Positions 1 through 64,000 of a stretch of DNA of 64,000 nucleotides are shown here, in pieces; the first letter of the stretch is position 1, and each line of letters opens with the position of its first letter. The position numbers and the translations under genes were made by a program. Source of the DNA: Deltaproteobacteria bacterium (lineage in GTDB: Bacteria; Bdellovibrionota; Bdellovibrionia; Bdellovibrionales; JAMPXM01); NCBI GenBank assembly GCA_017302795.1, contig JAFLCB010000008.1, positions 62,001-126,000 on the forward strand, in the 5' to 3' direction. The notes beneath the pieces were generated by a model. It worked only from the letters and a program-made list of their open reading frames with translations. It was not told the origin of the DNA and searched no databases.

Positions 1-1
1 C

Positions 2-400
2 TTTTGGACTTTGGCTATCGGAAATTGGAGCGGCGCTAGTTCGATTCAGAGAAGGACTGTCTCAGCGTTCGTAGATTCCTTGGCGAGACTTAATTTTTCT
101 GACACCGCCTACGACTTTCAGCTTGTTTCTAATCTACCAGAGTTCCGGTCATTTTCTGATCTGGTTGCAGAATCGAATCTCATTCAACAGGGGGCTCAGC
201 TGGCGATGCGACGATCCGAGCTCGCTATTGATGAATTGGCTTCGAGCATGGCGACAGAAAATGTTGAACTTCTCAATGAATTTAATTTTTTGCGAAAGAT
301 TAGTTTAGATCTCGCGCAAGCTTATGGAAACTTTGCGACAATGACCTCGAAAAATGCGAACGTAGTGAGTGGCGAACGATTTGAAGGAGCCCAAGTATGA
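2..400 (+). CDS. C-terminal fragment of a protein upstream of crtI, possibly a polyprenyl (GGPP) synthase
   Basis: The frame is open to the left window edge, so only the last 132 or so codons are visible. The fragment is largely helical. A stretch rich in Ala, Leu and Glu near residues 55-110 resembles the C-terminal helices of isoprenyl diphosphate synthases, but the aspartate-rich motifs that would prove this lie outside the window. Its TGA overlaps the crtI start (ATGA), and an AAGGAG ribosome-binding site for crtI lies inside its last codons, so the two are translationally coupled. Prenyl synthases commonly sit next to crtI and crtB, which is the main reason for the suggestion. It could be another carotenoid or lipid enzyme. 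Confidence 0.55.
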   Translation, partial: FWTLAIGNWSGASSIQRRTVSAFVDSLARLNFSDTAYDFQLVSNLPEFRSFSDLVAESNLIQQGAQLAMRRSELAIDELASSMATENVELLNEFNFLRKISLDLAQAYGNFATMTSKNANVVSGERFEGAQV

Positions 401-2031
401 ACTCAGATTTCAAGAGCGATAAAAAAGGCGCACGCGTTGCTGTGATCGGAAGCGGATTTGGTGGTCTCAGCGTTGCGATTCGGCTTCAGGCAAAAGGCTT
501 TCAGGTAAAGATTTTTGAAAAGCGAGACCAACCTGGTGGACGCGCCTATGTGTACCGAGAAAAAGGCTTCACCTTTGATGCGGGACCTACTGTCATTACG
601 GCACCGGAATCGCTGGAAGAACTTTTTCAGCTTACCGGCAAGCGCATGGCGGATTATGTCGAAATGATTCCAGTTTCCCCATTCTACCGATTGCTTTGGG
701 ATGATGGCTTCAAATTTGATTATTCCAACAATGAAAAAGAACTGTACGAACAGATCGGTAAGAAATCACCGGAAGATGTCAGTGGATACAAGCGTTTCCT
801 CGAATACTCTAAGGAAGTGTTCGACGAAGGTTACACGAAGCTCGCCGCAACCCCGTTTCTGCACATCTGGAGCATGGTTAAAGTTTCGCCTCAACTGGTG
901 CGCTTAGGCGCACACCGCAGTGTTTACGCGACCGTGTCCAAGTTTATTAAAGACAAACACTTGCGCGAAGCATTCAGCTTTCATTCTTTGTTGGTGGGCG
1001 GAAATCCGTTTTCCACATCGTCGATCTACACGTTGATTCATTTTCTTGAGCGCAACTGGGGCGTGTTTTTTCCCCGGGGCGGTACGGGCGCGCTTGTTAA
1101 GGCGATGGTTAAATATTTTGAAGAGCTTGGCGGAGAAATTTCGCTGAAGGCGGAAATTGAAAATATTGAAACCAAGGGCGGGGCCGTTTGCGGTGTTCGT
1201 TCGAAAAACGGAGAGATGTGGGCCTGCGACGCTGTCGTCAGCAACGGCGATGTCTTGCACACATACAAAGATCTTTTGAAAAGTGAGCCCAAAGCAAGAT
1301 CCAGCGAGCGACGACTTGAAAAATCAGACTACTCGATGTCGTTGTTCCTGATCTACTTCGGCACTAAAAAGAAGTACCCGAACCTCGCTCACCACAACGT
1401 TCTATTCGGACCACGTTATAAGGAGCTGTTGGAAGAGATTTTTGTCAAAGGTGGGGAACTGCCAGAGGACTTCTCGCTTTATCTTCACGCTCCAAGTTTG
1501 TCGGACGCAAGCCTGGCGCCTGAAGGCTCGGAGTGCTTTTATGTACTTGCTCCGGTGGCTCACCTTGGAAAGCTTAAGATTGATTGGAAGACAGAGGGTC
1601 CAAAGTATGCGGACCGCATTCTTTCCTATATGGAAGAGAAGTATCTTCCAGGTCTCAAGGAGAACCTCGTGGTGCAAAAGATCTTCACGCCCGAAGATTT
1701 CAAGTACGAGCTCAATTCGCACCTCGGGGCTGCGTTCTCACTTGAACCGAAGCTCACGCAAAGTGCGTATTTCCGACAGCACAACCGCGACTCGAAGATT
1801 GGCGGGTTATACTTCGTTGGTGCGGGCACTCACCCAGGGGCGGGAGTACCTGGTGTTGTGAATTCAGCAAAGGCAACAGCGGGACTTATGATTGAAGATT
1901 TAGGGAAGCTCTTCGGCGCGAAATCTGGTCTTAGTAAGGTGGCGGCCAACGATCCTGCAAAGACAGATATAGCCCGAACCGTCAATATGCCTGCCAGTCA
2001 AAACGAGCGCGGACCTGACGCCAATGTCTGA
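397..2031 (+). CDS. crtI: Phytoene desaturase (CrtI family)
   Basis: FAD-dependent desaturase that converts phytoene towards lycopene at the membrane. The N-terminus carries the dinucleotide-binding fold GSGFGG (residues 18-23), followed by FEKRDQPGGRAY and the FDAGPTV segment typical of CrtI. Near residues 470-490 is the bacterial phytoene dehydrogenase signature, VGAGTHPGAGVPGV. At 544 residues it is longer than the usual ~490-510 because of a polar tail of about 45 residues after the conserved end. The start is fixed by AAGGAG seven bases upstream. Its end overlaps the crtB start by 8 bases, giving a coupled crtI-crtB order. CrtN/CrtO-type relatives are possible, but the neighbours favour CrtI. 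Confidence 0.95.
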   Translation: MNSDFKSDKKGARVAVIGSGFGGLSVAIRLQAKGFQVKIFEKRDQPGGRAYVYREKGFTFDAGPTVITAPESLEELFQLTGKRMADYVEMIPVSPFYRLLWDDGFKFDYSNNEKELYEQIGKKSPEDVSGYKRFLEYSKEVFDEGYTKLAATPFLHIWSMVKVSPQLVRLGAHRSVYATVSKFIKDKHLREAFSFHSLLVGGNPFSTSSIYTLIHFLERNWGVFFPRGGTGALVKAMVKYFEELGGEISLKAEIENIETKGGAVCGVRSKNGEMWACDAVVSNGDVLHTYKDLLKSEPKARSSERRLEKSDYSMSLFLIYFGTKKKYPNLAHHNVLFGPRYKELLEEIFVKGGELPEDFSLYLHAPSLSDASLAPEGSECFYVLAPVAHLGKLKIDWKTEGPKYADRILSYMEEKYLPGLKENLVVQKIFTPEDFKYELNSHLGAAFSLEPKLTQSAYFRQHNRDSKIGGLYFVGAGTHPGAGVPGVVNSAKATAGLMIEDLGKLFGAKSGLSKVAANDPAKTDIARTVNMPASQNERGPDANV

Positions 2032-2995
2032 TCTCGTTCGCGACGGCAGAGACACAACGAAGGCAGCAAAAACAGATATTCAGAAAGGCTCGAAGAGTTT
2101 TTCATTCGCGAGTCTCGTTTTTTCTAAGAAAGAACGCGAGGCATGTTGGCGTTTGTACGCCTGGTGCCGTCGTTCCGATGATGCCATCGACAGCGCAGTT
2201 TCTCGGGAAGAGGCAGTTCATCAATTAGAAAACTTAAAGGTTAAAACTCGTGCAAGCTTCCGAGGAGAAGACCTCGGAGAGCACCCTTGGACGGGACTGA
2301 AAGAGATTGCAGTTCGTTATCGCATTTCTGAACATGCGGCGCTCGATCTTCTTCGGGGTTTTGAAACAGATCTCGGTGAACAGCGACCAGTTAACGGGAT
2401 TTCAGTGCAAATGAAATCTTGGGACGAGTTGGCTGACTATTGTTACTGTGTCGCTGGGACAGTCGGACTTATGATGTGTCCAATCATGGGAGTAAAGAAT
2501 CCAGATGCTGCGAAAGCTGCGATTGCGATGGGTTCGGCGATGCAATTGACGAATATCTCCCGTGATGTTCGCGAGGATTTTGAAAGAGGCCGGGTTTATC
2601 TTCCAGCTGATTGGCTGTTGGCTCGCGGAGTAATGCCTCAGGACCTTTTGAAAACTGAAAACCGAAAGGCCGTGTTTTCGGTTGTTCAGCAAATGCTCGA
2701 CAAAGCAGAAGATATGTACGCGATGGGGGAAGCTGGGTTACGATTTCTTCCGTGGCGAGCAGCTTGGGCAGTGTTAGTCGCTGCGTTTGTTTATCGCGAA
2801 ATTGGACGTCAGGTTCTTGAAAAAGGGTCGGACACTGATTTTAGCAGAGTCGTCGTTGGTCGCAGTAAAAAGTTGTTTCTGTTTTTACAAGCCAGTGTCC
2901 AGCTGATGAAGTGGCGCTTGGTGGGTTATGGTCCGGATCGAATGGAATCTCTGAAAGGGCAATCAAATGGCATCAACAACATCCTTCCTTCGTGA
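2024..2995 (+). CDS. crtB: Phytoene synthase (CrtB family)
   Basis: Condenses two geranylgeranyl diphosphates into phytoene, the first committed step in carotenoid synthesis. The SFSFAS motif lies near residues 25-30. The first aspartate-rich motif is RRSDDAID (D52, D53, D56). The second lies near residues 177-195 (NISRDVREDFERGRVYLP), with the Asp residues that bind Mg-diphosphate. At 323 residues it is a normal length. It overlaps crtI by 8 bases, and its own last ~10 codons contain the start of the next gene, so translation of all three genes is probably coupled. Squalene/phytoene synthase family membership is clear, and the phytoene product follows from the crtI neighbour. Confidence 0.95.
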   Translation: MSDLVRDGRDTTKAAKTDIQKGSKSFSFASLVFSKKEREACWRLYAWCRRSDDAIDSAVSREEAVHQLENLKVKTRASFRGEDLGEHPWTGLKEIAVRYRISEHAALDLLRGFETDLGEQRPVNGISVQMKSWDELADYCYCVAGTVGLMMCPIMGVKNPDAAKAAIAMGSAMQLTNISRDVREDFERGRVYLPADWLLARGVMPQDLLKTENRKAVFSVVQQMLDKAEDMYAMGEAGLRFLPWRAAWAVLVAAFVYREIGRQVLEKGSDTDFSRVVVGRSKKLFLFLQASVQLMKWRLVGYGPDRMESLKGQSNGINNILPS

Positions 2996-3566
2996 AACTT
3001 ATATTTACGCCGCTCGCGTGAAGCAATTCTCGCCAGTTGATTGGATCGTCTACATCGCGTGGGTCGGAATGATGTACGGCTTGTTTATCGCGGTCGGCGG
3101 CTTCCTCCTGCTGGGCCATTTGGCGGGAGTCGAGTATCCCGCCTATGTATGGAACATTCCAATCGGCGTCTTTATTTTTTCGACGGCAATTGCGTTCGAT
3201 ACGATCGGTCACCGCACGATTTATAAAGAGTACTTACAAAAAGCGGAAGCCTTGGTTCATCACATTACCATTTTTGCCGGGATAACAAGCATTTTGGTCC
3301 TATGCATGGCCTATCACTTTCCCGTGTTCTTGCGAATTCCAGCTTTAGTCTTGATCGCACTGTCGATTTTCTATTCGATGGTCGACGAAGCGCTTCACTG
3401 GCATCGGTACATGACGCAAAATTCTGACCGCGTTGAAATGTGGAGCCACTTCTTCATTTTCGTCGGCCATATCATCATGGTGATTGCATGGTGGCAGTGG
3501 TACGCAGAGGGGTATTTGGGCGTCAAAGAAACGATCGCGGCAAACCCGATTCTTCAGTTGCTCTAA
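2967..3566 (+). CDS. Multi-pass membrane protein of the carotenoid operon, function unknown
   Basis: I do not recognise a named family. The 199-residue protein has about five hydrophobic segments (roughly residues 25-50, 55-80, 98-120, 122-140 and 155-180). Histidines cluster at membrane edges: HH near residue 93, HWHRY near 143-147, and WSHFF/GHI near 160-170. This pattern could bind metal or haem, but no established motif is complete. It overlaps crtB by 29 bases and is the last gene of the crtI-crtB operon, so a role in carotenoid modification, placement or a linked membrane process is inferred from context only. The frame shows strong protein-like character throughout. Confidence 0.8.
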   Translation: MASTTSFLRETYIYAARVKQFSPVDWIVYIAWVGMMYGLFIAVGGFLLLGHLAGVEYPAYVWNIPIGVFIFSTAIAFDTIGHRTIYKEYLQKAEALVHHITIFAGITSILVLCMAYHFPVFLRIPALVLIALSIFYSMVDEALHWHRYMTQNSDRVEMWSHFFIFVGHIIMVIAWWQWYAEGYLGVKETIAANPILQLL

Positions 3567-3568
3567 AA

Positions 3569-3596
3569 AGTTTCTTATCGATTAGTTTCTTATCGA
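3569..3596. repeat. Two tandem copies of a 13-base repeat between convergent stop codons
   Basis: AGTTTCTTATCGA occurs at 3569-3581 and again at 3584-3596, a period of 15 bases. The first copy starts just after the plus-strand TAA. The second contains the stop codon and last Arg codon of the minus-strand gene. This is one of four convergent gaps in the window with this arrangement. Confidence 0.85.
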
Positions 3597-4342
3597 AAAA
3601 CCTGGTCCTCTTCGCGGCGAATGAGGACTACAAGCAATACAAGCAAAACAGAAAAAGCAGCGAACAATCCCCAAAGGTCGCGCTTCGCAATGTCGCCGCC
3701 TAAGAGTGTCGCCCAAAGCAGTTCACCGTAATGACGACTTGGTAGATAAACTGAAACATCTTGCACGACTTTTGGCAAAATACCGGGCGGCATCCAGAGC
3801 CCCCCGGCGAAAGACAGCGGTAAGTACGTCAAGTTAAGAACAGGCGTCGATGATCGCGCGCTGACCACCAAACCCAGTGCGAGGCCAAGGCAAGCAAAAG
3901 GGAACGCACCCAGAGCGAGTGTCAGTAAAAACTGACCCCAGTGATAGGGAGCGAAGTCGAGGTCTCCTAAAAACCTAGCGGTTGCAAGCACACCAAGCAC
4001 GCCGAGTGTCGCGAAGACAATTCCAGAAAAAATGCGTGCCGCAAGTTGTGTGCCTCGAGGGGCTGGTAGCACCCGTAAGTAAGAATACCAAGAAGTTTCA
4101 CGATCTGTCGCGACGCCTATTCCGAACTGAAACAGAACGACACTGAGTACTGCAAAAGCGCAGAATGAAGCGGTCAGCATCGCGAGACCATCGGCATCTG
4201 GCGCGTTGGGAATTCCAAAAAACCAGAAGAAGAGTGAAGGGAACACAAAAGTCGAAACCAAGTACATGGGCTGCCGAAGATTCTCGAGGGTGAGATAGTA
4301 GGTATGAAGAATCAAAAGTTTAATTGGGATTCTCATTTCCAT
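3590..4342 (-). CDS. ABC-2 type transporter permease
   Basis: Membrane subunit of an ABC exporter. The 250-residue protein has about six hydrophobic helices (near residues 25-45, 55-75, 100-125, 135-160, 165-185 and 225-245). Between helices 2 and 3 is a cytoplasmic loop with ETSWYSYLRVLPAPRG, the coupling-helix region typical of ABC-2 permeases. It overlaps the ATPase gene by 10 bases, so the pair is one exporter (one permease gene, probably acting as a dimer). It lies in an operon with a membrane hydroxylase inside the carotenoid region, so a lipid or pigment substrate is possible. The sequence itself does not show the substrate. Confidence 0.88.
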   Translation of the reverse strand: MEMRIPIKLLILHTYYLTLENLRQPMYLVSTFVFPSLFFWFFGIPNAPDADGLAMLTASFCAFAVLSVVLFQFGIGVATDRETSWYSYLRVLPAPRGTQLAARIFSGIVFATLGVLGVLATARFLGDLDFAPYHWGQFLLTLALGAFPFACLGLALGLVVSARSSTPVLNLTYLPLSFAGGLWMPPGILPKVVQDVSVYLPSRHYGELLWATLLGGDIAKRDLWGLFAAFSVLLVLLVVLIRREEDQVFR

Positions 4343-5166
4343 TGCCCCGAATGTATTTCCAAAGCTTCCTCTAGGCCAAGACGTCGAACTTCAAGATTTT
4401 CGAAATGGGTCCCTTGATTTACGAGATCTCGAATTTTGGCATCGCTATCTTTGACGGACTCTTCAAAGATTTTTCCATTGGCATGGTAGCGAAGTCGCTT
4501 GAAATCAATCGGTTTTAGGATCTCTTCGATCGTTCCGTCGATTCTCAGCTGACCTTTTTCAAGCAATAGAACTCGATCGGCAATTAGTCCTGCCTCATGC
4601 AGATCATGAGTGGCCAAGAGCACAGAGCCACCTTGCTTTTTAAACCTCTCGATTTCTTGCCAGAGTTGCTTTCTCGATTCCACGTCTAGACCAGTCGTGG
4701 GTTCGTCGAGAATAAGAAGTTCAGGACGACCAATGAGCGCGCAGGCGAGTCCCACGCGGCGACGCTCGCCGCCGCTAAGCCCGCCTAGCTTATTTTTCCA
4801 AACTCGTTCCAGGTTAAATCTGCGTTTTAGCTCTTCGAGATCAAATGTGTTTCGAAAATGTCCTTTAACCAGGCTCAAGACTTCGCTCGTATTGAGATGC
4901 GCGGGGTAAGACAAATCCTGCGAGGTGTAACCGACTCGAAGTCGCGCTTCGGGCGAGCGAGGGGAGTGGCCGAAAAGTCGCGCGATCCCTTTAGTTGGCT
5001 CCCGTAGTCCCAGCAAAATTTTAAACGTCGTACTTTTTCCCGCGCCGTTTGGTCCAAGAAACACTGTCACTTGGCCTGGGCTTAGGCGAAAAGAAAGTGG
5101 ACCGAGTGCAGCTTTGCCTAGGTAGGATTTTTCAACATTTTCAAAATCGGCAATCGATTGGCTCAA
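4333..5166 (-). CDS. ABC transporter ATP-binding protein
   Basis: Nucleotide-binding subunit partnering the ABC-2 permease. Walker A is GPNGAGKST (residues 38-46), the signature is LSGGERRR, Walker B is LLILDEPTTGLD, and the switch His lies in LLATHDLHEAG. The C-terminal ~70 residues form the extension seen in CcmA/drug-export type ATPases. Its start overlaps the stop of the upstream hydroxylase gene by 4 bases (ATGA type), and its end overlaps the permease by 10. The order on this strand is therefore hydroxylase, ATPase, permease in one tightly packed operon, opposite in direction to crtI-crtB. Confidence 0.94.
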   Translation of the reverse strand: MSQSIADFENVEKSYLGKAALGPLSFRLSPGQVTVFLGPNGAGKSTTFKILLGLREPTKGIARLFGHSPRSPEARLRVGYTSQDLSYPAHLNTSEVLSLVKGHFRNTFDLEELKRRFNLERVWKNKLGGLSGGERRRVGLACALIGRPELLILDEPTTGLDVESRKQLWQEIERFKKQGGSVLLATHDLHEAGLIADRVLLLEKGQLRIDGTIEEILKPIDFKRLRYHANGKIFEESVKDSDAKIRDLVNQGTHFENLEVRRLGLEEALEIHSGQWK

Positions 5167-6044
5167 AGCTGGTCCTCGGCCGGAACCAGTGCTTGAACGT
5201 CGCTATTCTTAGTTAGGCGCTGGAGTTCGATCTCATACCGCGAGTCCTCCGTCGCAAAAACTTTATCCCAAAACGTAAAAAACAATCCGTAGTTGGTTCG
5301 GAAATAGCGATGGTGCTGCGCATGATGAGTCCCAGTAATAAGCCATCTTCCAAGAAACCGACCAAATCGGTTTGGCGGCAGAACCTCAAAACCTAAATGA
5401 TTGATGATTGCCGACACAGTCATAAACGTTAGGTAGGCGAGTAAAACCGTCGGATGCACTGGAAGAAATAAAACAATCAACGGAAGTGCTAATGCCTGAA
5501 TGAAACCTTCAACGGGATGAAAGGAAAACGAGGCCCAAGGGGAGGGAGTTAAACTTTGATGATGCAGTGAATGGAACTTCCGATACACCCGAGGAAGATG
5601 AAGCCAGCGGTGTGTGACGTAAAAGTAGAAGTCATGAAGGATCGACATCACCACAAAACTGACAGGCAGATACCAGAGTCCATATTGGTTGAAGGACAAG
5701 TAAATCTTGGTCCAGCCAATTTGCCAAATGAGACCAAGTCCCACTCCGCTTAAACCGAAAAGCAAAGAGGTGATCACCGACCATTTGATTTCGAAGCCCT
5801 GCATTTCCTTCGACGGTAGGGTCTCGTAAATTTGGCGTTTCGCCCAAGTAGTTGGTTTATGCCAGTAAAGCATCGCCCAGATCGGAGTAACTATGAGAAA
5901 ATAACGAAACGCGACAATTGCCGAGAGGACCAGAGTTGCCAAAAAAAAGTTTTCAAAAACAGTAAGATCAAAGGGGAGGTAGGACTCTAGGCGCTCAAAA
6001 TGACCTGGTAAACCATCTAAACGTGAAGCCGAAAGTTCAGACAC
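5163..6044 (-). CDS. Fatty-acid hydroxylase / sterol desaturase superfamily membrane protein
   Basis: Membrane di-iron oxygenase. Three histidine clusters ligate the metals in this superfamily: HRWLH with the preceding HDFYFYVTH, then HSLHH near residue 160, and HHAQHH near residue 240. All are present and correctly spaced. Hydrophobic helices fall near residues 30-55, 95-120, 130-150 and 180-215. The position between crtB and crtY makes a carotenoid ring hydroxylase attractive. However, at 293 residues it is longer than CrtZ (~170) and closer in layout to sterol desaturase-like proteins, so a lipid or hopanoid substrate is equally possible. It is the first gene of the minus-strand operon with the ABC exporter. 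Confidence 0.85.
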   Translation of the reverse strand: MSELSASRLDGLPGHFERLESYLPFDLTVFENFFLATLVLSAIVAFRYFLIVTPIWAMLYWHKPTTWAKRQIYETLPSKEMQGFEIKWSVITSLLFGLSGVGLGLIWQIGWTKIYLSFNQYGLWYLPVSFVVMSILHDFYFYVTHRWLHLPRVYRKFHSLHHQSLTPSPWASFSFHPVEGFIQALALPLIVLFLPVHPTVLLAYLTFMTVSAIINHLGFEVLPPNRFGRFLGRWLITGTHHAQHHRYFRTNYGLFFTFWDKVFATEDSRYEIELQRLTKNSDVQALVPAEDQL

Positions 6045-6138
6045 TACTTAACTCCAGACGCGCCTTTTCAAAACAGCCGCCGGGCTAGAGATTCTCTGAA
6101 GAAGCAACTCGACGCAAGAGACAATGCGGAGGATAATA

Positions 6139-7341
6139 GTGCCGATGGCAGAAAGTTTGCAAAAACCGAATCTCGAAACGGGCAATCTCGCAACGGGTGC
6201 TAAGATTCTAATCGAAGGAGCGGGGCTTGCCGGCTGTATGGCGCTGATTGCGCTCAAATGGCGATGGCCCGATTTGGAAATTCACCTTTCGTCGCAACCT
6301 CCGCACGGGACTATTTCGGCTGATCGGTCCGAAGCCGCAAGTAAGACCTGGTGTTTTCACGAAGGTGATGTTCAACCCGAGTCCTGGGCATGGCTGACGC
6401 CGTACATTTCTTGTTCATGGTCGGGCTATGACGTCCATTTTCCAAAGCATTCGCGATCTCTCTTGAGCCGGTATTATGCAATTCGTTCCACCGATTTTTT
6501 TGATCGCGTCAAAGCAACCTATCCGATGGCCTTTCAAGGGCGTGACCAACAGGCAAATTACGACTTGAAAATTAAGGCGACCGGTTGGCCGCCGGTATCG
6601 CGGTCAACGGATTTTGGCTGGCAGAAATTTGTCGGTCTCGATTTAAAGCTAAAATCCCCGCACGGTCTTCAGCGTCCGATTTTAAAAGATGCGCGGGTCG
6701 AGCAGATTGATGGCTATCGTTTCTTCTACTGTCTTCCTTGGTCTGAAAGGTCGCTCTTAATTGAAGACACCTATTATTCGAATACCCCTGATCTCGATGT
6801 CGAAAAAATTCGCCGAAAAATTCTTCAGTTTGCGCAGCTTCAAGGCTGGGAAGTAGAAAGCGAAGAGCGGATCGAGAAAGGGGCGTTGCCTCTTGATATG
6901 GGACTTTGTGAAATTCAAGCTAGGGTAGATCTTAAAGTTGGACAAATCTCGATTGGCGCTGCTTCTGGGCTTGCTCATCCGGTGACAGGCTACACAACCT
7001 CAACTTTGATTCAGCAAATCGAAAGCATGGTTCGTGAACCCAGCGAAGATGAAAGTTCTGCCGGATGTGATTTGGTAGATCTGGCTCGGCGGGTCGACGG
7101 CGTGAATGAGAACCTTCGTATTCAGTCTCGGTATTTTCACTTGCTCAATCGCATGTTGTTTAAAGTGGCGCGTCCTGAAGAGCGTTATGTCGTATTAGAG
7201 CGCTTTTATCGCCTGTCCCCAGATCTAATCTCACGTTTTTATGCTGGCCGTTTGAATTGGACGGATCGAGCTCGAATATTAATCGGCCGACCCCCTGTAC
7301 CGCTGCTTCCCGCAGTTCGTGAATTTTCTTCCTGGATCTGA
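6139..7341 (+). CDS. crtY: Lycopene cyclase (CrtY family)
   Basis: Cyclises lycopene ends to beta-rings. The N-terminus has a dinucleotide-binding fold with GAGLAGC. Later come the FDRV segment, LPWSERSLLIEDTYYS and GAASGLAHPVTGYTTS, all characteristic of CrtY. About 400 residues is the expected length. I place the start at GTG 6139, six bases after GGAGG; an ATG at 6145 also fits, while the ATG at 6124 lies before the ribosome-binding site. The gene is divergent from the hydroxylase, with a short shared upstream region (6045-6138). Together with crtI and crtB it predicts a cyclic carotenoid as product. Confidence 0.92.
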   Translation: MPMAESLQKPNLETGNLATGAKILIEGAGLAGCMALIALKWRWPDLEIHLSSQPPHGTISADRSEAASKTWCFHEGDVQPESWAWLTPYISCSWSGYDVHFPKHSRSLLSRYYAIRSTDFFDRVKATYPMAFQGRDQQANYDLKIKATGWPPVSRSTDFGWQKFVGLDLKLKSPHGLQRPILKDARVEQIDGYRFFYCLPWSERSLLIEDTYYSNTPDLDVEKIRRKILQFAQLQGWEVESEERIEKGALPLDMGLCEIQARVDLKVGQISIGAASGLAHPVTGYTTSTLIQQIESMVREPSEDESSAGCDLVDLARRVDGVNENLRIQSRYFHLLNRMLFKVARPEERYVVLERFYRLSPDLISRFYAGRLNWTDRARILIGRPPVPLLPAVREFSSWI

Positions 7342-7415
7342 ACGTAACTCGAATAATCATATTCCGTCAGATACGGTCGACTCGGGTCCGACAAAACTAT
7401 TAAAGGGAATTGCGC

Positions 7416-7961
7416 ATGAATAACTTCGTTAAAAAAATGGATCGCCTTTTGCGTTCCACGTCAATGGTGTTTTCGGTGTTGTTTGCTACGACTGGATTTT
7501 CGATTGCCGCGACAACATTGTATGTCGATACGGCGAGCGCGGCAGTTCGCGCGCGCGCGACAGGCGAGTTAAACAAGATCGAAAATGCCGAGGTCTTCAC
7601 ACTAGTCGGCGTAACGCCGAGTACGATCGCCGATGAAGTAGTCGCAGAAATCGGAAAACGAGTTCGCCAATCTTATTACCGAATGGGTTATGAGGTTCGT
7701 GGTTATAACGGCGGTTGGGTCGATCAAGCTCAAGCCCTGCTGGCATTGAAAGAACCTAAAGGCGAGTTCCGCGGCATTTCTACGGAAGGTGAAGCAGAAC
7801 TTTTGCAGTGGATCGCCGATAAGGACGTCGATCGAATCGAAGCGGTCTCGCTTGAAACCAATTACCACGGCGGCACTGGCCTCGAAGACGTCTATATCTT
7901 CGTTCCGAAAATGCCGGCCACAGAGGTTCTCGTCATTCGTGCATTTTGGTACGCGGAATAG
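7416..7961 (+). CDS. Exported protein of unknown function
   Basis: No family recognised. The N-terminus (KK, then a hydrophobic stretch to about residue 40 ending ASAAV) is a likely signal peptide with Ala-X-Ala cleavage, so the ~145-residue mature protein should be periplasmic or surface located. It is soluble-looking with mixed strands and helices and ends in a hydrophobic/aromatic segment (VLVIRAFWYAE). The start at ATG 7416 is supported by AAAGGGA eight bases upstream. It converges on the subtilase gene with only nine bases between the stop codons. Confidence 0.75.
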   Translation: MNNFVKKMDRLLRSTSMVFSVLFATTGFSIAATTLYVDTASAAVRARATGELNKIENAEVFTLVGVTPSTIADEVVAEIGKRVRQSYYRMGYEVRGYNGGWVDQAQALLALKEPKGEFRGISTEGEAELLQWIADKDVDRIEAVSLETNYHGGTGLEDVYIFVPKMPATEVLVIRAFWYAE

Positions 7962-7970
7962 TTTTCGCTC

Positions 7971-9704
7971 TTATCTCGAACAAACGCGAAAGCTCGCCGG
8001 AGCTTTCGCGATTTCCACAAAACGCGGCTGTGGTGATCGAAATTCATTTTCAAGTCCTACTCTCTCCACTGTCGAAAGCTTCTTTAATCCGTAAGAAGTG
8101 CCGTCTGCCCAGGCGACCAGAATAGGCGTGCCTATGTTTTCATTCGCGCTGCTTTCAATGTTATTTGCAGGTCCACTGACTCGCTGGGCGCGAACAAACG
8201 GATCTTCGTCTATGACAATCGCGACGCCCAGAGAGGTCTCAACGACCCAAGAATTTCCAGCTCGCAAGAGAGCTCGGATCTGAGGCGAAGTAATTCGCAA
8301 GACAGCGGCAGGGAAGCAGCCGAGTCCTCGTGGCGGCGCGAGCGCTGATGTCGGTACCGTGCCTGGAACAGAGTTGGAACCACTTCCGGAACCAGCTCCC
8401 GCAACGACTTCTGAGACCGGCACGCGGCCCGTCCGAACTACTTGTACCAAATCTTGGCGATTTAACTTTGGCTGGTGACTGAGTTCAAATGCGGCTCGCG
8501 CTGTAAAAGCGGCGCTTGAATTTGACGACCCCTTATAGATTCCATTTTCCGACTTTTCGGAATTTGATTCGCCGACTGTTTCAACCGCTGACGCGATTCG
8601 AAATTCAGGTTTCTGACGTGAGCGAGAAACGGCGCTGAGATTTGAATCGTTTGCACCTACCGTGATCACGGAAGAAAGGTCACTTGGTGCCAGCAGGGTT
8701 TCACCTTCTGTTCGGTTCAGTTGCTCGATAAAATCGCCGCTGGTAGTAAGTCGTAAGTAGTCGGATTTTGTAAACCCGGTCGATCGAAATTTAACTCGCA
8801 AATAGTAAATGCCAGGCTTCACTGATACCTCAAGAATTTCTCTTGGGTAAAGCGATTCGCCATTCGCTAGTGGCCGTCCTTCTCTCGGTGCTGGCTTTTG
8901 AATCAAGGCCGCTGATTGTAGGACTTTGAGGGTGTCGTCAGTGAGGACGAGATCGAGATCTTTTTCGGTTCCAATTGCAGTGTCATTTGAAAACGCACTC
9001 CAACTTAAAACTGAGCGAACCATGCAGCTGCCAGAAGAATTTTTATGGCAGCGAAATTGAACCGAGCTATTTGGACCGGGAAGGTAGGCCCAATCGTCGG
9101 CGATTCTCTCGACTGGAGCTTGATAGAGGTTCCTGCCAAAGTTTCCGGCGGCATTGATCCACTTGATACCGGCATCGGTTGCGCGGCGAACGACTTGATT
9201 GATAAAGCCGGTGCCATCCGGGTTTCCGCCGTACTCCCAAACTTGCGGATAGAGAACAATGTCTGGTTTTAGTTGAATAACTTGGTTCACCGCGTTCGAT
9301 AAATTCGAAAACCCGAAGGCAGAGTAAAGATGGAGATCAAACTTTACTCCCGCTTGTGTGAGGTGTGCGGCTACGATTTCGGCCATTTTCAAACCGTGTG
9401 CTTCTTCGGCTGCTTCCAGAACGGCTACGGGGCCAGGGTGATAAGTGGTGTTGGCAGGTAATGTTCGTCCGACCGCTTTTTTATGACCGAAAAATCCGTT
9501 GTCCAGGATTGCGATGGTGACTTTGTTTGGGCCGGGCCCTCGGCGAGCAACTTCGTTTAAGAGGCCCGACTGCTCTGCGAGATTTTCCAGACTCGTTTTA
9601 TCAAGCTGAATCAACCTGGGATCGGGGCCGGTTGGAAGATCAGCAGCAAGCGCAGCGGATGAAGCGAGAAAGGCACCGAGGAGTTTAAAACTGATCATTT
9701 TCAT
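7971..9704 (-). CDS. Exported subtilisin-like (S8 family) serine protease
   Basis: The signal peptide is residues 1-21 (hydrophobic, AALAA cleavage). The S8 triad can be traced: Asp68 in AILDNGF, His103 in EAHGLKMAEIVA, the oxyanion Asn188 in NAAGNFG, and a Ser near residue 395 in KGSSNSSAAFTA in place of the usual GTSMA. An insertion of roughly 150 residues between the Asn and Ser motifs contains a beta-rich segment resembling the C-terminal or pre-peptidase domains of secreted proteases. About 140 residues follow the Ser motif. The Ser motif is unorthodox, so activity is uncertain. It is a single gene followed by a terminator-bounded neighbour upstream, and acts outside the cytoplasm. Confidence 0.85.
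   Translation of the reverse strand: MKMISFKLLGAFLASSAALAADLPTGPDPRLIQLDKTSLENLAEQSGLLNEVARRGPGPNKVTIAILDNGFFGHKKAVGRTLPANTTYHPGPVAVLEAAEEAHGLKMAEIVAAHLTQAGVKFDLHLYSAFGFSNLSNAVNQVIQLKPDIVLYPQVWEYGGNPDGTGFINQVVRRATDAGIKWINAAGNFGRNLYQAPVERIADDWAYLPGPNSSVQFRCHKNSSGSCMVRSVLSWSAFSNDTAIGTEKDLDLVLTDDTLKVLQSAALIQKPAPREGRPLANGESLYPREILEVSVKPGIYYLRVKFRSTGFTKSDYLRLTTSGDFIEQLNRTEGETLLAPSDLSSVITVGANDSNLSAVSRSRQKPEFRIASAVETVGESNSEKSENGIYKGSSNSSAAFTARAAFELSHQPKLNRQDLVQVVRTGRVPVSEVVAGAGSGSGSNSVPGTVPTSALAPPRGLGCFPAAVLRITSPQIRALLRAGNSWVVETSLGVAIVIDEDPFVRAQRVSGPANNIESSANENIGTPILVAWADGTSYGLKKLSTVERVGLENEFRSPQPRFVEIAKAPASFRVCSR
7985..8010. other. Perfect inverted repeat inside the 3' end of the subtilase gene
   Basis: The arms CGCGAAAGCTC and GAGCTTTCGCG pair perfectly (11 base pairs) around a 4-base loop. 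The element lies within the last codons of the minus-strand protease and just past the stop of the plus-strand gene. It has no T-run on either side, so it is not a classical terminator, but it may halt or protect transcripts of both genes. Confidence 0.7.
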
Positions 9705-9770
9705 GGCAGATTCCTACCATCCCTTCTGGTGGTTCGTCCGCAAAAGCGGCCCTCGGGAATCTGAGTTTGA

Positions 9771-9810
9771 AAAAAAACCGGCAGCCTTGAAAGGACTGCC
9801 GGTTTTTTTT
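9771..9810 (-). terminator. Bidirectional-looking rho-independent terminator
   Basis: CCGGCAG and CTGCCGG form a stem around a ~12-base AT-rich loop, with eight A's before it and eight T's after it. It can therefore work on both strands. The only gene running into it is the Tyr-rich protein gene on the minus strand. Confidence 0.85.
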
Positions 9811-9856
9811 CTAATGAGTCGATAAGATGCGGTGCTCAGGAGAGCCGATAAATCGA

Positions 9857-10327
9857 CTACCAGCGGTACCAGCGATACGAATAACCGTACCAGTTGTAGC
9901 TATAATAGTTCGAGTACGAATACGTGTAGCCCCAGTAGTAATAGGTCGGTGTGTAGTAATAGCCGTAGTTGTACCAAGCGTACCAAGAAGACGTCGAGCT
10001 GTTGCGATCAAGCTCTGCGGTAGGCTTAAGTTCTATGATTCCTGACGCTGGAATTGCGCGGAACGCAGAGCTCATTGCTGCGATTGCTTTTGCTTCATTC
10101 ACATCCGCTGCAAGGCGTTCAGGAACTTCAAGAACGCTGGCTTCGCCCGTGGCTTCGTTAATTCGGACGACAACGGTGCCCGGAAGCTCTTTTGCGCGTG
10201 CTGATTGTTCGTTGATGACCGATGCTTCGCGATCTAACTCGTTTGCGAAGGCAGATTGTCCAAAGCCTACGATCGTCGAGACCATTCCCAATGATAAAAG
10301 AGCGATTTTCAGAATTCGGTTAGTCAT
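9857..10327 (-). CDS. Exported protein with a Tyr/Trp-rich C-terminal tail
   Basis: Residues 1-29 form a signal peptide (hydrophobic core, AFANE cleavage). Residues 30-110 are an ordinary mixed domain with no family I recognise. The last ~42 residues are extraordinarily aromatic, made almost only of Tyr, Trp, Ser, Asn, Gly and Arg (for example WYAWYNYGYYYTPTYYYWGY) and ending YRWYRW. Such tails suggest an aromatic, sticky or low-complexity surface segment that may stack on sugars or self-assemble; this is inference. It is a single gene with a strong terminator downstream. Confidence 0.8.
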   Translation of the reverse strand: MTNRILKIALLSLGMVSTIVGFGQSAFANELDREASVINEQSARAKELPGTVVVRINEATGEASVLEVPERLAADVNEAKAIAAMSSAFRAIPASGIIELKPTAELDRNSSTSSWYAWYNYGYYYTPTYYYWGYTYSYSNYYSYNWYGYSYRWYRW

Positions 10328-10390
10328 AGTACCCCCAGTTAAGATACAAGCCGATTATTCCAGTTTCGCGCATTTGAAAAGAGAAGTTCG

Positions 10391-11689
10391 ATGATGAAAG
10401 AAAAACCAAAGCTTCCGGGCAAGACGGTTCAACAATCAGTAAAGCCTAAGTTCAAACAACCGCCTATTTTGAAGCTGGCAGACAGTTTAGACGATTCTCT
10501 GGAGGCTTCCTTCTTTCTCATCATCAATCCGGGCATGGAAAAGCAGGCGGTTCGCGAGGTTGAAGAAATTTTGCATGGTAAAGAGATTCATCCGACGATA
10601 GGTGGAGTGCAGTTTAATTCGACTTGGGGTGCAGTACGTTTGGGACAGGCCAAATTAAAAACCGCGTCCCGCGTTGTGGTGCGCGTGGACCAGTTTGGAG
10701 CCCGCGACTTTCAAAAGCTTTTTCGAAAAGTATCGGGTCTTCCATGGTCAGGCTGGTTGAAGCCTGGAACAAAGTTAACGGTCAGAGCTAGTAGCCATGG
10801 ATCAAGACTGAGAATTAAGAAGGGGATCGAACGCACAGTTACGGATGCGTTTGAAAAGACCTTCAAGCCAACCGGACCGAAAACTGAACTGAAATCGGAC
10901 CTCCTATGTTTAGTTCGCTTAGAGGATGATCTTTGCACGATCAGTCTCGACATGTCTGGCGAGCTGCTTCACAAAAGGGGCGACCGGGCGGATGTTGGTC
11001 GTGCGCCGTTAAGGGAAACCTGGGCAGCCGCCATAGTTGCTAGGGCTGCCGAACATGTTCTTGATGACCAAGAACTCGCCAAAGCCTTCTTATCTCGATG
11101 GCACTGGATTGAACCAATGGCAGGGACCGCTGTGTTCTTGCGGGAGGCGTTGAAATCTGGAGATGCGTTGAAATCAGAAGGCACGAATTCTAAGCGTGAG
11201 TTCGCAGTCGACAAGGTCTATAAATTTAAGTCGGCCAGCGTTCCGTCAGTGACGGCTGCCAAAGAAAAATCTTCCGTCGCCGATTGGATAGAGCGTTGCC
11301 GAACTGCGTGGGTGATTGATCAAGATCCTGCACAATTAGCGCGAGCGGAAGCGGGTCTGAAAGAAATCTCTTCGAAAGTTGAAATCACCTTTCACGTCAA
11401 GCCGCCCGTACTCCTAGCAGAACCTGCCCCGGCAAAGTTTGTGATTTTAAATCCGCCATGGGGTGTTCGGTTGAAGGGGATTGGTGCCGTCAATACTCTC
11501 GAGGCTCAAGCGAGCCTCCTGACGATGCTGAATGATACCTATAAGCCTCAATTCATCGTGGTCTTACTGCCTGACACACAGGAAAGTGGAAAGACTCTTA
11601 AGGTTCCTAATGGTTGGACCGAACTCGAGGGGTTTTCTTTTCGAGCCGGTGGGATCCCTGTGACAGCAAGATTTTTCAAAGTTCGTTAG
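10391..11689 (+). CDS. THUMP-domain 23S rRNA methyltransferase, RlmL/Trm14-like
   Basis: SAM-dependent RNA methyltransferase. Residues ~35-170 form the ferredoxin-like/THUMP region, starting INPGMEKQAVREVEEIL. Then comes the family hallmark SGELLHKRGDRADVGRAPLRETWAAA (in two parts, near residues 195-220). The SAM-binding motif I region is WIEPMAGTAVFL, and the catalytic motif near residue 355 is NPPWG in place of the usual NPPYG. An ~80-residue stretch of low-similarity sequence lies between motifs I and IV. The N-terminal ~30 residues are Lys/Pro-rich. The rRNA N2-guanine target is expected for the family, but the exact base cannot be read from sequence. No operon partners. Confidence 0.85.
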   Translation: MMKEKPKLPGKTVQQSVKPKFKQPPILKLADSLDDSLEASFFLIINPGMEKQAVREVEEILHGKEIHPTIGGVQFNSTWGAVRLGQAKLKTASRVVVRVDQFGARDFQKLFRKVSGLPWSGWLKPGTKLTVRASSHGSRLRIKKGIERTVTDAFEKTFKPTGPKTELKSDLLCLVRLEDDLCTISLDMSGELLHKRGDRADVGRAPLRETWAAAIVARAAEHVLDDQELAKAFLSRWHWIEPMAGTAVFLREALKSGDALKSEGTNSKREFAVDKVYKFKSASVPSVTAAKEKSSVADWIERCRTAWVIDQDPAQLARAEAGLKEISSKVEITFHVKPPVLLAEPAPAKFVILNPPWGVRLKGIGAVNTLEAQASLLTMLNDTYKPQFIVVLLPDTQESGKTLKVPNGWTELEGFSFRAGGIPVTARFFKVR

Positions 11690-11776
11690 ATTTAAATTAG
11701 CATTCTTTGCGTCAGGGATTCCCGTTAGACTTCGTTCACCTGCTCAAGTAAGTCACTGGGCAGTTGGAGGGGTCTA

Positions 11777-12955
11777 ATGTCGATTGCCACACTCACAGTT
11801 CGTAACACGACTCAATTTATCATCGCTCTCGCCTTTTTAAGTCTGGCTCTTTTAGGGTGCCAACCCAAAGACGAAAAAGTATCGACTCGAGGGGCAAATC
11901 CTCGACCAGGTGATTCCAATCAACAAATCGATTCCGATTTCGACGATCGAGGCCTTGAATACACTCGCTCAATGCTCATCGAGCTAGCCGACGTTTCGCG
12001 ACAAGTGGAAGCGGTCTTAGCGAAGGCTTCAGAAAAGACCCCAGTCGTTAGTGTACCTGCAGGACCAGTCGATCCAGCGGTGACAACAACAGCCGCTATA
12101 GCAGGTGTTTTGGTTGATCCTTCGGCTGGAGTTTCGCCATTGAAAATGGCAGCTTGCCGAACTGTAAGAGATTTTGAATCACCTGAGGGGACCATCGAAT
12201 TTTTGATGGAAGCAAAGGACTGTAAAGAAAAAGGTCCAACCTTTGAAGGAAGCCAGTTTGGACGAGAGCTTGCATTTGCGTCCTACGTTGTTCGCGACGG
12301 AAAGCCAGTAGTGACAGCGATAAAAGTTCAAGGCAAAGGCATCGAAACGAATCTGCGGCCAAACACGAATCCAATAAAAGACTCTCTTCGCACGAAAGCG
12401 TTCCGGTTTTTGGATGTGAAACTTGTTGGGGAAGAAAATGGAAACCGCCTGTATCGGTTTTGGTTCGAATCCGAATCGTTTTACGCCTTGAACTTAAAGT
12501 CTTTTCTCGACGACGGTTTAGTGAAGTCTAAGCAGGCAGGTGTTTTGGTCGTCGATAGTATTTCTGGTAAAGTGAAAGCGTATCGCGCGACTGAAAAAAC
12601 CGATCGATTTGACCTCACGGTCGAAAGCGGAAGAAAAGGTCGGTCGGGGTCCGGAATTGTTCGTCAGGAGTTCCGAGGTTCAGGTGTCGTCGAGCAGCTA
12701 GAGGTCAATTTGGCTGACTGTGGCCTTCCGCAGGGCGCCGTAGAATCAAGGTTCACGGTTCGAAAGATCGACACGCGCCCAGGTGCCGAACGCAAGTATC
12801 TGATTGATTCATCAGAAAAGTTTCAGACCGATGGAAATTCGATCGTGAATCCACGGAAAAAAGAAACAGAGCCAGGCGCGAAGGTTTCTGCTTCACTATG
12901 TTCAGCCGACGAGTCGATCACAACGACAGAGTTTTTCTCGGGACTCCTTTACTAA
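11777..12955 (+). CDS. Lipoprotein of unknown function
   Basis: The start at ATG 11777 is supported by GGAGGGG eight bases upstream. The signal peptide has a clear lipobox, LALLGC, with Cys at residue 28, so the protein should be lipid-anchored. A Pro/Gly/Asp-rich linker follows to about residue 60. The rest (~330 residues) is beta-rich with no family I recognise, with Cys residues near 117, 137, 314 and 374 that could pair. It is monocistronic, with a strong terminator 31 bases after the stop. Confidence 0.8.
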   Translation: MSIATLTVRNTTQFIIALAFLSLALLGCQPKDEKVSTRGANPRPGDSNQQIDSDFDDRGLEYTRSMLIELADVSRQVEAVLAKASEKTPVVSVPAGPVDPAVTTTAAIAGVLVDPSAGVSPLKMAACRTVRDFESPEGTIEFLMEAKDCKEKGPTFEGSQFGRELAFASYVVRDGKPVVTAIKVQGKGIETNLRPNTNPIKDSLRTKAFRFLDVKLVGEENGNRLYRFWFESESFYALNLKSFLDDGLVKSKQAGVLVVDSISGKVKAYRATEKTDRFDLTVESGRKGRSGSGIVRQEFRGSGVVEQLEVNLADCGLPQGAVESRFTVRKIDTRPGAERKYLIDSSEKFQTDGNSIVNPRKKETEPGAKVSASLCSADESITTTEFFSGLLY

Positions 12956-12985
12956 AGAAGGTTTTTAGGGTCGCCGCCAATAAAG

Positions 12986-13014
12986 AAGCCGCACCTGCAT
13001 GGTGCGGCTTTTTT
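12986..13014 (+). terminator. Rho-independent terminator after the lipoprotein gene
   Basis: AAGCCGCACC pairs with GGTGCGGCTT around a 5-base loop, followed by a T-run. It lies in the gap between the convergent lipoprotein and EEP-family genes. Confidence 0.9.
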
Positions 13015-13048
13015 ATTCAAGAAATTTCCTTCACTCTTGTTTTTAACT

Positions 13049-14206
13049 CTATTGAGTGACAGGAGGTTTTACTGCAGGTTTCACGAGCTCAACGTAAACA
13101 GGCCAGTGGTCGCTTACCCCGAAAGCGGAGTTTGCATCAAATCGAGCCGGACTTCCGTATTTATTAACCTGATACTTCGACTCATTGGGAATTCGGACAG
13201 ACGCGGGATCAAGTTGCCATCCAGTGGTCTTCACTGAGGCTCGTCGAACGAGAATCGCATCGAGAAAGCTCCATTCAGTTTTTGGATGGTAATAGTGAGT
13301 TCCGTCGCAGGATTTGCAGCCTTCAAAGTGGCTGACATACCAAGCGCTATTCAACGTTGTCTTAAAATATCCCGAAGTTTCATCCTCGTCGCGAGTGATA
13401 TTGAAGTCGCCGCCTATGATCGCCACCACATCTGGAGGGAGGGTTTTTTCAATTTCGTTTAAGAACTCCGAAGCCTGTTTCCGCAAATAGGACGGATTGG
13501 ATTGAGACGGAAAGTGAAGGCCAAAGACCAACGCTTTAGTTCCATCGGGGAGAGTCACTGGCACCTCAATGACTCCGCGGGTGCGGTTGGCTGAGTACTC
13601 GCCACTTTTGTCTTCCGCTTTTAAGGGAATGCGGTGAATTTTAGGTTCGCGCCACATAGGAAAGCGCGACATGACGCCAGGGTCGATTCCTCTTGGGTCG
13701 AAACTATCGATAACCTTGGCAGTCACATAGCCAGATTCCTTAAGGTGGTTTTGATTGAGAAGATCCACAACCTTTTGGTTTTCCACTTCAACGAGAATCA
13801 AAATGTCTGGTCCTTTTCCGTCATTGACCTGTTGAATGACATTCGCGACCCGTTTTAATTTTTTTGTCAGAACTTCGGAGTTCCAATCGGTTTCAAAGCA
13901 TTCCTGCTTGCGATAGGCACTGCTATTGGATTCGCAACCCGCCTTAATCTTTTCTTCCTTTTTCTTCTCGACAGGCAGGTAGGTGAAATCCTCAGTTCCT
14001 TCGTCATGTTCCGTGTCAAAAAGGTTTTCAACGTTAAACGACATCACGGACACGCGTGGTCCTTCAATTTTAGGGGGAGCTTTTTGAAGTGCTGTGCAGC
14101 CCGCAATCCCCAGTCCGACGGCCATCGCTATGATGGCAGAACCGATCGCCACACGGCCTAAGCCCTTCGCCAGTGAACTGGTATTTTCGGGGTTACTGCT
14201 TTTCAT
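13049..14206 (-). CDS. Endonuclease/exonuclease/phosphatase (EEP) family lipoprotein
   Basis: The EEP fold of phosphodiesterases and nucleases is shown by MSFNVENLFDT near residues 52-62 (metal-site Asn), LILVEVENQ near 133 (metal-binding Glu), GGDFN near 262 and SDHWPVYVEL near the end (catalytic Asp-His). The N-terminus has a hydrophobic segment ending in GIAGC, a plausible lipobox, so the enzyme is probably anchored at an envelope membrane. The start is backed by AGAGGAG. The substrate could be extracellular DNA, phospholipid or a sugar phosphate, and the sequence does not decide this. It is monocistronic and converges with the lipoprotein gene. Confidence 0.88.
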   Translation of the reverse strand: MKSSNPENTSSLAKGLGRVAIGSAIIAMAVGLGIAGCTALQKAPPKIEGPRVSVMSFNVENLFDTEHDEGTEDFTYLPVEKKKEEKIKAGCESNSSAYRKQECFETDWNSEVLTKKLKRVANVIQQVNDGKGPDILILVEVENQKVVDLLNQNHLKESGYVTAKVIDSFDPRGIDPGVMSRFPMWREPKIHRIPLKAEDKSGEYSANRTRGVIEVPVTLPDGTKALVFGLHFPSQSNPSYLRKQASEFLNEIEKTLPPDVVAIIGGDFNITRDEDETSGYFKTTLNSAWYVSHFEGCKSCDGTHYYHPKTEWSFLDAILVRRASVKTTGWQLDPASVRIPNESKYQVNKYGSPARFDANSAFGVSDHWPVYVELVKPAVKPPVTQ

Positions 14207-14404
14207 TGGATCTCCTCTAAACTTGATTTGACGGGCGGAACACGGTTCTCGCCGCTTTCACTAAAAGAATCAATTACGTGGGGCAAGGTTCCGAGGCGCG
14301 TCCTAACAAAGATCCAATCGATACCTGATACAAAATCGCGATTTTGGCTTGTAATGACATGGTCCTTCGGGTGAAAACACCGGCCAGTTTCCGAAGGGGG
14401 AAAT

Positions 14405-15379
14405 ATGACTGTCAGCCGTTTTGCTCTCTCCTGTCTTTTGGTGCTTGGCTCTGCGAATCTCTACACGGGTTCCGCGTTAGCACAAAGCGAGGCGACCATG
14501 GAGGCACAAGAGATGCGTGACCAAGCAGCGGCTGAAGCAGGTGGAGCGATCTCGTCCTCGTCAGCGGGTTCGGAATCTCGAGCGTCTCTTCCAAAGTCGA
14601 CCTGGAGTGATATTAAACGAAACATCGGCGTTCGTTTTTTCAACTTCTCCAGCGTCAACATGGCTCAGGCACACAAAGATGGCGGACGTCTTGAGAGTTA
14701 CAACTATTTTTCTTTGGAATATCGACTTTCCCGGGACGAGAAGGTTGCCATTCGTCCAGCGTTTTTCCTCAACAGCGGCGGAAGTAACTTCAAGGGCCAG
14801 TTTGAGGAATCCGATTTCGAGTGGTCCGATCTCTATATCAACTACGCGAATTACTCATGGCGACTGCTGCCTTTTGACATGGACTATGTTTCGAATATTC
14901 GGGTTTATCTTCCAACCAGTGAAGATAGTCAGACTCGCGGCATGATCATGAGAATCCGACCCTATTTCATCGCTGGCGCGCCACTCACATCGCGAATGAC
15001 CTACGCCATTCATTTTCAACCTGATTTCTACGTTCAGTCGCGAACCGGCTATGCCAATGATCGTGGCTTTGCCAACGGCAATCGAAACTATGGCTACAAA
15101 GTATTCGGAGAACTGGCGTACCGACTGAATCGCACCTTTTCCATTTTTGGAAATCTTGGCCACGATCAAATGTGGAGCCACTCTGTTCCGGTTGAAAGAG
15201 TGGATGTCTTTCGCACAGAAGAAGTCGAGATCGGCGCATCACTTGGGGTAAATTGGGGAAAACTCGCTTCCGCGATCGGTATCTCACAATCGCGCAACGT
15301 TGCACGACCGCGAAATGATTTCTCTTTGTTTCGCGATGACGAAACTCAGTACTTTGCTCGCTCCTACTATCGATTTTAG
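14405..15379 (+). CDS. Outer-membrane beta-barrel protein
   Basis: A signal peptide (residues 1-26, cleavage after ALA) is followed by a ~40-residue Ala/Ser/Glu linker. Then come repeated amphipathic beta-strands with aromatic girdles, for example SYNYFSLEYRLS, KVAIRPAFFLN and LYINYANYSWRL. The last residues, FARSYYRF, end in Phe, the usual signature for outer-membrane barrel insertion. AGGGGGAAAT precedes the ATG. The length suggests about 12 strands. The transported substrate is unknown. It is monocistronic, with a hairpin after the stop. Confidence 0.82.
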   Translation: MTVSRFALSCLLVLGSANLYTGSALAQSEATMEAQEMRDQAAAEAGGAISSSSAGSESRASLPKSTWSDIKRNIGVRFFNFSSVNMAQAHKDGGRLESYNYFSLEYRLSRDEKVAIRPAFFLNSGGSNFKGQFEESDFEWSDLYINYANYSWRLLPFDMDYVSNIRVYLPTSEDSQTRGMIMRIRPYFIAGAPLTSRMTYAIHFQPDFYVQSRTGYANDRGFANGNRNYGYKVFGELAYRLNRTFSIFGNLGHDQMWSHSVPVERVDVFRTEEVEIGASLGVNWGKLASAIGISQSRNVARPRNDFSLFRDDETQYFARSYYRF

Positions 15380-15395
15380 TTGCCGCTACTCGTTA

Positions 15396-15412
15396 GCGCC
15401 TTTCGCAGGCGC
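15396..15412. terminator. Hairpin between convergent genes, weak terminator
   Basis: GCGCCT and AGGCGC pair around TTCGC, 17 bases after the barrel gene's stop. Only a short ATTTG follows, so termination strength is uncertain. Confidence 0.5.
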
Positions 15413-15433
15413 ATTTGTTGGCGCAGATCTGGA

Positions 15434-16087
15434 CTAAGCGGATCGTTGGGCCTGACGCTTTTCTTTCCATTTTAGAAAGAGAAATACAATCAAGCCGATG
15501 GCGAGGGCAGAGACCAGGTAGATCTTTGCTGTTTTAAAGTAATGGAGAATCTCTTTTCCATAGAAACTGACGAAATAGATTTGGGTTGGGACTGAGATTC
15601 CTGCTGCTAGCGCATCGACAGCAAGGAACTTCCAAGGCGAAAGTCCCATTGCGCCGCACATCAAGTGACCAGGAAACCGGGCTCCTGGCGTGAAGCGAAA
15701 TACAATTACTGGCCAATAGCCGTACTTTTGCATCCAACCCCGAACTTTGGTCAGGCGTTCGACGCTTACCATTCGCCCAAACCACCTCGTTTCGAAAAGC
15801 TTTGGACCAAACCGGTGGCCCAAAAAGTAAATGAGGTAGTCTGAGCCCATGACGGCACAAAAAGCGACTGCGGCAAGCACGTGAACGTTTACGACGTGTA
15901 CGCCTTCCGGGTGCGGTGTCGTAGGAAAAAGTGCCATGTGGCCAATAAACCCTGCGCTGACGAGGATGACCTCCTCGGGCAAGGGTAGACCAAAGGCTGA
16001 AAGGATCATAAATCCTACAATGGCGCCGTAAACGGCCCAAGGCATATAGGCAAGGTTGCCAAACGTCTGTTGAATGAACTCTTCCAC
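15434..16087 (-). CDS. DedA family membrane protein
   Basis: The DedA/VTT-domain core is visible: PLPEEVILVSAGF in the N-terminal re-entrant loop, GSDYLIYFLGHRFG, then FRFTPGARFPGHLMCGAMG, the conserved second loop with its Arg and Gly residues. Further hydrophobic helices follow, and the C-terminus is basic. At 217 residues it is the usual length. The family is thought to act as lipid (undecaprenyl phosphate or phosphatidylethanolamine) scramblases or transporters in the inner membrane; the particular substrate here is unknown. It shares a strand with the upstream cyclophilin gene (26 bases apart), possibly one transcript. Confidence 0.92.
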   Translation of the reverse strand: MEEFIQQTFGNLAYMPWAVYGAIVGFMILSAFGLPLPEEVILVSAGFIGHMALFPTTPHPEGVHVVNVHVLAAVAFCAVMGSDYLIYFLGHRFGPKLFETRWFGRMVSVERLTKVRGWMQKYGYWPVIVFRFTPGARFPGHLMCGAMGLSPWKFLAVDALAAGISVPTQIYFVSFYGKEILHYFKTAKIYLVSALAIGLIVFLFLKWKEKRQAQRSA

Positions 16088-16113
16088 GTGAAGGCCCGAA
16101 CTTTCGATCTACA

Positions 16114-16809
16114 TTATTTACGACGAACAGATTTCATGACGACAGGAGTTTTCGGTACGTCCTGCATGCCGCCAGTCATTCCTGTTGGAACAGCTTTGAT
16201 TTTATCAACCACGTCCATCCCAGCAGTCACTTTTCCGAAAACCGCGTAACCGAATTCGCGTGGATTTGGAGCTTTGTGATTGAGGAAGTCGTTGTCTTGC
16301 ACGTTGATGAAAAATTGCGCTGTTGCCGAATCAACAACGCTGGTTCGCGCCATTGCGAGTGTTCCGCGGTCGTTTTTTAAACCGTTGGCTGCTTCATTTT
16401 TGATGGGGGCATCGGACTTTTTCTCGTCCATTTTTTCCGTCATGCCGCCGCCTTGGATCATAAAATTACTGATGACCCGGTGAAAAATCGTACCGTCGTA
16501 GTGTTTTTTATCGACATATTTGAGGAAGTTTTCTGTCGAGATTGGGGCTTTTTCGGCGTTTAGTTCAACTTCAATATTTCCTAGGGATGTTTCGATTACA
16601 ACGGTGGTCATTTTCTTTGCTCCTGCTTTTGCGTTGTCTTTTTTCTCGGCTTTCTTTTCAGTTTTAGTTTCCGCTTTTGATACCGCAGCATCGGTATTGG
16701 CTTGGGCTGCAGAAATCGAAACAGCGCTAGTCATGATCGTCATGACAGCAAGGGCCGCGTTCCACAGAGGGCTTTTGCTAGTGTTCGTGAAAGACAGATG
16801 AGTGTTCAT
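16114..16809 (-). CDS. Periplasmic cyclophilin-type peptidyl-prolyl isomerase
   Basis: Catalyses proline cis-trans isomerisation of exported proteins. The signal peptide ends near residue 38 (SAAQA), followed by a Lys/Ala/Glu-rich linker. The cyclophilin domain starts with [14 protein letters not shown]. Active-site motifs are [13 protein letters not shown] (Arg and Phe), the MAR segment, [13 protein letters not shown] and [19 protein letters not shown]. Domain length matches bacterial PpiA/PpiB. It lies 26 bases upstream of the DedA gene on the same strand. Confidence 0.94.
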
Positions 16810-16985
16810 CGAGGTGTTGCTCCTTTCGCGCGAGCTGCATAGCGCACATTATTAACGCAACGCAGGGTCGGACGCGGCAAAAATAGACTTCGAGAGTCAA
16901 CCACGGGGTTCCAAAAGGCAAGGTTGGGAGTAGGATACTGATCTGAGTCAGAAGAAAGTGGAATAAAGTTTAGTGAGGGTCGCTG

Positions 16986-18632
16986 ATGAGCTTTTACCAA
17001 TCGCCGCCAGAATTGCCGAATCCCTGGGCACCGGGGAGTTCTCTCGCAAAGGCTTTAAAAGCGAGAGTTTCCGAAGAGCAATGGACCGAGTTCTCGGCAG
17101 AGCTTCACGCATTTGGTTCCCGGGTGCACAAAGAGATCGAGGCACTGGGCTTAGAGGCGGAACGCGATCTCCCGCAACTCACACAGTACGACGCTTGGGG
17201 TACACGAATTGATGAAATTCGAACAAGTCGCGCTTGGAAGGAGCTCGATGCGATTGCGGCTCGCGAGGGATTGGTCGCGATTGGATACGAGCGCAAGCAC
17301 GGCGCCTCTTCGCGCTTGCTGCAATTTGCGAAGCTTGCACTCTTTCATCCGGCTTCCGCGTTTTACACCTGTCCCTTAGCAATGTCAGATGGTGCGGCGC
17401 GAGTCATTGAACTCAGTGATTTGCCACAGTTGAAAGATCGGGCGTTCCGTTTATTGACGTCGCGCAATCCGGACGAATTTTGGACAGCTGGTCAATGGAT
17501 GACAGAGCGAGCCGGAGGGTCGGACGTGTCGCGCACAGAAGTGACTGCGAAGTTTGAAAATGGAAATTGGCGACTATACGGCGACAAATGGTTCACGTCT
17601 GCTACTACTTCACAGATGGCAATGGTCCTCGCAAAAGTTGAAGAGGAACTGGCGCTTTTTTATGTTGAACTTCGGGATTCTCGCGGTCGGTTGAACGGAA
17701 TTCGAGTCAACCGATTAAAAGATAAGTTGGGCACGAAGGCTTTGCCTACCGCGGAATTGACTCTCGACGGAGTGCCCGCAGTTATGATTGGAAAGCCTGG
17801 TGAAGGCGTTAAAAAAGTTGCAGGTCTTTTAAATGTAACTCGGCTTTACAATGCGGTTTGCTGTGTGGGTTCAATGGCTCGTGGGCTTCATCTGATGACC
17901 GCTTATGCGGTGGAGCGACGTTCGTTTGGGCGATTAATTGCCGATCATCCCCTGCATGTCGAAACACTTGCGACGATGCGTGCGCGATCTGCTGCTTGTA
18001 CGGAACTCGTTTTTCACGCTGTCGAACTGATGGGCAAAGAAGAGTGCGGGGTCGCAACGAAAGAAGAGTCGCAACAGCTTCGAATTCTGACGCCGCTTGC
18101 GAAGATGTACACCGCTCGTGAGGCCATTGCCAATGCAAGTGAGACGATCGAGGCTTTCGGTGGCGCTGGATATATTGAAAACACTGGTGTGCCCAGACTT
18201 TTGCGAGACGCGCAAGTGTTCCCAATCTGGGAAGGAACGACCAATGTTTTGGCTCTAGATACCCTGCGCGCGATCGCCAAAGACGGAGCGCTTCAGCCGT
18301 TAATTCTCGATCTGTCGGGCCGCTTGAAAGGAATCCCGACGTCCCTTCCGAAAGCGCGCATCGAGCGTCGAATAGCGGCCCTCGCGCATCATGCGAAAAA
18401 GAAATCGAATGCGTCGCCCGAGTCTCAGCAGCAGTCAGCACGAGATTTTTCTCTTGCACTAGCGGAATCTATCGCGGGTGTTTTACTTCTTGAGCGTGCG
18501 GTGACAGATGAAATGTCGGGACTCGCGGCTTCAAGATTTATCGGTTACATCGGCGAGTGGATCGCTCGAGAGGATGATATCGGCGCCATGGATTTGACAA
18601 GTGTCAAAAGACTGGCGCTTGATTCATTGTAG
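16986..18632 (+). CDS. Acyl-CoA dehydrogenase, AidB-like
   Basis: FAD-dependent dehydrogenase of 548 residues, long like AidB/ACAD11-type members. The signature WMTERAGGSDVSRTE near residues 170-185 matches the AidB subgroup. The flavin-binding segment GDKWFTSATTSQMAMVL follows, and the C-terminal helical domain has EAFGGAGYIENTGVPRLLRDAQVFPIWEGTTNVLALD (quoted in pieces; residues ~385-425). The usual catalytic Glu position cannot be assigned with certainty by eye. E. coli AidB is linked to alkylation damage, while other members oxidise branched acyl-CoAs, so the role here is open. Its end overlaps a small zinc-ribbon gene on the other strand by 9 bases. Confidence 0.92.
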   Translation: MSFYQSPPELPNPWAPGSSLAKALKARVSEEQWTEFSAELHAFGSRVHKEIEALGLEAERDLPQLTQYDAWGTRIDEIRTSRAWKELDAIAAREGLVAIGYERKHGASSRLLQFAKLALFHPASAFYTCPLAMSDGAARVIELSDLPQLKDRAFRLLTSRNPDEFWTAGQWMTERAGGSDVSRTEVTAKFENGNWRLYGDKWFTSATTSQMAMVLAKVEEELALFYVELRDSRGRLNGIRVNRLKDKLGTKALPTAELTLDGVPAVMIGKPGEGVKKVAGLLNVTRLYNAVCCVGSMARGLHLMTAYAVERRSFGRLIADHPLHVETLATMRARSAACTELVFHAVELMGKEECGVATKEESQQLRILTPLAKMYTAREAIANASETIEAFGGAGYIENTGVPRLLRDAQVFPIWEGTTNVLALDTLRAIAKDGALQPLILDLSGRLKGIPTSLPKARIERRIAALAHHAKKKSNASPESQQQSARDFSLALAESIAGVLLLERAVTDEMSGLAASRFIGYIGEWIAREDDIGAMDLTSVKRLALDSL

Positions 18633-18842
18633 TTGGTGGTCTTTCGATCTCGCTCGAACGGTACAGCGAGGGCACTCGGCGGTTTCACGGATCATCGTAG
18701 TTCCATTTGGGACGGCTTTTATTTTTTCGAATTTCATTTCTAGCTTGGTGCCGCAGAGGACACAGCTCTCGTGCTCGCATTGAAACTTAGATTGTTCCCG
18801 ATCGATCGCTTTCGGTTTGATACTGCGAATGAGACTGTTCAT
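18624..18842 (-). CDS. Small zinc-ribbon protein
   Basis: A 72-residue protein, starting at ATG 18842, with CEHESCVLC in the middle and CPRC near the end. The two cysteine knuckles are ~28 residues apart, a typical zinc-ribbon layout, with a Lys-rich N-terminus. It may bind nucleic acid or be a small regulator, but no named family is recognised. It overlaps the dehydrogenase's last codons by 9 bases. The spacing of the Cys pairs argues for a real gene rather than a shadow frame. Confidence 0.6.
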   Translation of the reverse strand: MNSLIRSIKPKAIDREQSKFQCEHESCVLCGTKLEMKFEKIKAVPNGTTMIRETAECPRCTVRARSKDHQLQ

Positions 18843-18925
18843 GATTTTCTCCACGCGGACGAGCTGCTCAAAGAGTTCTCTCGCGATAGAAAAGCAAATC
18901 AGGTGCCACGAGCAGAGCGCTGGAT

Positions 18926-21028
18926 TTAGGTCGGGGCAGATTGCCTACGAAGCGCGACCCTTGCAGCTCGGATTTTTCGGATTTGAGCCTCGTTTTTAGA
19001 ATACTCTTTATCCGAAAGTTTTCCGTATTGTATTTCAATGAAGGCATCAATTCCCTGAAGAACAATCGGATGGCTGACCCGCGAACGTAAAGTTAGCGGC
19101 CCATCTTTCGGTCCCTGGTAAATCCCTTTCTTGGAAAGCTCTTTTTCCAAAGCTTGCCATTCTTTCTTAACTCGAGATTCGCTGGGAGCGCGGTTGTTCC
19201 AAATAAAAACTATGCGCAGCATGATCATAAACAGGAAGCCAATCAATACCGTGAGAATCGCAGGACTGGGCTTGATGCCGAATACTTTCAACAATTCATT
19301 AAGCAGATTTTGTTGCCCACTGCGGTCGTAGTTAAGAAGGAATTGGGACCAAGTCATTTGTGCATAGTCCCAGATTTGATCAACTCGCTGAAAAGCTCGG
19401 AGCGCTAGATTTCGCTGCATTTTAAGAATCTCGGCATCACTGGCATTCTCGCTCTGTCGTTGTTCCTCTGTAAGATCAAAATAGTCTCCGCCCATACGCA
19501 AGCGAAGCGGAGCAATAAGCGCAGTGGGGTCATAGGTCAGCCATCTTCCTTCGCGCGGGTTGTCGCGGGATGGGAACCAAACTTCGACCCAAGCATGTGC
19601 ATCGCGGCTCTGAACTATGAGAGCTTTCGAGAACTGATTCAATCGGCCGCCTTGATAGCCCACGACAACGCGAGCTGGATGCCCCATGCCACGCAACAAG
19701 ACGGCACTCGCGCTTGCGAAGTGTTCACAGAATCCTTTTTTTGTGCTGAACAAAAAGTCGTCAAGACTCTTTGCTTGTGACTGGCCAGGCTCAAGAGTGT
19801 AGCGAAAATCTTGCGCATGAAACCATTCGTCTAGATTTTTCACAGCTCTGTGCGGAGAGGTGGAGTTTTTCGAAAGCTCTTCGAATAGGTTTATCACTTT
19901 GGGAGATAGCTCTTTTGGTAGCGCCGCTGCGAGACGGTAAGTTTGCGCGTCGATAGTTTCTAGATCGCCCTCGTCTTCGAGGACTGACGCAGCTGAGTAG
20001 GTCATATGATCTGCGCGCGTAGTGGAAAGTCGAATCATGAGTTCTTTGGTGACATAGGGACGCTGAAACAGCATCGCGCCTGCGGGTTCGAACTTTACAA
20101 CACGAGGCAAAGTGAACACGGCGCGGCCAGCTGCGGGCTCGGCGATTATCTGGTAGCTAAGTACTTTTTCTGAGAGCGAAGCAATTTCCTTCTCGGTGCT
20201 TTTCCCCAACATCAAATTACCTATGTCAGAACTTTGCGCCTCAATTTCTGACTCGGTTCTCGGTTTCCAACTAAGCCCGTCAGAATGGTAAAGTGTTGCG
20301 CCTCTCCAGTAGAGAAGTTCGGGATTTCGCTTTGGTCCCGAGAGGAATTTAACTCGGAATGCTGTTTCATTTGTTTGAGCGAGGCTGGCAACACTTCCCG
20401 GCGAAAGTTCTTCGCTAAACCCCACCGTTTGGACTGGTCGATTTGTGCGCAACATCGTTAGGTTGAATCGAGGGAAAACCACAAACAGTAAAAGCCAAAT
20501 TGGAATAGTAAGGACTAAAAGCTGAACGACAGGGCGCAGAGAGCTTGATGAAATCCGTCGATCCGCGCGGTGCAGTTGGTACATAAGAATTGTGATAATC
20601 GCGACATCAAAGGCCATAAAAAATGTTGAGGCGAGGGACTGAGAGTGAAGTAAGTGGGCCATCAATAAAAAATAGCTAGTAATGATAACGAACATTGCAT
20701 CGCGATCGCGATTGGTTTCTAGCAATTTAATCGAGGCCAGGAAAACAAGAGTGGGAGTGGCGGCTTCGTGGCCAAAAGCTGTTTTGTATTCCCAAATGAC
20801 CACCGATCCGACGGCCGCTGCGGCGAGGTAGAGCCAACGCTTAGGCGGCAGCACCCAGCCTTTGTAAAGGTGACCGAGCTTCCAGCCGAGGGAAGTCACG
20901 CTCAATGCGAGAATCCACCATGGAACGTAAAGGACGTGCGAGGCGATGTTGACAGCTAAAACTGCAAGCAGAAGTGTTTGGAAGGGGCGATCCCAAAGCT
21001 CCATGTCGGCGCGCGCTTGCAAGGCCAT
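18926..21028 (-). CDS. TgpA-like membrane transglutaminase (DUF3488 + transglutaminase-like domain)
   Basis: The N-terminal ~200 residues hold about six membrane helices (DUF3488-type). A large periplasmic part then carries a transglutaminase-like core: Cys in KKGFCEHFASA (near residue 430), His in DAHAWVEVWF (near 480) and Asp in YDPTA (near 497), forming the expected Cys-His-Asp triad. One further helix near residue 590 and a cytoplasmic tail (DUF4129-like) complete the architecture. At 700 residues it is the usual length for TgpA. It is the last gene of a moxR-DUF58-tgpA operon; its ATG touches the stop of the DUF58 gene. The natural substrate of this family is not known. Confidence 0.92.
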   Translation of the reverse strand: MALQARADMELWDRPFQTLLLAVLAVNIASHVLYVPWWILALSVTSLGWKLGHLYKGWVLPPKRWLYLAAAAVGSVVIWEYKTAFGHEAATPTLVFLASIKLLETNRDRDAMFVIITSYFLLMAHLLHSQSLASTFFMAFDVAIITILMYQLHRADRRISSSSLRPVVQLLVLTIPIWLLLFVVFPRFNLTMLRTNRPVQTVGFSEELSPGSVASLAQTNETAFRVKFLSGPKRNPELLYWRGATLYHSDGLSWKPRTESEIEAQSSDIGNLMLGKSTEKEIASLSEKVLSYQIIAEPAAGRAVFTLPRVVKFEPAGAMLFQRPYVTKELMIRLSTTRADHMTYSAASVLEDEGDLETIDAQTYRLAAALPKELSPKVINLFEELSKNSTSPHRAVKNLDEWFHAQDFRYTLEPGQSQAKSLDDFLFSTKKGFCEHFASASAVLLRGMGHPARVVVGYQGGRLNQFSKALIVQSRDAHAWVEVWFPSRDNPREGRWLTYDPTALIAPLRLRMGGDYFDLTEEQRQSENASDAEILKMQRNLALRAFQRVDQIWDYAQMTWSQFLLNYDRSGQQNLLNELLKVFGIKPSPAILTVLIGFLFMIMLRIVFIWNNRAPSESRVKKEWQALEKELSKKGIYQGPKDGPLTLRSRVSHPIVLQGIDAFIEIQYGKLSDKEYSKNEAQIRKIRAARVALRRQSAPT

Positions 21029-21942
21029 TACGGAGCTCCGCGCTTGAGATCAGCGAGCTCGGCCCACGCTTTGTGGGCAAATACGAGCCCTTGATCGGGT
21101 CCGAGTTTTTTGTCTGGAAGCGAGAGCGAAAACGGTTGGCCCTTTTGAATTGCGAGATCTACCCACTTAGATAGCTGCTCCAAACGTTTTTCAAATGGAA
21201 GATCGCCAAGGCGATGAAAGTCGAAGTGAAGACCTGCATTCGCAGCTTCATCGAAATCTTTTGTCATAAGTCCTCGGCCGCGCGCATAAGCTTGCCAATC
21301 TACTCGGCGAAGATTGTCGCCCACCTGGTAGTTTCTATGCTCTTTGTAGTCTTCGGCACCGCTGGCGCGCTTGAATTCGCCGGAGTTAATGCCGTGATCC
21401 GTGGACCATTGACGTTCTCCGATTCGTCTTGGGTAAACAGTCGCCACCGCATCAGTTGCGACAACTTGCCATGAGTAAAACAAGCCAAATGGCGCGGTCG
21501 TTGAAAGAACAAAGACCGAAAGTGGGTGACGACCTCTCTCAGGCGCATGGAAGGTTGCGAGAAGTCTCGTGTCGGATGCTGGAGGTATGATTACCCTCGC
21601 GTCATATTGGGCCGACTTCTTTAGACCACGCACGGTGAACTCAAGATTAGATTTCGATTTGCGAGCACGATTACGAACCACGATGGAAATTGGCAAGGTT
21701 TCACTGGCAAAACCGTGGACGGCTTCTATTCGCGAGATCTCGACGCCTTTGAGGTTATTGTTGGTCGCAAACATTGTGGTGAATAAAATGGCCAACATGA
21801 AAAAGCCTAAAAGATTAACGAGATTATTTTGATAGGCTGCGCCTATCAAAAGCATAAAAATGGTGCCTAATGAGAAGGCGGCACCAAATTTCGTTGGAAT
21901 GATATAGATCCGATTAGATGGCTTTAACTTGGGCCAAGACAT
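21028..21942 (-). CDS. DUF58 family protein
   Basis: Two hydrophobic helices near residues 20-60 are followed by a cytoplasmic or periplasmic beta-rich part. The DUF58 hallmark lies near residues 190-220: AEDYKEHRNYQVGDNLRRVDWQAYAR. The C-terminus keeps only part of the von Willebrand-A-like fold. The start at ATG 21942 is supported by AAAGG and overlaps the moxR end by 29 bases. In this operon type, MoxR is thought to remodel the DUF58 protein, but the process served is unknown. The gene is translationally coupled to both neighbours. Confidence 0.9.
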   Translation of the reverse strand: MSWPKLKPSNRIYIIPTKFGAAFSLGTIFMLLIGAAYQNNLVNLLGFFMLAILFTTMFATNNNLKGVEISRIEAVHGFASETLPISIVVRNRARKSKSNLEFTVRGLKKSAQYDARVIIPPASDTRLLATFHAPERGRHPLSVFVLSTTAPFGLFYSWQVVATDAVATVYPRRIGERQWSTDHGINSGEFKRASGAEDYKEHRNYQVGDNLRRVDWQAYARGRGLMTKDFDEAANAGLHFDFHRLGDLPFEKRLEQLSKWVDLAIQKGQPFSLSLPDKKLGPDQGLVFAHKAWAELADLKRGAP

Positions 21943-22885
21943 CTTCAGCCTTTCGGCGTCCGGATTCACCAGACGGATCTTCGGGCGGATTCAAGCGATG
22001 GGACATTACAGGAACGGCAACTGCTTGAACGTCCTCTGGCAGTGTCATTGTCCTTCCTTGAATATAGGCCCATGCGCGCGACGCTCTCGCCAAAGCCAAT
22101 GCACCACGTGGGGACAAACCTTCTCCAGAAATTCCGCTCTCACGTGTCTTGCCCGCGATCGCCTGGATATAATCCACCAGCGCTTCAGAAAGGTGAATCT
22201 GATCCACAGCTGCTTGATGATAGGCGAGCGAAGCTGAATCAAAAACTGGTTCGAGAGTTTCAATCCGATCGCTAGGGCCACCGGCTGTGATCCCATCTCG
22301 CAAAAGTTTCCGTTCGGATTGTCGGTCGGGGTAGCCAAGACCAATTCGCATCAAAAAACGATCAAGCTGGGACTCGGGCAATGGATATGTCCCAATTTGC
22401 TGGCGTGGATTTTGTGTCGCAATAACAAAAAACGGTTCCGGAAGTTTGTAGGTTTCTCCGTCTATGGAAATTTGTCTTTCTTCCATGGCTTGCAAACACG
22501 CTGATTGGGTTTTCGGTGTCGCGCGATTCAATTCATCCGCCAAAATGAACGGTGAAAAAAGAGGCCCTTTCACAACGGTGAATTGGCCGGTTCGGCTGTC
22601 GTATATTCGGCCTCCAAGAAGATCACCAGGCAAAAGATCGTTCGTAAATTGAACGCGAGTCAGCGGAAGGTTAAGAAGTCGCGCAAGGGTTTTGACCAAA
22701 GTTGTTTTCCCAACACCAGGTACGTCCTCGACGAGGAGGTGGCCTCTGGCCAGCAGGCATGCGAGTGCCAGCTGAATTTCGCGCTCTTTCCCGAAGACGA
22801 CTTGCGACGCTCGGTGGACGAAGCTCTGTAAGATATTTTGAATTGCATGACTGCCGGATTTGTTGATTTTCACGTGTGGTTCCAT
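21914..22885 (-). CDS. MoxR-family AAA+ ATPase
   Basis: AAA+ chaperone-like ATPase. Walker A is VPGVGKTT (residues 55-62). Walker B lies near residue 116 (ILADELNRA), sensor 1 in FVIATQNPRQQIGTYPLPESQLDRF, and the lid domain carries LSPRGALALARASRAWA. The start is placed at ATG 22885, because the longer frame begins with a poor TTG. It is the first gene of the operon with DUF58 and TgpA-like proteins, the standard MoxR gene order. The likely role is assembly or activation of the neighbouring membrane proteins. Confidence 0.94.
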   Translation of the reverse strand: MEPHVKINKSGSHAIQNILQSFVHRASQVVFGKEREIQLALACLLARGHLLVEDVPGVGKTTLVKTLARLLNLPLTRVQFTNDLLPGDLLGGRIYDSRTGQFTVVKGPLFSPFILADELNRATPKTQSACLQAMEERQISIDGETYKLPEPFFVIATQNPRQQIGTYPLPESQLDRFLMRIGLGYPDRQSERKLLRDGITAGGPSDRIETLEPVFDSASLAYHQAAVDQIHLSEALVDYIQAIAGKTRESGISGEGLSPRGALALARASRAWAYIQGRTMTLPEDVQAVAVPVMSHRLNPPEDPSGESGRRKAEDVLAQVKAI

Positions 22886-23003
22886 CCGCCTACATATCGG
22901 CACGGATCGTAGATTGCCCAATTTTAAATTTCCCAACCGAGCCCTTGGTCGAGTCCTTCAATCTCAGCTTGAGACATGACTCTCAAAGTGGGTTCATAAT
23001 CTC

Positions 23004-23510
23004 ATGCTGGATCAAATGAAAAAGGGCTCGCTAGGCGAACCGATTGGCTTTTGGCGGTTTGTCATCATCGCGACTGTCGTCATGACGATTCTGAGGTCGA
23101 TTTTGTTTAAGACCTCTTTGACGGGCTCGTCTCTTTTTCCATTCGCCATCGCACTTTATGTAGTCTACAGAATTGCTCGAGTACAACCCTCGTGGCCATT
23201 TCGCGTTCCCGATGGCGAGGGCTATAAACAAGTCGAAGTGGGACCTGTAGGTTCCGAAAATGCCGGTACTAAATTTAAAAAACCGGTAACAGCCGATCAC
23301 CTGAAATCACTCTCAAATAAGTTTAAATCGCCAAAAGTGAAACATCCCATGGACCCTAATAAATATGTCGCGCCTCTCATGGCAAATGGTGACGTGCGAC
23401 TTTCGCCCAAGCAATTCAACGATAGTTTAATAACGAATGTCGGAGTTCGCAGAAAAGTGGTGCGGATCAAAACCGTACGCTCAAAAACAGTTCGCCAACC
23501 TCGCAAGTAA
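23004..23510 (+). CDS. Small membrane protein of unknown function
   Basis: 168 residues with two likely membrane helices (near residues 15-35 and 40-58, WRFVIIATVVMTILRSILF and FPFAIALYVVYRIA). A ~105-residue soluble tail is strongly basic and ends in alternating Lys/Arg/Val (VRIKTVRSKTVRQPRK). No family recognised. The basic tail could bind nucleic acid or acidic lipids. It ends 4 bases before the likely start of the DMT transporter gene, so the two are probably co-transcribed. Confidence 0.65.
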   Translation: MLDQMKKGSLGEPIGFWRFVIIATVVMTILRSILFKTSLTGSSLFPFAIALYVVYRIARVQPSWPFRVPDGEGYKQVEVGPVGSENAGTKFKKPVTADHLKSLSNKFKSPKVKHPMDPNKYVAPLMANGDVRLSPKQFNDSLITNVGVRRKVVRIKTVRSKTVRQPRK

Positions 23511-23514
23511 CTTG

Positions 23515-24405
23515 ATGCCACAGTCTGAGCGCGTAAAGGGTGTACTTGAAATTTTAGCCAGTGGTTTTTTCTTTGGCTTCCTGGGGCTCTTCGGAAAGCA
23601 AGCGTTCGCGATGGGATTGTCGCCATTCGAGTTTCTGTCGATGCGCTATCTTTTTGCGGCGGCGATGACCTTTTGCTTCGTCGTGTTTCGCAGTCGTGAT
23701 GTGAGAAAAATTTGGTTAGGTTCGAAAATGACATCTCTTAGTATTATGCTGGGCGTTTTAGGTTATGCGGTTTTTTCGAGTTTTTACTTTTTAGCGCTCG
23801 GTCGCATTTCGGCGTCGATGACAGTGATTCTGTTGTACACCTATCCAGTGTTAGTGGCGATCGGTGGAGCGATCTTTTTTAGAGAACATATCCCCGCTTC
23901 GCGTTTGCCTGCGATTCCGATGGCTTTTCTCGGTATGGTTTTCCTCGTTTGGCAGGACTTTCAAATCGGGCAACCAATTGGGCTGATCTTCGGGCTTTGC
24001 TCGGCACTGTTTTATTCAGTTTACATCTTGGTCTCTTCACACTGGCTAAAGGGCATCGATGCGATGACGTCAACTTTTTGGATTCAGCTTGGAGCAGGCC
24101 TGACTCTACTATTTGTCGGCTTCCAAGTTCCGGGGCGGGTTGCAGAAGTGATTGCTACCGCTTGGCCGCTGATTCTAATGATTGCATTTGTCTGCTCGGT
24201 CTTGGCCATGTCTCTTTTTTTATCAGGGTTGCTGAAGGTCAAGAGCTGGGAAGCTTCACTGCTTTCGATGGCGGAACCAATCACCGGAGTTGCTGTGGGG
24301 ATTCTGTTTTTAAATGAAACGCTTTCGGGCGCACAGTGGGTCGGCGTTGCGCTTGTCCTCGCCGCTCTGGCGTTAGTTTCCGTTCCCGCTAAGGCTGGCC
24401 AGTAA
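23515..24405 (+). CDS. EamA/DMT-superfamily transporter
   Basis: Ten-helix drug/metabolite transporter with two EamA repeats (residues ~5-140 and ~150-290). The conserved start EILASGFFFGFLGLFGKQA and the typical end EPITGVAVGILFLNETLSGAQWVGVALVL are present. About 296 residues from ATG 23515 is normal; the upstream extension overlapping the preceding gene is rejected. Substrate unknown; relatives export amino acids or other metabolites. Its end overlaps the M20 peptidase gene by 33 bases on the opposite strand. Confidence 0.9.
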   Translation: MPQSERVKGVLEILASGFFFGFLGLFGKQAFAMGLSPFEFLSMRYLFAAAMTFCFVVFRSRDVRKIWLGSKMTSLSIMLGVLGYAVFSSFYFLALGRISASMTVILLYTYPVLVAIGGAIFFREHIPASRLPAIPMAFLGMVFLVWQDFQIGQPIGLIFGLCSALFYSVYILVSSHWLKGIDAMTSTFWIQLGAGLTLLFVGFQVPGRVAEVIATAWPLILMIAFVCSVLAMSLFLSGLLKVKSWEASLLSMAEPITGVAVGILFLNETLSGAQWVGVALVLAALALVSVPAKAGQ

Positions 24406-25629
24406 TTTTGGATACCAGTTTGCTAAAGCACGTGAACGCGAAGTTAAACTTTCTCGAAGCAAAAATTCATCAGCCGTGTGCATTTTGCCACCGATCGGGC
24501 CGAGGCCGTCCAGCACTAGTAGTCCCGGCCGAGACATGTGATTCACATCGCCCGCGCCTCCCGCTTGCACTGAAAGAATCGGAAGAACTGGTGAGGACTT
24601 GTCGCGGAAATGTTTTTCTTGCGCCGAGATTTCCAGGCAGAGTTCACTAACTAGGTCGCGATGGATCTGAATCGACTCGGAAGAAAAAGGCGGACAGTCG
24701 TCGACTACGTTATAGGAAATAGCAGAGCTCTGTAGTTGAAGGTTTTTTTCAGATGGCGAATTGAGAATTTCAACGATCGAGGAATGTAATTGGTCGCGCT
24801 GTTCAAAGCTTGAAAAACGAGTATCGAGCTTAAAGTGGACATTTCCGCAAACGATGTTGTGTCGATCACGTCCGCCCTCAATATGGCCCACTTGAATTGA
24901 AATTCCTAAACCAGGTGGTGAGGCAAACTTTGCGCGTAGCAGATCACGCTTTTGAAGAAGTTTTGAAATCAAGTTAGCTGCTTCATGCGCGGCATTTAGC
25001 TCCTCGCCGCGGCATCTCCCGGCGTGTGCTTCTTTTCCGGCAATATCAACGTCGTACCAGCGGTTTCCTCTTCGGCTTGAAATGATCGATCCATCATCCA
25101 GGGCGGGCTCAAAGCCAAGCGCTGCACACGAGCGATTTCCGATTTCTTGAAAGTCCTTATGCCAGGCTGAGGACCCATTTTCTTCGTCCGGTGAAGAGAC
25201 GACCCGGAACCCCAATTCAGTGGTAGGATTTCGTTCAAAAAGAAGTCGGAGGCTCTCGACGAGGATCGCAAGCCCACCTTTGTTATCGATTATTCCAGCC
25301 CCTAAAAGAAAGTCACGGGATTGGCCTTTATCGTCGATTCTAACGATTTCTCTGATTGCACCGGAATCTTCTGCGCCCAAAACCGTATCGATGTGTGAAA
25401 CAAATGTGATGTAAGCTTGGTCACCGGTTTTCCGACCGGGGCGTTCGGCGATCAGCAGGTCAGCGGTTTTACCGGATGGATCTTGTTTCCAGCTTATTTG
25501 AAAGCCAAGACTTTGGAGCTCCAGCGCCAAGAGCGAATGCGCGATGCGAACTTCGTTTTGGCGCGAGGTCGGAGAGGGCGAGTCGACAAGTTTTTTCAGA
25601 AAAATTTCTGCTCGCGAGCGAGGCGTCAT
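24373..25629 (-). CDS. M20 family metallopeptidase (carboxypeptidase G2/ArgE-like)
   Basis: Cytoplasmic zinc hydrolase for amide bonds. The metal ligands of the family are seen as His79 and Asp81 in VSHIDTV, Asp115 in GIIDNKGG, Glu149/150 in SSPDEENGS (catalytic and metal Glu), Glu174 in GFEPAL, and a C-terminal His in GKMHTADEF. The dimerisation domain lies between residues ~195 and ~305. No signal peptide. Its start overlaps the stop of the MFS gene by 4 bases, so the order is transporter then peptidase in one operon. This suggests import followed by hydrolysis of a peptide or acyl-amino acid. Confidence 0.92.
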   Translation of the reverse strand: MTPRSRAEIFLKKLVDSPSPTSRQNEVRIAHSLLALELQSLGFQISWKQDPSGKTADLLIAERPGRKTGDQAYITFVSHIDTVLGAEDSGAIREIVRIDDKGQSRDFLLGAGIIDNKGGLAILVESLRLLFERNPTTELGFRVVSSPDEENGSSAWHKDFQEIGNRSCAALGFEPALDDGSIISSRRGNRWYDVDIAGKEAHAGRCRGEELNAAHEAANLISKLLQKRDLLRAKFASPPGLGISIQVGHIEGGRDRHNIVCGNVHFKLDTRFSSFEQRDQLHSSIVEILNSPSEKNLQLQSSAISYNVVDDCPPFSSESIQIHRDLVSELCLEISAQEKHFRDKSSPVLPILSVQAGGAGDVNHMSRPGLLVLDGLGPIGGKMHTADEFLLRESLTSRSRALANWYPKLLASLSGNGN

Positions 25630-26969
25630 GCGTCTGTCCTCGCGTCATCTTCAGGAAACTGTACCTTGCGCAAAACGAACGCTCCAACAGCGAAGAGGAT
25701 CAGTAAACTTAGCATTGATATCCGATGACTCGAAGTGATGGTGCTCGTGACCGCAATCAAAAGGGGACCGAGGACGGAAGAAAAGCGTCCTAGCATATTG
25801 AAAAATCCAAAAAATTCTCCGGACCTTTCACTCGGTACCAATTGGCCAAAAACAGATCGGCTGAGAGCTTGAATCCCTCCTTGTACCATGCCAATCACTG
25901 CGGCCAACGCGTAGAAGTGCCACTCGACCTGTAGGCCTGTGGCCGCAACAGTTACGAGAGCGTAAACGGCGATTGCAATGTAGAGCGACTTCCTTGCGCC
26001 GATCCACTTTGCCAAAAAACCAAATCCTATGGCGGCGGGGAAACCGATGAACTGAACAAGCAAAAGTGCGACAATCAAAGATTCGCTTTTAAAGCCAAGC
26101 GACATGCCGTAGTCAACGGCCATCTTGATAATGGTATTCACACCGTCGATGTAAAAGAAGTAGCCAATCAGAAAAAGAAACGCTGATCGGTGTGATTTGA
26201 GACTTCGAAAGGTATGAGCAACTTCCTTGATCGATTCTTTGAAGAGTCGGAGGTAGTTCAGTTTTTCTTCTGTACCTTTAGATTCCTGAACATTGAACAT
26301 CAGCGGAAGGGTAAAGACGAGCCACCAAATGCCGACCGTGAAAAAGGAAACTCGAACGGCTTCAGCCGCGTTTGCTAAACCAAACAATTCGGGTTTAAGC
26401 GTCATGAAGACATTGACGGCAAAAAGGACGCCTCCTCCCAAATAGCCGAGGCCGTATCCTAATCCTGAGACATGGTCCATGTCTGCTTTTGGCGAGACCA
26501 AGCTCAAAAGAGCGTCATAAAAATTCTGGCCACCCCAGAAACCAACGGAGGCCATGACGTAGAGAATAGTGGCAAAGATCCATTGGCCTTGTGCAACAAA
26601 GAAGAGTGAGGAAGCAGAAGTCGCACCAAGCATGGTGAAGGCGAGTAAAAACTTTTTCCGTCCGTTCGCGCGATCCGCAAGGGCACCAAGAAGCGGAGCA
26701 GATAGTCCAAGTACGAGACTAGAAAATGAATTCGCGTAGCCTAGTTTCGCCGTTGATTCTAGCGACGCTTGAATTCCTTGGTTACCAGTGCTCCAGTACT
26801 GTTTGAAGAAGATTGGGAAGAAGCCGGCCATGACCGTCGTTGCAAATGCAGAATTGCCCCAGTCATATAAAGCCCAAGATAGAATTTGCCGGTCCTTTAC
26901 TAAGGCCGTCCAGCTTCTGTTGGAGCTTTTAGGAGCAAGTTTCGGGTCCTGAGTCGAGAGTTTGTTCAT
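25626..26969 (-). CDS. MFS transporter, UMF1/Atg22-like
   Basis: About twelve membrane helices. The N-terminal signature SWALYDWGNSAFATTVMAGFFPIFF (residues ~30-55, quoted in pieces) is characteristic of the UMF1 (Atg22-like) branch of the major facilitator superfamily. DRANGRKKFLL, between helices 2 and 3, is the MFS loop motif. I use ATG 26969 as start; the longer N-terminus from 27020 has no supporting site. It is coupled to the M20 peptidase by a 4-base overlap and is divergent from an ABC exporter operon at 27050. Substrate not predictable; amino-acid or peptide transport fits its partner. Confidence 0.88.
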   Translation of the reverse strand: MNKLSTQDPKLAPKSSNRSWTALVKDRQILSWALYDWGNSAFATTVMAGFFPIFFKQYWSTGNQGIQASLESTAKLGYANSFSSLVLGLSAPLLGALADRANGRKKFLLAFTMLGATSASSLFFVAQGQWIFATILYVMASVGFWGGQNFYDALLSLVSPKADMDHVSGLGYGLGYLGGGVLFAVNVFMTLKPELFGLANAAEAVRVSFFTVGIWWLVFTLPLMFNVQESKGTEEKLNYLRLFKESIKEVAHTFRSLKSHRSAFLFLIGYFFYIDGVNTIIKMAVDYGMSLGFKSESLIVALLLVQFIGFPAAIGFGFLAKWIGARKSLYIAIAVYALVTVAATGLQVEWHFYALAAVIGMVQGGIQALSRSVFGQLVPSERSGEFFGFFNMLGRFSSVLGPLLIAVTSTITSSHRISMLSLLILFAVGAFVLRKVQFPEDDARTDA

Positions 26970-27049
26970 CGAAACAGAAATTCTCTTTTGTTCGAGCGAA
27001 CAGCAAACTGTTTTTTGCATTTCAATCGGATTTCTGCAGTAATGGCGGC

Positions 27050-27808
27050 ATGATTGAAGTTATTGAGCTCGCGAAAACCTACAAAGCCAAACCCAAAGAT
27101 GTGGAAGCAGTTCGTGGTCTTTCTCTGAAGATCCCAAAGGGAGTTTGCTTTGGAATTCTGGGCCCCAATGGAGCTGGGAAAACCACCACCATAGAAATTA
27201 TGGAAGGCTTGACGAAACCTGATCGCGGCGAGGTTCGCTATAACGGCGAAATCGTGATTTCGGCGAAGGGTGGATCGAGAGCCCCGAAGAAGTGGTCGCA
27301 AGCAATCGGAATTCAGTTTCAGCAGACGGCACTTCAAGATCATCTCACGGGGCGCGAACTACTAGAGCTTTTTGCGGGGCTCTATGCGATCGACGACAAG
27401 GCCGGGCATGTGCAAAGAGCTATTGAAACTTGTGAAATTTCAGAATTCGTCGACCGGGAGCCTAAGAAATTAAGTGGAGGTCAAAAGCAACGCGTACTGT
27501 TGGCTCTTGCTCTGGTGCATGCACCTGAAATTGTTTTTCTCGACGAGCCAACCACGGGGCTAGATCCACAAGCGCGCCGTCTGTTTTGGAAACTGGTGAC
27601 TCGTATCAAACAACAAGGTCGGACTGTTATTCTGACGACTCATTACATGGATGAGGCGGAAATATTGTGCGACACTTTGGTCTTGGTTGATCAGGGCAAG
27701 GTCATCGACGAAGGTGCGCCAAGTGAGCTTTTGAAAAAATACGGTGTTAAAAATTTGGATGAACTTTTTTTGAGTCGCACCGGGCGAGACTTGCGCGGAG
27801 ACTTGTGA
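27050..27808 (+). CDS. ABC transporter ATP-binding protein (ABC-2 exporter)
   Basis: Walker A is GPNGAGKT (residues 38-45), the Q-loop FQQTALQDHL, the signature LSGGQKQR, Walker B IVFLDEPTTGLDPQ, and the switch His in LTTHYMDEAE. This is the CcmA/drug-export subfamily. It starts the operon with a permease 8 bases downstream, and is divergent from the MFS gene with only ~80 bases between starts. Probable role: energising export of a lipid, drug or polymer through the partner permease. Confidence 0.94.
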   Translation: MIEVIELAKTYKAKPKDVEAVRGLSLKIPKGVCFGILGPNGAGKTTTIEIMEGLTKPDRGEVRYNGEIVISAKGGSRAPKKWSQAIGIQFQQTALQDHLTGRELLELFAGLYAIDDKAGHVQRAIETCEISEFVDREPKKLSGGQKQRVLLALALVHAPEIVFLDEPTTGLDPQARRLFWKLVTRIKQQGRTVILTTHYMDEAEILCDTLVLVDQGKVIDEGAPSELLKKYGVKNLDELFLSRTGRDLRGDL

Positions 27809-27816
27809 GGTGACTC

Positions 27817-28863
27817 GTGAAGAGTGAATTTAATCAATTGCTGAATCGCCTTTGGCGGTTGTTCACAGCACGCAACAAAGAGTTTTATCGGGACCGTGGT
27901 TCGATGAGCTGGAACCTTTTGTTTCCAGTCTTGATCATTGCAGGCTTTGCATTTGCCTACAGTGGCAAACCCAAGCCCTTGTTCACCGTCGGTGTCGTGA
28001 AGCTAGATTCAGCCGCTTTGCAAAACCCACTCGCCAACTGGCAATATGCGAAGTTTGTTGAGATCGAGAATTCGCCTGAAGCACTGGCGAAGGCAAAAGA
28101 AAAAGTCGGTCGGCATCAGTTGGATCTTTTGATCTCGGCCGAGGGCGCGGAAGGGCATTACTGGGTCAACCCAACTTCTCCGCAGGGCGATACGCTTGAA
28201 AAAATGCTCGCCTCCATTACTGGAGTAAAATGGACGAGAGAGTCCACAGAAGGCGCAGCGATTCGATTTGTCGATTGGTTAACGCCCGGTGTGATTGGTA
28301 TCAATATGATGTTTTCGGCGTTATTCGGAGTCGGATATGTTCTGGTACGGTACAGAAAGTCGGGTGTCCTCAAACGTTTGAAAGCGACTCCAGTACGATC
28401 GTGGGAGTTTCTTGCGGCTCAAATTTTCTCGCGATTCATTTTAATTTCAGTCACGACCTTTGCGATTTTCAGCGGCGCCATTCTCATTCTTGGCATTCCC
28501 GTGCGGGGCTCCTTCCTGGCGCTAGCGGTGGTGCTTGGAGTAGGGACGCTGTGTTTGATCTCACTTGGCCTTGTCGTTGCGGCTCGAGTTTCCAGTGAGG
28601 AATTGGCTGGCGGACTGTTGAATATGATGACTTGGCCGATGATGTTCTTATCAGGTGTTTGGTTCTCGCTTGAAGGTCTTAACCCATGGTTGCAAAAAGC
28701 GTCGTTGATTTCGCCTTTAACCCACATGGTTGGTGCAGCACGCGCGATCATGATCGATGGTGAAAGTCTTTTTTCGCCAGCCGTTGCTGGGCCTGTACTT
28801 ATTCTCGCATTGATTGCGCTGCTTGGTCTTGCGGTGGGATCAGCGTTGTTCAAGTGGGAATAG
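27817..28863 (+). CDS. ABC-2 type transporter permease
   Basis: 348 residues starting at GTG 27817, with GAGGTG just upstream. The first helix (residues ~30-48) is followed by a ~120-residue extracytoplasmic domain and then five helices (from residue ~160 to the end), the usual layout of six-helix ABC-2 permeases. The coupling segment RYRKSGVLKRLKATPVRSWEFL before helix 3 is typical of the family, as is MMTWPMMFLSGVWFSLEGLNPWLQ in the second half. It pairs with the preceding ATPase. Substrate unknown. Confidence 0.92.
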   Translation: MKSEFNQLLNRLWRLFTARNKEFYRDRGSMSWNLLFPVLIIAGFAFAYSGKPKPLFTVGVVKLDSAALQNPLANWQYAKFVEIENSPEALAKAKEKVGRHQLDLLISAEGAEGHYWVNPTSPQGDTLEKMLASITGVKWTRESTEGAAIRFVDWLTPGVIGINMMFSALFGVGYVLVRYRKSGVLKRLKATPVRSWEFLAAQIFSRFILISVTTFAIFSGAILILGIPVRGSFLALAVVLGVGTLCLISLGLVVAARVSSEELAGGLLNMMTWPMMFLSGVWFSLEGLNPWLQKASLISPLTHMVGAARAIMIDGESLFSPAVAGPVLILALIALLGLAVGSALFKWE

Positions 28864-28881
28864 GCGCCCGTCGACAGAACG

Positions 28882-28916
28882 TAAAAACACCGCTAGTGGG
28901 TTTAACCAGCGGTGTT
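28882..28916 (-). terminator. Hairpin terminator for the small Cys/His protein gene
   Basis: AACACCGCT and AGCGGTGTT form a 9-base-pair stem around a 13-base loop. Read on the minus strand it is followed by a short T-run. On the plus strand no T-run follows, so it mainly serves the minus-strand gene at 28972. Confidence 0.6.
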
Positions 28917-28971
28917 AACGGAGTTAGTTTCTTCTCGACTTAGGAACACGTCTGTAAACGTGGCCGTCGGA

Positions 28972-29214
28972 TTAAGCGACTTTCTTTTGCTTGTGTTTCA
29001 TATATGCTTGGTACTTTTTGTCGAAGTCGATTGGCTTCGAGCCTTCACGAGTCAATAGACCCCACTTAAACCAATCGTAGTGCTCCGAACAGAAGTCCAT
29101 TTTCTCAGACTTCTTTTTGCACCCATCGGCCTTGCAATTCGTTGGCAGAGTCGCGACTGGACCTGCGACTGGTGCTGTTCCTGTTGGTTCTTTGTGCTTC
29201 AGCTTTTGCGCCAT
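28972..29214 (-). CDS. Small Cys/His zinc-binding-like protein
   Basis: The start at ATG 29214 is fixed by AAGGAG nine bases upstream, giving about 80 residues. CKADGCKKKSEKMDFCSEH near residues 27-45 has three Cys and one His spaced like a small zinc knuckle. The rest is Lys-rich, ending in KKYQAYMKHKQKKVA, so a nucleic-acid-associated role is plausible. I do not know a named family. It is monocistronic with a hairpin terminator downstream. The good ribosome-binding site and terminator support a real and perhaps well-expressed gene. Confidence 0.78.
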   Translation of the reverse strand: MAQKLKHKEPTGTAPVAGPVATLPTNCKADGCKKKSEKMDFCSEHYDWFKWGLLTREGSKPIDFDKKYQAYMKHKQKKVA

Positions 29215-29391
29215 GAGGCGATCTCCTTTTTGTAGGTCCAAAGACCTGAATCTACTGACAGCCTACTCATCGGCGTCTGGACTTGCGGCTTAAGAGCAAA
29301 GTCGAGGTACCTTGAAGAACTCGACCTCTGGCTAGATCAATTGACGCTAAATCAACGACTTAACGCACTTCATTACAATTACTTGCATAGT

Positions 29392-30189
29392 TCAGAGTGA
29401 GACGCGGATTCGAATATTATTAGTCTGACAGAAGATAGAGCTGTCGGCGTTTCTAACGACAATTTTGCGAATGTATTCCATGTTCGCATCCGACGTAGTC
29501 ATTCGGCGAAGGTACTGAGTATTGGAAACGCCGTCATAGGGAATAGCGGCCACACCTTGGCCGTTGTTGGATCCCTGAAATTCAAGAGTAGCGCCAGTCG
29601 GCACGGCTGATCCAGCGCCATAGCCGATTGAGAGAAGAACATCTTGGCCGACTTTCACCGATGTGGTGGAAGTGGAAAGTGTGCAACTGCGGCCCTGGAG
29701 AACTGTTTGTACAGTGTTTGTCTGGCACAGCGCTCTGCCTAGCGTATCGCGAATCTGAAAATACCGAAGATAGGTACCGCCGATGTAGCCCGGGTTCGAA
29801 AACGCCTGAGACAACGTCGTTGCAAACTCAGGTGTGACTTCACTCGCGTCCGAAATTCCGTTTTTTGAGCCATAGGCGAAAATTCTATAGCCGGCCGGGA
29901 TGGTACCAGTGGTTGTCACATTGTAGGAGTAGGTGCCGCCAACAGCGACATTAGCTGACGTGACTGTTACGGCACAGGTAACGCCCGTGTTGAGCGTTTC
30001 ATTGAAATTTGCCGGAAGTCGGTAGGCCGAATCGCCAGAAATTCCGGTGTCGTCAATCGAAGCGTACTCACCTTGCTCGAGCGGGCGTGGTGCGCAGTTT
30101 TGAAAGAAGACAATAGTCATTATAACAGAGCCCAACGCGAATGAGGCTATTCGAACAGAACGCTTACTTGATGCTTTTTGAATCCCCAC
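29392..30189 (-). CDS. Lipoprotein with two repeated Ig-like domains
   Basis: The GTG start at 30189 gives a normal signal peptide with lipobox FFQNC (Cys32); an ATG at 30237 would make it unusually long. The mature part has two similar ~85-residue halves. Each starts with a Cys in a beta-strand (CAVTVTSANVAVGG; CTLSTSTTSVKVGQ) and ends with a Cys-Gln-Thr-Asn motif (ALCQTNTVQ; IFCQTNNIR), suggesting one disulfide per Ig-like domain. Surface or periplasmic binding is likely; the ligand is unknown. It is divergent from the 714-residue exported protein, with ~90 bases between the starts, implying a shared regulatory region. Confidence 0.78.
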   Translation of the reverse strand: MGIQKASSKRSVRIASFALGSVIMTIVFFQNCAPRPLEQGEYASIDDTGISGDSAYRLPANFNETLNTGVTCAVTVTSANVAVGGTYSYNVTTTGTIPAGYRIFAYGSKNGISDASEVTPEFATTLSQAFSNPGYIGGTYLRYFQIRDTLGRALCQTNTVQTVLQGRSCTLSTSTTSVKVGQDVLLSIGYGAGSAVPTGATLEFQGSNNGQGVAAIPYDGVSNTQYLRRMTTSDANMEYIRKIVVRNADSSIFCQTNNIRIRVSL

Positions 30190-30280
30190 GAGATTAGTGT
30201 CTCTCGAAATGATGCAAATGGAAATAGAATGTCTCATTCCGAGACATGAAGAGAATCCGCAATTTAGCCGTTATAATGAG

Positions 30281-32425
30281 ATGGTCGGGTCAAAAGCTTC
30301 TTTCCTATCAAACTTTTGCCGGGCGCGCATCGCATGTGGCTTAGCTTTCGTGATTTGTGTTCTTCCAGGCTTCGCTGGAGCGTCGAACCTCAATAGCTAC
30401 CCGCCGGCCCTCGCAACGGAAATCTGCGCCTCTTCAGAATCGCAGAAGATAGCGATTCTCAATTGCTTGCGCGAACAGGAATCAGAAGAGTGCGAAGGTT
30501 TCTCTAAAGAGCAACGTCGAAACTGTTTCGATCCTGATGACCAAATTGAGGTGAACTATTCAAAGGCCTGCGCCGTCGGTACGGTCGAAGGTGTTAAAGC
30601 GACCATCAAAGGGGTCACGGAAATTGCGTTGAATGCCGTGACATGGGCGCAAGATCGTCGGGGCTACAATCACGGTGTAGTCGAAAAAGCGCATTCAAGC
30701 TGTCGGGAAGACAGCACGGTTCGTAAAGCTTTCGACATCGCCGAACGAACTCGACAAAACACAATTGCATTTGAATTTGCCCGTTCGGCTTATTCTGCCG
30801 CGAACGATGCCTATACAAAGTGTTTTGCTCGAGAAAAATCTCGCGGTGATGCTTTCGGAGTTTCATTTGAACTTCCCGATTTGACCGCTGTCACAGGTGT
30901 TGTCAGATGCCTCAACTCACGTTCACAGGCAGAAATGGTATGTTCGGTTGTTGTTCCAATGGCGGCAACTGGAGCTGCGGCCGCGGTCATTAAACAAGCT
31001 GTAAAAACCGCTGCTGGTCGAGCTATGTCTTTCACAAAAGGCGATCGGCATAAAAAAATTATCGACGACTATCTTGGTGATCTCGAGCAAAACCAAAAGC
31101 TCACGATGGCGGAGAAACTGTCCTTATCCCATCAAAAGGATCTGCTCGCGTTCATTGGAAATCCACGCACTCAGGAGTTGATTAAAAAGCTAGATATCGA
31201 TGAGCGTGCGCTGATGTATGGAATTCTGGACTCTGATTTAGGCAAGCTTGATCGCTTTAAAAAATTGCTGGTAGAAAAGAGTCCCCAGTCGGATCGGTTG
31301 TTAGCCGTTTTAAGTCGAAAAGATACGACTTCCCCCGCTGGCAAGGCGTTCGCCGAATTCTTAGATGAAAATGGTTTTCCGGGTCGAGGGTTTTTCAATC
31401 CCGCACTTTCGCCCGATGAAATTCGTTCGGGCTTTCAGGCGCACGGGATTTTGACAGGGTATCTTCATGAGGCGCCGGGAATTTCAAATGCCATCGAAGC
31501 GCTGAATCAAGGGAGAATTTCAAAAGCTGATTTTAAAAAGCGAATCGGTGCAAATCTAGGGCACAACGGTCCGCAGGCGGGTTTCTGGGATTTTCTTTCA
31601 GGCATCACGTCGAAGCAGATTGCGAGTTCGGACATTGGTTCGAAATTTTTTAAGGATACTATTTTCGAAGGTGACACTGTGGCAGGAAAAACCCAGGTGA
31701 AATATATTTCTCCGATGACCAACGAGGGGCTTGTTCACACCTTGGTTGATCGGTTGAGTCAGGCTACTTCTGGCGGAGACGTTAAAATATTTTACGAACT
31801 TGCAGGAAAGTCGTTGAACGATAATCACGCGGTGCCGATCGGTGCGATTCCAACTGCATCTGGTTCACAAAGTGGACTTGGCATTCTAAAGAACTTGTTG
31901 TCGGGAGACAAAGCGACTGGCGTCGTTCCCAATGCGATTCAGACCTTGGAGCAATTCAAGGCTTTGCGCGAAATTGCCTTGAGAAAGCCTGATTTATCGG
32001 CGCAGCAGAAATCTTCGTACTCGGATCTCGTAAAGTTGGCTGAAGGGCGCACCAAGGCGTTACAAGATCATATGGACGCTGGTACCGTTAGTTACGTTTC
32101 TGGTAAAGATGGAAAGCTAGAAAAAATTATTTTAACAGGACCGAAAGAAACTGGTTCGAAATTTGTGGGAACGATCAGCGCTGATACTCCCACTTTGCGC
32201 GCGATGGAAATGGTTAAGACCTATTTAGCCAAAGAAGAACTCTTGCATGGCGATCCGATTCGGGACTTAGGTGCACCCAGAATGGCGAGCGCATCTGAAG
32301 CTCGCGCTCGAACTGCCGGCGCCGTTGTCGCTGGTGCAGCTGTTCCGTTGATGTTTTACTGCCAAGGTCGGCCGGCCGCAGGTCGTCCGGCAAACAACAG
32401 CGACCAAGCCCCAGTAGGTCGCTAG
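30281..32425 (+). CDS. Large exported protein of unknown function
   Basis: From ATG 30281 the protein has 714 residues. A signal peptide (FCRARIACGLAFVICVLPGF, cleavage near residue 35) precedes a Cys-rich region of ~220 residues (about ten Cys, some closely spaced). A hydrophobic Ala-rich segment lies near residue 235, and then a long helical region begins with a Lys/Glu-rich part. Repeated small Gly/Ser segments occur between residues 400 and 560. The end has Ala-rich hydrophobicity (AGAVVAGAAVPLMFYC) followed by a Gly/Pro/Arg tail. I recognise no domain. The long, low-similarity, secreted character resembles polymorphic or effector-like proteins, but there is no direct proof. It converges on the clan-CD peptidase-like gene. 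Confidence 0.75.
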   Translation: MVGSKASFLSNFCRARIACGLAFVICVLPGFAGASNLNSYPPALATEICASSESQKIAILNCLREQESEECEGFSKEQRRNCFDPDDQIEVNYSKACAVGTVEGVKATIKGVTEIALNAVTWAQDRRGYNHGVVEKAHSSCREDSTVRKAFDIAERTRQNTIAFEFARSAYSAANDAYTKCFAREKSRGDAFGVSFELPDLTAVTGVVRCLNSRSQAEMVCSVVVPMAATGAAAAVIKQAVKTAAGRAMSFTKGDRHKKIIDDYLGDLEQNQKLTMAEKLSLSHQKDLLAFIGNPRTQELIKKLDIDERALMYGILDSDLGKLDRFKKLLVEKSPQSDRLLAVLSRKDTTSPAGKAFAEFLDENGFPGRGFFNPALSPDEIRSGFQAHGILTGYLHEAPGISNAIEALNQGRISKADFKKRIGANLGHNGPQAGFWDFLSGITSKQIASSDIGSKFFKDTIFEGDTVAGKTQVKYISPMTNEGLVHTLVDRLSQATSGGDVKIFYELAGKSLNDNHAVPIGAIPTASGSQSGLGILKNLLSGDKATGVVPNAIQTLEQFKALREIALRKPDLSAQQKSSYSDLVKLAEGRTKALQDHMDAGTVSYVSGKDGKLEKIILTGPKETGSKFVGTISADTPTLRAMEMVKTYLAKEELLHGDPIRDLGAPRMASASEARARTAGAVVAGAAVPLMFYCQGRPAAGRPANNSDQAPVGR

Positions 32426-32478
32426 TCTAAATCCCGCCAACGTTAGCCCTGCGGGATTCTAAATCCCGCCAACGTTAG
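32426..32478. repeat. Direct 21-base repeat with an embedded hairpin between convergent stops
   Basis: Identical 21-base copies lie at 32426-32446 and 32458-32478, a period of 32. The first begins directly after the plus-strand TAG. The second contains the minus-strand TAG and its last codons. AATCCCGC in copy 1 pairs with GCGGGATT between the copies, so the gap can also fold into a hairpin without a T-run. Confidence 0.88.
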
Positions 32479-33766
32479 TCAGATAGGACCGGCCCAATAA
32501 GCCATTTTCAATTTTCCCCAACACCTTATCCCATGATGTGTCGGTGGTTGTTTCATCAAACAGTGCTTCCATGAAGCCATTAATCATGACGTGGCCAGTG
32601 TCAAAGTAGCTCGATAAACCGTTAGTGACGACGTCGATTCGCGCTCTTGTTTTTTCGGCGCGGAACGAATCAAGATAATAGCTATAGCTCGAGCAGCTTT
32701 CGAAAAAGAATATTTGGCGTTTTCCAGTATTGAACTTAAAACCACCAGCTTTTTCTTCAAGGGAGGGGATATCTAAATTTCCACCTAGGCCTGAATGCCC
32801 AGCGTAAAAAATCACATCCGCATTTTCGACCGCTTCTTTGAAATATACTGCGAACGACTTCGCTCTCGCCGTGATCTCGGTTTCAACGAGAAAGCTTCTC
32901 ACCTCAAGATTCACATCTTTTCCGTTTGGTAGCGTCAGAGTTTTAGTCCACAGATTGAGCGGACGTGTCGGATGGGTTTGAACTTTGGTAAGCTGAAATC
33001 CTTGCGTGCCCAGCCACGTATTGAACTCATTGAAGTTGACTCGCCCGTCATCTCGGCGGCTGGTTTGAGAGCTTTCGAAGCCATGCACGACGTCGATTCT
33101 AAACGTATCACCGTTGCCGTTTGGACCGCGCAAAAGGTCCAAACGAAGGTTCATATCCAGTTTCCGGGTTACTCCACCTGAAAGTTTGAACGTAAACGTG
33201 TTGGCAAGAGGTGGGCGCGAGAACTTTTCGCAGCCTCTGCGGTAAGGATCATAGAAGTACCAAAAGTCTCCGAATGAATCATAGTGTTCGTCGGTGCATT
33301 TTCGGTCATAAAAGTTTTCGAGATCTGTCGGCAGAGGTAATTCGATTTCTTTTCTAGTATCCAGTTCGTTTGCAACCGCCGTATGCAAAAGTATTTTGCC
33401 TTTTGCGCGGTAACTGACAACGTAGCTGCCATCGGCTTGGCGAACGCCTTTAACATTCGAATACTCCACGGGTAATTGCGGTGCGCCGATTCCCCCAACG
33501 TAGTCGGGGTTTAGCCCGAACTGTTTGATGAGTTTGGGGGAATGCATCACTCCAAAAATGTGACTGAATTGGACGTCGACTTCTTCTAGCCAACTGTCCA
33601 TATCGCTCGAGTTAGAAACAAAATGGGCGTCGAGCCCAAACTTCCGTTCTTCGGCATTGGGTCCATAAACTTGCGCGTGGACGTGTGATCCGGTACTGAC
33701 GACCGACAGTAGGGCAGTCAACAAGAGCAAAAGAAACTGGAAAACTACTTGCCGATTCGATTTCAT
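32459..33766 (-). CDS. Exported clan-CD cysteine peptidase-like protein
   Basis: The signal peptide is residues 1-31 (long Leu-rich core, HVHAQ cleavage). Near the C-terminus two strand-plus-catalytic-residue motifs match the caspase/gingipain arrangement: VIFYAGHSGLGG with His324, and QIFFFESCSSYS with Cys358, each after a hydrophobic strand. The ~260 residues between signal and catalytic part are beta-rich with no known domain. Activity is inferred from the His/Cys pair only; CHAT and other caspase-like relatives are alternatives. The secreted location next to propeller proteins suggests an exported proteolytic or binding function. Its last codons are duplicated downstream in the convergent gap. 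Confidence 0.65.
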   Translation of the reverse strand: MKSNRQVVFQFLLLLLTALLSVVSTGSHVHAQVYGPNAEERKFGLDAHFVSNSSDMDSWLEEVDVQFSHIFGVMHSPKLIKQFGLNPDYVGGIGAPQLPVEYSNVKGVRQADGSYVVSYRAKGKILLHTAVANELDTRKEIELPLPTDLENFYDRKCTDEHYDSFGDFWYFYDPYRRGCEKFSRPPLANTFTFKLSGGVTRKLDMNLRLDLLRGPNGNGDTFRIDVVHGFESSQTSRRDDGRVNFNEFNTWLGTQGFQLTKVQTHPTRPLNLWTKTLTLPNGKDVNLEVRSFLVETEITARAKSFAVYFKEAVENADVIFYAGHSGLGGNLDIPSLEEKAGGFKFNTGKRQIFFFESCSSYSYYLDSFRAEKTRARIDVVTNGLSSYFDTGHVMINGFMEALFDETTTDTSWDKVLGKIENGLLGRSYLTNVGGI

Positions 33767-33918
33767 TCGTAATCCCCTCGATCGATTTTCGATGCGGTTT
33801 TCGAGGGTAAGAATACCTGCTTAAATTGCAGGCGCTCAAGAGCGTGGCAAAGAGATGAAAAAAAACCTCGAGGTGGCTTCCGTCGCTCCGGCGCAGCGGT
33901 AAACTTATTTCGGTAATC

Positions 33919-35670
33919 TTACTTTGGTAGGTCTGTGTATCCGCCCCAGCAGTGTAGACCGGTTTCGTCCAATGCGCAGAACAAACTGCCGCGACCCAAA
34001 ATCGAGGTTGTGTTTTGCAGCGAGGGCGGCTGACCAGTTCGGTCAAAATCTCGCCCCCAGCATTCAACATTGCCCGCTTCCAAAGTCACGCACGTGAGGC
34101 TCGAGCCAAGTGCGAAATCTTTTACGCGACCAGGTTGTTCGAGGCCTTGGGGAACCTCCAGTTGAAGATTTGCTAGATCGCCCCAGCACGCAAATCCAAA
34201 ATCATCGAGGAGACAACCGTGGGAGGTCGCAAGCAGAAGTTTCTTCGGATTCGATACATTCGTCGGTGGAGGAAAACCTTGGTAGCTGTCGCCCCAGCAG
34301 GTCAGTCCCTCATCAGAAATCGCGCAGGCTCGATCTTCGCTGATGGCGACTTTCACGGGATTGGAAAATTCAAACGGAGGATTATTGAGATTGGCGTTAT
34401 ATGAAAAACATTTTACGGAATCAAAACCATGCGCCGATGACCGCTGTACTCCGATGACGCAAAGAGCCTCTCCGATGCTTGATACAGAAACCGCTTTCAC
34501 ACTTTTAAATTCGATCTTTCCGCTACGGCCACGGCATTCGATTCCACCCGAGTTCCAAAAACATTTGTTGTAACCGCCAAACTCGATTCTGACCCGATCT
34601 GGCTTAGGCAATGTCGCGCTGTCGATATAGGTCAATCTGCATTCCACTTGCCCCGATTGAAGAAGTCCGCACGGTGCATAGCCAGAGCCAAAAATCATGT
34701 TCACGGGCTCTCGGAACTCCACCGGGGTCAAACTTGAGTTCCACCACGTCCAGCAGGTGACAGATCCGTTTTTCAAACTCACGCAGCCGGATGAATCTGA
34801 AGCCCATGCATCTTGAACTTCGGCGTTGGGCTCTGCAAATTCTTTTGGAATTGTGGAGTCTTGATAGTCCATTATTTCACCGGTGCTCGGTTTAGCACAG
34901 ACGAAGCGCATATCCTTCGTCAAAGCACAAAGCACATCCCTCCGCGGAAGCCACGACTGCGCCGACATTACTTCGACGGCGGTATCAACCCCAATATCCG
35001 GCTTCGCTGCTTCTTCGCTCCAGCACTTGGATTCAGTCAATGATCGCGCGCAAATAAAGTTATCACCAACTGCGATTTCCAATGGCTTTACAATTTCCAT
35101 CTTTTTTGGCCATGCCCAAGGCCGATATTCCGCTAGGCACTCGATCAAATTGCCATCTGCCCAACAAACATAATCGTTGTGAACTCCTATGGCCTGTATT
35201 TCGGCTTTAGGTCTTTTGATAAGCTCTTTCGGGCGAATTTGCCAGTAAGGCATAATGCAATGAAGTGCCGAAGTTTTTAAATTCACCGAACATGCATTTG
35301 AAGTACTGAGGCGAACTGAATTTGGCTTTGCGCTTTCTAGAAACTTCCGAAATAAAAGATCGAAGGAGGTGCCATTGATAGATCCCGCCGGCATCTTCCA
35401 GCACTGCCAGCCATCGGCGTCTTTTCCGCATCCGAACACTTCATTCTGGTGGGCAGCGGTGAGATTGCCGACTGGATCTGGAATCCATGTTGCGGTTTCC
35501 TCGCTCTTTAAGCAGGCCGTTTTCCCGGCCGCCGTGACGCCGCAAACTTCATCGTAGTTAAGTGACTCGAGACGGATGAACTCGGTGCTCGCGGCATCGG
35601 CAGAAGCGGTGGAAAATAACAAAGCAGACATGCTGAGTGCTGCCGCCTTTACCCAAAATAACTTCTTCAA
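33919..35670 (-). CDS. Exported RCC1-like propeller protein with 14 Cys-paired repeats (copy B)
   Basis: The start is TTG 35670, five bases after GAGGGGG, giving a clean signal peptide (KKLFWVKAAALSMSALLFSTA, cleavage near SADA). The mature protein is built of 14 repeats of about 40 residues, each containing a Cys-x(7-15)-Cys pair such as CAISDEGLTCWG, CLLDDFGFACWG, CVTLEAGNVECWG and CALDETGLHCWG. The last four carry the RCC1-type C-W-G ending. Fourteen repeats would make two seven-bladed propellers, with one disulfide per blade. It is probably surface or periplasmic. The upstream neighbour is a paralogue with the same 14-repeat plan. Confidence 0.85.
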   Translation of the reverse strand: MKKLFWVKAAALSMSALLFSTASADAASTEFIRLESLNYDEVCGVTAAGKTACLKSEETATWIPDPVGNLTAAHQNEVFGCGKDADGWQCWKMPAGSINGTSFDLLFRKFLESAKPNSVRLSTSNACSVNLKTSALHCIMPYWQIRPKELIKRPKAEIQAIGVHNDYVCWADGNLIECLAEYRPWAWPKKMEIVKPLEIAVGDNFICARSLTESKCWSEEAAKPDIGVDTAVEVMSAQSWLPRRDVLCALTKDMRFVCAKPSTGEIMDYQDSTIPKEFAEPNAEVQDAWASDSSGCVSLKNGSVTCWTWWNSSLTPVEFREPVNMIFGSGYAPCGLLQSGQVECRLTYIDSATLPKPDRVRIEFGGYNKCFWNSGGIECRGRSGKIEFKSVKAVSVSSIGEALCVIGVQRSSAHGFDSVKCFSYNANLNNPPFEFSNPVKVAISEDRACAISDEGLTCWGDSYQGFPPPTNVSNPKKLLLATSHGCLLDDFGFACWGDLANLQLEVPQGLEQPGRVKDFALGSSLTCVTLEAGNVECWGRDFDRTGQPPSLQNTTSILGRGSLFCALDETGLHCWGGYTDLPK

Positions 35671-35729
35671 ATGTGCCCCCTCGGTCGAAACTGCTGCCGA
35701 GGGGAAGGCCTCCGAGTGAATCAAAAAAA

Positions 35730-37577
35730 CTATTGATTCAACGAGTCCTCGCGCTGTCCCCAGCAAGTGACGCCCTCATCGGAAGACGCACAAGTCGTGT
35801 TCCCGCTAACGGCAATCGAGATAGGATTTGTAAGGTTCGGAACGTCCAATTGTCCAGAGCTGTTAGACCCCCAGCATTGAACTTGATTGTCCCGCGTCAG
35901 AACGCAGATATGCGAATCGCCAAGTGCAAAATCCTGAATGGAATCAATGTCTCCGAGGCTCTGCGGGACAAGAAGCTTGCGACTTTCAAGATCCCAGCCC
36001 CAGCAAAGAAATCCGAACTGATCTTTTGCGCAGGCAAATTCTCTTGAAAATAGGACTTTTTGGACTGAACTGAGGTTGGGCATCGGTTCACCGCCGATTG
36101 GCATTCCCCAACACGCAATGTTTTGTCCGCCATATAAGCAAATCGAACCAGACGTCGCTACGATTTTATCCATCTCTGGTTCCAAGACAGATGCTTGGCT
36201 GCCGAGCGCTTCCTGGCTACCAAAACATCTAACAGAGCGAACGCCACCTTGGTTTTCAAAAATGATGCACGGATGATCATCACCCTCAGTTTTGCTTGCT
36301 GAAATAACTTTTCTGATATCAGAAAAATTCGTGTCGGTATTTAGGTCCGAACAGTGAAACCGAGTGTCATTCCAACGGCAACTTCCTGCCGATCGAATTT
36401 CCGAACCATCCTCTGGAAGCGGGGATGGGCGATGGTAATTGTTCGTTACGCAGTGAACTCGGTGGGCGCGGTCGATGCCGCAAACGGACTCGCTTGTCAC
36501 TTTGAAGTCGACAACGTCCTTCATGAAGGGAATTTCTGTCACTGAACTGTAGATCAAGCATGAGAACTCGGATTCCCCGGTGGCTACATTTTCTGTTAGA
36601 GCGCAAAGCCGGTCGTTGTCCACGCCAAATTTTTTGATGCGTAGCCCGGGCTTCTTGTAGTCCTCAGGAACTGCATCCGTGACGGTGTCTTTTATTGAAT
36701 CATAGCGAACGCAAAGTGGTTGTTCGGACTCGCTGTGCGCGCAGTAGCCGTCGTAGCCAAAAGTTGAAAGCTGAGTGGCTTTCGTCCATTCGTTTCCGAG
36801 GGAAAAATATTTTGCATCCGCGAGTTCTCGCCCATGAGAGCAGCTGAGACCGGCATCGGAAAGGACGCAAAGTGAATTCCATTGTCCGGTTATTTGCCGC
36901 GCTCCGCGGAACGGTCCCCTTGGAAAAACGACTCTAGGAGTGACTGGTAGGTCTGGCTCAATATTTTTAAATGGCGTGCAGTTGATCGCGTCACCGTCGA
37001 GAGCACACAGTTCGTTATCAAGGATTTGGAAGTCGCGAAGATCGGAATAAGGGCCGTAGGTTTCCATAGGAGGGCGATAAGAAACATAGCGGTTGCCACC
37101 GGGAACTAATTCCCAGCGCTGAAGCTCTGGCTGGTAGCAGTGGATGGTTAAGTCTTTTTGAGGAACACAGACCCGTTCGCTACTGAAGCGCGCCCGGTCG
37201 TACAAGCCACTTTCTAGGATTTTTTGGATCGGCTTTTCGAACTCACCCTCAGTTTGCCAGCACCGTACGCCGCGTTCATCGACGCCGCAAAAGTGGGGGC
37301 CACCTGCGACGAAAGATTTCAGCTTCGAGACCGAGTCTCCCGAGTACTGTGATCTAGAATCGGAGCCGGCGCAGAGTCGTGTTTTTCCATCCAATGTTTT
37401 GCCACAGACACTTCTGGAGGTCAGCGAGTCGATCAAAATGGGGGTCTTTAGCACGACGGAGTAGGGCTTGGCGGAAATGCCCGCATCGACTTCATTTGCA
37501 GCGCCAGGAGTTGCAAACACGGTCAGTGCAAGAACCGATGAAAGGACAATTGTCGACAAACGTAAAAAATGAACCAC
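35730..37577 (-). CDS. Exported RCC1-like propeller protein with 14 Cys-paired repeats (copy A)
   Basis: The start is GTG 37577, five bases after AGGAGG, giving a signal peptide (LRLSTIVLSSVLALTVFATPG, cleavage near GAAN). Fourteen Cys-x-Cys repeats can be counted, from CGKTLDGKTRLC to CASSDEGVTCWG. The tenth repeat has a longer spacing in both this gene and its neighbour, and the last four end in Cys-Trp-Gly. The two genes are therefore a tandem duplication (gap 59 bases, same strand). The length fits two seven-bladed propellers. Likely a secreted binding or scaffold protein; partner unknown. Confidence 0.85.
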   Translation of the reverse strand: MVHFLRLSTIVLSSVLALTVFATPGAANEVDAGISAKPYSVVLKTPILIDSLTSRSVCGKTLDGKTRLCAGSDSRSQYSGDSVSKLKSFVAGGPHFCGVDERGVRCWQTEGEFEKPIQKILESGLYDRARFSSERVCVPQKDLTIHCYQPELQRWELVPGGNRYVSYRPPMETYGPYSDLRDFQILDNELCALDGDAINCTPFKNIEPDLPVTPRVVFPRGPFRGARQITGQWNSLCVLSDAGLSCSHGRELADAKYFSLGNEWTKATQLSTFGYDGYCAHSESEQPLCVRYDSIKDTVTDAVPEDYKKPGLRIKKFGVDNDRLCALTENVATGESEFSCLIYSSVTEIPFMKDVVDFKVTSESVCGIDRAHRVHCVTNNYHRPSPLPEDGSEIRSAGSCRWNDTRFHCSDLNTDTNFSDIRKVISASKTEGDDHPCIIFENQGGVRSVRCFGSQEALGSQASVLEPEMDKIVATSGSICLYGGQNIACWGMPIGGEPMPNLSSVQKVLFSREFACAKDQFGFLCWGWDLESRKLLVPQSLGDIDSIQDFALGDSHICVLTRDNQVQCWGSNSSGQLDVPNLTNPISIAVSGNTTCASSDEGVTCWGQREDSLNQ

Positions 37578-37702
37578 GCGGTCCTCCTGGTCGACCCAAG
37601 GCATTGGGTTGTGCACCGCATATAAGCCGGAGTCTTGGGGTGTGACAATGTGGGATGCCGTTTGCGAGCATTGGGGTGGAATCTCTTCAAGGAGTTCACA
37701 CA

Positions 37703-38206
37703 TTGACGGAGCAAACTGCGAAAAGAAACCAACACCAAGTCACCGTGATTCTGTGGGCGGCACTAATAACGAGTGTCTTTTTGTACTTAGGACTGACGTT
37801 CGTGATTCCAAGGAACTCCGATCGCCCGGTGCAATTTGCTCAGCCAATGAACGGGAAAATGGCCGAATCATCTGCTGAATCAACGTCCGATGAATCACCA
37901 TCATCGGGTGAAGACGGAGCGTCCCTTGAAGGTGATCCGATCCTGGGGATCCTTTACCCCTTTGGGCTTGCGATGGCGCTTGCGGGACTGGCGGTTGGCC
38001 ATGCCCGGTCACTATGGAAAGATGCCGGAACCGCGAAGATGCTGAATATTTTGTCACTCGCATTTTGTGAATCCTGCGCCCTGTTGGGATTAGTGATCTT
38101 CATGCTTGGGAAAGGCGATGCCACCGAGCCGCGGTCGATGATGATAATGGCCATCGTTTGTATGGCGACGCTGTTCCCGACTCCGAAGCGAATGCGCCTC
38201 GCGTAA
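37703..38206 (+). CDS. Membrane protein with a hairpin resembling ATP synthase subunit c
   Basis: The start is TTG 37703, eight bases after AAGGAG (the ATG at 37655 lies before this site). There are three to four hydrophobic helices (near residues 15-33, 75-95, 105-130 and 140-155), with a Ser/Glu-rich segment between helix 1 and 2. The third, ILSLAFCESCALLGLVIFML, is strikingly like the second helix of F/V-type c subunits, where a buried Glu carries the proton. The order and length differ from a true c subunit (168 residues, no cluster of atp genes). A proton-linked function is speculation. Promoter region overlaps the divergent propeller operon upstream. Confidence 0.65.
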   Translation: MTEQTAKRNQHQVTVILWAALITSVFLYLGLTFVIPRNSDRPVQFAQPMNGKMAESSAESTSDESPSSGEDGASLEGDPILGILYPFGLAMALAGLAVGHARSLWKDAGTAKMLNILSLAFCESCALLGLVIFMLGKGDATEPRSMMIMAIVCMATLFPTPKRMRLA

Positions 38207-38346
38207 TTGAATTGCTGAAGTCAATTTGGCTCCGAATAGGTTTGGCCCCCGAATTGCCCTCGTTGAACGGGCGCGATGAAAATCGCGAAGTCATGCGGAA
38301 GTTAAGAGCCGCTTCGACACCATCAACATCCTAAGGGGGGTATTCC

Positions 38347-39213
38347 ATGATGATCTTAAAGACGATGCTTTCGGTTCTAGCATTAGGTTTGGCAGCGCAA
38401 GCTGCAGAGGCTCAAGTTTCTGGAGGTCTTCGTCCAGGACGAGATCCCATTTTTGAGCCCGGTCATCCAGGGGGAGGCGGGCCTTTTCGACCTGGACATG
38501 GTGGCGGCTATCGGCCAGCACCGGTCACCGAATCTGTTCGCATGACAATCGGTCGTCAATACTCTGGATTCACGCGTTTAAACCTTTCACAACTTTTGTC
38601 CGTTGCCGTTCAAGGGCGTGAAGTTCAAGACCTCACTGTCACAATGAGCGCACAAGGCGGTCGGTCGCACGCAATCCTGATGGAAAACGGTCAAGCTATC
38701 GGACAGCCTGTGATCGTTCCCAACTACACGATTGACGCTGATTTCACAGTACAAAATCCAAATTCACGAACTCTTCTTGAGCTCAATCTGAATGGACCTG
38801 TTTACATTTCAGAAATCACAGCTCGTGTGTTGGATGTCGGCGGTGGTCATGGGGGCGGCGGCGGATGGCCTGGTGGTGGGCACGGTGGACCGCTTGAGCT
38901 AAGCGAGTTTGTTGGGCAAAACTTTCGAGGACAAGACTTCTTGAATCTCGATGCAGTTCTTGGACTCTCGCAATATCAAGGCATGACAATATCGAAAGTG
39001 ATTATCCGAGGATCGTCGCGTGCTGGTCGAGGCACGGCGGAATTGATGATCAATGGTTTTGGCCAGCGCTCGATGGTGACCCTCGGTACCGGCCTTCGTG
39101 AACACTCTCTCCGTGTTCCCGGACGATCGCGCATCGGCATAGAAATCAACTCACTCGATCTTGAAATGAATGGAAACATATTCATCGAGTCCGTGACAGT
39201 TGAACTCGAATAG
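38347..39213 (+). CDS. Exported two-domain protein with Gly-rich linkers
   Basis: A signal peptide (residues 1-22, AEAQV) is followed by a Gly/Pro/His-rich linker. A beta-rich domain of ~95 residues (residues ~62-158) follows, then a second Gly/His-rich linker (GGGHGGGGGWPGGGHGG) and a second ~95-residue domain. The two domains match in pattern: FTRLNLSQLLSV/FLNLDAVLGL near the start, a strand of AILMENGQ/AELMINGF, and NGPVYISEITARVL/NGNIFIESVTVEL at the end. This points to an internal duplication. No known family. AAGGGGGG precedes the ATG. Possibly a secreted carbohydrate- or surface-binding protein. Confidence 0.78.
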   Translation: MMILKTMLSVLALGLAAQAAEAQVSGGLRPGRDPIFEPGHPGGGGPFRPGHGGGYRPAPVTESVRMTIGRQYSGFTRLNLSQLLSVAVQGREVQDLTVTMSAQGGRSHAILMENGQAIGQPVIVPNYTIDADFTVQNPNSRTLLELNLNGPVYISEITARVLDVGGGHGGGGGWPGGGHGGPLELSEFVGQNFRGQDFLNLDAVLGLSQYQGMTISKVIIRGSSRAGRGTAELMINGFGQRSMVTLGTGLREHSLRVPGRSRIGIEINSLDLEMNGNIFIESVTVELE

Positions 39214-39376
39214 GTTTTTGGGGTGCAGGTCGGAATTAGTCGGCGCGACACCGTGAATGGATGGACTTAAAGAGTTGAAAGCCCCCCACGACGTGGGATC
39301 TTTAAGAATTGGCGCGGTGTTTTTTAAGCGATCGGGATGGACGATCTGCACCTCTTTTGTATAGATGTCTCTATAA

Positions 39377-40123
39377 ATGTCGTCGACAGTATTTTCTGAA
39401 AATGATTTTCTAAGTTTAGGGCTCCTGGCATCTGCAGAGGACAAAAAGTTCCTTGGGAGCACCTCCTTGCTCGGCTCCGATTTCATCCTCAATGAATGGC
39501 ATCAGTTGGTGCCCTGGGTTTCACCTGTGGTTCCTCGGGGTGCTTTCGAAGTTTTTGATTTCACTTCGGGCTATGCTGCGGAAAGAAAGCTAAAGTTTGA
39601 TTTTGGCTTGGGCCGTTATGACGAAGACCGCGTTGGAATGTACAATGCAGATTTTTTTAATGGCAAAGATCCCGTCGCAAGGCGAACCATTCACATGGGA
39701 CTTGATCTGGGTGCCCCAGCGGGGACACCGGTGTTTTCACCAGTCGCTGCTAAGCTTTGGGGTGTGAACTTTTTAGAACGAGAAGGTGACTATGGTGGGA
39801 CGATCATTTTAGAGTGTCAGCCGCCCGATCAGCTTCGTTGTCCGACGCTCTACATGCTGTTTGGGCACTTGGCGAAAGACAGTCTTCGTCACATTCAGAC
39901 ATTCGCAGAAATTCAGTGCGGTGATTTAGTCGGGTGGCTAGGGGAACCAAGTGAAAATGGAGGATGGAATCCCCATTTACATTGGCAGCTAAGTTGGTCT
40001 CGCCCATTGAAAATCGATTTGCCAGGTGCGGTATCTGCGCTTTATCGCGACAAGGCAAAGAGCGTGTTTCCAGATCCGACCGCGTCTTTAAGTAGAGCGA
40101 TTGGTGGCTGGCGAGGTCTGTAA
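39377..40123 (+). CDS. M23-type peptidoglycan metallopeptidase domain protein
   Basis: Zinc-dependent endopeptidase core: HMGLDLGAPAGTPVFSPV (near residues 111-128) with the His and Asp zinc ligands, a central strand VLFGHL-type segment (LYMLFGHLAK), and HLHWQL near residue 202 with the second His-x-His ligand. About 90 residues precede the domain and no signal peptide is obvious, so location is uncertain. The start ATG 39377 lacks a clear ribosome-binding site. Members usually cut peptide cross-links in cell walls. In a predator-like genome a role in prey or own-wall remodelling is possible. It converges on the response regulator gene, 13 bases away. Confidence 0.85.
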   Translation: MSSTVFSENDFLSLGLLASAEDKKFLGSTSLLGSDFILNEWHQLVPWVSPVVPRGAFEVFDFTSGYAAERKLKFDFGLGRYDEDRVGMYNADFFNGKDPVARRTIHMGLDLGAPAGTPVFSPVAAKLWGVNFLEREGDYGGTIILECQPPDQLRCPTLYMLFGHLAKDSLRHIQTFAEIQCGDLVGWLGEPSENGGWNPHLHWQLSWSRPLKIDLPGAVSALYRDKAKSVFPDPTASLSRAIGGWRGL

Positions 40124-40136
40124 CCAGGCCTACGTC

Positions 40137-40856
40137 CTAGTGGCGCGCCTCGCGAAGAATATAACCCGCGCCGTAAACTGTCGCGAGGATATGGCTGAAA
40201 CCCGCCAGTTTTTTTCGAAGGTAGACCATGTGGGTGTCAATCGTCCGGTTTGAAACAACTGCATCTTTCCAAACGCCTTCCAAGATCTGTTGGCGAGAAA
40301 CGACTCGGTCTTTGTTGAGGACAAAAAATCTTAGCAGATTAAATTCTAACACCGAAAGCGGAACAGTTTTGTGTTCGACTGTTGCTTCCAGGCGGGCCGC
40401 GTTTAAAGTCAAATTTCCGCAAACCATAATGTCCGGCTCGTCGACTTGTTCTTCTAAGCGACGAATTTTTGCGACAACTCGCGCGACAAGTTCGCGGGGG
40501 CGTGCGCCTTTAATGACGTAGTCATCAGCTCCGAAATCAAAAGCTTGAGTCACATTTTCGATGTCGTCTGCCCCGGTGTAGATCAGAATTGGGATATGTT
40601 TTGTTTCCGGTCTTGCGCGAAGAACTCGGCAGAGATCATGTCCACTTTGTTTTTCTAAACCAAGATCAAGAATAATCAAATCGGGTTTGCCGGTATCGGC
40701 AAGTTGTAGCCCGGTTGAAGCGTCACCTGCTTTTAGTATCTGAAAACGGAACGACAAAAGCTCTTCGATGAAATCTAGGATCCCTGGATCGTCATCAATC
40801 ACAAGAATTCGTTTGTGCGGAATTTTCAAAGCAGTTGTTTCCATAGTTCCATTCAC
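40137..40856 (-). CDS. OmpR/PhoB-family response regulator
   Basis: The receiver domain (residues ~13-125) has the DDD acidic cluster (IDDDPG), the phospho-accepting Asp in LIILDLGLE, and Thr/Lys switch residues (YTGADD, YVIKGARPRE). A C-terminal winged-helix DNA-binding domain follows (from residue ~140; VLEFNLLRFFVLNKDRVVSRQQILEGVWKD in pieces, then RTIDTHMVYLRKKL). At 239 residues it is typical. A perfect tandem repeat 21 bases before its start fits autoregulation by such a protein. The divergent gene to the right is a membrane kinase-like protein and may be its partner. Confidence 0.94.
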   Translation of the reverse strand: MNGTMETTALKIPHKRILVIDDDPGILDFIEELLSFRFQILKAGDASTGLQLADTGKPDLIILDLGLEKQSGHDLCRVLRARPETKHIPILIYTGADDIENVTQAFDFGADDYVIKGARPRELVARVVAKIRRLEEQVDEPDIMVCGNLTLNAARLEATVEHKTVPLSVLEFNLLRFFVLNKDRVVSRQQILEGVWKDAVVSNRTIDTHMVYLRKKLAGFSHILATVYGAGYILREARH

Positions 40857-41171
40857 ACAATCTAACTGAGGTGCCGTATCTGTTAATATCTGTTAAAATT
40901 CGATGCTCAACAAGTTACGCAACTATTTAACGAGGCTTTAGGACTCTTAATATTTCGCGGATTCAGGTCCGTTTAAGCTAAGTATCTCTGAAGCTCTGCT
41001 ATTAAACCCGAAGATCTTACAAGTCGACCCTGTTTGAGATTCAACGCGGTCCTCCGCTTGCGCCTGCCTATTAAGGGTCTAGAAGTGGTCGAGCAAGTGG
41101 TTGCGGTCAGCCCGATCACAAGTCTATTCAGCGGTTTACGGTATATTCGGTCCAGGCGTTTTTGAACGTTC
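40857..41171. other. Intergenic region between the response regulator and the divergent sensor gene
   Basis: 315 bases with no credible gene. Apart from the tandem 10-base repeat at 40877-40896, the region is AT-rich near the regulator and less so towards the sensor gene. No terminator or tRNA is seen. It should contain the promoters of both divergent genes. Confidence 0.6.
40877..40896 (-). promoter_or_regulatory. Tandem 10-base repeat, candidate operator for the OmpR-type regulator
   Basis: TATCTGTTAA occurs twice back-to-back (40877-40886 and 40887-40896), starting 21 bases upstream of the response regulator start. Winged-helix OmpR/PhoB regulators bind direct repeats spaced 10-11 bases apart, so this is a plausible autoregulatory site. 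This is inference from spacing alone. Confidence 0.55.
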
Positions 41172-42566
41172 ATGTACCGAAATCAGCCGTGTTGCCAATA
41201 CTGGCCCAAGATGTGTAACCCCATGGCATCGATCTATTTGAAAATGAGGCGCCGGATGGGGCTTAGTGTCTTGAAACCTTTTGACGAATCACGGCCAGGT
41301 GCATGGCTCTTGGCTGGCGCTGCGTCCTTGATCGCCGCCGTTTGGGCGTTTCATGGATCGACCAAACACAGTGTGTTTTTGGTGGGTTTCGCTCTGCTAG
41401 CAGTAGGGATTTCCATTGGCATCGCAACGTACAATTCGACCACTCCACGCACCACAAATGGCCATAAAGACTTCGCGAGAATTTACCGGCTGCCCGTCGG
41501 AACGTTAAGTGTCTGGCTTGGTGCAGTCGTGCTTTTGTCGTTGAATCCGAATTTAAACTCCAACCCTGAAGAGCGCCGACTTTTCATCGCATTGGGGGTC
41601 CTAGCGTTCAGCTTAGTGTACCAAGGCCGGTTGGCTTTCTTCGCTCCGCTTCCCATCGCAGGCCTCTTCGTTGGACTTCGAGAAATAGACCTTAGTATAG
41701 GCCTGGTTCTGTCAAGTCCTTCAGTGTTGTGCTTCGTATTTAGCTTTCCGTTTGCGGCGGCGGTGATGATGATTCGCAGCTCAAGGGCCGATTCGCATGG
41801 CGTGGTCGCTAGATTGAAAACAATGGTAGTAGTGTCTCAGGATTTACACGCGCGTGTGCAAATTGAAGCAGAGGCGCTGGTGAACTTGCGAGAAAGTCTT
41901 TTGGGTACGGTCGCCTCTATGCCGAGCAAAGAGCCCATTAACGAACTAAAAACTCTCGGCAGTCAGTTGGCCGCTTTGAACCCATCGATTTCGATAGTGA
42001 AAGAGCAGCCGTCGCTGAGCTTTGAGATCCTGATTGCTGAAGTACGACAGATCTTTAGTGAATTTCAAACTCAAGGGCGCGCTTTAGGTAAGATTTCGGG
42101 GCCGATTCGGTTTGTGTTTTTTCCTCCGATTGCTGGCTTTGATGAGCGATCGGAAATTGCGGTCGATATCGGTCAGCTGCGTTCCGGTTTGTGGAATTGT
42201 TTGCAGCTCGCTTACGAATCTCTTCCGGAAACAGGCGCTCTGCGACGGGAAGGTGTCATTCGACTGTCGATGCGCCATGGATTTCGAGTTATCGAAATTG
42301 CGGTTGAAGACAATGGCCGCGGCATTCAAACAAGAAGCTTGGATGCGCAACACGGTCTTCAGCAGTTAAAGGGAGAAGTTGAATCTCGCGGCGGGCGATT
42401 TGAACGTGTTGCCCGGCTTGGTGTCGGTAGCCGAACCTCGATGGAACTTCGCATTCTCTCAGAGAAACCGGCCAACAGTCGTTATCGCGCGACAATCCGG
42501 CACCCGTTCACGGTCGCTGAATCTACCAAGGAATCTTCCCCAAGTGGCGGCGCGCAGCTCGTCTGA
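41172..42566 (+). CDS. Membrane sensor with a GHKL-type ATPase domain, no canonical phospho-His box
   Basis: About six membrane helices (residues ~45-230), then a helical linker and a C-terminal HATPase domain: N-box near LRSGLWNCLQLAYESLP, G1 box VEDNGRGI, and G2-like GVGSRTSMEL. No H-E-L-R-T-P or related H-box is seen; the linker helix contains only LHARVQIEAEALVNLRESLL, which lacks the usual acidic residue after His. The protein may use an unusual DHp helix or act as a non-phosphorylating sensor. The N-terminal extension before residue ~30 is uncertain and no ribosome-binding site is clear. It is divergent from the OmpR-type regulator. Its 3' end overlaps the Sua5 gene by 44 bases. Confidence 0.75.
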   Translation: MYRNQPCCQYWPKMCNPMASIYLKMRRRMGLSVLKPFDESRPGAWLLAGAASLIAAVWAFHGSTKHSVFLVGFALLAVGISIGIATYNSTTPRTTNGHKDFARIYRLPVGTLSVWLGAVVLLSLNPNLNSNPEERRLFIALGVLAFSLVYQGRLAFFAPLPIAGLFVGLREIDLSIGLVLSSPSVLCFVFSFPFAAAVMMIRSSRADSHGVVARLKTMVVVSQDLHARVQIEAEALVNLRESLLGTVASMPSKEPINELKTLGSQLAALNPSISIVKEQPSLSFEILIAEVRQIFSEFQTQGRALGKISGPIRFVFFPPIAGFDERSEIAVDIGQLRSGLWNCLQLAYESLPETGALRREGVIRLSMRHGFRVIEIAVEDNGRGIQTRSLDAQHGLQQLKGEVESRGGRFERVARLGVGSRTSMELRILSEKPANSRYRATIRHPFTVAESTKESSPSGGAQLV

Positions 42567-43530
42567 GTCGATCATCGATAGCGTCCCATAGGTCCGGATT
42601 ATTGCCGTTCAAATGAAACCCAGCAGAGACGTTTCGGAAAAGAATTAAACCATTGGTCGACGTCATGGTGTCTGCCTCGCGAAGTGCAGCATAAAGCCTG
42701 CGAGCGGCGAGCACGCTATCAGCAGGAAGCGTTAGCTCTGTGTAACCGGTTAGCGTTTGTTTGTGTTCGCTAATTTCTTCGGCCGTTCCCCAGAAAACAG
42801 TTAAAGGCTGAGCCGGCATATAGTGGTGCTCGGCGTGCCCGGGGCTTTGATTTTTGTTCGACTCTCTCGCGACTTCAACTTTAACTTCCGGTCGGATGCT
42901 CCTGGCGATTGCCTGTTCTAGTTCAAACCGCGTGACGCCTCCTGGTCGCAAAATCGTAATTGAATCGGAATCGCACCTGACGACTGTCGACTCGACGCCG
43001 ACCTCCGAATCTCCACCATCAAGAACCAGAATCTCTTGGTTGGAAATTGCCTCAGGGAATTCGGTACGCACGTGATCAGCCGAGGTGGGAGACGTTTTTC
43101 CAAAAAGATTGGCGCTGGGTGCGGCCAGAGGAATTCCAACTGCTTTCAATAGGGCGAGCGCGACCGGATGTCTAGGTATGCGGATGCCGACCGAATCTAA
43201 GCCCGACGTGATCATGGGGTTCAATCTTGGATGTTTCGGTACAACAATGGTCAAAGGTCCCGGCCAAAACTTTTCTGCAAGCAGTTTTGCCGTTTCAGGC
43301 CAGGAAGAAGCAAGAGTCGCGATTTGGCTAAGGTCATGTATATGAACAATCAGTGGGTCAAAGCTAGGACGACGTTTGATCCTAAATATACTCTCAATTC
43401 CGAGCGTGCTGTCGACAGACGCAGCTAGGCCGTAAACGGTTTCGGTCGGCATCGCAACCGTCCGACCTCGAACTAGCCAGTCCGCCGCAATTGAGATTTC
43501 AGAATTTGCAGAACTATCTGGTTTCGCCAT
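42523..43530 (-). CDS. L-threonylcarbamoyladenylate synthase (Sua5/YwlC type)
   Basis: Makes threonylcarbamoyl-AMP for t6A37 modification of tRNAs reading ANN codons. The YrdC/Sua5 domain (residues ~10-195) has AMPTETVYGLAASVD, FRIKRRPSFDPLIVHI, WPGPLTIV, VGIRIPRHPVA and GIPLAAPSANLFGKTSPT. A ~110-residue C-terminal Sua5 domain follows, so it is the long form rather than TsaC alone. It needs TsaB, TsaD and TsaE partners, which are not nearby. Its end overlaps the sensor kinase gene by 44 bases. Confidence 0.93.
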   Translation of the reverse strand: MAKPDSSANSEISIAADWLVRGRTVAMPTETVYGLAASVDSTLGIESIFRIKRRPSFDPLIVHIHDLSQIATLASSWPETAKLLAEKFWPGPLTIVVPKHPRLNPMITSGLDSVGIRIPRHPVALALLKAVGIPLAAPSANLFGKTSPTSADHVRTEFPEAISNQEILVLDGGDSEVGVESTVVRCDSDSITILRPGGVTRFELEQAIARSIRPEVKVEVARESNKNQSPGHAEHHYMPAQPLTVFWGTAEEISEHKQTLTGYTELTLPADSVLAARRLYAALREADTMTSTNGLILFRNVSAGFHLNGNNPDLWDAIDDRLRRAARRHLGKIPW

Positions 43531-43598
43531 CTGTCTCGATGTCTAAACCGAGAAGGTTCAACTGACAAGTATTGGAGGCCATGATTTAATATTTGCGT

Positions 43599-44258
43599 AT
43601 GTTGAATGAAGGAAACTCGGAAAGCGAACTGGTTCAAGTGTCAGTGTTCCCGCTGACGCGAATGACATTTTTTCCAGGAACTACTAAGCCGCTAAATATA
43701 TTCGAAGCGCGCTACATTGAAATGGTGGAAGAAGCCTTGCGGACCGGGGGTTTGATTGCTTTAGCTTATTCCGAGCCATCTGCGATTAAATCCCAGGGTG
43801 TCGGTGTTCTTGGACATCTGCGTTCTGTTGCGGGAGTTGGAAAGGTGCAGCTCGTAGATCGTCGGCCTGATGGCACGATGTTAATCCTTTTAGTTGCGGC
43901 AGGAAAAGTGAGGTTCGAAAGAATTCTACATGAGGATGATCCGAGTCAGGTCAAACCTTATCTGCGCGCCGAGGCACGCTGGGTTAAAGAAGACCTTCAC
44001 CTTTCTGATCCCTACCTATTTCTATTTCACCGCTTACAAAAAGATCTCGGTCGGTGGCTGATCTCTCACGTGGCCAGTGCAGAGGATCGGGAAAAGTTCA
44101 TTGCTCAGCTGGAAACCCCTGAACAGAAGGTCAACGCAATTTCGTCGCTGATGGTTTTGGACTCTGAAGTTCAACAAACCCTATTAGAGTGCGATCGACT
44201 TGAAGATCGCTGCGTGCAACTTGCCATGGCCATCGAAGGCGAATCTCCCGCGCAGTGA
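43599..44258 (+). CDS. Lon N-terminal (LAN/PUA-like) domain protein
   Basis: Single-domain relative of the substrate-binding N-terminus of Lon. Motif VQVSVFPLTRMTFFPGTTKPLNIFEARYIEMVEEAL (in two pieces, residues ~12-50) and LHLSDPYLFLFHRLQKDL in the helical half are typical. There is no ATPase or protease domain, and at 219 residues it matches stand-alone Lon-N proteins. Such proteins may recognise substrates or regulate proteolysis; the function is not known. ATG 43599 lacks a strong ribosome-binding site. It ends 13 bases before the hrpB stop codon on the opposite strand. Confidence 0.9.
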   Translation: MLNEGNSESELVQVSVFPLTRMTFFPGTTKPLNIFEARYIEMVEEALRTGGLIALAYSEPSAIKSQGVGVLGHLRSVAGVGKVQLVDRRPDGTMLILLVAAGKVRFERILHEDDPSQVKPYLRAEARWVKEDLHLSDPYLFLFHRLQKDLGRWLISHVASAEDREKFIAQLETPEQKVNAISSLMVLDSEVQQTLLECDRLEDRCVQLAMAIEGESPAQ

Positions 44259-44271
44259 TATTTTTAATGAC

Positions 44272-46824
44272 TTACCTTTTTTGGGAACGGCCCTTGGCGA
44301 CGGGTACGGCCAGCATCGGGTCATCTGGCCAAGAGTGTTTCGGATAACGCGCGCGCAGCTCTTTCTTAACCTCGAAGTAAGATCCTTTCCAAAAGCTAAT
44401 CAGATCCGAGGTCACTTGAACGGGCCGATAATTGGGCCCAAGTAAATGAAACGTCAGTGGCTTATCGCCGATTTTCGGGTTCTCTTTGAGACCGAAGAGC
44501 TCCTGGAGCCGAATCTCAACATAGGGTGGTCGATCTGGCGGGTATTGAATTCGGAACCGATTTCCGGTTGGCGCCGTAAAAAAATCTGGTGCAAGACGTG
44601 CCACTTCTTTTGCCATTGCAGGTTCGAGATCCGAGAAAATTCTTTCACACACCTTAGCTAGCTTTTCTGCGCCTTCCGGTTCGAGGAATTCCTGAAATGA
44701 CTTTTTCCCGAATAATGCCTCGTCGACTGCCATTAGCCACGCTTGTCGTAACGAATCTTCAGAGGCCTTGTGATCTTTCGAAAGTTTAAGTCGATTTAAA
44801 AAAGCGGCAATCGGTTCAAGTGAAAAAAGCATTTCCGATCTCGCAAGGAACTCTTTTTTCAAGAGTGCCGAGGCCTCGTCACTCAGTGTTCCGTCGCGAT
44901 GCCCAGATTCAAGTGGCAGGTCCCGATAGTGGACCGCTCGAAGCCCAAATACGCTTCGTGTTTCTGGATCAAACATGACAGATGTTTTTAATTCGACTTC
45001 CTCGGCTTTGAACTTTTTAAGCCATTCGACTTTCAATTGAGAAGCAAGAGTGATCTGGGCATCGCCAGAAATCTTAGAAGCCATGGCGTCGCCTCTCAAT
45101 GCAAACAAGAGATCAGATTGTTTCACCGATGAGCTTGTGTGAAGTTCGATGCCCTTGCCGCCCACAAGTCGGCAGTTTGGACCCTCGTGATGACGCCTTC
45201 TAGCGACACGGTCTGGAAATGCTGCAAGCAAAAGTCGAGCGACGGTTTCTTCGTCCCAAACTTCTGACAGGCGGACGGGTTTTCCATGATTGAGAGAAGC
45301 AATAACCTTTTTTACAGTAGAAAGTGCGGTGCGATCTACTCGAAGGCCACTGACGCTTCCCTCTAAAAGAGCAGCCCGAAGGTGAAGGTCGCATTCGCCC
45401 GCCATTTGAGATCGCATAACCGCATCTCGATCCAGCAGGAAGTCTTTTTCGGTCAGGAGTGCGGCAAGTCCCGCAGCCAATGAAACAGAATTTAGTCTTT
45501 GCCCTTCTGCCATAATTCTTGCGGCTCGTGCGGTGAGCCCAGTGCGGATCATCTTTCGCCCGGTGTCGGTTAGCCGTTCACTACTGTCGTACGCGCCTAG
45601 GTCTTTCAGTGTGTTGATTGCAGCATTCAGCTTCTCTATTTCAGGCGGATCGAACCAGTCGAAAGTTCTTGGACTGGGAATACCGATAGATGCGACTTCG
45701 AGAAGTGTGTCTGTCAAATCTGCACGGCGCAATTCGGCTTCAACGAACGGTCGGAACGAATTTTCATCGAGTTTCGACCAAAGGCGATAAGATTCGCCGG
45801 GGCCAGTTCGACCTGCTCGTCCGGATCGTTGCGTCGCACTCGCCAATGAGATTCGGCCGACCGAAAGACTGGAGAATCCCATTCGGTCGGACTGCGATGT
45901 GCGCTCAAGTCCCGTATCGATAACGGCACCGACGCCCTCCAAAGTGAGAGATGTTTCTGCTATGTTGGTTGCTAAAATAATTCGGCGCTTGACCGATGTC
46001 CGTCGGCTTAAAACTTGGCTTTGCTCATCAAGCGTTAAGCTTCCGTGCAATTCATAGAAATCGAACTGGTCGCAGAGGCCACGGTCCTCGGCAAAGTACG
46101 TTCTAAGCCGTCGAATTTCGCCGACGCCGGGAAGAAACACCAGAATGTCGTCATGCCGCTGACATTTGCGGATTGCGATATCGCGAATTTCTTTTGCTGT
46201 TGCTTCCAGCCATTGATGATCGGTGGCGAGTTTCAGAGGGCTATTTGTGTGGGACACCTTAATGGGAAAATTTCGTCCAGGCACCTCTACAATGGGAGCT
46301 GGAATTTCGTCTACCGAAAGGAACCTAGCGATTTTCCGGGCGTCAATGGTCGCTGACATGACGACGATTCGAAGATCTGTGCGTTCAAGTGCCTGGAGCT
46401 CTTTCAGTGCTGAAATAGCAAGATCAGTGAAGCGGCTGCGCTCGTGGAACTCGTCGAGGATGACGGTATCAAATTCGGGAATGAGCGGATCATTTGCCAG
46501 CATCCGAAGAAACAAACCTTCGGTAAAAAAACAAAGACGCGTTGATTTAATAGTTCGGTTGTCGAAGCGAACGCTATAGCCGACATCGTCAGGAAGTTTC
46601 CAGTGCGTTCTCTCTTCTTGAATTCGGAGCGCGGCCGCCCGAGCAGCGATCCGCCTTGGTTCTAAAACTGCGACTTTCATTTTCGTAAGACCGCGATCTA
46701 TAAGCCCTGGTGGCAATCTGGTTGTTTTTCCTGCGCCGGGCTCTGCAACAAGCACAAGGTTTCGATGGGCTCCTAGAGCGATTTCAATTTCTTTCCAGGA
46801 TTCATCAAACGGAAGGGAAATCAT
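44272..46824 (-). CDS. hrpB: ATP-dependent helicase HrpB
   Basis: DEAH/RHA-type helicase. Walker A lies near residue 29 (AEPGAGKTT), motif Ia in LEPRRIAARAAALR, and motif II is DEFH (LDEFHERS). Motif III is SATIDAR, motif V ATNIAETSLTLEGV, and motif VI QRSGRAGRTGPG. The C-terminal half has the HrpB-specific extension (WIRTxF-like region, VEIRLQELFGLKENPKI near the end). At 850 residues it is full length. The role in bacteria is poorly known, with links to RNA metabolism. Its ATG overlaps the stop of the upstream exported-protein gene by 4 bases, an odd operon partner. Confidence 0.95.
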   Translation of the reverse strand: MISLPFDESWKEIEIALGAHRNLVLVAEPGAGKTTRLPPGLIDRGLTKMKVAVLEPRRIAARAAALRIQEERTHWKLPDDVGYSVRFDNRTIKSTRLCFFTEGLFLRMLANDPLIPEFDTVILDEFHERSRFTDLAISALKELQALERTDLRIVVMSATIDARKIARFLSVDEIPAPIVEVPGRNFPIKVSHTNSPLKLATDHQWLEATAKEIRDIAIRKCQRHDDILVFLPGVGEIRRLRTYFAEDRGLCDQFDFYELHGSLTLDEQSQVLSRRTSVKRRIILATNIAETSLTLEGVGAVIDTGLERTSQSDRMGFSSLSVGRISLASATQRSGRAGRTGPGESYRLWSKLDENSFRPFVEAELRRADLTDTLLEVASIGIPSPRTFDWFDPPEIEKLNAAINTLKDLGAYDSSERLTDTGRKMIRTGLTARAARIMAEGQRLNSVSLAAGLAALLTEKDFLLDRDAVMRSQMAGECDLHLRAALLEGSVSGLRVDRTALSTVKKVIASLNHGKPVRLSEVWDEETVARLLLAAFPDRVARRRHHEGPNCRLVGGKGIELHTSSSVKQSDLLFALRGDAMASKISGDAQITLASQLKVEWLKKFKAEEVELKTSVMFDPETRSVFGLRAVHYRDLPLESGHRDGTLSDEASALLKKEFLARSEMLFSLEPIAAFLNRLKLSKDHKASEDSLRQAWLMAVDEALFGKKSFQEFLEPEGAEKLAKVCERIFSDLEPAMAKEVARLAPDFFTAPTGNRFRIQYPPDRPPYVEIRLQELFGLKENPKIGDKPLTFHLLGPNYRPVQVTSDLISFWKGSYFEVKKELRARYPKHSWPDDPMLAVPVAKGRSQKR

Positions 46825-47690
46825 TTTTTAAACACGCGACACTGAAGATCTTGAAAGTCCGCAAGGCAGCCCTGGCCAACTTTTGTCGCGGGCATTCGTT
46901 TCCACGACTTCACAAAGGGAGGCACTTGTCCTCGCTGATAGTGAAATGGATCTTTGCGATCTAGTTCAGTTTTAGCGATGCTCACTTGAAGTCGTGGGAT
47001 CAGCGTCGTAGCCGGGATTTCGTATTGGTGAAAATGTCCGAAAGTTCCATCGCCGAGACCTTTGGTGTAAGCCGTTATTCGACGTTTTGCGGGTTCAAAG
47101 TCCCTATAGCCGACAATCGCTTCAAGCGGTTTTAGACCCCAAACTTGAAACTGTGGAACGTTTTGAAAATCAGGATGTATTGGGAACAGAACCAACATCG
47201 GCACGTGAGCGGCCGCGGTTGAAGAAGTCTTCACCGATTTCTGTTTCCTTTTTACGACTGTCTGGCCAGACGAACCAACAGCATCGGTTGCAGCCGCAAC
47301 AAAAAAAGAGGTCTCATTGTAAGCGCTTTGAGTGCAAGGAACTCGAATCAGCAACTTTCCTTTGCCGGTATCGAACAGATCAATCTCTCCCCGAGGAAAG
47401 TGGCCGTCGGGCCAGCAGGAGAAGTCCGGCATCTGATCACAGAGGCTTAGGAGAGGGCTTTCTGCTAGCTGCTTCGAGAGCGAAGCGAAAACTGGTTTTA
47501 ACAAACGTGCTTGTTCGCGCGAGCTACTGGATGGTTTTGCAGTTTTCGGCTGGGCCTTACAGGCTTGAGGCTGGTTGCCAAGTGAGGTTTGGTTAAGCGC
47601 TTTCGAATCAGCCATGGACGCCGATACTGCGGCAAAAATAACGAAGAACGTTACTACACCTGTTGCAAACACTCCCTGGCTTCTCCTCAT
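46821..47690 (-). CDS. Exported protein of unknown function, weakly DUF1176-like
   Basis: The signal peptide is residues 1-27 (VVTFFVIFAAVSASMA). The mature part is ~260 residues with Cys residues near 42, 84, 91, 119, 274 and 283. The segment RITAYTKGLGDGTFGHFHQYEI resembles the end of DUF1176 proteins (a Gly-Leu-Gly-Asp motif before an aromatic strand), but the match is weak. It is expressed upstream of hrpB with a 4-base overlap, so it is probably co-transcribed with it, although the roles seem unrelated. I would not assign a function. Confidence 0.72.
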   Translation of the reverse strand: MRRSQGVFATGVVTFFVIFAAVSASMADSKALNQTSLGNQPQACKAQPKTAKPSSSSREQARLLKPVFASLSKQLAESPLLSLCDQMPDFSCWPDGHFPRGEIDLFDTGKGKLLIRVPCTQSAYNETSFFVAAATDAVGSSGQTVVKRKQKSVKTSSTAAAHVPMLVLFPIHPDFQNVPQFQVWGLKPLEAIVGYRDFEPAKRRITAYTKGLGDGTFGHFHQYEIPATTLIPRLQVSIAKTELDRKDPFHYQRGQVPPFVKSWKRMPATKVGQGCLADFQDLQCRVFKK

Positions 47691-47693
47691 TTT

Positions 47694-48119
47694 CTAAACC
47701 TGCGATTTGATAAGCTTTACGACCGAGGCTAAACCCGGGATCCGCTCGTATAACAAGGCACCAGTATCGAAGAAGTCCCGGTGATAGGTCACGAGCTCAC
47801 CACTTTGTTGAAACTTTAAATGTGATGCTCCGGGGACCCAAAATTCTTTCCCTCGGTTCAACGCCTTATGAGTAAGAGCCATTCGCCAAGCAACCATCGC
47901 CTCATTGCCAAGCATCAGCCTTGAGTCCCACTCAAAGTGCGCGCGAATCGTATTCTTGTACATTCGTGTGAAATACTGCCGAAGGTGTTCGAGTCCTTGG
48001 ATTTCGTGAATCGGATCCTGAAAGGAAATGTCCTCACCATACATTGAACTTAAGAGCCCGATGTGATCGCGGTCCATCTGATTAAAATTATCCAAAAATT
48101 TTTCCAGTCGTCCATCCAT
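47694..48119 (-). CDS. SnoaL-like (NTF2-fold) protein
   Basis: 141 residues with an NTF2-like alpha+beta pattern. After two N-terminal helices (MDGRLEKFLDNF, LLSSMYGEDISFQDPIHEI) come beta-strands with aromatic residues: FEWDSRLMLGNEAMVAWRMALTH, GKEFWVPGASHLKFQQSGELVTYHRDFFD (in two pieces). The His-Arg-Asp and Trp/Gly-Ala-Ser features are shared with SnoaL/steroid-isomerase type cytoplasmic proteins. Such folds bind small hydrophobic molecules or catalyse isomerisations. It sits 3 bases before the exported-protein gene and is first in this operon. Confidence 0.85.
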   Translation of the reverse strand: MDGRLEKFLDNFNQMDRDHIGLLSSMYGEDISFQDPIHEIQGLEHLRQYFTRMYKNTIRAHFEWDSRLMLGNEAMVAWRMALTHKALNRGKEFWVPGASHLKFQQSGELVTYHRDFFDTGALLYERIPGLASVVKLIKSQV

Positions 48120-48298
48120 AGGTCAGAAGCGTACATCTCTGATAGGCATTCAGCAAAGCTGAGCTTCAATCTGTCAGTTCGATGTTTCTTGCACCACGCC
48201 GCGCGTTAGGTCGCTGGCCTTTGGCTTGCTTACCACTCGGTGCAATCGAATTTCGATTGGAAACTGATATCAATTTAACACCGCCTATTGGGGGAAAA

Positions 48299-49048
48299 AT
48301 GAACACGAAAAGTATGTACGGGAATTTAGAATCGACGATCAAGTCAGGCGCGAAACGTTTCTTGTTGGGTGTTGCAGCGGTCGCAACACTGGGAACAGGC
48401 GTAGTTGCTTGTGATTCCGATGATGCGGCAATTATTGGTGGAACTATTGCGGTCGTGGCTGGGATCCACGCCATCGATTCGGCGTTTGATCGTCGGTGTC
48501 ACGGTGACTATCGCACTGTGTGTAGGTCTACGCGAGATCGATGGGGACGTATTCATCGCGACTGCGACCAAGTATGGGACTCGTGTGCCCGCAGATATTC
48601 GAGCGACTTCACTCTTGCAGCCGATTCTGGCCTAGCTCTTGATCAATCAGCTACATTGGCGGCGAAATATGAACTGCCCCTGGAGGCAGCAGGCCGATTG
48701 AGTGATCTGTTGGGCAAAGTGGCTATGGGTGAGGCGAGTGCTTTTGCAGCCCTTGGACTTTCGAATGATGAACTCAATCGAATGGCGAAGTACAAAATGC
48801 CGACCGACGGAGCGTTGGACCAGATCGGATCATCGCTTGCGATCTCCCGCGAAATGGCGCGCGGACTTGTTGAAAAGTTGATGGCCGAAACCAAACTGCA
48901 GATGGCAGACGTGAATAGCCCAGCCTGGGTAGCCTGCATGTCTCCTGGAAAATGGAAAACCGACGCCAACGGCGGAACATGTAAATCCACAGCGTGGACA
49001 GGGTGCAGTCCAGAAACTGGCGCATCGGTTTGTGGAGCATTAAAGTAA
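48299..49048 (+). CDS. Lipoprotein of unknown function with a Cys-rich middle
   Basis: I use ATG 48299 (GGGGGAAA just upstream); the longer frame from 48182 adds a non-signal N-terminus. The lipobox is VVAC (Cys38), after a hydrophobic stretch. The mature protein has a Gly/Ile hydrophobic segment near residues 42-60, then a basic Cys-rich stretch (CHGDYRTVCRSTRDRWGRIH and on to CDQVWDSCARR), a helical Ala/Leu-rich region (~95-195), and four Cys in the last 40 residues. No family recognised. It is monocistronic and ends in a hairpin. Confidence 0.75.
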   Translation: MNTKSMYGNLESTIKSGAKRFLLGVAAVATLGTGVVACDSDDAAIIGGTIAVVAGIHAIDSAFDRRCHGDYRTVCRSTRDRWGRIHRDCDQVWDSCARRYSSDFTLAADSGLALDQSATLAAKYELPLEAAGRLSDLLGKVAMGEASAFAALGLSNDELNRMAKYKMPTDGALDQIGSSLAISREMARGLVEKLMAETKLQMADVNSPAWVACMSPGKWKTDANGGTCKSTAWTGCSPETGASVCGALK

Positions 49049-49058
49049 GGAAACATTT

Positions 49059-49094
49059 AGCCCAGGTTGATTGTCTCAACTTGAGACCTGGGCT
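49059..49094 (+). terminator. Hairpin after the lipoprotein gene
   Basis: AGCCCAGGT pairs with ACCTGGGCT nine for nine, and the loop contains a smaller CTCAACTTGAG hairpin. It is followed by TCGATTT, a weak T-run. Placement 10 bases after the stop fits a terminator. Confidence 0.65.
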
Positions 49095-49260
49095 TCGATT
49101 TCGAGAGATCGAAAGATTTCTCTGTCAAACTTCTGACCACACGTTCTGAACAAATTCGAGAACCTCGTGTCTTCTGAAAACTGACGCCTTTCAGCGAGAA
49201 CGGCTCTTGCTGGCTAAAGCCTTGCTAATGAACTTCGTGCCGTGAACGAGAGGAGGGCGA

Positions 49261-49938
49261 ATGTTGGTTCGAATTGCCCTGGTATCAGCTCCAGGTGCCG
49301 ACCTTGAGCGTATTCGAAGTGCGTTTCGGAACCCCGTGCGTTTTACATTGCGCGAATTTCTTTCTATGGAATCCGTGGTTCACGGGCTGGTTTCCTTTCC
49401 CATGGACGTTCTCTTAATGAGGCTCCCGACGTTCAACGAAAAGCATCTTGCCGTCGTGCAGAAGGCATTGCGCCGCTTTCAAAAAGCATCCGTTGTCGTT
49501 CTCGCGAAAGAAGTTAGTCCGGCGGCGCGCCTTCAGTCGACCGGGCTAGAGCGATTTAAACTTTTGCAAGAGCCTCTTGAAGTTCAAGATCTACCGCTCA
49601 TTATAGAGAAAATGTCGCGAGGGGATCAGTCGCCCCATCGGCTTCATCCACGAGCGCGGCGCGAGGGCTTAGTCCAAGTCATTGATCGCAAAGGTGTCGT
49701 ACATCGAGGGCAGTTTTTAGACTTTGCACAAATGGGCGCACGCCTGTCTGTCCCGAGTATAACAAAGTTCTCTCCTCGAGATTCAGTGCAGATCGTGTAT
49801 GGATCGACCTCTGAACCCGGGAAGTTTCACAAAATTGAAGCGAAAATTGTTTGGTCGACTTTCAATGGCGGGTTTGTAGACCAGTTCATGGGCGTTAAAC
49901 AGCAGATGGCGGGCGTTCGTTTCATAGCCGTTTACTAA
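49261..49938 (+). CDS. PilZ-domain protein with an N-terminal receiver-like region
   Basis: AGGAGGG precedes the ATG. Residues ~1-120 have a receiver-like layout (VRIALVSAP, SFPMDVLLMRLP, ASVVVLAKEV) but lack the conserved acidic and Lys residues, so phosphorylation is unlikely. Residues ~125-225 resemble PilZ: an Arg-rich stretch HPRARREG, then DFAQMGARLSV (the D/N-x-S-x-x-G-type motif), and a final GVRFIAVY strand. PilZ proteins often bind c-di-GMP; the motif here is degenerate, and binding is uncertain. It is monocistronic. Confidence 0.8.
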   Translation: MLVRIALVSAPGADLERIRSAFRNPVRFTLREFLSMESVVHGLVSFPMDVLLMRLPTFNEKHLAVVQKALRRFQKASVVVLAKEVSPAARLQSTGLERFKLLQEPLEVQDLPLIIEKMSRGDQSPHRLHPRARREGLVQVIDRKGVVHRGQFLDFAQMGARLSVPSITKFSPRDSVQIVYGSTSEPGKFHKIEAKIVWSTFNGGFVDQFMGVKQQMAGVRFIAVY

Positions 49939-50081
49939 AGTGTCGCTTCGGCTTGGCGACCCTCCACAGGAGGGCCCCGCCAAGGGCCTGCGTCTCGGGC
50001 GAGACTCGCTCCTTCGAAGCTCTCACCCTCGTTCGATGCAGTGGCATCGAAAGATTTGGCAGTGTCGCTTCGGCCTAGCGA
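49939..50081. repeat. Imperfect 21-base direct repeats flanking a hairpin-rich convergent gap
   Basis: The copies are at 49939-49959 and 50061-50081 (19 of 21 identical, period 122). The first directly follows the plus-strand TAA, and the second contains the minus-strand TAG. Between them are perfect hairpins: CCCTCC/GGAGGG at 49960-49974 and TCGATGC/GCATCGA at 50033-50050. Confidence 0.82.
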
Positions 50082-50683
50082 ACGTTTTTGTGGAGGCTCG
50101 AGTAGAAGCTTTGTAGCTCTAAGAATGCTCGTTTTGCTTCGTCTTGATTTTTTTCCCAATCGCCTTTGCCCGACGACTTTGCAGATTTCCATGCTTGTCG
50201 AGCACGCTCCAAGCGCGGCGCAATGTCAGCCGTGGCTTTTTCGGCATAGGCCTTAACTTCTGGTTTTGTCTTATCTGTAACGCGAGCCCAATTCCAAATT
50301 GCGTGTTCAAAATGCGTGATTCGTTCATTCAAGGATTTTACAAAACGTTCCTTCTGTTCGAAGGAATAAGGGCGCTCTGCAAGACTGACGGCCCAAGTTG
50401 AGCTTTGCGCCCACTTTTCATACTCAGCGTTCGGTTGACCAAAAGTTCCGTGGTTAAAGCCAAGGCCATTCGTCATGTCGATCGGTGACGCTCCCGAGTA
50501 GGTGTCAGAAGAATTGGTGGTCGGTAAAGATTTTCTCGGGGTGAAGTGACCGCCGGCATGGGAACCTTCGTCCGCGTGCTCATCGTGGGAAAATGATTTT
50601 TCAGAAACGACGGTCACCATTGTAAAAACAAGGCCGACGAAAAGAGAAATTTTAAAACGGAATGGCGAATTGTATTTAGTCAT
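50075..50683 (-). CDS. Exported His/Asp-rich helical protein of unknown function
   Basis: ATG 50683 gives a signal peptide (FRFKISLFVGLVFTMVTVVS, cleavage near residue 32). The start of the mature part is rich in His, Asp and Glu (SHDEHADEGSHAGGHF), which could bind metal ions. A long helical region (residues ~90-200) with many Lys, Ala and Glu follows and could be a coiled-coil bundle. No family recognised. Its last codons and stop are part of the 21-base repeat in the convergent gap. Confidence 0.72.
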   Translation of the reverse strand: MTKYNSPFRFKISLFVGLVFTMVTVVSEKSFSHDEHADEGSHAGGHFTPRKSLPTTNSSDTYSGASPIDMTNGLGFNHGTFGQPNAEYEKWAQSSTWAVSLAERPYSFEQKERFVKSLNERITHFEHAIWNWARVTDKTKPEVKAYAEKATADIAPRLERARQAWKSAKSSGKGDWEKNQDEAKRAFLELQSFYSSLHKNVR

Positions 50684-50853
50684 GGAGGTTCCCAAATTAA
50701 TCAGAATTTCGTTGATCTTCACGCTTTGGGGGTTGTTTGGTCAAAGATTTCAACGCTGACATGCTGCAATCAGGATTCCGCCTACATCGACAAATAGGAA
50801 CTTGTCGCTTTTCTGAGCAAAACCAAATTGCAGCCCAGAGTCCTAAATAGACC

Positions 50854-51478
50854 TTAGAACCAATACTTGAGGGCGCCGTTAACTGTCAGGCCATCCGATT
50901 CATCGCTCGAAACCATGAGGTACTTTGCTTCGACTCCGACGGAAACGTACGATACGTATTCGCCGACCCATTCCCGAACCGGGATGTCAAAGCCCACAAG
51001 GGGAGTGAGGCCCAGGTAAGTCGCATCTTGGTTAATGACTGGGCCAGCAGCAATGCCCACGTGGCTATAGCGCACAATAGGAATGTCGCCAGCGAAATGA
51101 TTAAGTCCCGCGAACTAAAACAGTCGTTCGCTCGAGGCTTCGAGTACCGCTCAATTTGGAATTGTTAGAAGAATAGTTCATGACGAGGCCAAGTCCGAAG
51201 GGAATGTAGGGCTGGAAACCGAAACCGAGGCCATACTCCACGCCTGAAGCGTAACTGCCTTCAGGGCTTGTTAGTCCCATCGACAAATCGACGTGAGGAT
51301 TGAGACCTTCCTGAAGAACCTCACGCGGCTCTGGAAATGTCGAGGTACTGCGCGCTTCGTCCAACGAAAGGTTGTCGGAAGCTGCTTCGGCATGAGTGAG
51401 TGAAGAAACTGCAGCAAACGCTGCAATCGCGGCAAGAGTAGCTCTACGAAATGAAAAACCCGACTTATTGAACATCAT
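50854..51478 (-). pseudogene. Outer-membrane beta-barrel gene split by a one-base frameshift
   Basis: The upstream part (51101-51478) encodes a signal peptide and the first barrel strands, ending at TAA after RTTVLVRGT. The downstream part continues in another frame with FAGDIPIVRYSHVGIAAGP and ends KYWF, a typical barrel terminus with final Phe. Removing one base from the run of three C's at 51107-51109 joins them smoothly (VRGLNHFAGDIP) into one ~207-residue barrel. No slippery heptamer is visible, so a disrupted gene or a sequencing/assembly error is more likely than programmed frameshifting. Confidence 0.82.
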
Positions 51479-51518
51479 GAAGACTCCCTTTAAATAAAGA
51501 TCACCCTAAATGCCACGA

Positions 51519-51530
51519 TCGATATATCGA
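51519..51530. promoter_or_regulatory. Perfect 12-base palindrome upstream of the split barrel gene
   Basis: TCGATATATCGA lies 41 bases upstream of the barrel gene's start. It may be an operator, but short AT-rich palindromes also arise by chance. Confidence 0.3.
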
Positions 51531-51608
51531 CGCCCGGAGCTAAGCATAGGGAGCCGCAAATGACAAAATTTGAATGCTTCCAAAAGTGGTTTTTTGGTGA
51601 AGCTGTTT

Positions 51609-52766
51609 TCAGGCAGCCTGCGCGACTGGCAATTCGCTGAGTGCCGGAAGTCGAATGACAAAACGCGTATTAGGAGATGCAGCGTCATAGCTTAGTTCGC
51701 CGCCATGTTGCTGCAATATTGTGCGGGAAATACTTAAACCAAGTCCCGTTCCCTTACCTGGTCCTTTGGTGGTGAAAAAGGGTTCAGCCAATCGCTTTGC
51801 GAATTCTGGTTTTATTCCACTTCCTGAATCAACGACTTCAATCTCGACAAAGTTTCCCACTAATATTGATTTTAGGTTTATCCATCGATCTGGTTCAGAG
51901 CGAACTGCGTCGATGGAGTTAGTTATCAAGTTTACGAGGACCTGTTCAATCTGGATGCTATTGCAGACAATCGCCAAGCCCTGTGCAGATTCGGTATTAA
52001 GTTGAACGCTGCCGGTGCGCAATTTTTCGGCGCAAAGGTCCGTTACCGACACGAGAATGTCTTTTAGCATTGTCGGTCGCTTCACTTGATGATCATCTTG
52101 CCGAGAAAATCGACGAAGGCCCTGAATTATTTTTGTAATTCGATCGACTTGTTTAAGGGCACGACCAATACGGTCTAAATTTGTGGTGGAGTTTGTAGGA
52201 GTATTAGGTTCTTTCGCCAATGAACGACGGAGCATGTCTAGCGAGCCACCGATGACAGTCAGTGGATTATTTATTTCATGGGCCACGTTGCTTGCGAGTT
52301 CGCCCAGCGAGGTCAGTCGACCGAGGTGAATGTTTCGAACCCTTTCCGCTTCAAGTTCTGCCTGATCTTTTTTTTCTTTCGTAATGTCCATTCCAAAAGA
52401 CAGATATCGAATCACAGATCCATCAGCGTTCGTGATCGGTATAATGTGGGCGCGAACCCAGTAGGTTGCACCGCCTTTGGCTTTGTTTTGTACTTCCCCG
52501 TGCCAGACTTTTCCGCTTTTGATTGTTGACCAAAGGATTTTAAAGAACTCAGGCGGATGAAAGCCCGAATTGATCAATCTGTGGTTGGCGCCGAAGAGTT
52601 CATTTAGTGTGTAGCCCGAAATTTCGCAGAAGTTGTCGTTCACGTAATCGATCGTACCGTTGGCATCCGTGCTTGAAATGATCGCGAAGCGATCAATCGA
52701 GTCGACAATCTTTACCGAAAACTTAATATTGTTCCAAGGGTCTAGAATATGCCACAGTTTGAGCAT
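51609..52766 (-). CDS. Cytoplasmic PAS-domain sensor histidine kinase
   Basis: Residues ~25-140 form a PAS/PAC domain (IDRFAIISSTDANGTIDYVND, then GFHPPEFF, FGMDITKEKK). The DHp H-box is NVAHEINNPLTV, with the phosphorylated His near residue 165. The HATPase has the N-box NLITNSIDAV, G1 VDSGSGI, and G2 GTGLGLSIS. No membrane helices, so it senses a cytoplasmic signal. No response regulator is adjacent; the divergent neighbour is ppk2. The start ATG shares four bases (CATG) with the start of ppk2. Confidence 0.93.
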   Translation of the reverse strand: MLKLWHILDPWNNIKFSVKIVDSIDRFAIISSTDANGTIDYVNDNFCEISGYTLNELFGANHRLINSGFHPPEFFKILWSTIKSGKVWHGEVQNKAKGGATYWVRAHIIPITNADGSVIRYLSFGMDITKEKKDQAELEAERVRNIHLGRLTSLGELASNVAHEINNPLTVIGGSLDMLRRSLAKEPNTPTNSTTNLDRIGRALKQVDRITKIIQGLRRFSRQDDHQVKRPTMLKDILVSVTDLCAEKLRTGSVQLNTESAQGLAIVCNSIQIEQVLVNLITNSIDAVRSEPDRWINLKSILVGNFVEIEVVDSGSGIKPEFAKRLAEPFFTTKGPGKGTGLGLSISRTILQQHGGELSYDAASPNTRFVIRLPALSELPVAQAA

Positions 52767-53562
52767 GGCAAAAAAATTCCCAAGCTCAAAAAAATCCGAC
52801 AGTTCACGAAAGCACAGAAGTCCAGGAAAGTACGGAAGTCTTTTAGCAAAGTCCGAACACGAAAAAGCACAGACCTACTTTCAATCGAAGTCTGACTATG
52901 AAAATCAACTGAAGCAGCTGCAAAAAGGCCTGTTGCAGCTTCAGCGACACTTGCACGTGAATCGACATAAGATGGTGATTCTATTTGAAGGGCCAGATGC
53001 AGCTGGGAAGGGCGGGGTTATCAAGAGGTTTTCCGAGTACCTTGATCCTCGCGGAGTCGCGGTGCAATCGATTGGGAAGCCCAACGTGGTCGAAATCGAG
53101 CAGCAGTATATGCAGCGCTTTTTTGCCAAACTTCCCGAGCCGGGTGTGATCACGATTTTTGATCGCAGCTGGTACGGACGAGTACTTGTTGAAAGAGTCG
53201 AAAAAATCTGTGCTCCTAGCGATTGGAAGCGCGGCTATGCGGAAATCAATGCGATTGAAGAAATGCTAATTCGCGACAAAGTTTTGGTGCTTAAGTATAT
53301 TTTAGACCTCTCTTACGACGAGCAAAGGATTCGCTTCGAGGAACGAAGGAAGAACCCTTTCAAGTCTTGGAAACTGACAGACGAGGATTTTCGCAATCGC
53401 AAAAAATGGCCGCTCTATGAAACAGCCTACAGAGATGTTTTAAAGCACACGTCGACCGATTTTTCGCCTTGGACCGTGGTTCCTGCGGACAGCAAATGGT
53501 TTTCACGGGTTGCTGTTCTGGGTGATGTTCTGGAACGCGCCGGAAAATTCTATCGGGGTTGA
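52765..53562 (+). CDS. ppk2: Polyphosphate kinase 2
   Basis: Uses polyphosphate to phosphorylate nucleotides (or the reverse). Walker A is EGPDAAGKGG near residues 76-85, followed by IKRFSEYLDPRG and FDRSWYGRVLVERVE (the lid and Walker B region), then EERRKNPFKSWKLTDEDFRNR. At about 265 residues from ATG 52765 it is a one-domain PPK2. The N-terminal ~45 residues are Lys/Ser-rich. The gene starts in the same CATG as the PAS kinase gene, so promoters of each must lie inside the other's coding sequence. Class I (NDP) specificity is likely but not proven. Confidence 0.94.
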   Translation: MAKKFPSSKKSDSSRKHRSPGKYGSLLAKSEHEKAQTYFQSKSDYENQLKQLQKGLLQLQRHLHVNRHKMVILFEGPDAAGKGGVIKRFSEYLDPRGVAVQSIGKPNVVEIEQQYMQRFFAKLPEPGVITIFDRSWYGRVLVERVEKICAPSDWKRGYAEINAIEEMLIRDKVLVLKYILDLSYDEQRIRFEERRKNPFKSWKLTDEDFRNRKKWPLYETAYRDVLKHTSTDFSPWTVVPADSKWFSRVAVLGDVLERAGKFYRG

Positions 53563-53728
53563 CGCCATTGGCTCTAGATCTGTCATTCTGAAAAAGTCTC
53601 TTGCGATGATTTTATGCCTCCGCGCACAGTTAAGCTCAAAAATTTTTTCACACCTTAGGCGATCAATGTACGGCTGCGGCGTTCCCGGGTAGGACAAGCA
53701 GTCCGATTACTCTTTTCAAAGGAAAAAA

Positions 53729-54184
53729 ATGCGATTTGTTAGCTGCTTATCAGCGCTAGTTACTGTTTTCTCGGTTGCGAAGGCATCAGCCAACTCCTGG
53801 AATGTTCCAGTTCTAAATTGCGATGGTGCTAAAATCGAAGATATTTGCTGGTCCAGCAGTGCTGGCAGTGCGACTTATAGCTGCCGGCGCCAGCTATTGG
53901 TTTTCGGCGAAGACGCGAAGGCTTTTATGGGGCAGAAGCAAATGTTTTATCCAAACGCTTTACGTGAGTTCATTCTCCCGGTTCTTCAAACTATTCCGAA
54001 TTCCCCGGACTACAAAGACGAATCACAGGCCTACTCGAGTAACGGTCGTGTTGTTTATATCAAACCAAATCTAGCCGGCGCGAAAACGTTGACCGTCGAA
54101 TCCTTTGCCACGACTCAACCAACAGGCGGCATTTACACTCAAGGTCACTTTGTCGATCGCTATACTTTTACCGGCTGCAATTAA
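53729..54184 (+). CDS. Small exported Cys-containing protein of unknown function
   Basis: AAAGGA precedes the ATG. The signal peptide is residues 1-21 (SALVTVFSVAKASAN). The mature ~130 residues are beta-rich with four Cys (near 30, 40, 52 and the penultimate residue), likely in two disulfides. Features include CDGAKIEDICW and YTFTGCN at the end. No family recognised. Probably periplasmic or secreted. It is monocistronic, with hairpins after the stop. Confidence 0.7.
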   Translation: MRFVSCLSALVTVFSVAKASANSWNVPVLNCDGAKIEDICWSSSAGSATYSCRRQLLVFGEDAKAFMGQKQMFYPNALREFILPVLQTIPNSPDYKDESQAYSSNGRVVYIKPNLAGAKTLTVESFATTQPTGGIYTQGHFVDRYTFTGCN

Positions 54185-54207
54185 AGGCTCTCTTTCGGAA
54201 ACTTGAG

Positions 54208-54233
54208 AGCGGTTCTTCAGGTGAAGAGCCGCT
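54208..54233 (+). terminator. Hairpin downstream of the small exported protein gene
   Basis: AGCGGTTCTTC pairs with GAAGAGCCGCT (one G-T wobble), with a 4-base loop, 24 bases after the stop. No T-run follows, so terminator function is tentative. Confidence 0.5.
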
Positions 54234-54343
54234 TGCCCTGGACGATACGAAGACCACCAACTTCTATTCGCCTACTGATGATTGTTTGAGGCGTCCCGCC
54301 GACTTTTTTAGAGAAGCTTCATTTAGGTTATTGAGGATAAGTT

Positions 54344-54382
54344 ATCGAATCTGGACCGGCTTAAGCCGGCCAGGTTCGTGAT
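54344..54382. repeat. Long imperfect inverted repeat downstream of tRNA-Gly
   Basis: Arms of about 19 bases meet in CCGGCTTAAGCCGG. The paired region extends from ATCGAAT to its partner ATTCGTGAT-type end with one bulge. It lies about 60 bases past the tRNA 3' end on the minus strand and may end or process that transcript. Confidence 0.5.
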
Positions 54383-54440
54383 AGTGTGTTCTTAGAACTC
54401 AACGAAGTCTCCGTCCGGAGATCCAATTAATCTATTTAAT

Positions 54441-54517
54441 TGGAGCGGGTGATCGGGCTCGAACCGACGACCTATACCTTGGCAAGGTATCGCTCTAGCC
54501 AACTGAGCTACACCCGC
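54441..54517 (-). tRNA. tRNA-Gly (anticodon GCC)
   Basis: Read on the minus strand, the acceptor GCGGGTG pairs with CACCCGC, followed by discriminator T and an encoded CCA. The D-arm is GCTC...GAGC, and the anticodon arm ATACC-TTGCCAA-GGTAT carries GCC. The T-arm GTCGG-TTCGAGC-CCGAT is normal. All arms fold cleanly, and the gene is 77 bases including CCA. Confidence 0.96.
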
Positions 54518-54667
54518 GCTCCGCGAAATGAGCGATCAAGGTATTGGTTAGGGAGGGCGTCTGTCAATGCCTCTTGCTGGGAATTGTGAGAATTGCGTTT
54601 TTCTAGCACCCAGAAATGCTTAATACTTCAGCCAGTTTATCGTGCAAGCCAAGGCCGGTACCCAAGT

Positions 54668-55288
54668 TCAGGGGCGGCTTCGGCTATTTCGGTAAAGATT
54701 GATGTATTCGAGTCCAGAAACCAGGCTCAGAATTCCACTGATCCAGAGTAGGCCGTGGCCAACCACTTGCGAAGAAACATTGTCGAGTAGAGTCATAGGT
54801 GTCACGTCGATTAAAACCGCCGGGATCGCCACCATTTGCACTGCCGTCTTCCATTTACCCGTGGCCTTGGCGTCTAAAATCAACCGATCCGCCGCCGCGA
54901 TCGAACGAATCCCGCCGATCAATATATCGCGGCCGAGAATGATGATAACAAGAACGGGGTGGACCGCTCCGCTTGGAACAAGCAAAATCAAAACCGTGGA
55001 AACCAAAATTTTATCTGCAATCGGATCCATGAATTTACCCATTGTCGTCTGGGTATGGAACTTTCTGGCGAAGTACCCGTCTAGCCAATCTGTGATTGCG
55101 GCGACTATGAAAATAGCTGCGGCAACCCAGCCGGCGGTGCGCTTTTCGAGAGTGAGCATCACAATCGTTAAAGGAATACAGGCCAGCATCCGGGACCATG
55201 TTAGCCACATCGGAAGTTCGCGCTTCCAATACGGAAGCTCTGGTTTTGGTCGCTCAGTTTTTGGTTGGTCTGTCGCCAGCATATTCAT
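54668..55288 (-). CDS. pgsA: CDP-alcohol phosphatidyltransferase, PgsA-like
   Basis: Makes phosphatidylglycerol phosphate from CDP-diacylglycerol and glycerol 3-phosphate in the inner membrane. The CDP-OH motif is complete: D67-x2-D70-G-x2-A-R-x8-G84-x3-D88-x3-D92 (DWLDGYFARK, then GKFMDPIAD). Hydrophobic helices lie near residues 30-48, 55-68, 95-112, 150-170 and 180-198. At 206 residues it is standard. Related phosphatidylserine or cardiolipin enzymes share the motif, but length and spacing favour PgsA. It is divergent from the exported SRPBCC-like gene. Confidence 0.92.
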   Translation of the reverse strand: MNMLATDQPKTERPKPELPYWKRELPMWLTWSRMLACIPLTIVMLTLEKRTAGWVAAAIFIVAAITDWLDGYFARKFHTQTTMGKFMDPIADKILVSTVLILLVPSGAVHPVLVIIILGRDILIGGIRSIAAADRLILDAKATGKWKTAVQMVAIPAVLIDVTPMTLLDNVSSQVVGHGLLWISGILSLVSGLEYINLYRNSRSRP

Positions 55289-55295
55289 ATTAAGA

Positions 55296-55997
55296 TTGCC
55301 CGTCCTCAGGCGAGCGAATCACCAAACGCGTGGACCCGTCAATGGGTGGCGCGGCTTCATCGAAAGATTTGTCGCGATAAGCCTGTGGCTGAGCACTTCG
55401 TTAGCTGTAGCCGCTGCGCCTTCAATTGAATTACCGCCGCCGTTTTGGAAGACGCGACCAAATATTCGGAAACGGTTAGATGAAGAGCAGGCAGTTTTGG
55501 TTTCTGTTCGAACCGAAGAGGGGCGGGTAGACGCACTTTCGGATCGCCTGGTTATGAGTGGTGTCGGCTGGGTAAAGCAGGCCCCGGCTGAAGTCTTTGC
55601 TCGAGCTTTAGACTTCGAGCGTTTAAAGGAGATCAGCGAGCATTTTCGAGAGGTGAAATATGATGGCAAATCCCAGCGTTTGTTCATAGTCTCTCAAGCG
55701 CTTGGATATCAGGCGCGAATGCTCTTTCAACTTCGGCTTGATAGCCGAGAAAGAATGATTCACTTTGAGGTGATTGACGGCCATTTTCTAGGCTTGCGCG
55801 GCCAGGTGGAAATGTCGGCCGTTAATGATTCTACAATAAAGGATCGCGACCGAATTACAGAGCTGTCGATTTTAATGGCTCACGAAGCCCGGACTCTTCC
55901 AATTCCAAAGATTTTGATTGGATTTGCGTTAGAAATCATTGCCAAGAACGTCGCTCTTAAAATGCGCCGCCACCTAGAAGCCCCCAAAAAACTCTGA
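55296..55997 (+). CDS. Exported SRPBCC/START-like protein
   Basis: The conserved part begins near 55390. I place the start at TTG 55296, which adds a positively charged N-region and hydrophobic signal stretch (FVAISLWLSTSLAVAAAP); no ATG exists in frame. The mature ~195 residues have the SRPBCC pattern: PAEVFARALDFERLKEISEHF near the start, repeated strands, and a C-terminal helix (IPKILIGFALEIIAKNVALKM). Such folds hold hydrophobic ligands. The long open frame upstream (antisense to pgsA) is rejected. Start site uncertain. Confidence 0.65.
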   Translation: MPVLRRANHQTRGPVNGWRGFIERFVAISLWLSTSLAVAAAPSIELPPPFWKTRPNIRKRLDEEQAVLVSVRTEEGRVDALSDRLVMSGVGWVKQAPAEVFARALDFERLKEISEHFREVKYDGKSQRLFIVSQALGYQARMLFQLRLDSRERMIHFEVIDGHFLGLRGQVEMSAVNDSTIKDRDRITELSILMAHEARTLPIPKILIGFALEIIAKNVALKMRRHLEAPKKL

Positions 55998-56002
55998 CCC
56001 AC

Positions 56003-56743
56003 CTACCGCGCTTTGCGATTTCGGGATCTCAAAGCACCTTTCGAGACAACTGTCGATGTCTCGCGAAAGTTTTGCGGGCGCTCCCACGCCGATGGAAGCG
56101 GAAAGTCAATTGGCCGTGGTTTTACAACTTCTCCAAACTGCCTTTCAAACTGAATTAAGCTTTCGGCTGCCGGCTGGGGAATGCTGCCACCGAAAATTTC
56201 TTTTAAGTGCGCCTTCCAGTTGGCTAGCGCTTGAACCATCAATGCGCGTTCACCACTTTCCAGAGAATGTTCGCAAACGCGTGAGAGATATAGATTCACG
56301 GCCTTTGCCGCTTGCGATTTATCTCCATCCACCATGGTGTGAAGAAACGCACAGATCATGTCATAGACAATGAGATCTTCAATTTTTGTCTGCGCATTTT
56401 CTAGCGCGTAGACACCAATTCCATAAAGTGATTGATCCATGTGAGCATTCCAAACTTCGATCGCTTCTTGGAAATCGCCAAGCTTCACATGACATCGCAG
56501 TGTTCCCAAGGTGACCTTTGCTAGAAGGTAGGAATCTAACTGACCTGTTTTTTCAACTTCGTTGATAATCGACTTGTACATTTTGAGAGCTGTCTTGAAA
56601 TCGCCCTTCGCGAGAGCTTGATCGGCGGAGGCACCGTCGAAACAGAATTTTTCAAGAAGAGAATCGGGAAGTTGATTAGCGGCTTGTGATCGACCCACAG
56701 TGAGGCTCCAGAGTTTTGAATTCAGTAAATAATCTCTAAACAT
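56003..56743 (-). CDS. TPR-like helical-repeat protein
   Basis: Several helix pairs with TPR-style residues are visible: ADQALAKGDFKTALKMYKSII, KVTLGTLRCHVKLGDFQEAIEVW (in pieces), and later helices around VYDMICAFLHTMV and KAVNLYLSRVC. The C-terminus is Pro/Arg-rich. No signal peptide, so it is probably cytoplasmic. TPR proteins mediate protein contacts; the partner is unknown. It is monocistronic and its stop lies 5 bases from that of the SRPBCC-like gene. Confidence 0.78.
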   Translation of the reverse strand: MFRDYLLNSKLWSLTVGRSQAANQLPDSLLEKFCFDGASADQALAKGDFKTALKMYKSIINEVEKTGQLDSYLLAKVTLGTLRCHVKLGDFQEAIEVWNAHMDQSLYGIGVYALENAQTKIEDLIVYDMICAFLHTMVDGDKSQAAKAVNLYLSRVCEHSLESGERALMVQALANWKAHLKEIFGGSIPQPAAESLIQFERQFGEVVKPRPIDFPLPSAWERPQNFRETSTVVSKGALRSRNRKAR

Positions 56744-56896
56744 CTTATTTTCGGACGGTTTTCAGAAAATTCAGAGTCGAGAACTGGTCGAGTCGATTTT
56801 TCTCTACTTGGAAACAGGGCTGAAGGTCGAGTATTCTAAGCTCCCGGAGCGTTTTAAAGCTCCTAGGCGTATGTGCCGTGGAAGGAGGTGGTGCCA

Positions 56897-56950
56897 ATGA
56901 ACGTATTGATTAGTCATTGGACCGCCGCACAGGAGGAAGGTCGGGCGTAA
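56897..56950 (+). CDS. Possible 17-residue peptide (MNVLISHWTAAQEEGRA)
   Basis: A very strong ribosome-binding site, GGAGG, lies eight bases before ATG 56897, and the frame ends at TAA 56948-56950. The start codon is inside hairpin H2 of the candidate small RNA, so translation could be switched by folding. Peptide function is unknown; it could be a leader peptide or a small protein. The frame is short enough to be chance, and the case rests on the ribosome-binding site and the dedicated terminator. Confidence 0.4.
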   Translation: MNVLISHWTAAQEEGRA

Positions 56951-57023
56951 GTTTTAGCGACCTTCACCGGTTGCTAAAGCTTATCAACGCATCTTCGCTT
57001 GAGCGGGGGTCTGAAAACCTTGG

Positions 57024-57054
57024 GCTGCAGCTTGAACAAAGCTGCAGCTTTTTT
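57024..57054 (+). terminator. Perfect rho-independent terminator of the orphan transcript
   Basis: GCTGCAGCTT pairs completely with AAGCTGCAGC around GAACA, followed by six T's. It faces the plus strand, where no other gene needs it. Confidence 0.93.
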
Positions 57055-57082
57055 ATGGCCTGTAGCCTTTTTTTTGGGGCGC

Positions 57083-57367
57083 TCAGATTTCCTTTGTTTT
57101 CGATTCCACGCTTGCCAGCGCTTCAGTTGAGACCGTCAACACAAGGTCTTGCCCCGTTCGCTTAGATTTAAGCATTGTGAGGACGTCTTGGCTGTGGCCA
57201 GCCTTATTGACGACATAAAGATTTGCCGCTGTTTCTAAGGTCAATGTCGCCTCAGTGTAGGATTTCAGTTTTCCTTTGAGAGTCATAATCCCAGAGGCCT
57301 CGGCTGAGGACAGGGTGCAAAATAAAGAAATCGCTGCTGAAATCTTAACGAGCAGTTTGTGAATCAT
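57083..57367 (-). CDS. Small exported protein of unknown function
   Basis: 94 residues: signal peptide 1-25 (LVKISAAISLFCTLSSAEA), then ~70 residues of mixed strands and helices with no Cys. It is translationally coupled to the next gene upstream, since its ATG overlaps that gene's stop (ATGA). No family recognised; the coupling suggests the two exported proteins work together. Confidence 0.7.
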   Translation of the reverse strand: MIHKLLVKISAAISLFCTLSSAEASGIMTLKGKLKSYTEATLTLETAANLYVVNKAGHSQDVLTMLKSKRTGQDLVLTVSTEALASVESKTKEI

Positions 57368-57993
57368 CTTGCGACCCCATTCTTTTTTGATTCTGGTAAA
57401 CTTTGGCCTTCTTGCATCATTCGGAATCCGTCAGAATTCTTTACTCCTTTGGCGGGGTCAAAAATGTTCAATGGCTGCATTTTCCAATACAGCGCACGGT
57501 TGCCTCGGTTGTTGATGCAAGCATTGACCTTCGGGCAGTTCGGCGTGCCATCAGCGGATTTTTCACCAAGGCACTGAACTGCGGTGATGGTTAAATCCAT
57601 TGGTGCAGGAAGCGACCCGCTCATCGTTGCTTGAATCAGTGCGTGATTGATTTCGTCGTCGCCTAGCTCTGCCCAATTTTTTGAATCAAGCTTCTGCAGT
57701 AGATATTGACGTACGGGGTGAGTCACCGGTGTGCAGGTGGCGTTGTAGAAGCAAAAGATGGCTTTTGAATCCGGCGTGAGGGTCGTCGTCGCGTGCGGGC
57801 CGCCCTTAGTTTCACAAATCTGCTGACCGGTTTCGGAATAAAAAGAACCGCCTTGGCCAGCTGTTCCGCAAGCGAACTCGACGGGGGCGCCCAGGGCAAT
57901 TGGCGAGAAGCTCACGACCGAGACCCCAGCGAGTGCGGCCATGAGAATAGGCCGGAAAAGCAGTCGAAGGGCATTAATCGCGGCAGTCATCAA
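57364..57993 (-). CDS. Exported Cys-rich protein of unknown function
   Basis: The signal peptide is residues 1-36 (hydrophobic, IALGA cleavage). The mature part has eight Cys (CGTAGQGG, ICETKGG, FCFYNATC, QCLGEKSADGTPNCPKVNAC), likely disulfide-bonded. Gly/Asn/Thr-rich loops separate them. It precedes a small exported protein with a 4-base overlap. No family recognised. Confidence 0.75.
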   Translation of the reverse strand: MMTAAINALRLLFRPILMAALAGVSVVSFSPIALGAPVEFACGTAGQGGSFYSETGQQICETKGGPHATTTLTPDSKAIFCFYNATCTPVTHPVRQYLLQKLDSKNWAELGDDEINHALIQATMSGSLPAPMDLTITAVQCLGEKSADGTPNCPKVNACINNRGNRALYWKMQPLNIFDPAKGVKNSDGFRMMQEGQSLPESKKNGVAR

Positions 57994-58124
57994 ATGTGCT
58001 CCCTGTAAGAATTAACTAGGACGAAACTCTATTCTAGCTCCTCGTGCAGTTGGATGAAAAGTCGAGCTTAGGACGAGGTCCCGCGATTGACAGAAATCCG
58101 GCCCGACTTTAGGGTGCCTATCTT

Positions 58125-58685
58125 ATGAAAATCCGACTTGCTGAAATTCCTGAAGATGGCCGCCAATTTAGCTTTACCCGTGAGTCAGGCGAGTTGAACT
58201 CGGCCCTCAAAGACCTTCTCCCCGAAGTACCCTACAAGGTCGATCTAACAATTCGACCGCTTGGCAATGCGTACGAGATGGAGGGAAAGGTTGTTACTTC
58301 TTTAAAAGAAATTTGCTCGCTATGTGGGTGGGACTTGAATCTCCCCTTAAACAAAAATTTTAAAGAAGTCCTCGTGGAAGAACCGGAAGTTGATCGTGAG
58401 ACGCACCACGTGCACGGCAATCAATCGGTCAATTTCTTGGCTGAGGGATCTTCAACCACATACAAAGATGAACTCTTCGATGCAGGCGAGTTTTTTCATG
58501 AGTTGGTCGCGATTTCGGAACCGCTTTACCCATCTTGCGGCGATCCTGATTGTGAACATTTGGAAGAGGCCAACGCGAAACGCGCAGAACTTGCCGCTGA
58601 ATTTGCGAAAGCAAACGGCGATGAGCAAACCAATCCGTTTGCCGAGCTCGCCAAGCTCAAAGAAAAGTTAGAAAAGAAACATTAG
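58125..58685 (+). CDS. yceD: DUF177/YceD family protein
   Basis: The N-terminal part (KIRLAEIPEDGRQFSF) and the C-terminal signature (an acidic stretch, then NPFAELAKLKEKL) match the YceD/DUF177 family. It is linked to 23S rRNA maturation and usually lies next to rpmF (ribosomal protein L32). Two Cys pairs (CSLC near residue 65; CGDPDC near 143) could bind zinc. Unusually, rpmF is not here; the gene ends directly at the tandem repeat of 61-base units. At 186 residues it is normal length. Confidence 0.9.
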   Translation: MKIRLAEIPEDGRQFSFTRESGELNSALKDLLPEVPYKVDLTIRPLGNAYEMEGKVVTSLKEICSLCGWDLNLPLNKNFKEVLVEEPEVDRETHHVHGNQSVNFLAEGSSTTYKDELFDAGEFFHELVAISEPLYPSCGDPDCEHLEEANAKRAELAAEFAKANGDEQTNPFAELAKLKEKLEKKH

Positions 58686-58827
58686 CTGGAAGCCGTAACG
58701 ACATTCCCCCTATCTTTCCGCGCCACTGCACGGAAAGCAGTGAAGGCTGGAAGCCGTAACGACATTCCCCCTATCTTTCCGCGCCACTGCACGGAAAGCA
58801 GTGAAGGCTGGAAGCCGTAACGACATT
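58685..58827. repeat. 61-base tandem repeat, 2.3 copies, between convergent stop codons
   Basis: Full units lie at 58685-58745 and 58746-58806 and are identical; a 21-base partial unit is at 58807-58827. The first starts on the last base of the yceD TAG, and the last reaches the minus-strand TAA. Each full unit contains two mutually exclusive stems, TTTCCG/CGGAAA and CACTGC/GCAGTG. No gene, spacer or T-run is present. Confidence 0.93.
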
Positions 58828-59230
58828 ATAGACTAGCGAACTGATCTATGGGATAGACGCCGCGGATATCATCGGCATTCCCATAATTTTGATCGGGACC
58901 AGCGCTTGTCACGACGATTTCCCTTTTTCGTTTATTGTAAGTCAGCGTATACGCCTTCCCCCATTGGTCGAGTGAAGTGTCGCGGTTGATGTTGTTGGTG
59001 GTCCGCATATTTTTTCGAAGATAGTCAGAGAAATCCTCGGAGCGGGGATGGGACCCATCAATCGTGTCGAGATAAACCATTTTGGTGATATCGCTGATCT
59101 CTTGTTGGGTCGCAACGACCTTTGTTGCCTCCATAACTTTGGCGATCTGAGCTTTTATATTGGGGCTGGAGGCTGCCGCACCACCTGCGACAGTGATCAT
59201 CGGAATTAACTTTACAATTGCATCAATCAC
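58826..59230 (-). CDS. GspG-like C-terminal domain protein
   Basis: 134 residues. The C-terminal part matches the Ca-binding end of type II secretion major pseudopilins (GspG): DQWGKAYTLTY, then TSAGPDQNYGNADDI, with the Asp residues that ligate calcium. The N-terminus (LIPMITVAGGAAAS) is a short hydrophobic segment rather than a full prepilin leader with Phe-Thr-Leu-Ile-Glu, so it is not a normal pseudopilin. It overlaps the start of the cNMP-binding fusion gene's stop by 4 bases (same operon, downstream), suggesting the two products act together. Confidence 0.65.
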   Translation of the reverse strand: MIDAIVKLIPMITVAGGAAASSPNIKAQIAKVMEATKVVATQQEISDITKMVYLDTIDGSHPRSEDFSDYLRKNMRTTNNINRDTSLDQWGKAYTLTYNKRKREIVVTSAGPDQNYGNADDIRGVYPIDQFASL

Positions 59231-61371
59231 GTAGCGCTTCCTTGTACATTGCGATTTTCAGAAACAGTTTCCAAGTAAAGGGCGATCGCCGCGTTCTGAG
59301 ATAAAACCTGCCAGAACTGTTGAGCCGTTAGCTTCAAAAGGCGGCAAGGCTCTTTGGTAAGGACGCTGGCAGATCTTGGTGAATTCAGAATCAAAGCCAT
59401 TTCGCCAAAGAAGTCCCCTTGCGCAAGTTCAGCGATAACTCTTCCGTTCGTGATGACATCAACGGCGCCGCGAATGAGGAGGTAGAAGTCCTTGTCAGTT
59501 CGGCCCTGCTCAATTACCTGACGGCCAGCGGCGACGCTAAGAACTTCCCCCTGATTGAAAAACAGACTCACGACTTCCTTGGGCGCTTCGCGGAATAATT
59601 CACTCGACGAAACATACTGTCCAAGTAAGAGTCGATCGAGGAAAGCGTCAGCACTTGCTTTGAGGTTTTGGTGATTTAACAATTCGTCGATCACTTTTCG
59701 CGGGATTGCTAAAATCCTACAGACGGAAGTCGTCACGACATCGGCCGATCTGGCTGTGTTGGCCAGCAAAGTATTTTCGCCGAAGACAGTAGGCGCCTTT
59801 AGAGTTGCGACTTTCTGAACTGCGCCGGTTGACTGCCGCTTATGAACGGCAACGTCTCCTTCGAGTAAAACGAAGAGTTCATCGCTGAAAGTTTCTTGAA
59901 CGATAATGTGAGCGCCGGGCGCAACTTTTCGCAGCTCCGACTTGCCGATCAAGAACAAGAGGACATCGCGATTCAGACTTGCAAAGAGGGGGATATTGGC
60001 AATCGAATCCGCCACTAGTTCGGCGTTTTCCATCACTTCAGTCTGCGTGTGCCGTTTCGATTGTTTCACAAATCGTTTGGTCTTTAGGGGGTGCAAGATG
60101 TTGGTGATAACGATTCGGAACAAATCAAAGACGAGGTAAAGAAAACTGAGAGCGAGGGCCAATCCTAAAATCGTTGCTGCGAGCAGCTCCGCGAACGGTC
60201 CGTTTTTATACGTTTCCAAGGCTCTTGAAATTAAAATTGAATCGTTGCGAGTGATCAACGACAGCATTAAATTGTAAGAGACCATCGTCCAAGTGATCGC
60301 CATCGTCGAATAGGCCGTGTAAATACCAGAATCTGCGATTTGTTCTGATTTTGTAGAGATAGAAAATAGGCCACGGTTTTTTAAGTAGGGAAGTAGCTCA
60401 ACTGCTGACCGTTGGTTGTAGACGATGTTGAAGAAACTAGAGAGATCGGACTTTCGGAATGGATTGAGGTCGATAATCGCAAGAACAGCAGAAACCCAAA
60501 ACAGATCGTCCAGCAGTGGCCAATTGGGCGCAAAGGTCGTTGAAATTGCAGAGGCTGCCGAGAAGACGAAAAAATAAGAGCAGCCGACAGCCACAAATGC
60601 TAAGGTTCCCATTCGGCGTCCGCCCGCCATGTAGATTTTGTCGTCATTGCTTTTTAGCGCTAGATAAAACAAGCCCAGTTCAAGTTGTAGCGGGCTACGT
60701 GCACCCGTAAGCAGCAATGTCAGAAGACTTTTGATCAAAGTTTTTGCGGTAATGAGAGTGGAAGCGGCGGCAAAAAAGAAAACCAGGCCTTTTACGTAAC
60801 TGTCGTCGATTTTTAAAAAACCGGCTGGCACATCTGCTTGTCCAAGAGCTATTGCGCCGATCATGAAGCTGAGGGTCACGAGCATTGTGCCCACAGCTGC
60901 CATAATGAAGGCAATCATCGACGGCTGCGTAATAAGTTTTCCGGAAAGAATTTCGATGCTAAAGATTGCGCGAGTCAGCCATATCGGTTTTCGCTCAAAC
61001 ATTTCTGCACGTTCGGCGGCATCGGAAGTCATCAAATGTTCGGCTCCCTCAAGACAGCCCTGCGTCTGAAGTTTTTGGAGCGTCGTGAAGAAGGTTTTAA
61101 AAGGTACCCGGCCGTGTGTGCGATGAAGAGATTCAAGTATTTCGGGAATTGTTTTGAATCCGTCGAGGAGCGGCAATATATCCCCGGCGGCATTTGGCAG
61201 AGAAACCTGACTGCGCCCATCGGACAGTTCGAACAGCAGTGGCGCGCTGCTAGGAACCGCCCCCGTGCCCGACGCTAATTGGCTAAAAATGTGGCCTTGT
61301 TTCAGGCGTGGTCGCATGTGCTGAAGCGACTGAGATTCTGGTGAATTCTGATTTTGTGGATTACTTGCCAT
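59227..61371 (-). CDS. PqqD-like / degenerate M50-like membrane protein with two cyclic-nucleotide-binding domains
   Basis: 714 residues from ATG 61371. Residues ~35-110 resemble a PqqD-like winged helix (LLDGFKTIPEILESL). Residues ~120-430 hold about seven membrane helices with a site-2-protease-like layout; the second signature, DLNPFRKSDLSSFFNIV near residue 307, matches the NPxxxxDG(Y) segment, but the position expected for HExxH reads TAKTLIKSL, so the protease site seems lost. Residues ~464-570 and ~590-690 are two CRP-like domains, each with a phosphate-binding cassette (FGENTLLANTARSA; FGEMALILNSPRSA). It may sense cAMP or c-di-GMP-class nucleotides in the membrane. The function is unknown. 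Confidence 0.8.
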   Translation of the reverse strand: MASNPQNQNSPESQSLQHMRPRLKQGHIFSQLASGTGAVPSSAPLLFELSDGRSQVSLPNAAGDILPLLDGFKTIPEILESLHRTHGRVPFKTFFTTLQKLQTQGCLEGAEHLMTSDAAERAEMFERKPIWLTRAIFSIEILSGKLITQPSMIAFIMAAVGTMLVTLSFMIGAIALGQADVPAGFLKIDDSYVKGLVFFFAAASTLITAKTLIKSLLTLLLTGARSPLQLELGLFYLALKSNDDKIYMAGGRRMGTLAFVAVGCSYFFVFSAASAISTTFAPNWPLLDDLFWVSAVLAIIDLNPFRKSDLSSFFNIVYNQRSAVELLPYLKNRGLFSISTKSEQIADSGIYTAYSTMAITWTMVSYNLMLSLITRNDSILISRALETYKNGPFAELLAATILGLALALSFLYLVFDLFRIVITNILHPLKTKRFVKQSKRHTQTEVMENAELVADSIANIPLFASLNRDVLLFLIGKSELRKVAPGAHIIVQETFSDELFVLLEGDVAVHKRQSTGAVQKVATLKAPTVFGENTLLANTARSADVVTTSVCRILAIPRKVIDELLNHQNLKASADAFLDRLLLGQYVSSSELFREAPKEVVSLFFNQGEVLSVAAGRQVIEQGRTDKDFYLLIRGAVDVITNGRVIAELAQGDFFGEMALILNSPRSASVLTKEPCRLLKLTAQQFWQVLSQNAAIALYLETVSENRNVQGSAT

Positions 61372-61463
61372 AATGGCCCTTATTGTAACGAGACCATGGG
61401 GGCACGAATCAAAGGAAAAGAAGCGTTGCGCGATTGACGTTCGGCTTTTGGCCCGGTGCAATC

Positions 61464-62291
61464 ATGCTTATGGCAGATCTATTTTCTAAGTTTATATCGA
61501 TGTTCATGGGGTCCGGAGCGCCCGGAAAATCAAAAGCAAGCGGCGATGGACCAACGTCGAGCGACGCAAATAAGGCGCTAGCTTATGGTTCGGATCCTCG
61601 CCGTTACAAGCGGGCGACTTTGCTCGTCGGAAGCATTTCTTCTCTCCACACGCAGCTTGCGTCCGCAACGGCCCAGTACAGGGGGCGAAGCTTTCCGGTT
61701 TTAGATCTTAGTCACACTGGTCTTGCACTTCAGCGCGAGGAGATTGCTGATCATGAACTTCCCGATGTGACAAAAACAGAGCCGATGTCGGTCACCCTTG
61801 GTCTTTTCAATCCAGTGGCGGTGCAAGTGGCCCTTGTGCGACACTCGGAACGAGTCCTTGCCTTCGAATTTTCGAACATGTCAACGGAAGGTCGTCTCGC
61901 GATCGATAAGTTTCTTGATCCGAAAATGATTGGCCTTAACATGCGCCCCGTTGATCGCGCTTTCTTCTCGCCCGGGGAAACTTTTTCGATTTGGTATTGT
62001 GGACCGCGGGACACGAATTTCTTTTTGTGGATGAGTGGTGGAAAGGTTGACCGTTCGATCATTCAAATGGGTGAAGATCAGTTTGCTCTTGCGCCTTCGA
62101 ATGTATCGGGAGTTCGCTTTGTGCGGCAGACCTCCGACGGATCCAGTAAAAAAGAAGATGCGGCTACACTTCGGACCTCCGTCCTCTTTGCATTGGATGT
62201 TGCACTCCAGGTTCGGGACGGGAGCGACGCTGTTGCCGGCCTTGTGAAGCTTCTGACGGAGGCGGCAGACTCTCTTCAAACTGGTAGTTAA
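61464..62291 (+). CDS. PilZ-like cytoplasmic protein
   Basis: I use ATG 61464. After a Gly/Ser-rich N-terminal part, residues ~45-135 look PilZ-like: RRYKRATLLVGSIS, an Asp-Leu-Ser-x-x-Gly motif (LDLSHTGLAL), and strands SVTLGLFNPVAVQVALVRHS. The remaining ~140 residues are mixed with Trp/Phe-rich strands. The D-x-S-x-x-G-type motif is the main evidence; the Arg-rich stretch is only partly conserved, so c-di-GMP binding is uncertain. It is first in an operon with a thioesterase and glpX. Confidence 0.7.
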   Translation: MLMADLFSKFISMFMGSGAPGKSKASGDGPTSSDANKALAYGSDPRRYKRATLLVGSISSLHTQLASATAQYRGRSFPVLDLSHTGLALQREEIADHELPDVTKTEPMSVTLGLFNPVAVQVALVRHSERVLAFEFSNMSTEGRLAIDKFLDPKMIGLNMRPVDRAFFSPGETFSIWYCGPRDTNFFLWMSGGKVDRSIIQMGEDQFALAPSNVSGVRFVRQTSDGSSKKEDAATLRTSVLFALDVALQVRDGSDAVAGLVKLLTEAADSLQTGS

Positions 62292-62294
62292 ACG

Positions 62295-62750
62295 GTGAAT
62301 CAGCATGTCTATCAATTTGTTTACCGAGCGCAGTTTTTTGACACGGATGCCATGGGTGTCGTTCATCACTCAAACTACATTCGCATCATGGAAATTGCCC
62401 GAGGGGCCTGGTTAAGAGAGCTTGGCGCTATGCAGCTGCACATTCCGTATGGGCCGATGGTGCTTGGCGTAACAAACGTCAATGTGGACTTTCGACGATC
62501 TGCAAAATTTGATGATGAACTCACCGTGCAGCTTCAGGGGCGTCTAAATGGTTCGCTTTTGGAAATTCGATACGCGATTTGGCTTGATCGAATTCGCGAT
62601 TTCGCTTGTTTCGGTTCGACGGAGCTGGCGCTGTTGAGGGCCGACACGCTAGTTCCAACGCGATTTCCAATGGAATGGCGGACGCGATTGCGTGAATTGC
62701 CATGGAATGAGGCATGGCCGAAGTGCTTGCGAGAAATCCCAAAGACGTAA
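62295..62750 (+). CDS. YbgC-like hotdog-fold acyl-CoA thioesterase
   Basis: GTG 62295 follows the preceding stop by 3 bases. The hotdog-fold active-site segment FFDTDAMGVVHHSNYIR (residues 14-30) with its catalytic Asp18 is characteristic of YbgC/4-hydroxybenzoyl-CoA thioesterases. Later strands (VTNVNVDFRRSAKFDDELTV, LEIRYAIW) fit the fold. At 151 residues it is usual. It hydrolyses acyl-CoA or acyl carrier thioesters in the cytoplasm; natural substrate unknown. It is in an operon with the PilZ-like and glpX genes. Confidence 0.9.
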   Translation: MNQHVYQFVYRAQFFDTDAMGVVHHSNYIRIMEIARGAWLRELGAMQLHIPYGPMVLGVTNVNVDFRRSAKFDDELTVQLQGRLNGSLLEIRYAIWLDRIRDFACFGSTELALLRADTLVPTRFPMEWRTRLRELPWNEAWPKCLREIPKT

Positions 62751-62834
62751 AACCAAATTCCGGTACCCAGGTGGACATGTTAACGGGTATACCCGGATTC
62801 TTATATTGTTAATGGCTATGGGGGCACATGAACT

Positions 62835-63842
62835 ATGGATCGTAACCTGGCACTCGAATTTGTCCGCATAACCGAAGCGGCCGCGCTTGCAAGTTCGCGC
62901 TGGATGGGACGTGGTGATGAAAAGGCGGCTGATCAGGCGGCAGTGGACGCCATGCGCCGAGCCTTTAACAGTGTTCGAATCTCGGGGACGGTTGTGATTG
63001 GCGAGGGCGAACGGGACGAAGCGCCGATGCTCTACATCGGAGAGAAAGTGGGCTTTGAAGGGCCCGATGCACCTGCCGTTGATATCGCCTTAGATCCGCT
63101 TGAAGGGACTACGATATGTGCTCAAGGTGGCGTCGGCGCCACGTCCGTTATTGCAGTCGCCGAGCGCGGATGCTTTCTACATGCGCCCGATACTTACATG
63201 GATAAAATCGCCTGTGGCCCAGGCGCGCGCGGACAAATCGATATTGAAGCACCGCCGGAAGTGAATATTAAAAATGTTGCGAAAGCCTTGGGGAAAGACG
63301 TCTCTGACATGACAGTCGTGATTCTCCATCGGCCGCGACACGAAGCGCTGATCAATAGCGTTCGGAAAACAGGGGTCCGAATTCAATTGATTGGCGACGG
63401 CGATGTTTCGGCGGCTGTCGCGACGGGAAATCTTGCGTCGGGCATCGATCTTCTTTTGGGGGTCGGCGGCGCTCCGGAAGGAGTCATTTCCGCAGCGGCG
63501 CTGACTTGTATGGGCGGTGACTTTCAAGGGCGTTTAAAGTTTCGCAGTGATGATGAACGAAAGCGCGCCGATCGAATGGGAATGAAGAATCCCGAGATGG
63601 CTCTTCGGCTCACGGATCTCTGCCATGGACCAGTGATGTTTTGTGCCACTGGTATAACTACGGGCCCACTTTTGAAGGGAGTTAGTTTCCTTCCTGGACA
63701 CCGGGCCTCAACTCACTCAATTGTGATGCGATCGGCAACCGGCACAATTCGCACAATCGAGGCCGAGCACCAGCTAGAGAAAAAACCGGATGGCATGAAG
63801 CTCGAGGATATGAATCGGCACGTTCCCCGCGCTGGAGTATAG
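62835..63842 (+). CDS. glpX: Fructose-1,6-bisphosphatase, class II (GlpX)
   Basis: Gluconeogenic phosphatase converting fructose 1,6-bisphosphate to fructose 6-phosphate. Metal and substrate motifs of GlpX are GEGERDEAPML (near residue 58), DIALDPLEGTT (near 83), and the Asp/Glu-rich GVGGAPEGVISAAALTCMGGDFQGRL near 212-238. The N-terminus MDRNLALEFVRITEAAALASSRWMGRGDE is typical. At 335 residues it is full length. It is preceded by a thioesterase gene and followed, 3 bases on, by a Cys-rich protein gene. Confidence 0.96.
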   Translation: MDRNLALEFVRITEAAALASSRWMGRGDEKAADQAAVDAMRRAFNSVRISGTVVIGEGERDEAPMLYIGEKVGFEGPDAPAVDIALDPLEGTTICAQGGVGATSVIAVAERGCFLHAPDTYMDKIACGPGARGQIDIEAPPEVNIKNVAKALGKDVSDMTVVILHRPRHEALINSVRKTGVRIQLIGDGDVSAAVATGNLASGIDLLLGVGGAPEGVISAAALTCMGGDFQGRLKFRSDDERKRADRMGMKNPEMALRLTDLCHGPVMFCATGITTGPLLKGVSFLPGHRASTHSIVMRSATGTIRTIEAEHQLEKKPDGMKLEDMNRHVPRAGV

Positions 63843-63845
63843 AAT

Positions 63846-64000
63846 TTGGCGACACTCAATTGCTTTGAATGTGGAGCGGTCGTTGATTTTGGAGCTCTGC
63901 AGGTTCCGGGGCGCCGAGATGAGTGTGAGAAGTGTCGTGCGGACGTCCATGTTTGCCGAAACTGTCGACATTACGATCCGAAATCGTACAATGAATGTCG
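63846..64000 (+). CDS. Zinc-ribbon protein, partial (cut by the window end)
   Basis: TTG 63846 comes 3 bases after the glpX stop, with GGAG just upstream. The visible 51 residues contain CFEC, CEKC and CRNCRHYDP followed by a further Cys, a typical double zinc-ribbon/rubredoxin-like pattern. The rest is outside the window. Co-transcription with glpX is likely. Function unknown. Confidence 0.7.
   Translation, partial: MATLNCFECGAVVDFGALQVPGRRDECEKCRADVHVCRNCRHYDPKSYNEC

Follow-up and report, generated by a model that had tools for sequence, protein, structure and literature searches.

A putative S2P-fold pseudoprotease with an RRE/PqqD-like domain and tandem cyclic-nucleotide-binding domains, genetically linked to a GspG-like protein in Bdellovibrionota

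The window, i.e. the whole 64,000-nucleotide stretch of contig JAFLCB010000008.1 (assembly GCA_017302795.1) that was analysed, harbours a minus-strand gene for a protein of 714 residues. A small gene for a GspG-like protein overlaps its 3' end, and a gene for a PilZ-like protein diverges from its start. The features of the locus are as follows, in window coordinates.

58826..59230, minus strand: GspG-like partner gene, 134 aa, GTG start (PF08334 E 2e-4; GspG structures E 1e-5)
59227..61371, minus strand: whole gene, 714 aa, with an RRE/PqqD-like domain, a very probable S2P-fold pseudoprotease core and two cNMP-binding domains (ORF, Pfam, orthologs, hhalign)
61036..61317, minus strand: RRE/PqqD-like winged-helix domain, residues 19-112 (hhalign with PqqD, RRE structure matches)
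60052..60972, minus strand: S2P (M50)-fold membrane core of six helices, residues 134-440 (hhalign, model, structure matches)
60730..60744, minus strand: degenerate HExxH site, K210-T-L-I-K214, aligned to HEFGH of active PqqD-M50 proteins
60445..60465, minus strand: N303-P-F-R-K-S-D309, counterpart of NPLLRYDG, with the third ligand position acidic (alignment)
59647..60009, minus strand: cNMP-binding domain 1, about residues 455-575 (PF00027)
59734..59784, minus strand: phosphate-binding cassette 1, FGENTLLANTARSADVV, with E532 (Glu in 39 of 39 relatives) and R541 (Arg in 34 of 39)
59272..59619, minus strand: cNMP-binding domain 2, about residues 585-700 (PF00027)
59359..59409, minus strand: phosphate-binding cassette 2, FGEMALILNSPRSASVL, with E657 (Glu in 41 of 41 relatives) and R666 (Arg in 39 of 40)
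61464..62291, plus strand: PilZ-like protein, divergent, 92 bp from the family gene (PF07238 E 0.0011, below the cut-off)

The start of the 714-residue ORF at the ATG at position 61371 is backed by same-family orthologs (50-67% identity) that share its N-terminus. The curated models of Pfam and NCBIfam recognised only the cNMP-binding domains; neither the PqqD nor the M50 models of Pfam matched the protein, and both calls were therefore checked by other means. The domain anatomy given in a preliminary description of the ORF, namely a PqqD-like part followed by an S2P-like core and two cNMP-binding domains, is well supported, and this order is kept across the phylum. We are confident that the protein is an S2P-fold pseudoprotease carrying an RRE-type domain.

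The family and its domain arrangement are spread across Bdellovibrionota, with matches at E 1e-40 in 75 of the 291 genomes, soluble forms counted. The soluble relatives (L019-L034 and L080, Bdellovibrio-type genomes among them) harbour the RRE-like domain and the two cNMP-binding domains without the membrane core, which makes the core dispensable for part of the function. Two other members, L061 and L062, have one cNMP-binding domain each. The genome of the window also codes for a distant paralogue of 691 residues (L002:256-2331, contig C16) with a degenerate site and two cNMP-binding domains, and the gene that follows it resembles one for a secreted trypsin-like protease. Outside the phylum, support for a Verrucomicrobiota member (L113) is weak, with E 6e-5 for the RRE and E 0.15 for the core.

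Profile comparison of the family N-terminus with free-standing PqqD proteins from within the phylum gave an hhalign match of 94.7% (E 6e-8), or 90.1% after the four most distant members were dropped. For structural comparisons, the N-terminal half was folded alone, because structure searches with the whole model were swamped by the cNMP-binding domains. The resulting AlphaFold model covers residues 1-448 (mean pLDDT 75, pTM 0.69). Its residues 19-112 match the RRE structures of TbiB1 (leader-bound), LynD, TruD, TigE and ThcOx at Z 7-8, with CteB also among the structures matched. The PqqD-like N-terminus that had been read from the letters alone is thus borne out by both approaches. As for the Pfam model PF05402, it matched one relative (E 0.011) and not the 714-residue protein itself. 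Weak matches of relatives to PaaA-like_N, PKMT_2nd and FUR are best explained by the resemblance of the RRE domain to other winged-helix folds.

Residues 15-448 are collinear with active planctomycete PqqD-M50-HlyD proteins over both domains (hhalign 97.2%, E 2.9e-11, 378 columns). This set of PqqD-linked M50 proteins was reached via a Singulisphaera protein at L239. The core alone matched the PqqD-M50 proteins at 85.8% (E 5e-6); without the four distal members, the values were 96.0% (E 4e-9) for both domains and 47% (E 2e-4) for the core. Controls with reversed profiles and twelve block shuffles reached 1.6% and E 0.03 at most. In the model, the best structural match of the core is SpoIVFB (Z 8.6, 178 residues, span 134..425, in order), and mjS2P is also matched in order (Z 5.7, 169 residues, span 135..424), although such Z values taken alone are at about the noise level for helical proteins. 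A beta hairpin is predicted at residues 228-241, after the helix expected to bear HExxH. The comparison with S2P and PqqD folds that the preliminary description had advised thus came out as it had anticipated, with an M50-like core. Its proposed HMM search for M50 gave a divided answer: the Pfam M50 model found nothing, and the profile comparison with active PqqD-M50 proteins was positive.

The catalytic site of this core is degenerate. HEFGH of the active proteins aligns on KTLIK (residues 210-214), at the very place where the preliminary description had located the HExxH position, in TAKTLIKSL. HExxH is missing at this site from all 40 relatives whose sequences extend over it. Position 210 is Lys or Arg in 34 of these 40 and position 214 is Lys or Gln in 29, so the substitutes of the lost histidines are mainly basic or amide residues. 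At the position of the catalytic Glu, the relatives mostly have Thr, Ser, Gly, Ala or Asn, and a single one (L013) has Glu. Relative to NPxxxxDG or LDG, the NPFRKSD segment has kept Asn, Pro and Asp but not Gly, and the third zinc-ligand position, 309, is Asp or Glu in 34 of 41 relatives. The basic residue at 210 and the acidic one at 309 tend to vanish together (Fisher p 0.005, uncorrected for ancestry and confounded by kinship), a pattern that would fit a salt bridge in place of zinc. His427 and Cys264 are the only residues of their kinds in the core and neither is conserved, which leaves no alternative metal site there. Both outcomes that the preliminary description had named as fatal to its proposal were examined; we found neither a fold other than S2P nor an intact metal site elsewhere in the core. 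An in-frame HExxH was also absent from all 67 of the lower-ranked genome loci that encode cNMP proteins, and an active PqqD-M50-cNMP intermediate was thus not found among them. Since the defining HExxH was checked and is absent, we did not file the protein as an M50 peptidase; by its sequence, it belongs with the PqqD-M50 branch as a non-peptidase homologue.

The C-terminal part presents no such loss. PF00027 matches it in two stretches (E 3.6e-36, 123.5 bits for a cut-off of 27.5), and the ribose-binding Glu and phosphate-binding Arg are present in both cassettes, E532 and R541 in the first and E657 and R666 in the second, in agreement with the two CRP-like domains with FGE...RSA motifs described earlier. 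The NCBIfam model TIGR03896 (cyc_nuc_ocin) also matches the pair, at E 1e-15 and a score of 58, below its cut-off of 161.05. Six class III nucleotidyl cyclase-type domains are encoded in the same genome, and these cyclases could be the source of the ligand.

The survey of genomic partners that the preliminary description had suggested yielded the strongest functional clue, the linkage with the GspG-like gene, along with a PilZ-like gene that recurs nearby. The GspG-like protein represents a new partner family, found in 17 of the 291 genomes of the phylum and almost exclusively directly after the pseudoprotease gene: in all but one of these genomes (16 of 17), its gene is the next one 3' of a family gene. 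The exception, in genome G158 (L280:7287-7679, plus strand), is a free-standing copy with an apparent ordinary Sec signal peptide. In the window, the start of the partner gene and the stop of the family gene overlap by 4 nt (GTGA, read from the sequence), and most pairs, in several families, have such 4-nt overlaps. The preliminary description had passed over this overlapping gene, as well as the acidic third ligand position and the basic or amide replacements of the histidines.

The similarity to GspG lies in the C-terminal half of the partner, which displays the signature DxWG...SAGPD...DD. The window copy scores 21.9 bits with PF08334 (T2SSG; cut-off 21) and falls short of the cut-off of TIGR01710. 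Two relatives score 23-24 bits with PF08334, and in three others the match is below its cut-off or absent. At the N-terminus, a conserved K-x-x-P motif is found together with a short hydrophobic stretch. No prepilin-peptidase site of the G-F-x-x-x-E type occurs in the 11 aligned partners, and the hydrophobic start could be a plain signal peptide. The pseudoprotease probably holds or escorts its GspG-like partner rather than cleaving it. In one large group, f4, no GspG-like gene is found beside the family gene, and the GspG-like protein is therefore not the sole client.

Four things can be read in the sequences: how the domains are arranged, that HExxH is lost, that the nucleotide cassettes are intact and that an operon with the GspG-like gene is conserved. 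From them we infer the following mechanism. With six membrane helices, the RRE-like and cNMP-binding domains would both be cytoplasmic. The RRE-like domain would capture the N-terminal segment of the partner, with its K-x-x-P motif and hydrophobic stretch, and the S2P core, with Lys or Arg at the first ligand position opposite the acidic third one, would retain the hydrophobic segment uncut. When the tandem domains bind cAMP or cGMP, this grip might change, which would control whether the GspG-like domain is exported, folded or released on the outer face of the membrane, and the PilZ-like neighbour may link the module to c-di-GMP. Our leading proposal, that a non-proteolytic member of the PqqD/RRE-linked S2P branch has been converted into a membrane receptor or escort for the GspG-like partner that responds to cyclic nucleotides, is a tentative one, plausible as a whole but short of probable. 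Its more specific form, with a salt bridge for zinc, a cAMP- or cGMP-gated membrane chaperone for pseudopilin-like cargo and c-di-GMP input via PilZ, is rather unlikely to be right in all its parts.

A different reading, which we hold to be unlikely though a serious competitor, gives the core a passive role. The protein would be a membrane-anchored integrator of second messengers, in which the core is an anchor or dimerization platform, the cNMP-binding domains sense cAMP or cGMP, the output goes to PilZ or another signalling partner and the GspG-like protein serves as periplasmic sensor input. The PilZ-like genes speak for it. In the window's own lineage the gene is divergent and 92-135 bp away, and in group f4 it is upstream on the same strand, frequently with a 4-nt overlap; the proteins of the two lineages are homologous (hhalign 36.6%, E 4e-4, 180 columns; control pairs 0.3% at most), so that PilZ-like homologues adjoin the family gene in two lineages in different orientations. 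Their PilZ motifs, RxxxR and SxxG, are invariant at R46, R50, S83 and G86 in 12 sequences, and among the copies scanned only that of L210 passes the PF07238 cut-off. The convergence of cAMP and c-di-GMP known for Bd1971 of Bdellovibrio (PMC6717892) and the absence of the core from the soluble relatives also favour this reading. Nevertheless, the conservation of NPF..S[DE] and of Lys or Arg at 210 exceeds the needs of a plain anchor, and the linkage to the GspG-like gene is very tight. As a separate observation, the PilZ-like protein of the window bears a C-terminal extension.

It is improbable that the system serves RiPP-type export or maturation, with the GspG-like protein as a ribosomal precursor whose leader the RRE-like domain would recognize and with the core taking part in export alongside modifying enzymes, on the model of PqqD-M50-HlyD or cyc_nuc_ocin systems. 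The RRE fold, the kinship to PqqD-M50-HlyD proteins and the sub-cut-off match of cyc_nuc_ocin to the cNMP pair all point that way, but no ABC transporter, HlyD, radical SAM or cyclodehydratase gene was recognized among the recurrent neighbours read, which are mostly housekeeping-like genes, and the partner is a GspG-like domain rather than a short core peptide. At seven f4 loci (L197, L198, L201, L202, L209, L210 and L077), genes close by resemble those for a subtilisin-like protease, an M14-type carboxypeptidase or a cytidine deaminase, in combinations that differ from locus to locus.

The remaining two readings concern the core itself. An unrelated membrane fold with a coincidental NPF motif is very improbable: profiles of the ordinary S2Ps of the phylum, of both the CBS and the short type, gave no signal, the S2P sequence signal coming only from the PqqD-M50 branch, and Foldseek gave E-values of about 1 with the N-terminal half, but the collinear match to PqqD-M50 proteins extends over both domains with decoys at 1.6% or less, and two S2P structures match the whole core. 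Least credible of all is an active protease that uses a different metal site or has its HExxH displaced, for which the acidic residue kept at the third ligand position might be invoked, since HExxH aligns on KTLIK, the single His and Cys of the core are unconserved, and the HExxH-like strings of L016 and L058 lie at positions other than the aligned site.

Rhomboid pseudoproteases have established that intramembrane-protease folds can be reused for handling membrane clients. In the open-access literature searched, we found no report of an S2P-fold counterpart, nor any description of this architecture or of an inactive S2P of this kind. The present family would provide, to our knowledge, the first recognized S2P-fold pseudoprotease. 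With a phylum-wide family, a small partner tightly linked in several lineages and built-in nucleotide sensors, the client, the ligand and the gate are each directly testable. The family also hints at a route by which cAMP and c-di-GMP signals could converge on the membrane in Bdellovibrio-like bacteria.

Several known systems share parts of this arrangement. GspG, the major pseudopilin of type II secretion, has the C-terminal DxWG and S-x-G-x-D...DD of the partner; the latter lacks a prepilin-peptidase site and is found here outside a type II secretion operon. Bd1971, a cAMP-activated c-di-GMP phosphodiesterase, couples cAMP to c-di-GMP (PMC6717892); it is from a related bacterium, and its cNMP-binding domain is wired to c-di-GMP as proposed here, but it is an EAL enzyme without membrane core. 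The CASP16 target T1298/Bd2879, considered as a solved relative, has a different architecture. The TIGR03896 proteins have tandem cNMP-binding domains and a link to peptide export by annotation, but the 317 positions of the model leave no room for an RRE domain and an S2P core. iRhoms and derlins (see also PMC7554728) are catalysis-free intramembrane-protease folds that bind and traffic membrane clients; theirs is the fold of rhomboids, which are serine proteases, rather than of S2P, and they have no nucleotide sensors.

Closer in fold are SpoIVFB and mjS2P, which share the six-helix S2P fold with its re-entrant beta hairpin and likewise end in a regulatory domain. Unlike the 714-residue protein, they are active zinc proteases with CBS instead of cNMP-binding domains and no RRE domain. 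As a precedent for the proposed capture of the partner, the membrane-inserted pro-sequence is captured by beta-augmentation in SpoIVFB, which has a C-terminal CBS domain (PMC11486902), and its re-entrant loop follows the HExxH helix just as the predicted hairpin at residues 228-241 does. The closest system is that of the PqqD-M50-HlyD proteins of Planctomycetota (Singulisphaera L239, 741 aa, and L242-L270), which share the order of RRE/PqqD-like domain and S2P core over 378 columns. The Pfam M50 model scores them weakly; they are the nearest active branch. In these proteins HExxH and NPLLxxDG are intact and, by visual inspection, a HlyD-like part follows, whereas the present family has lost the metal site and carries two C-terminal cNMP-binding domains.
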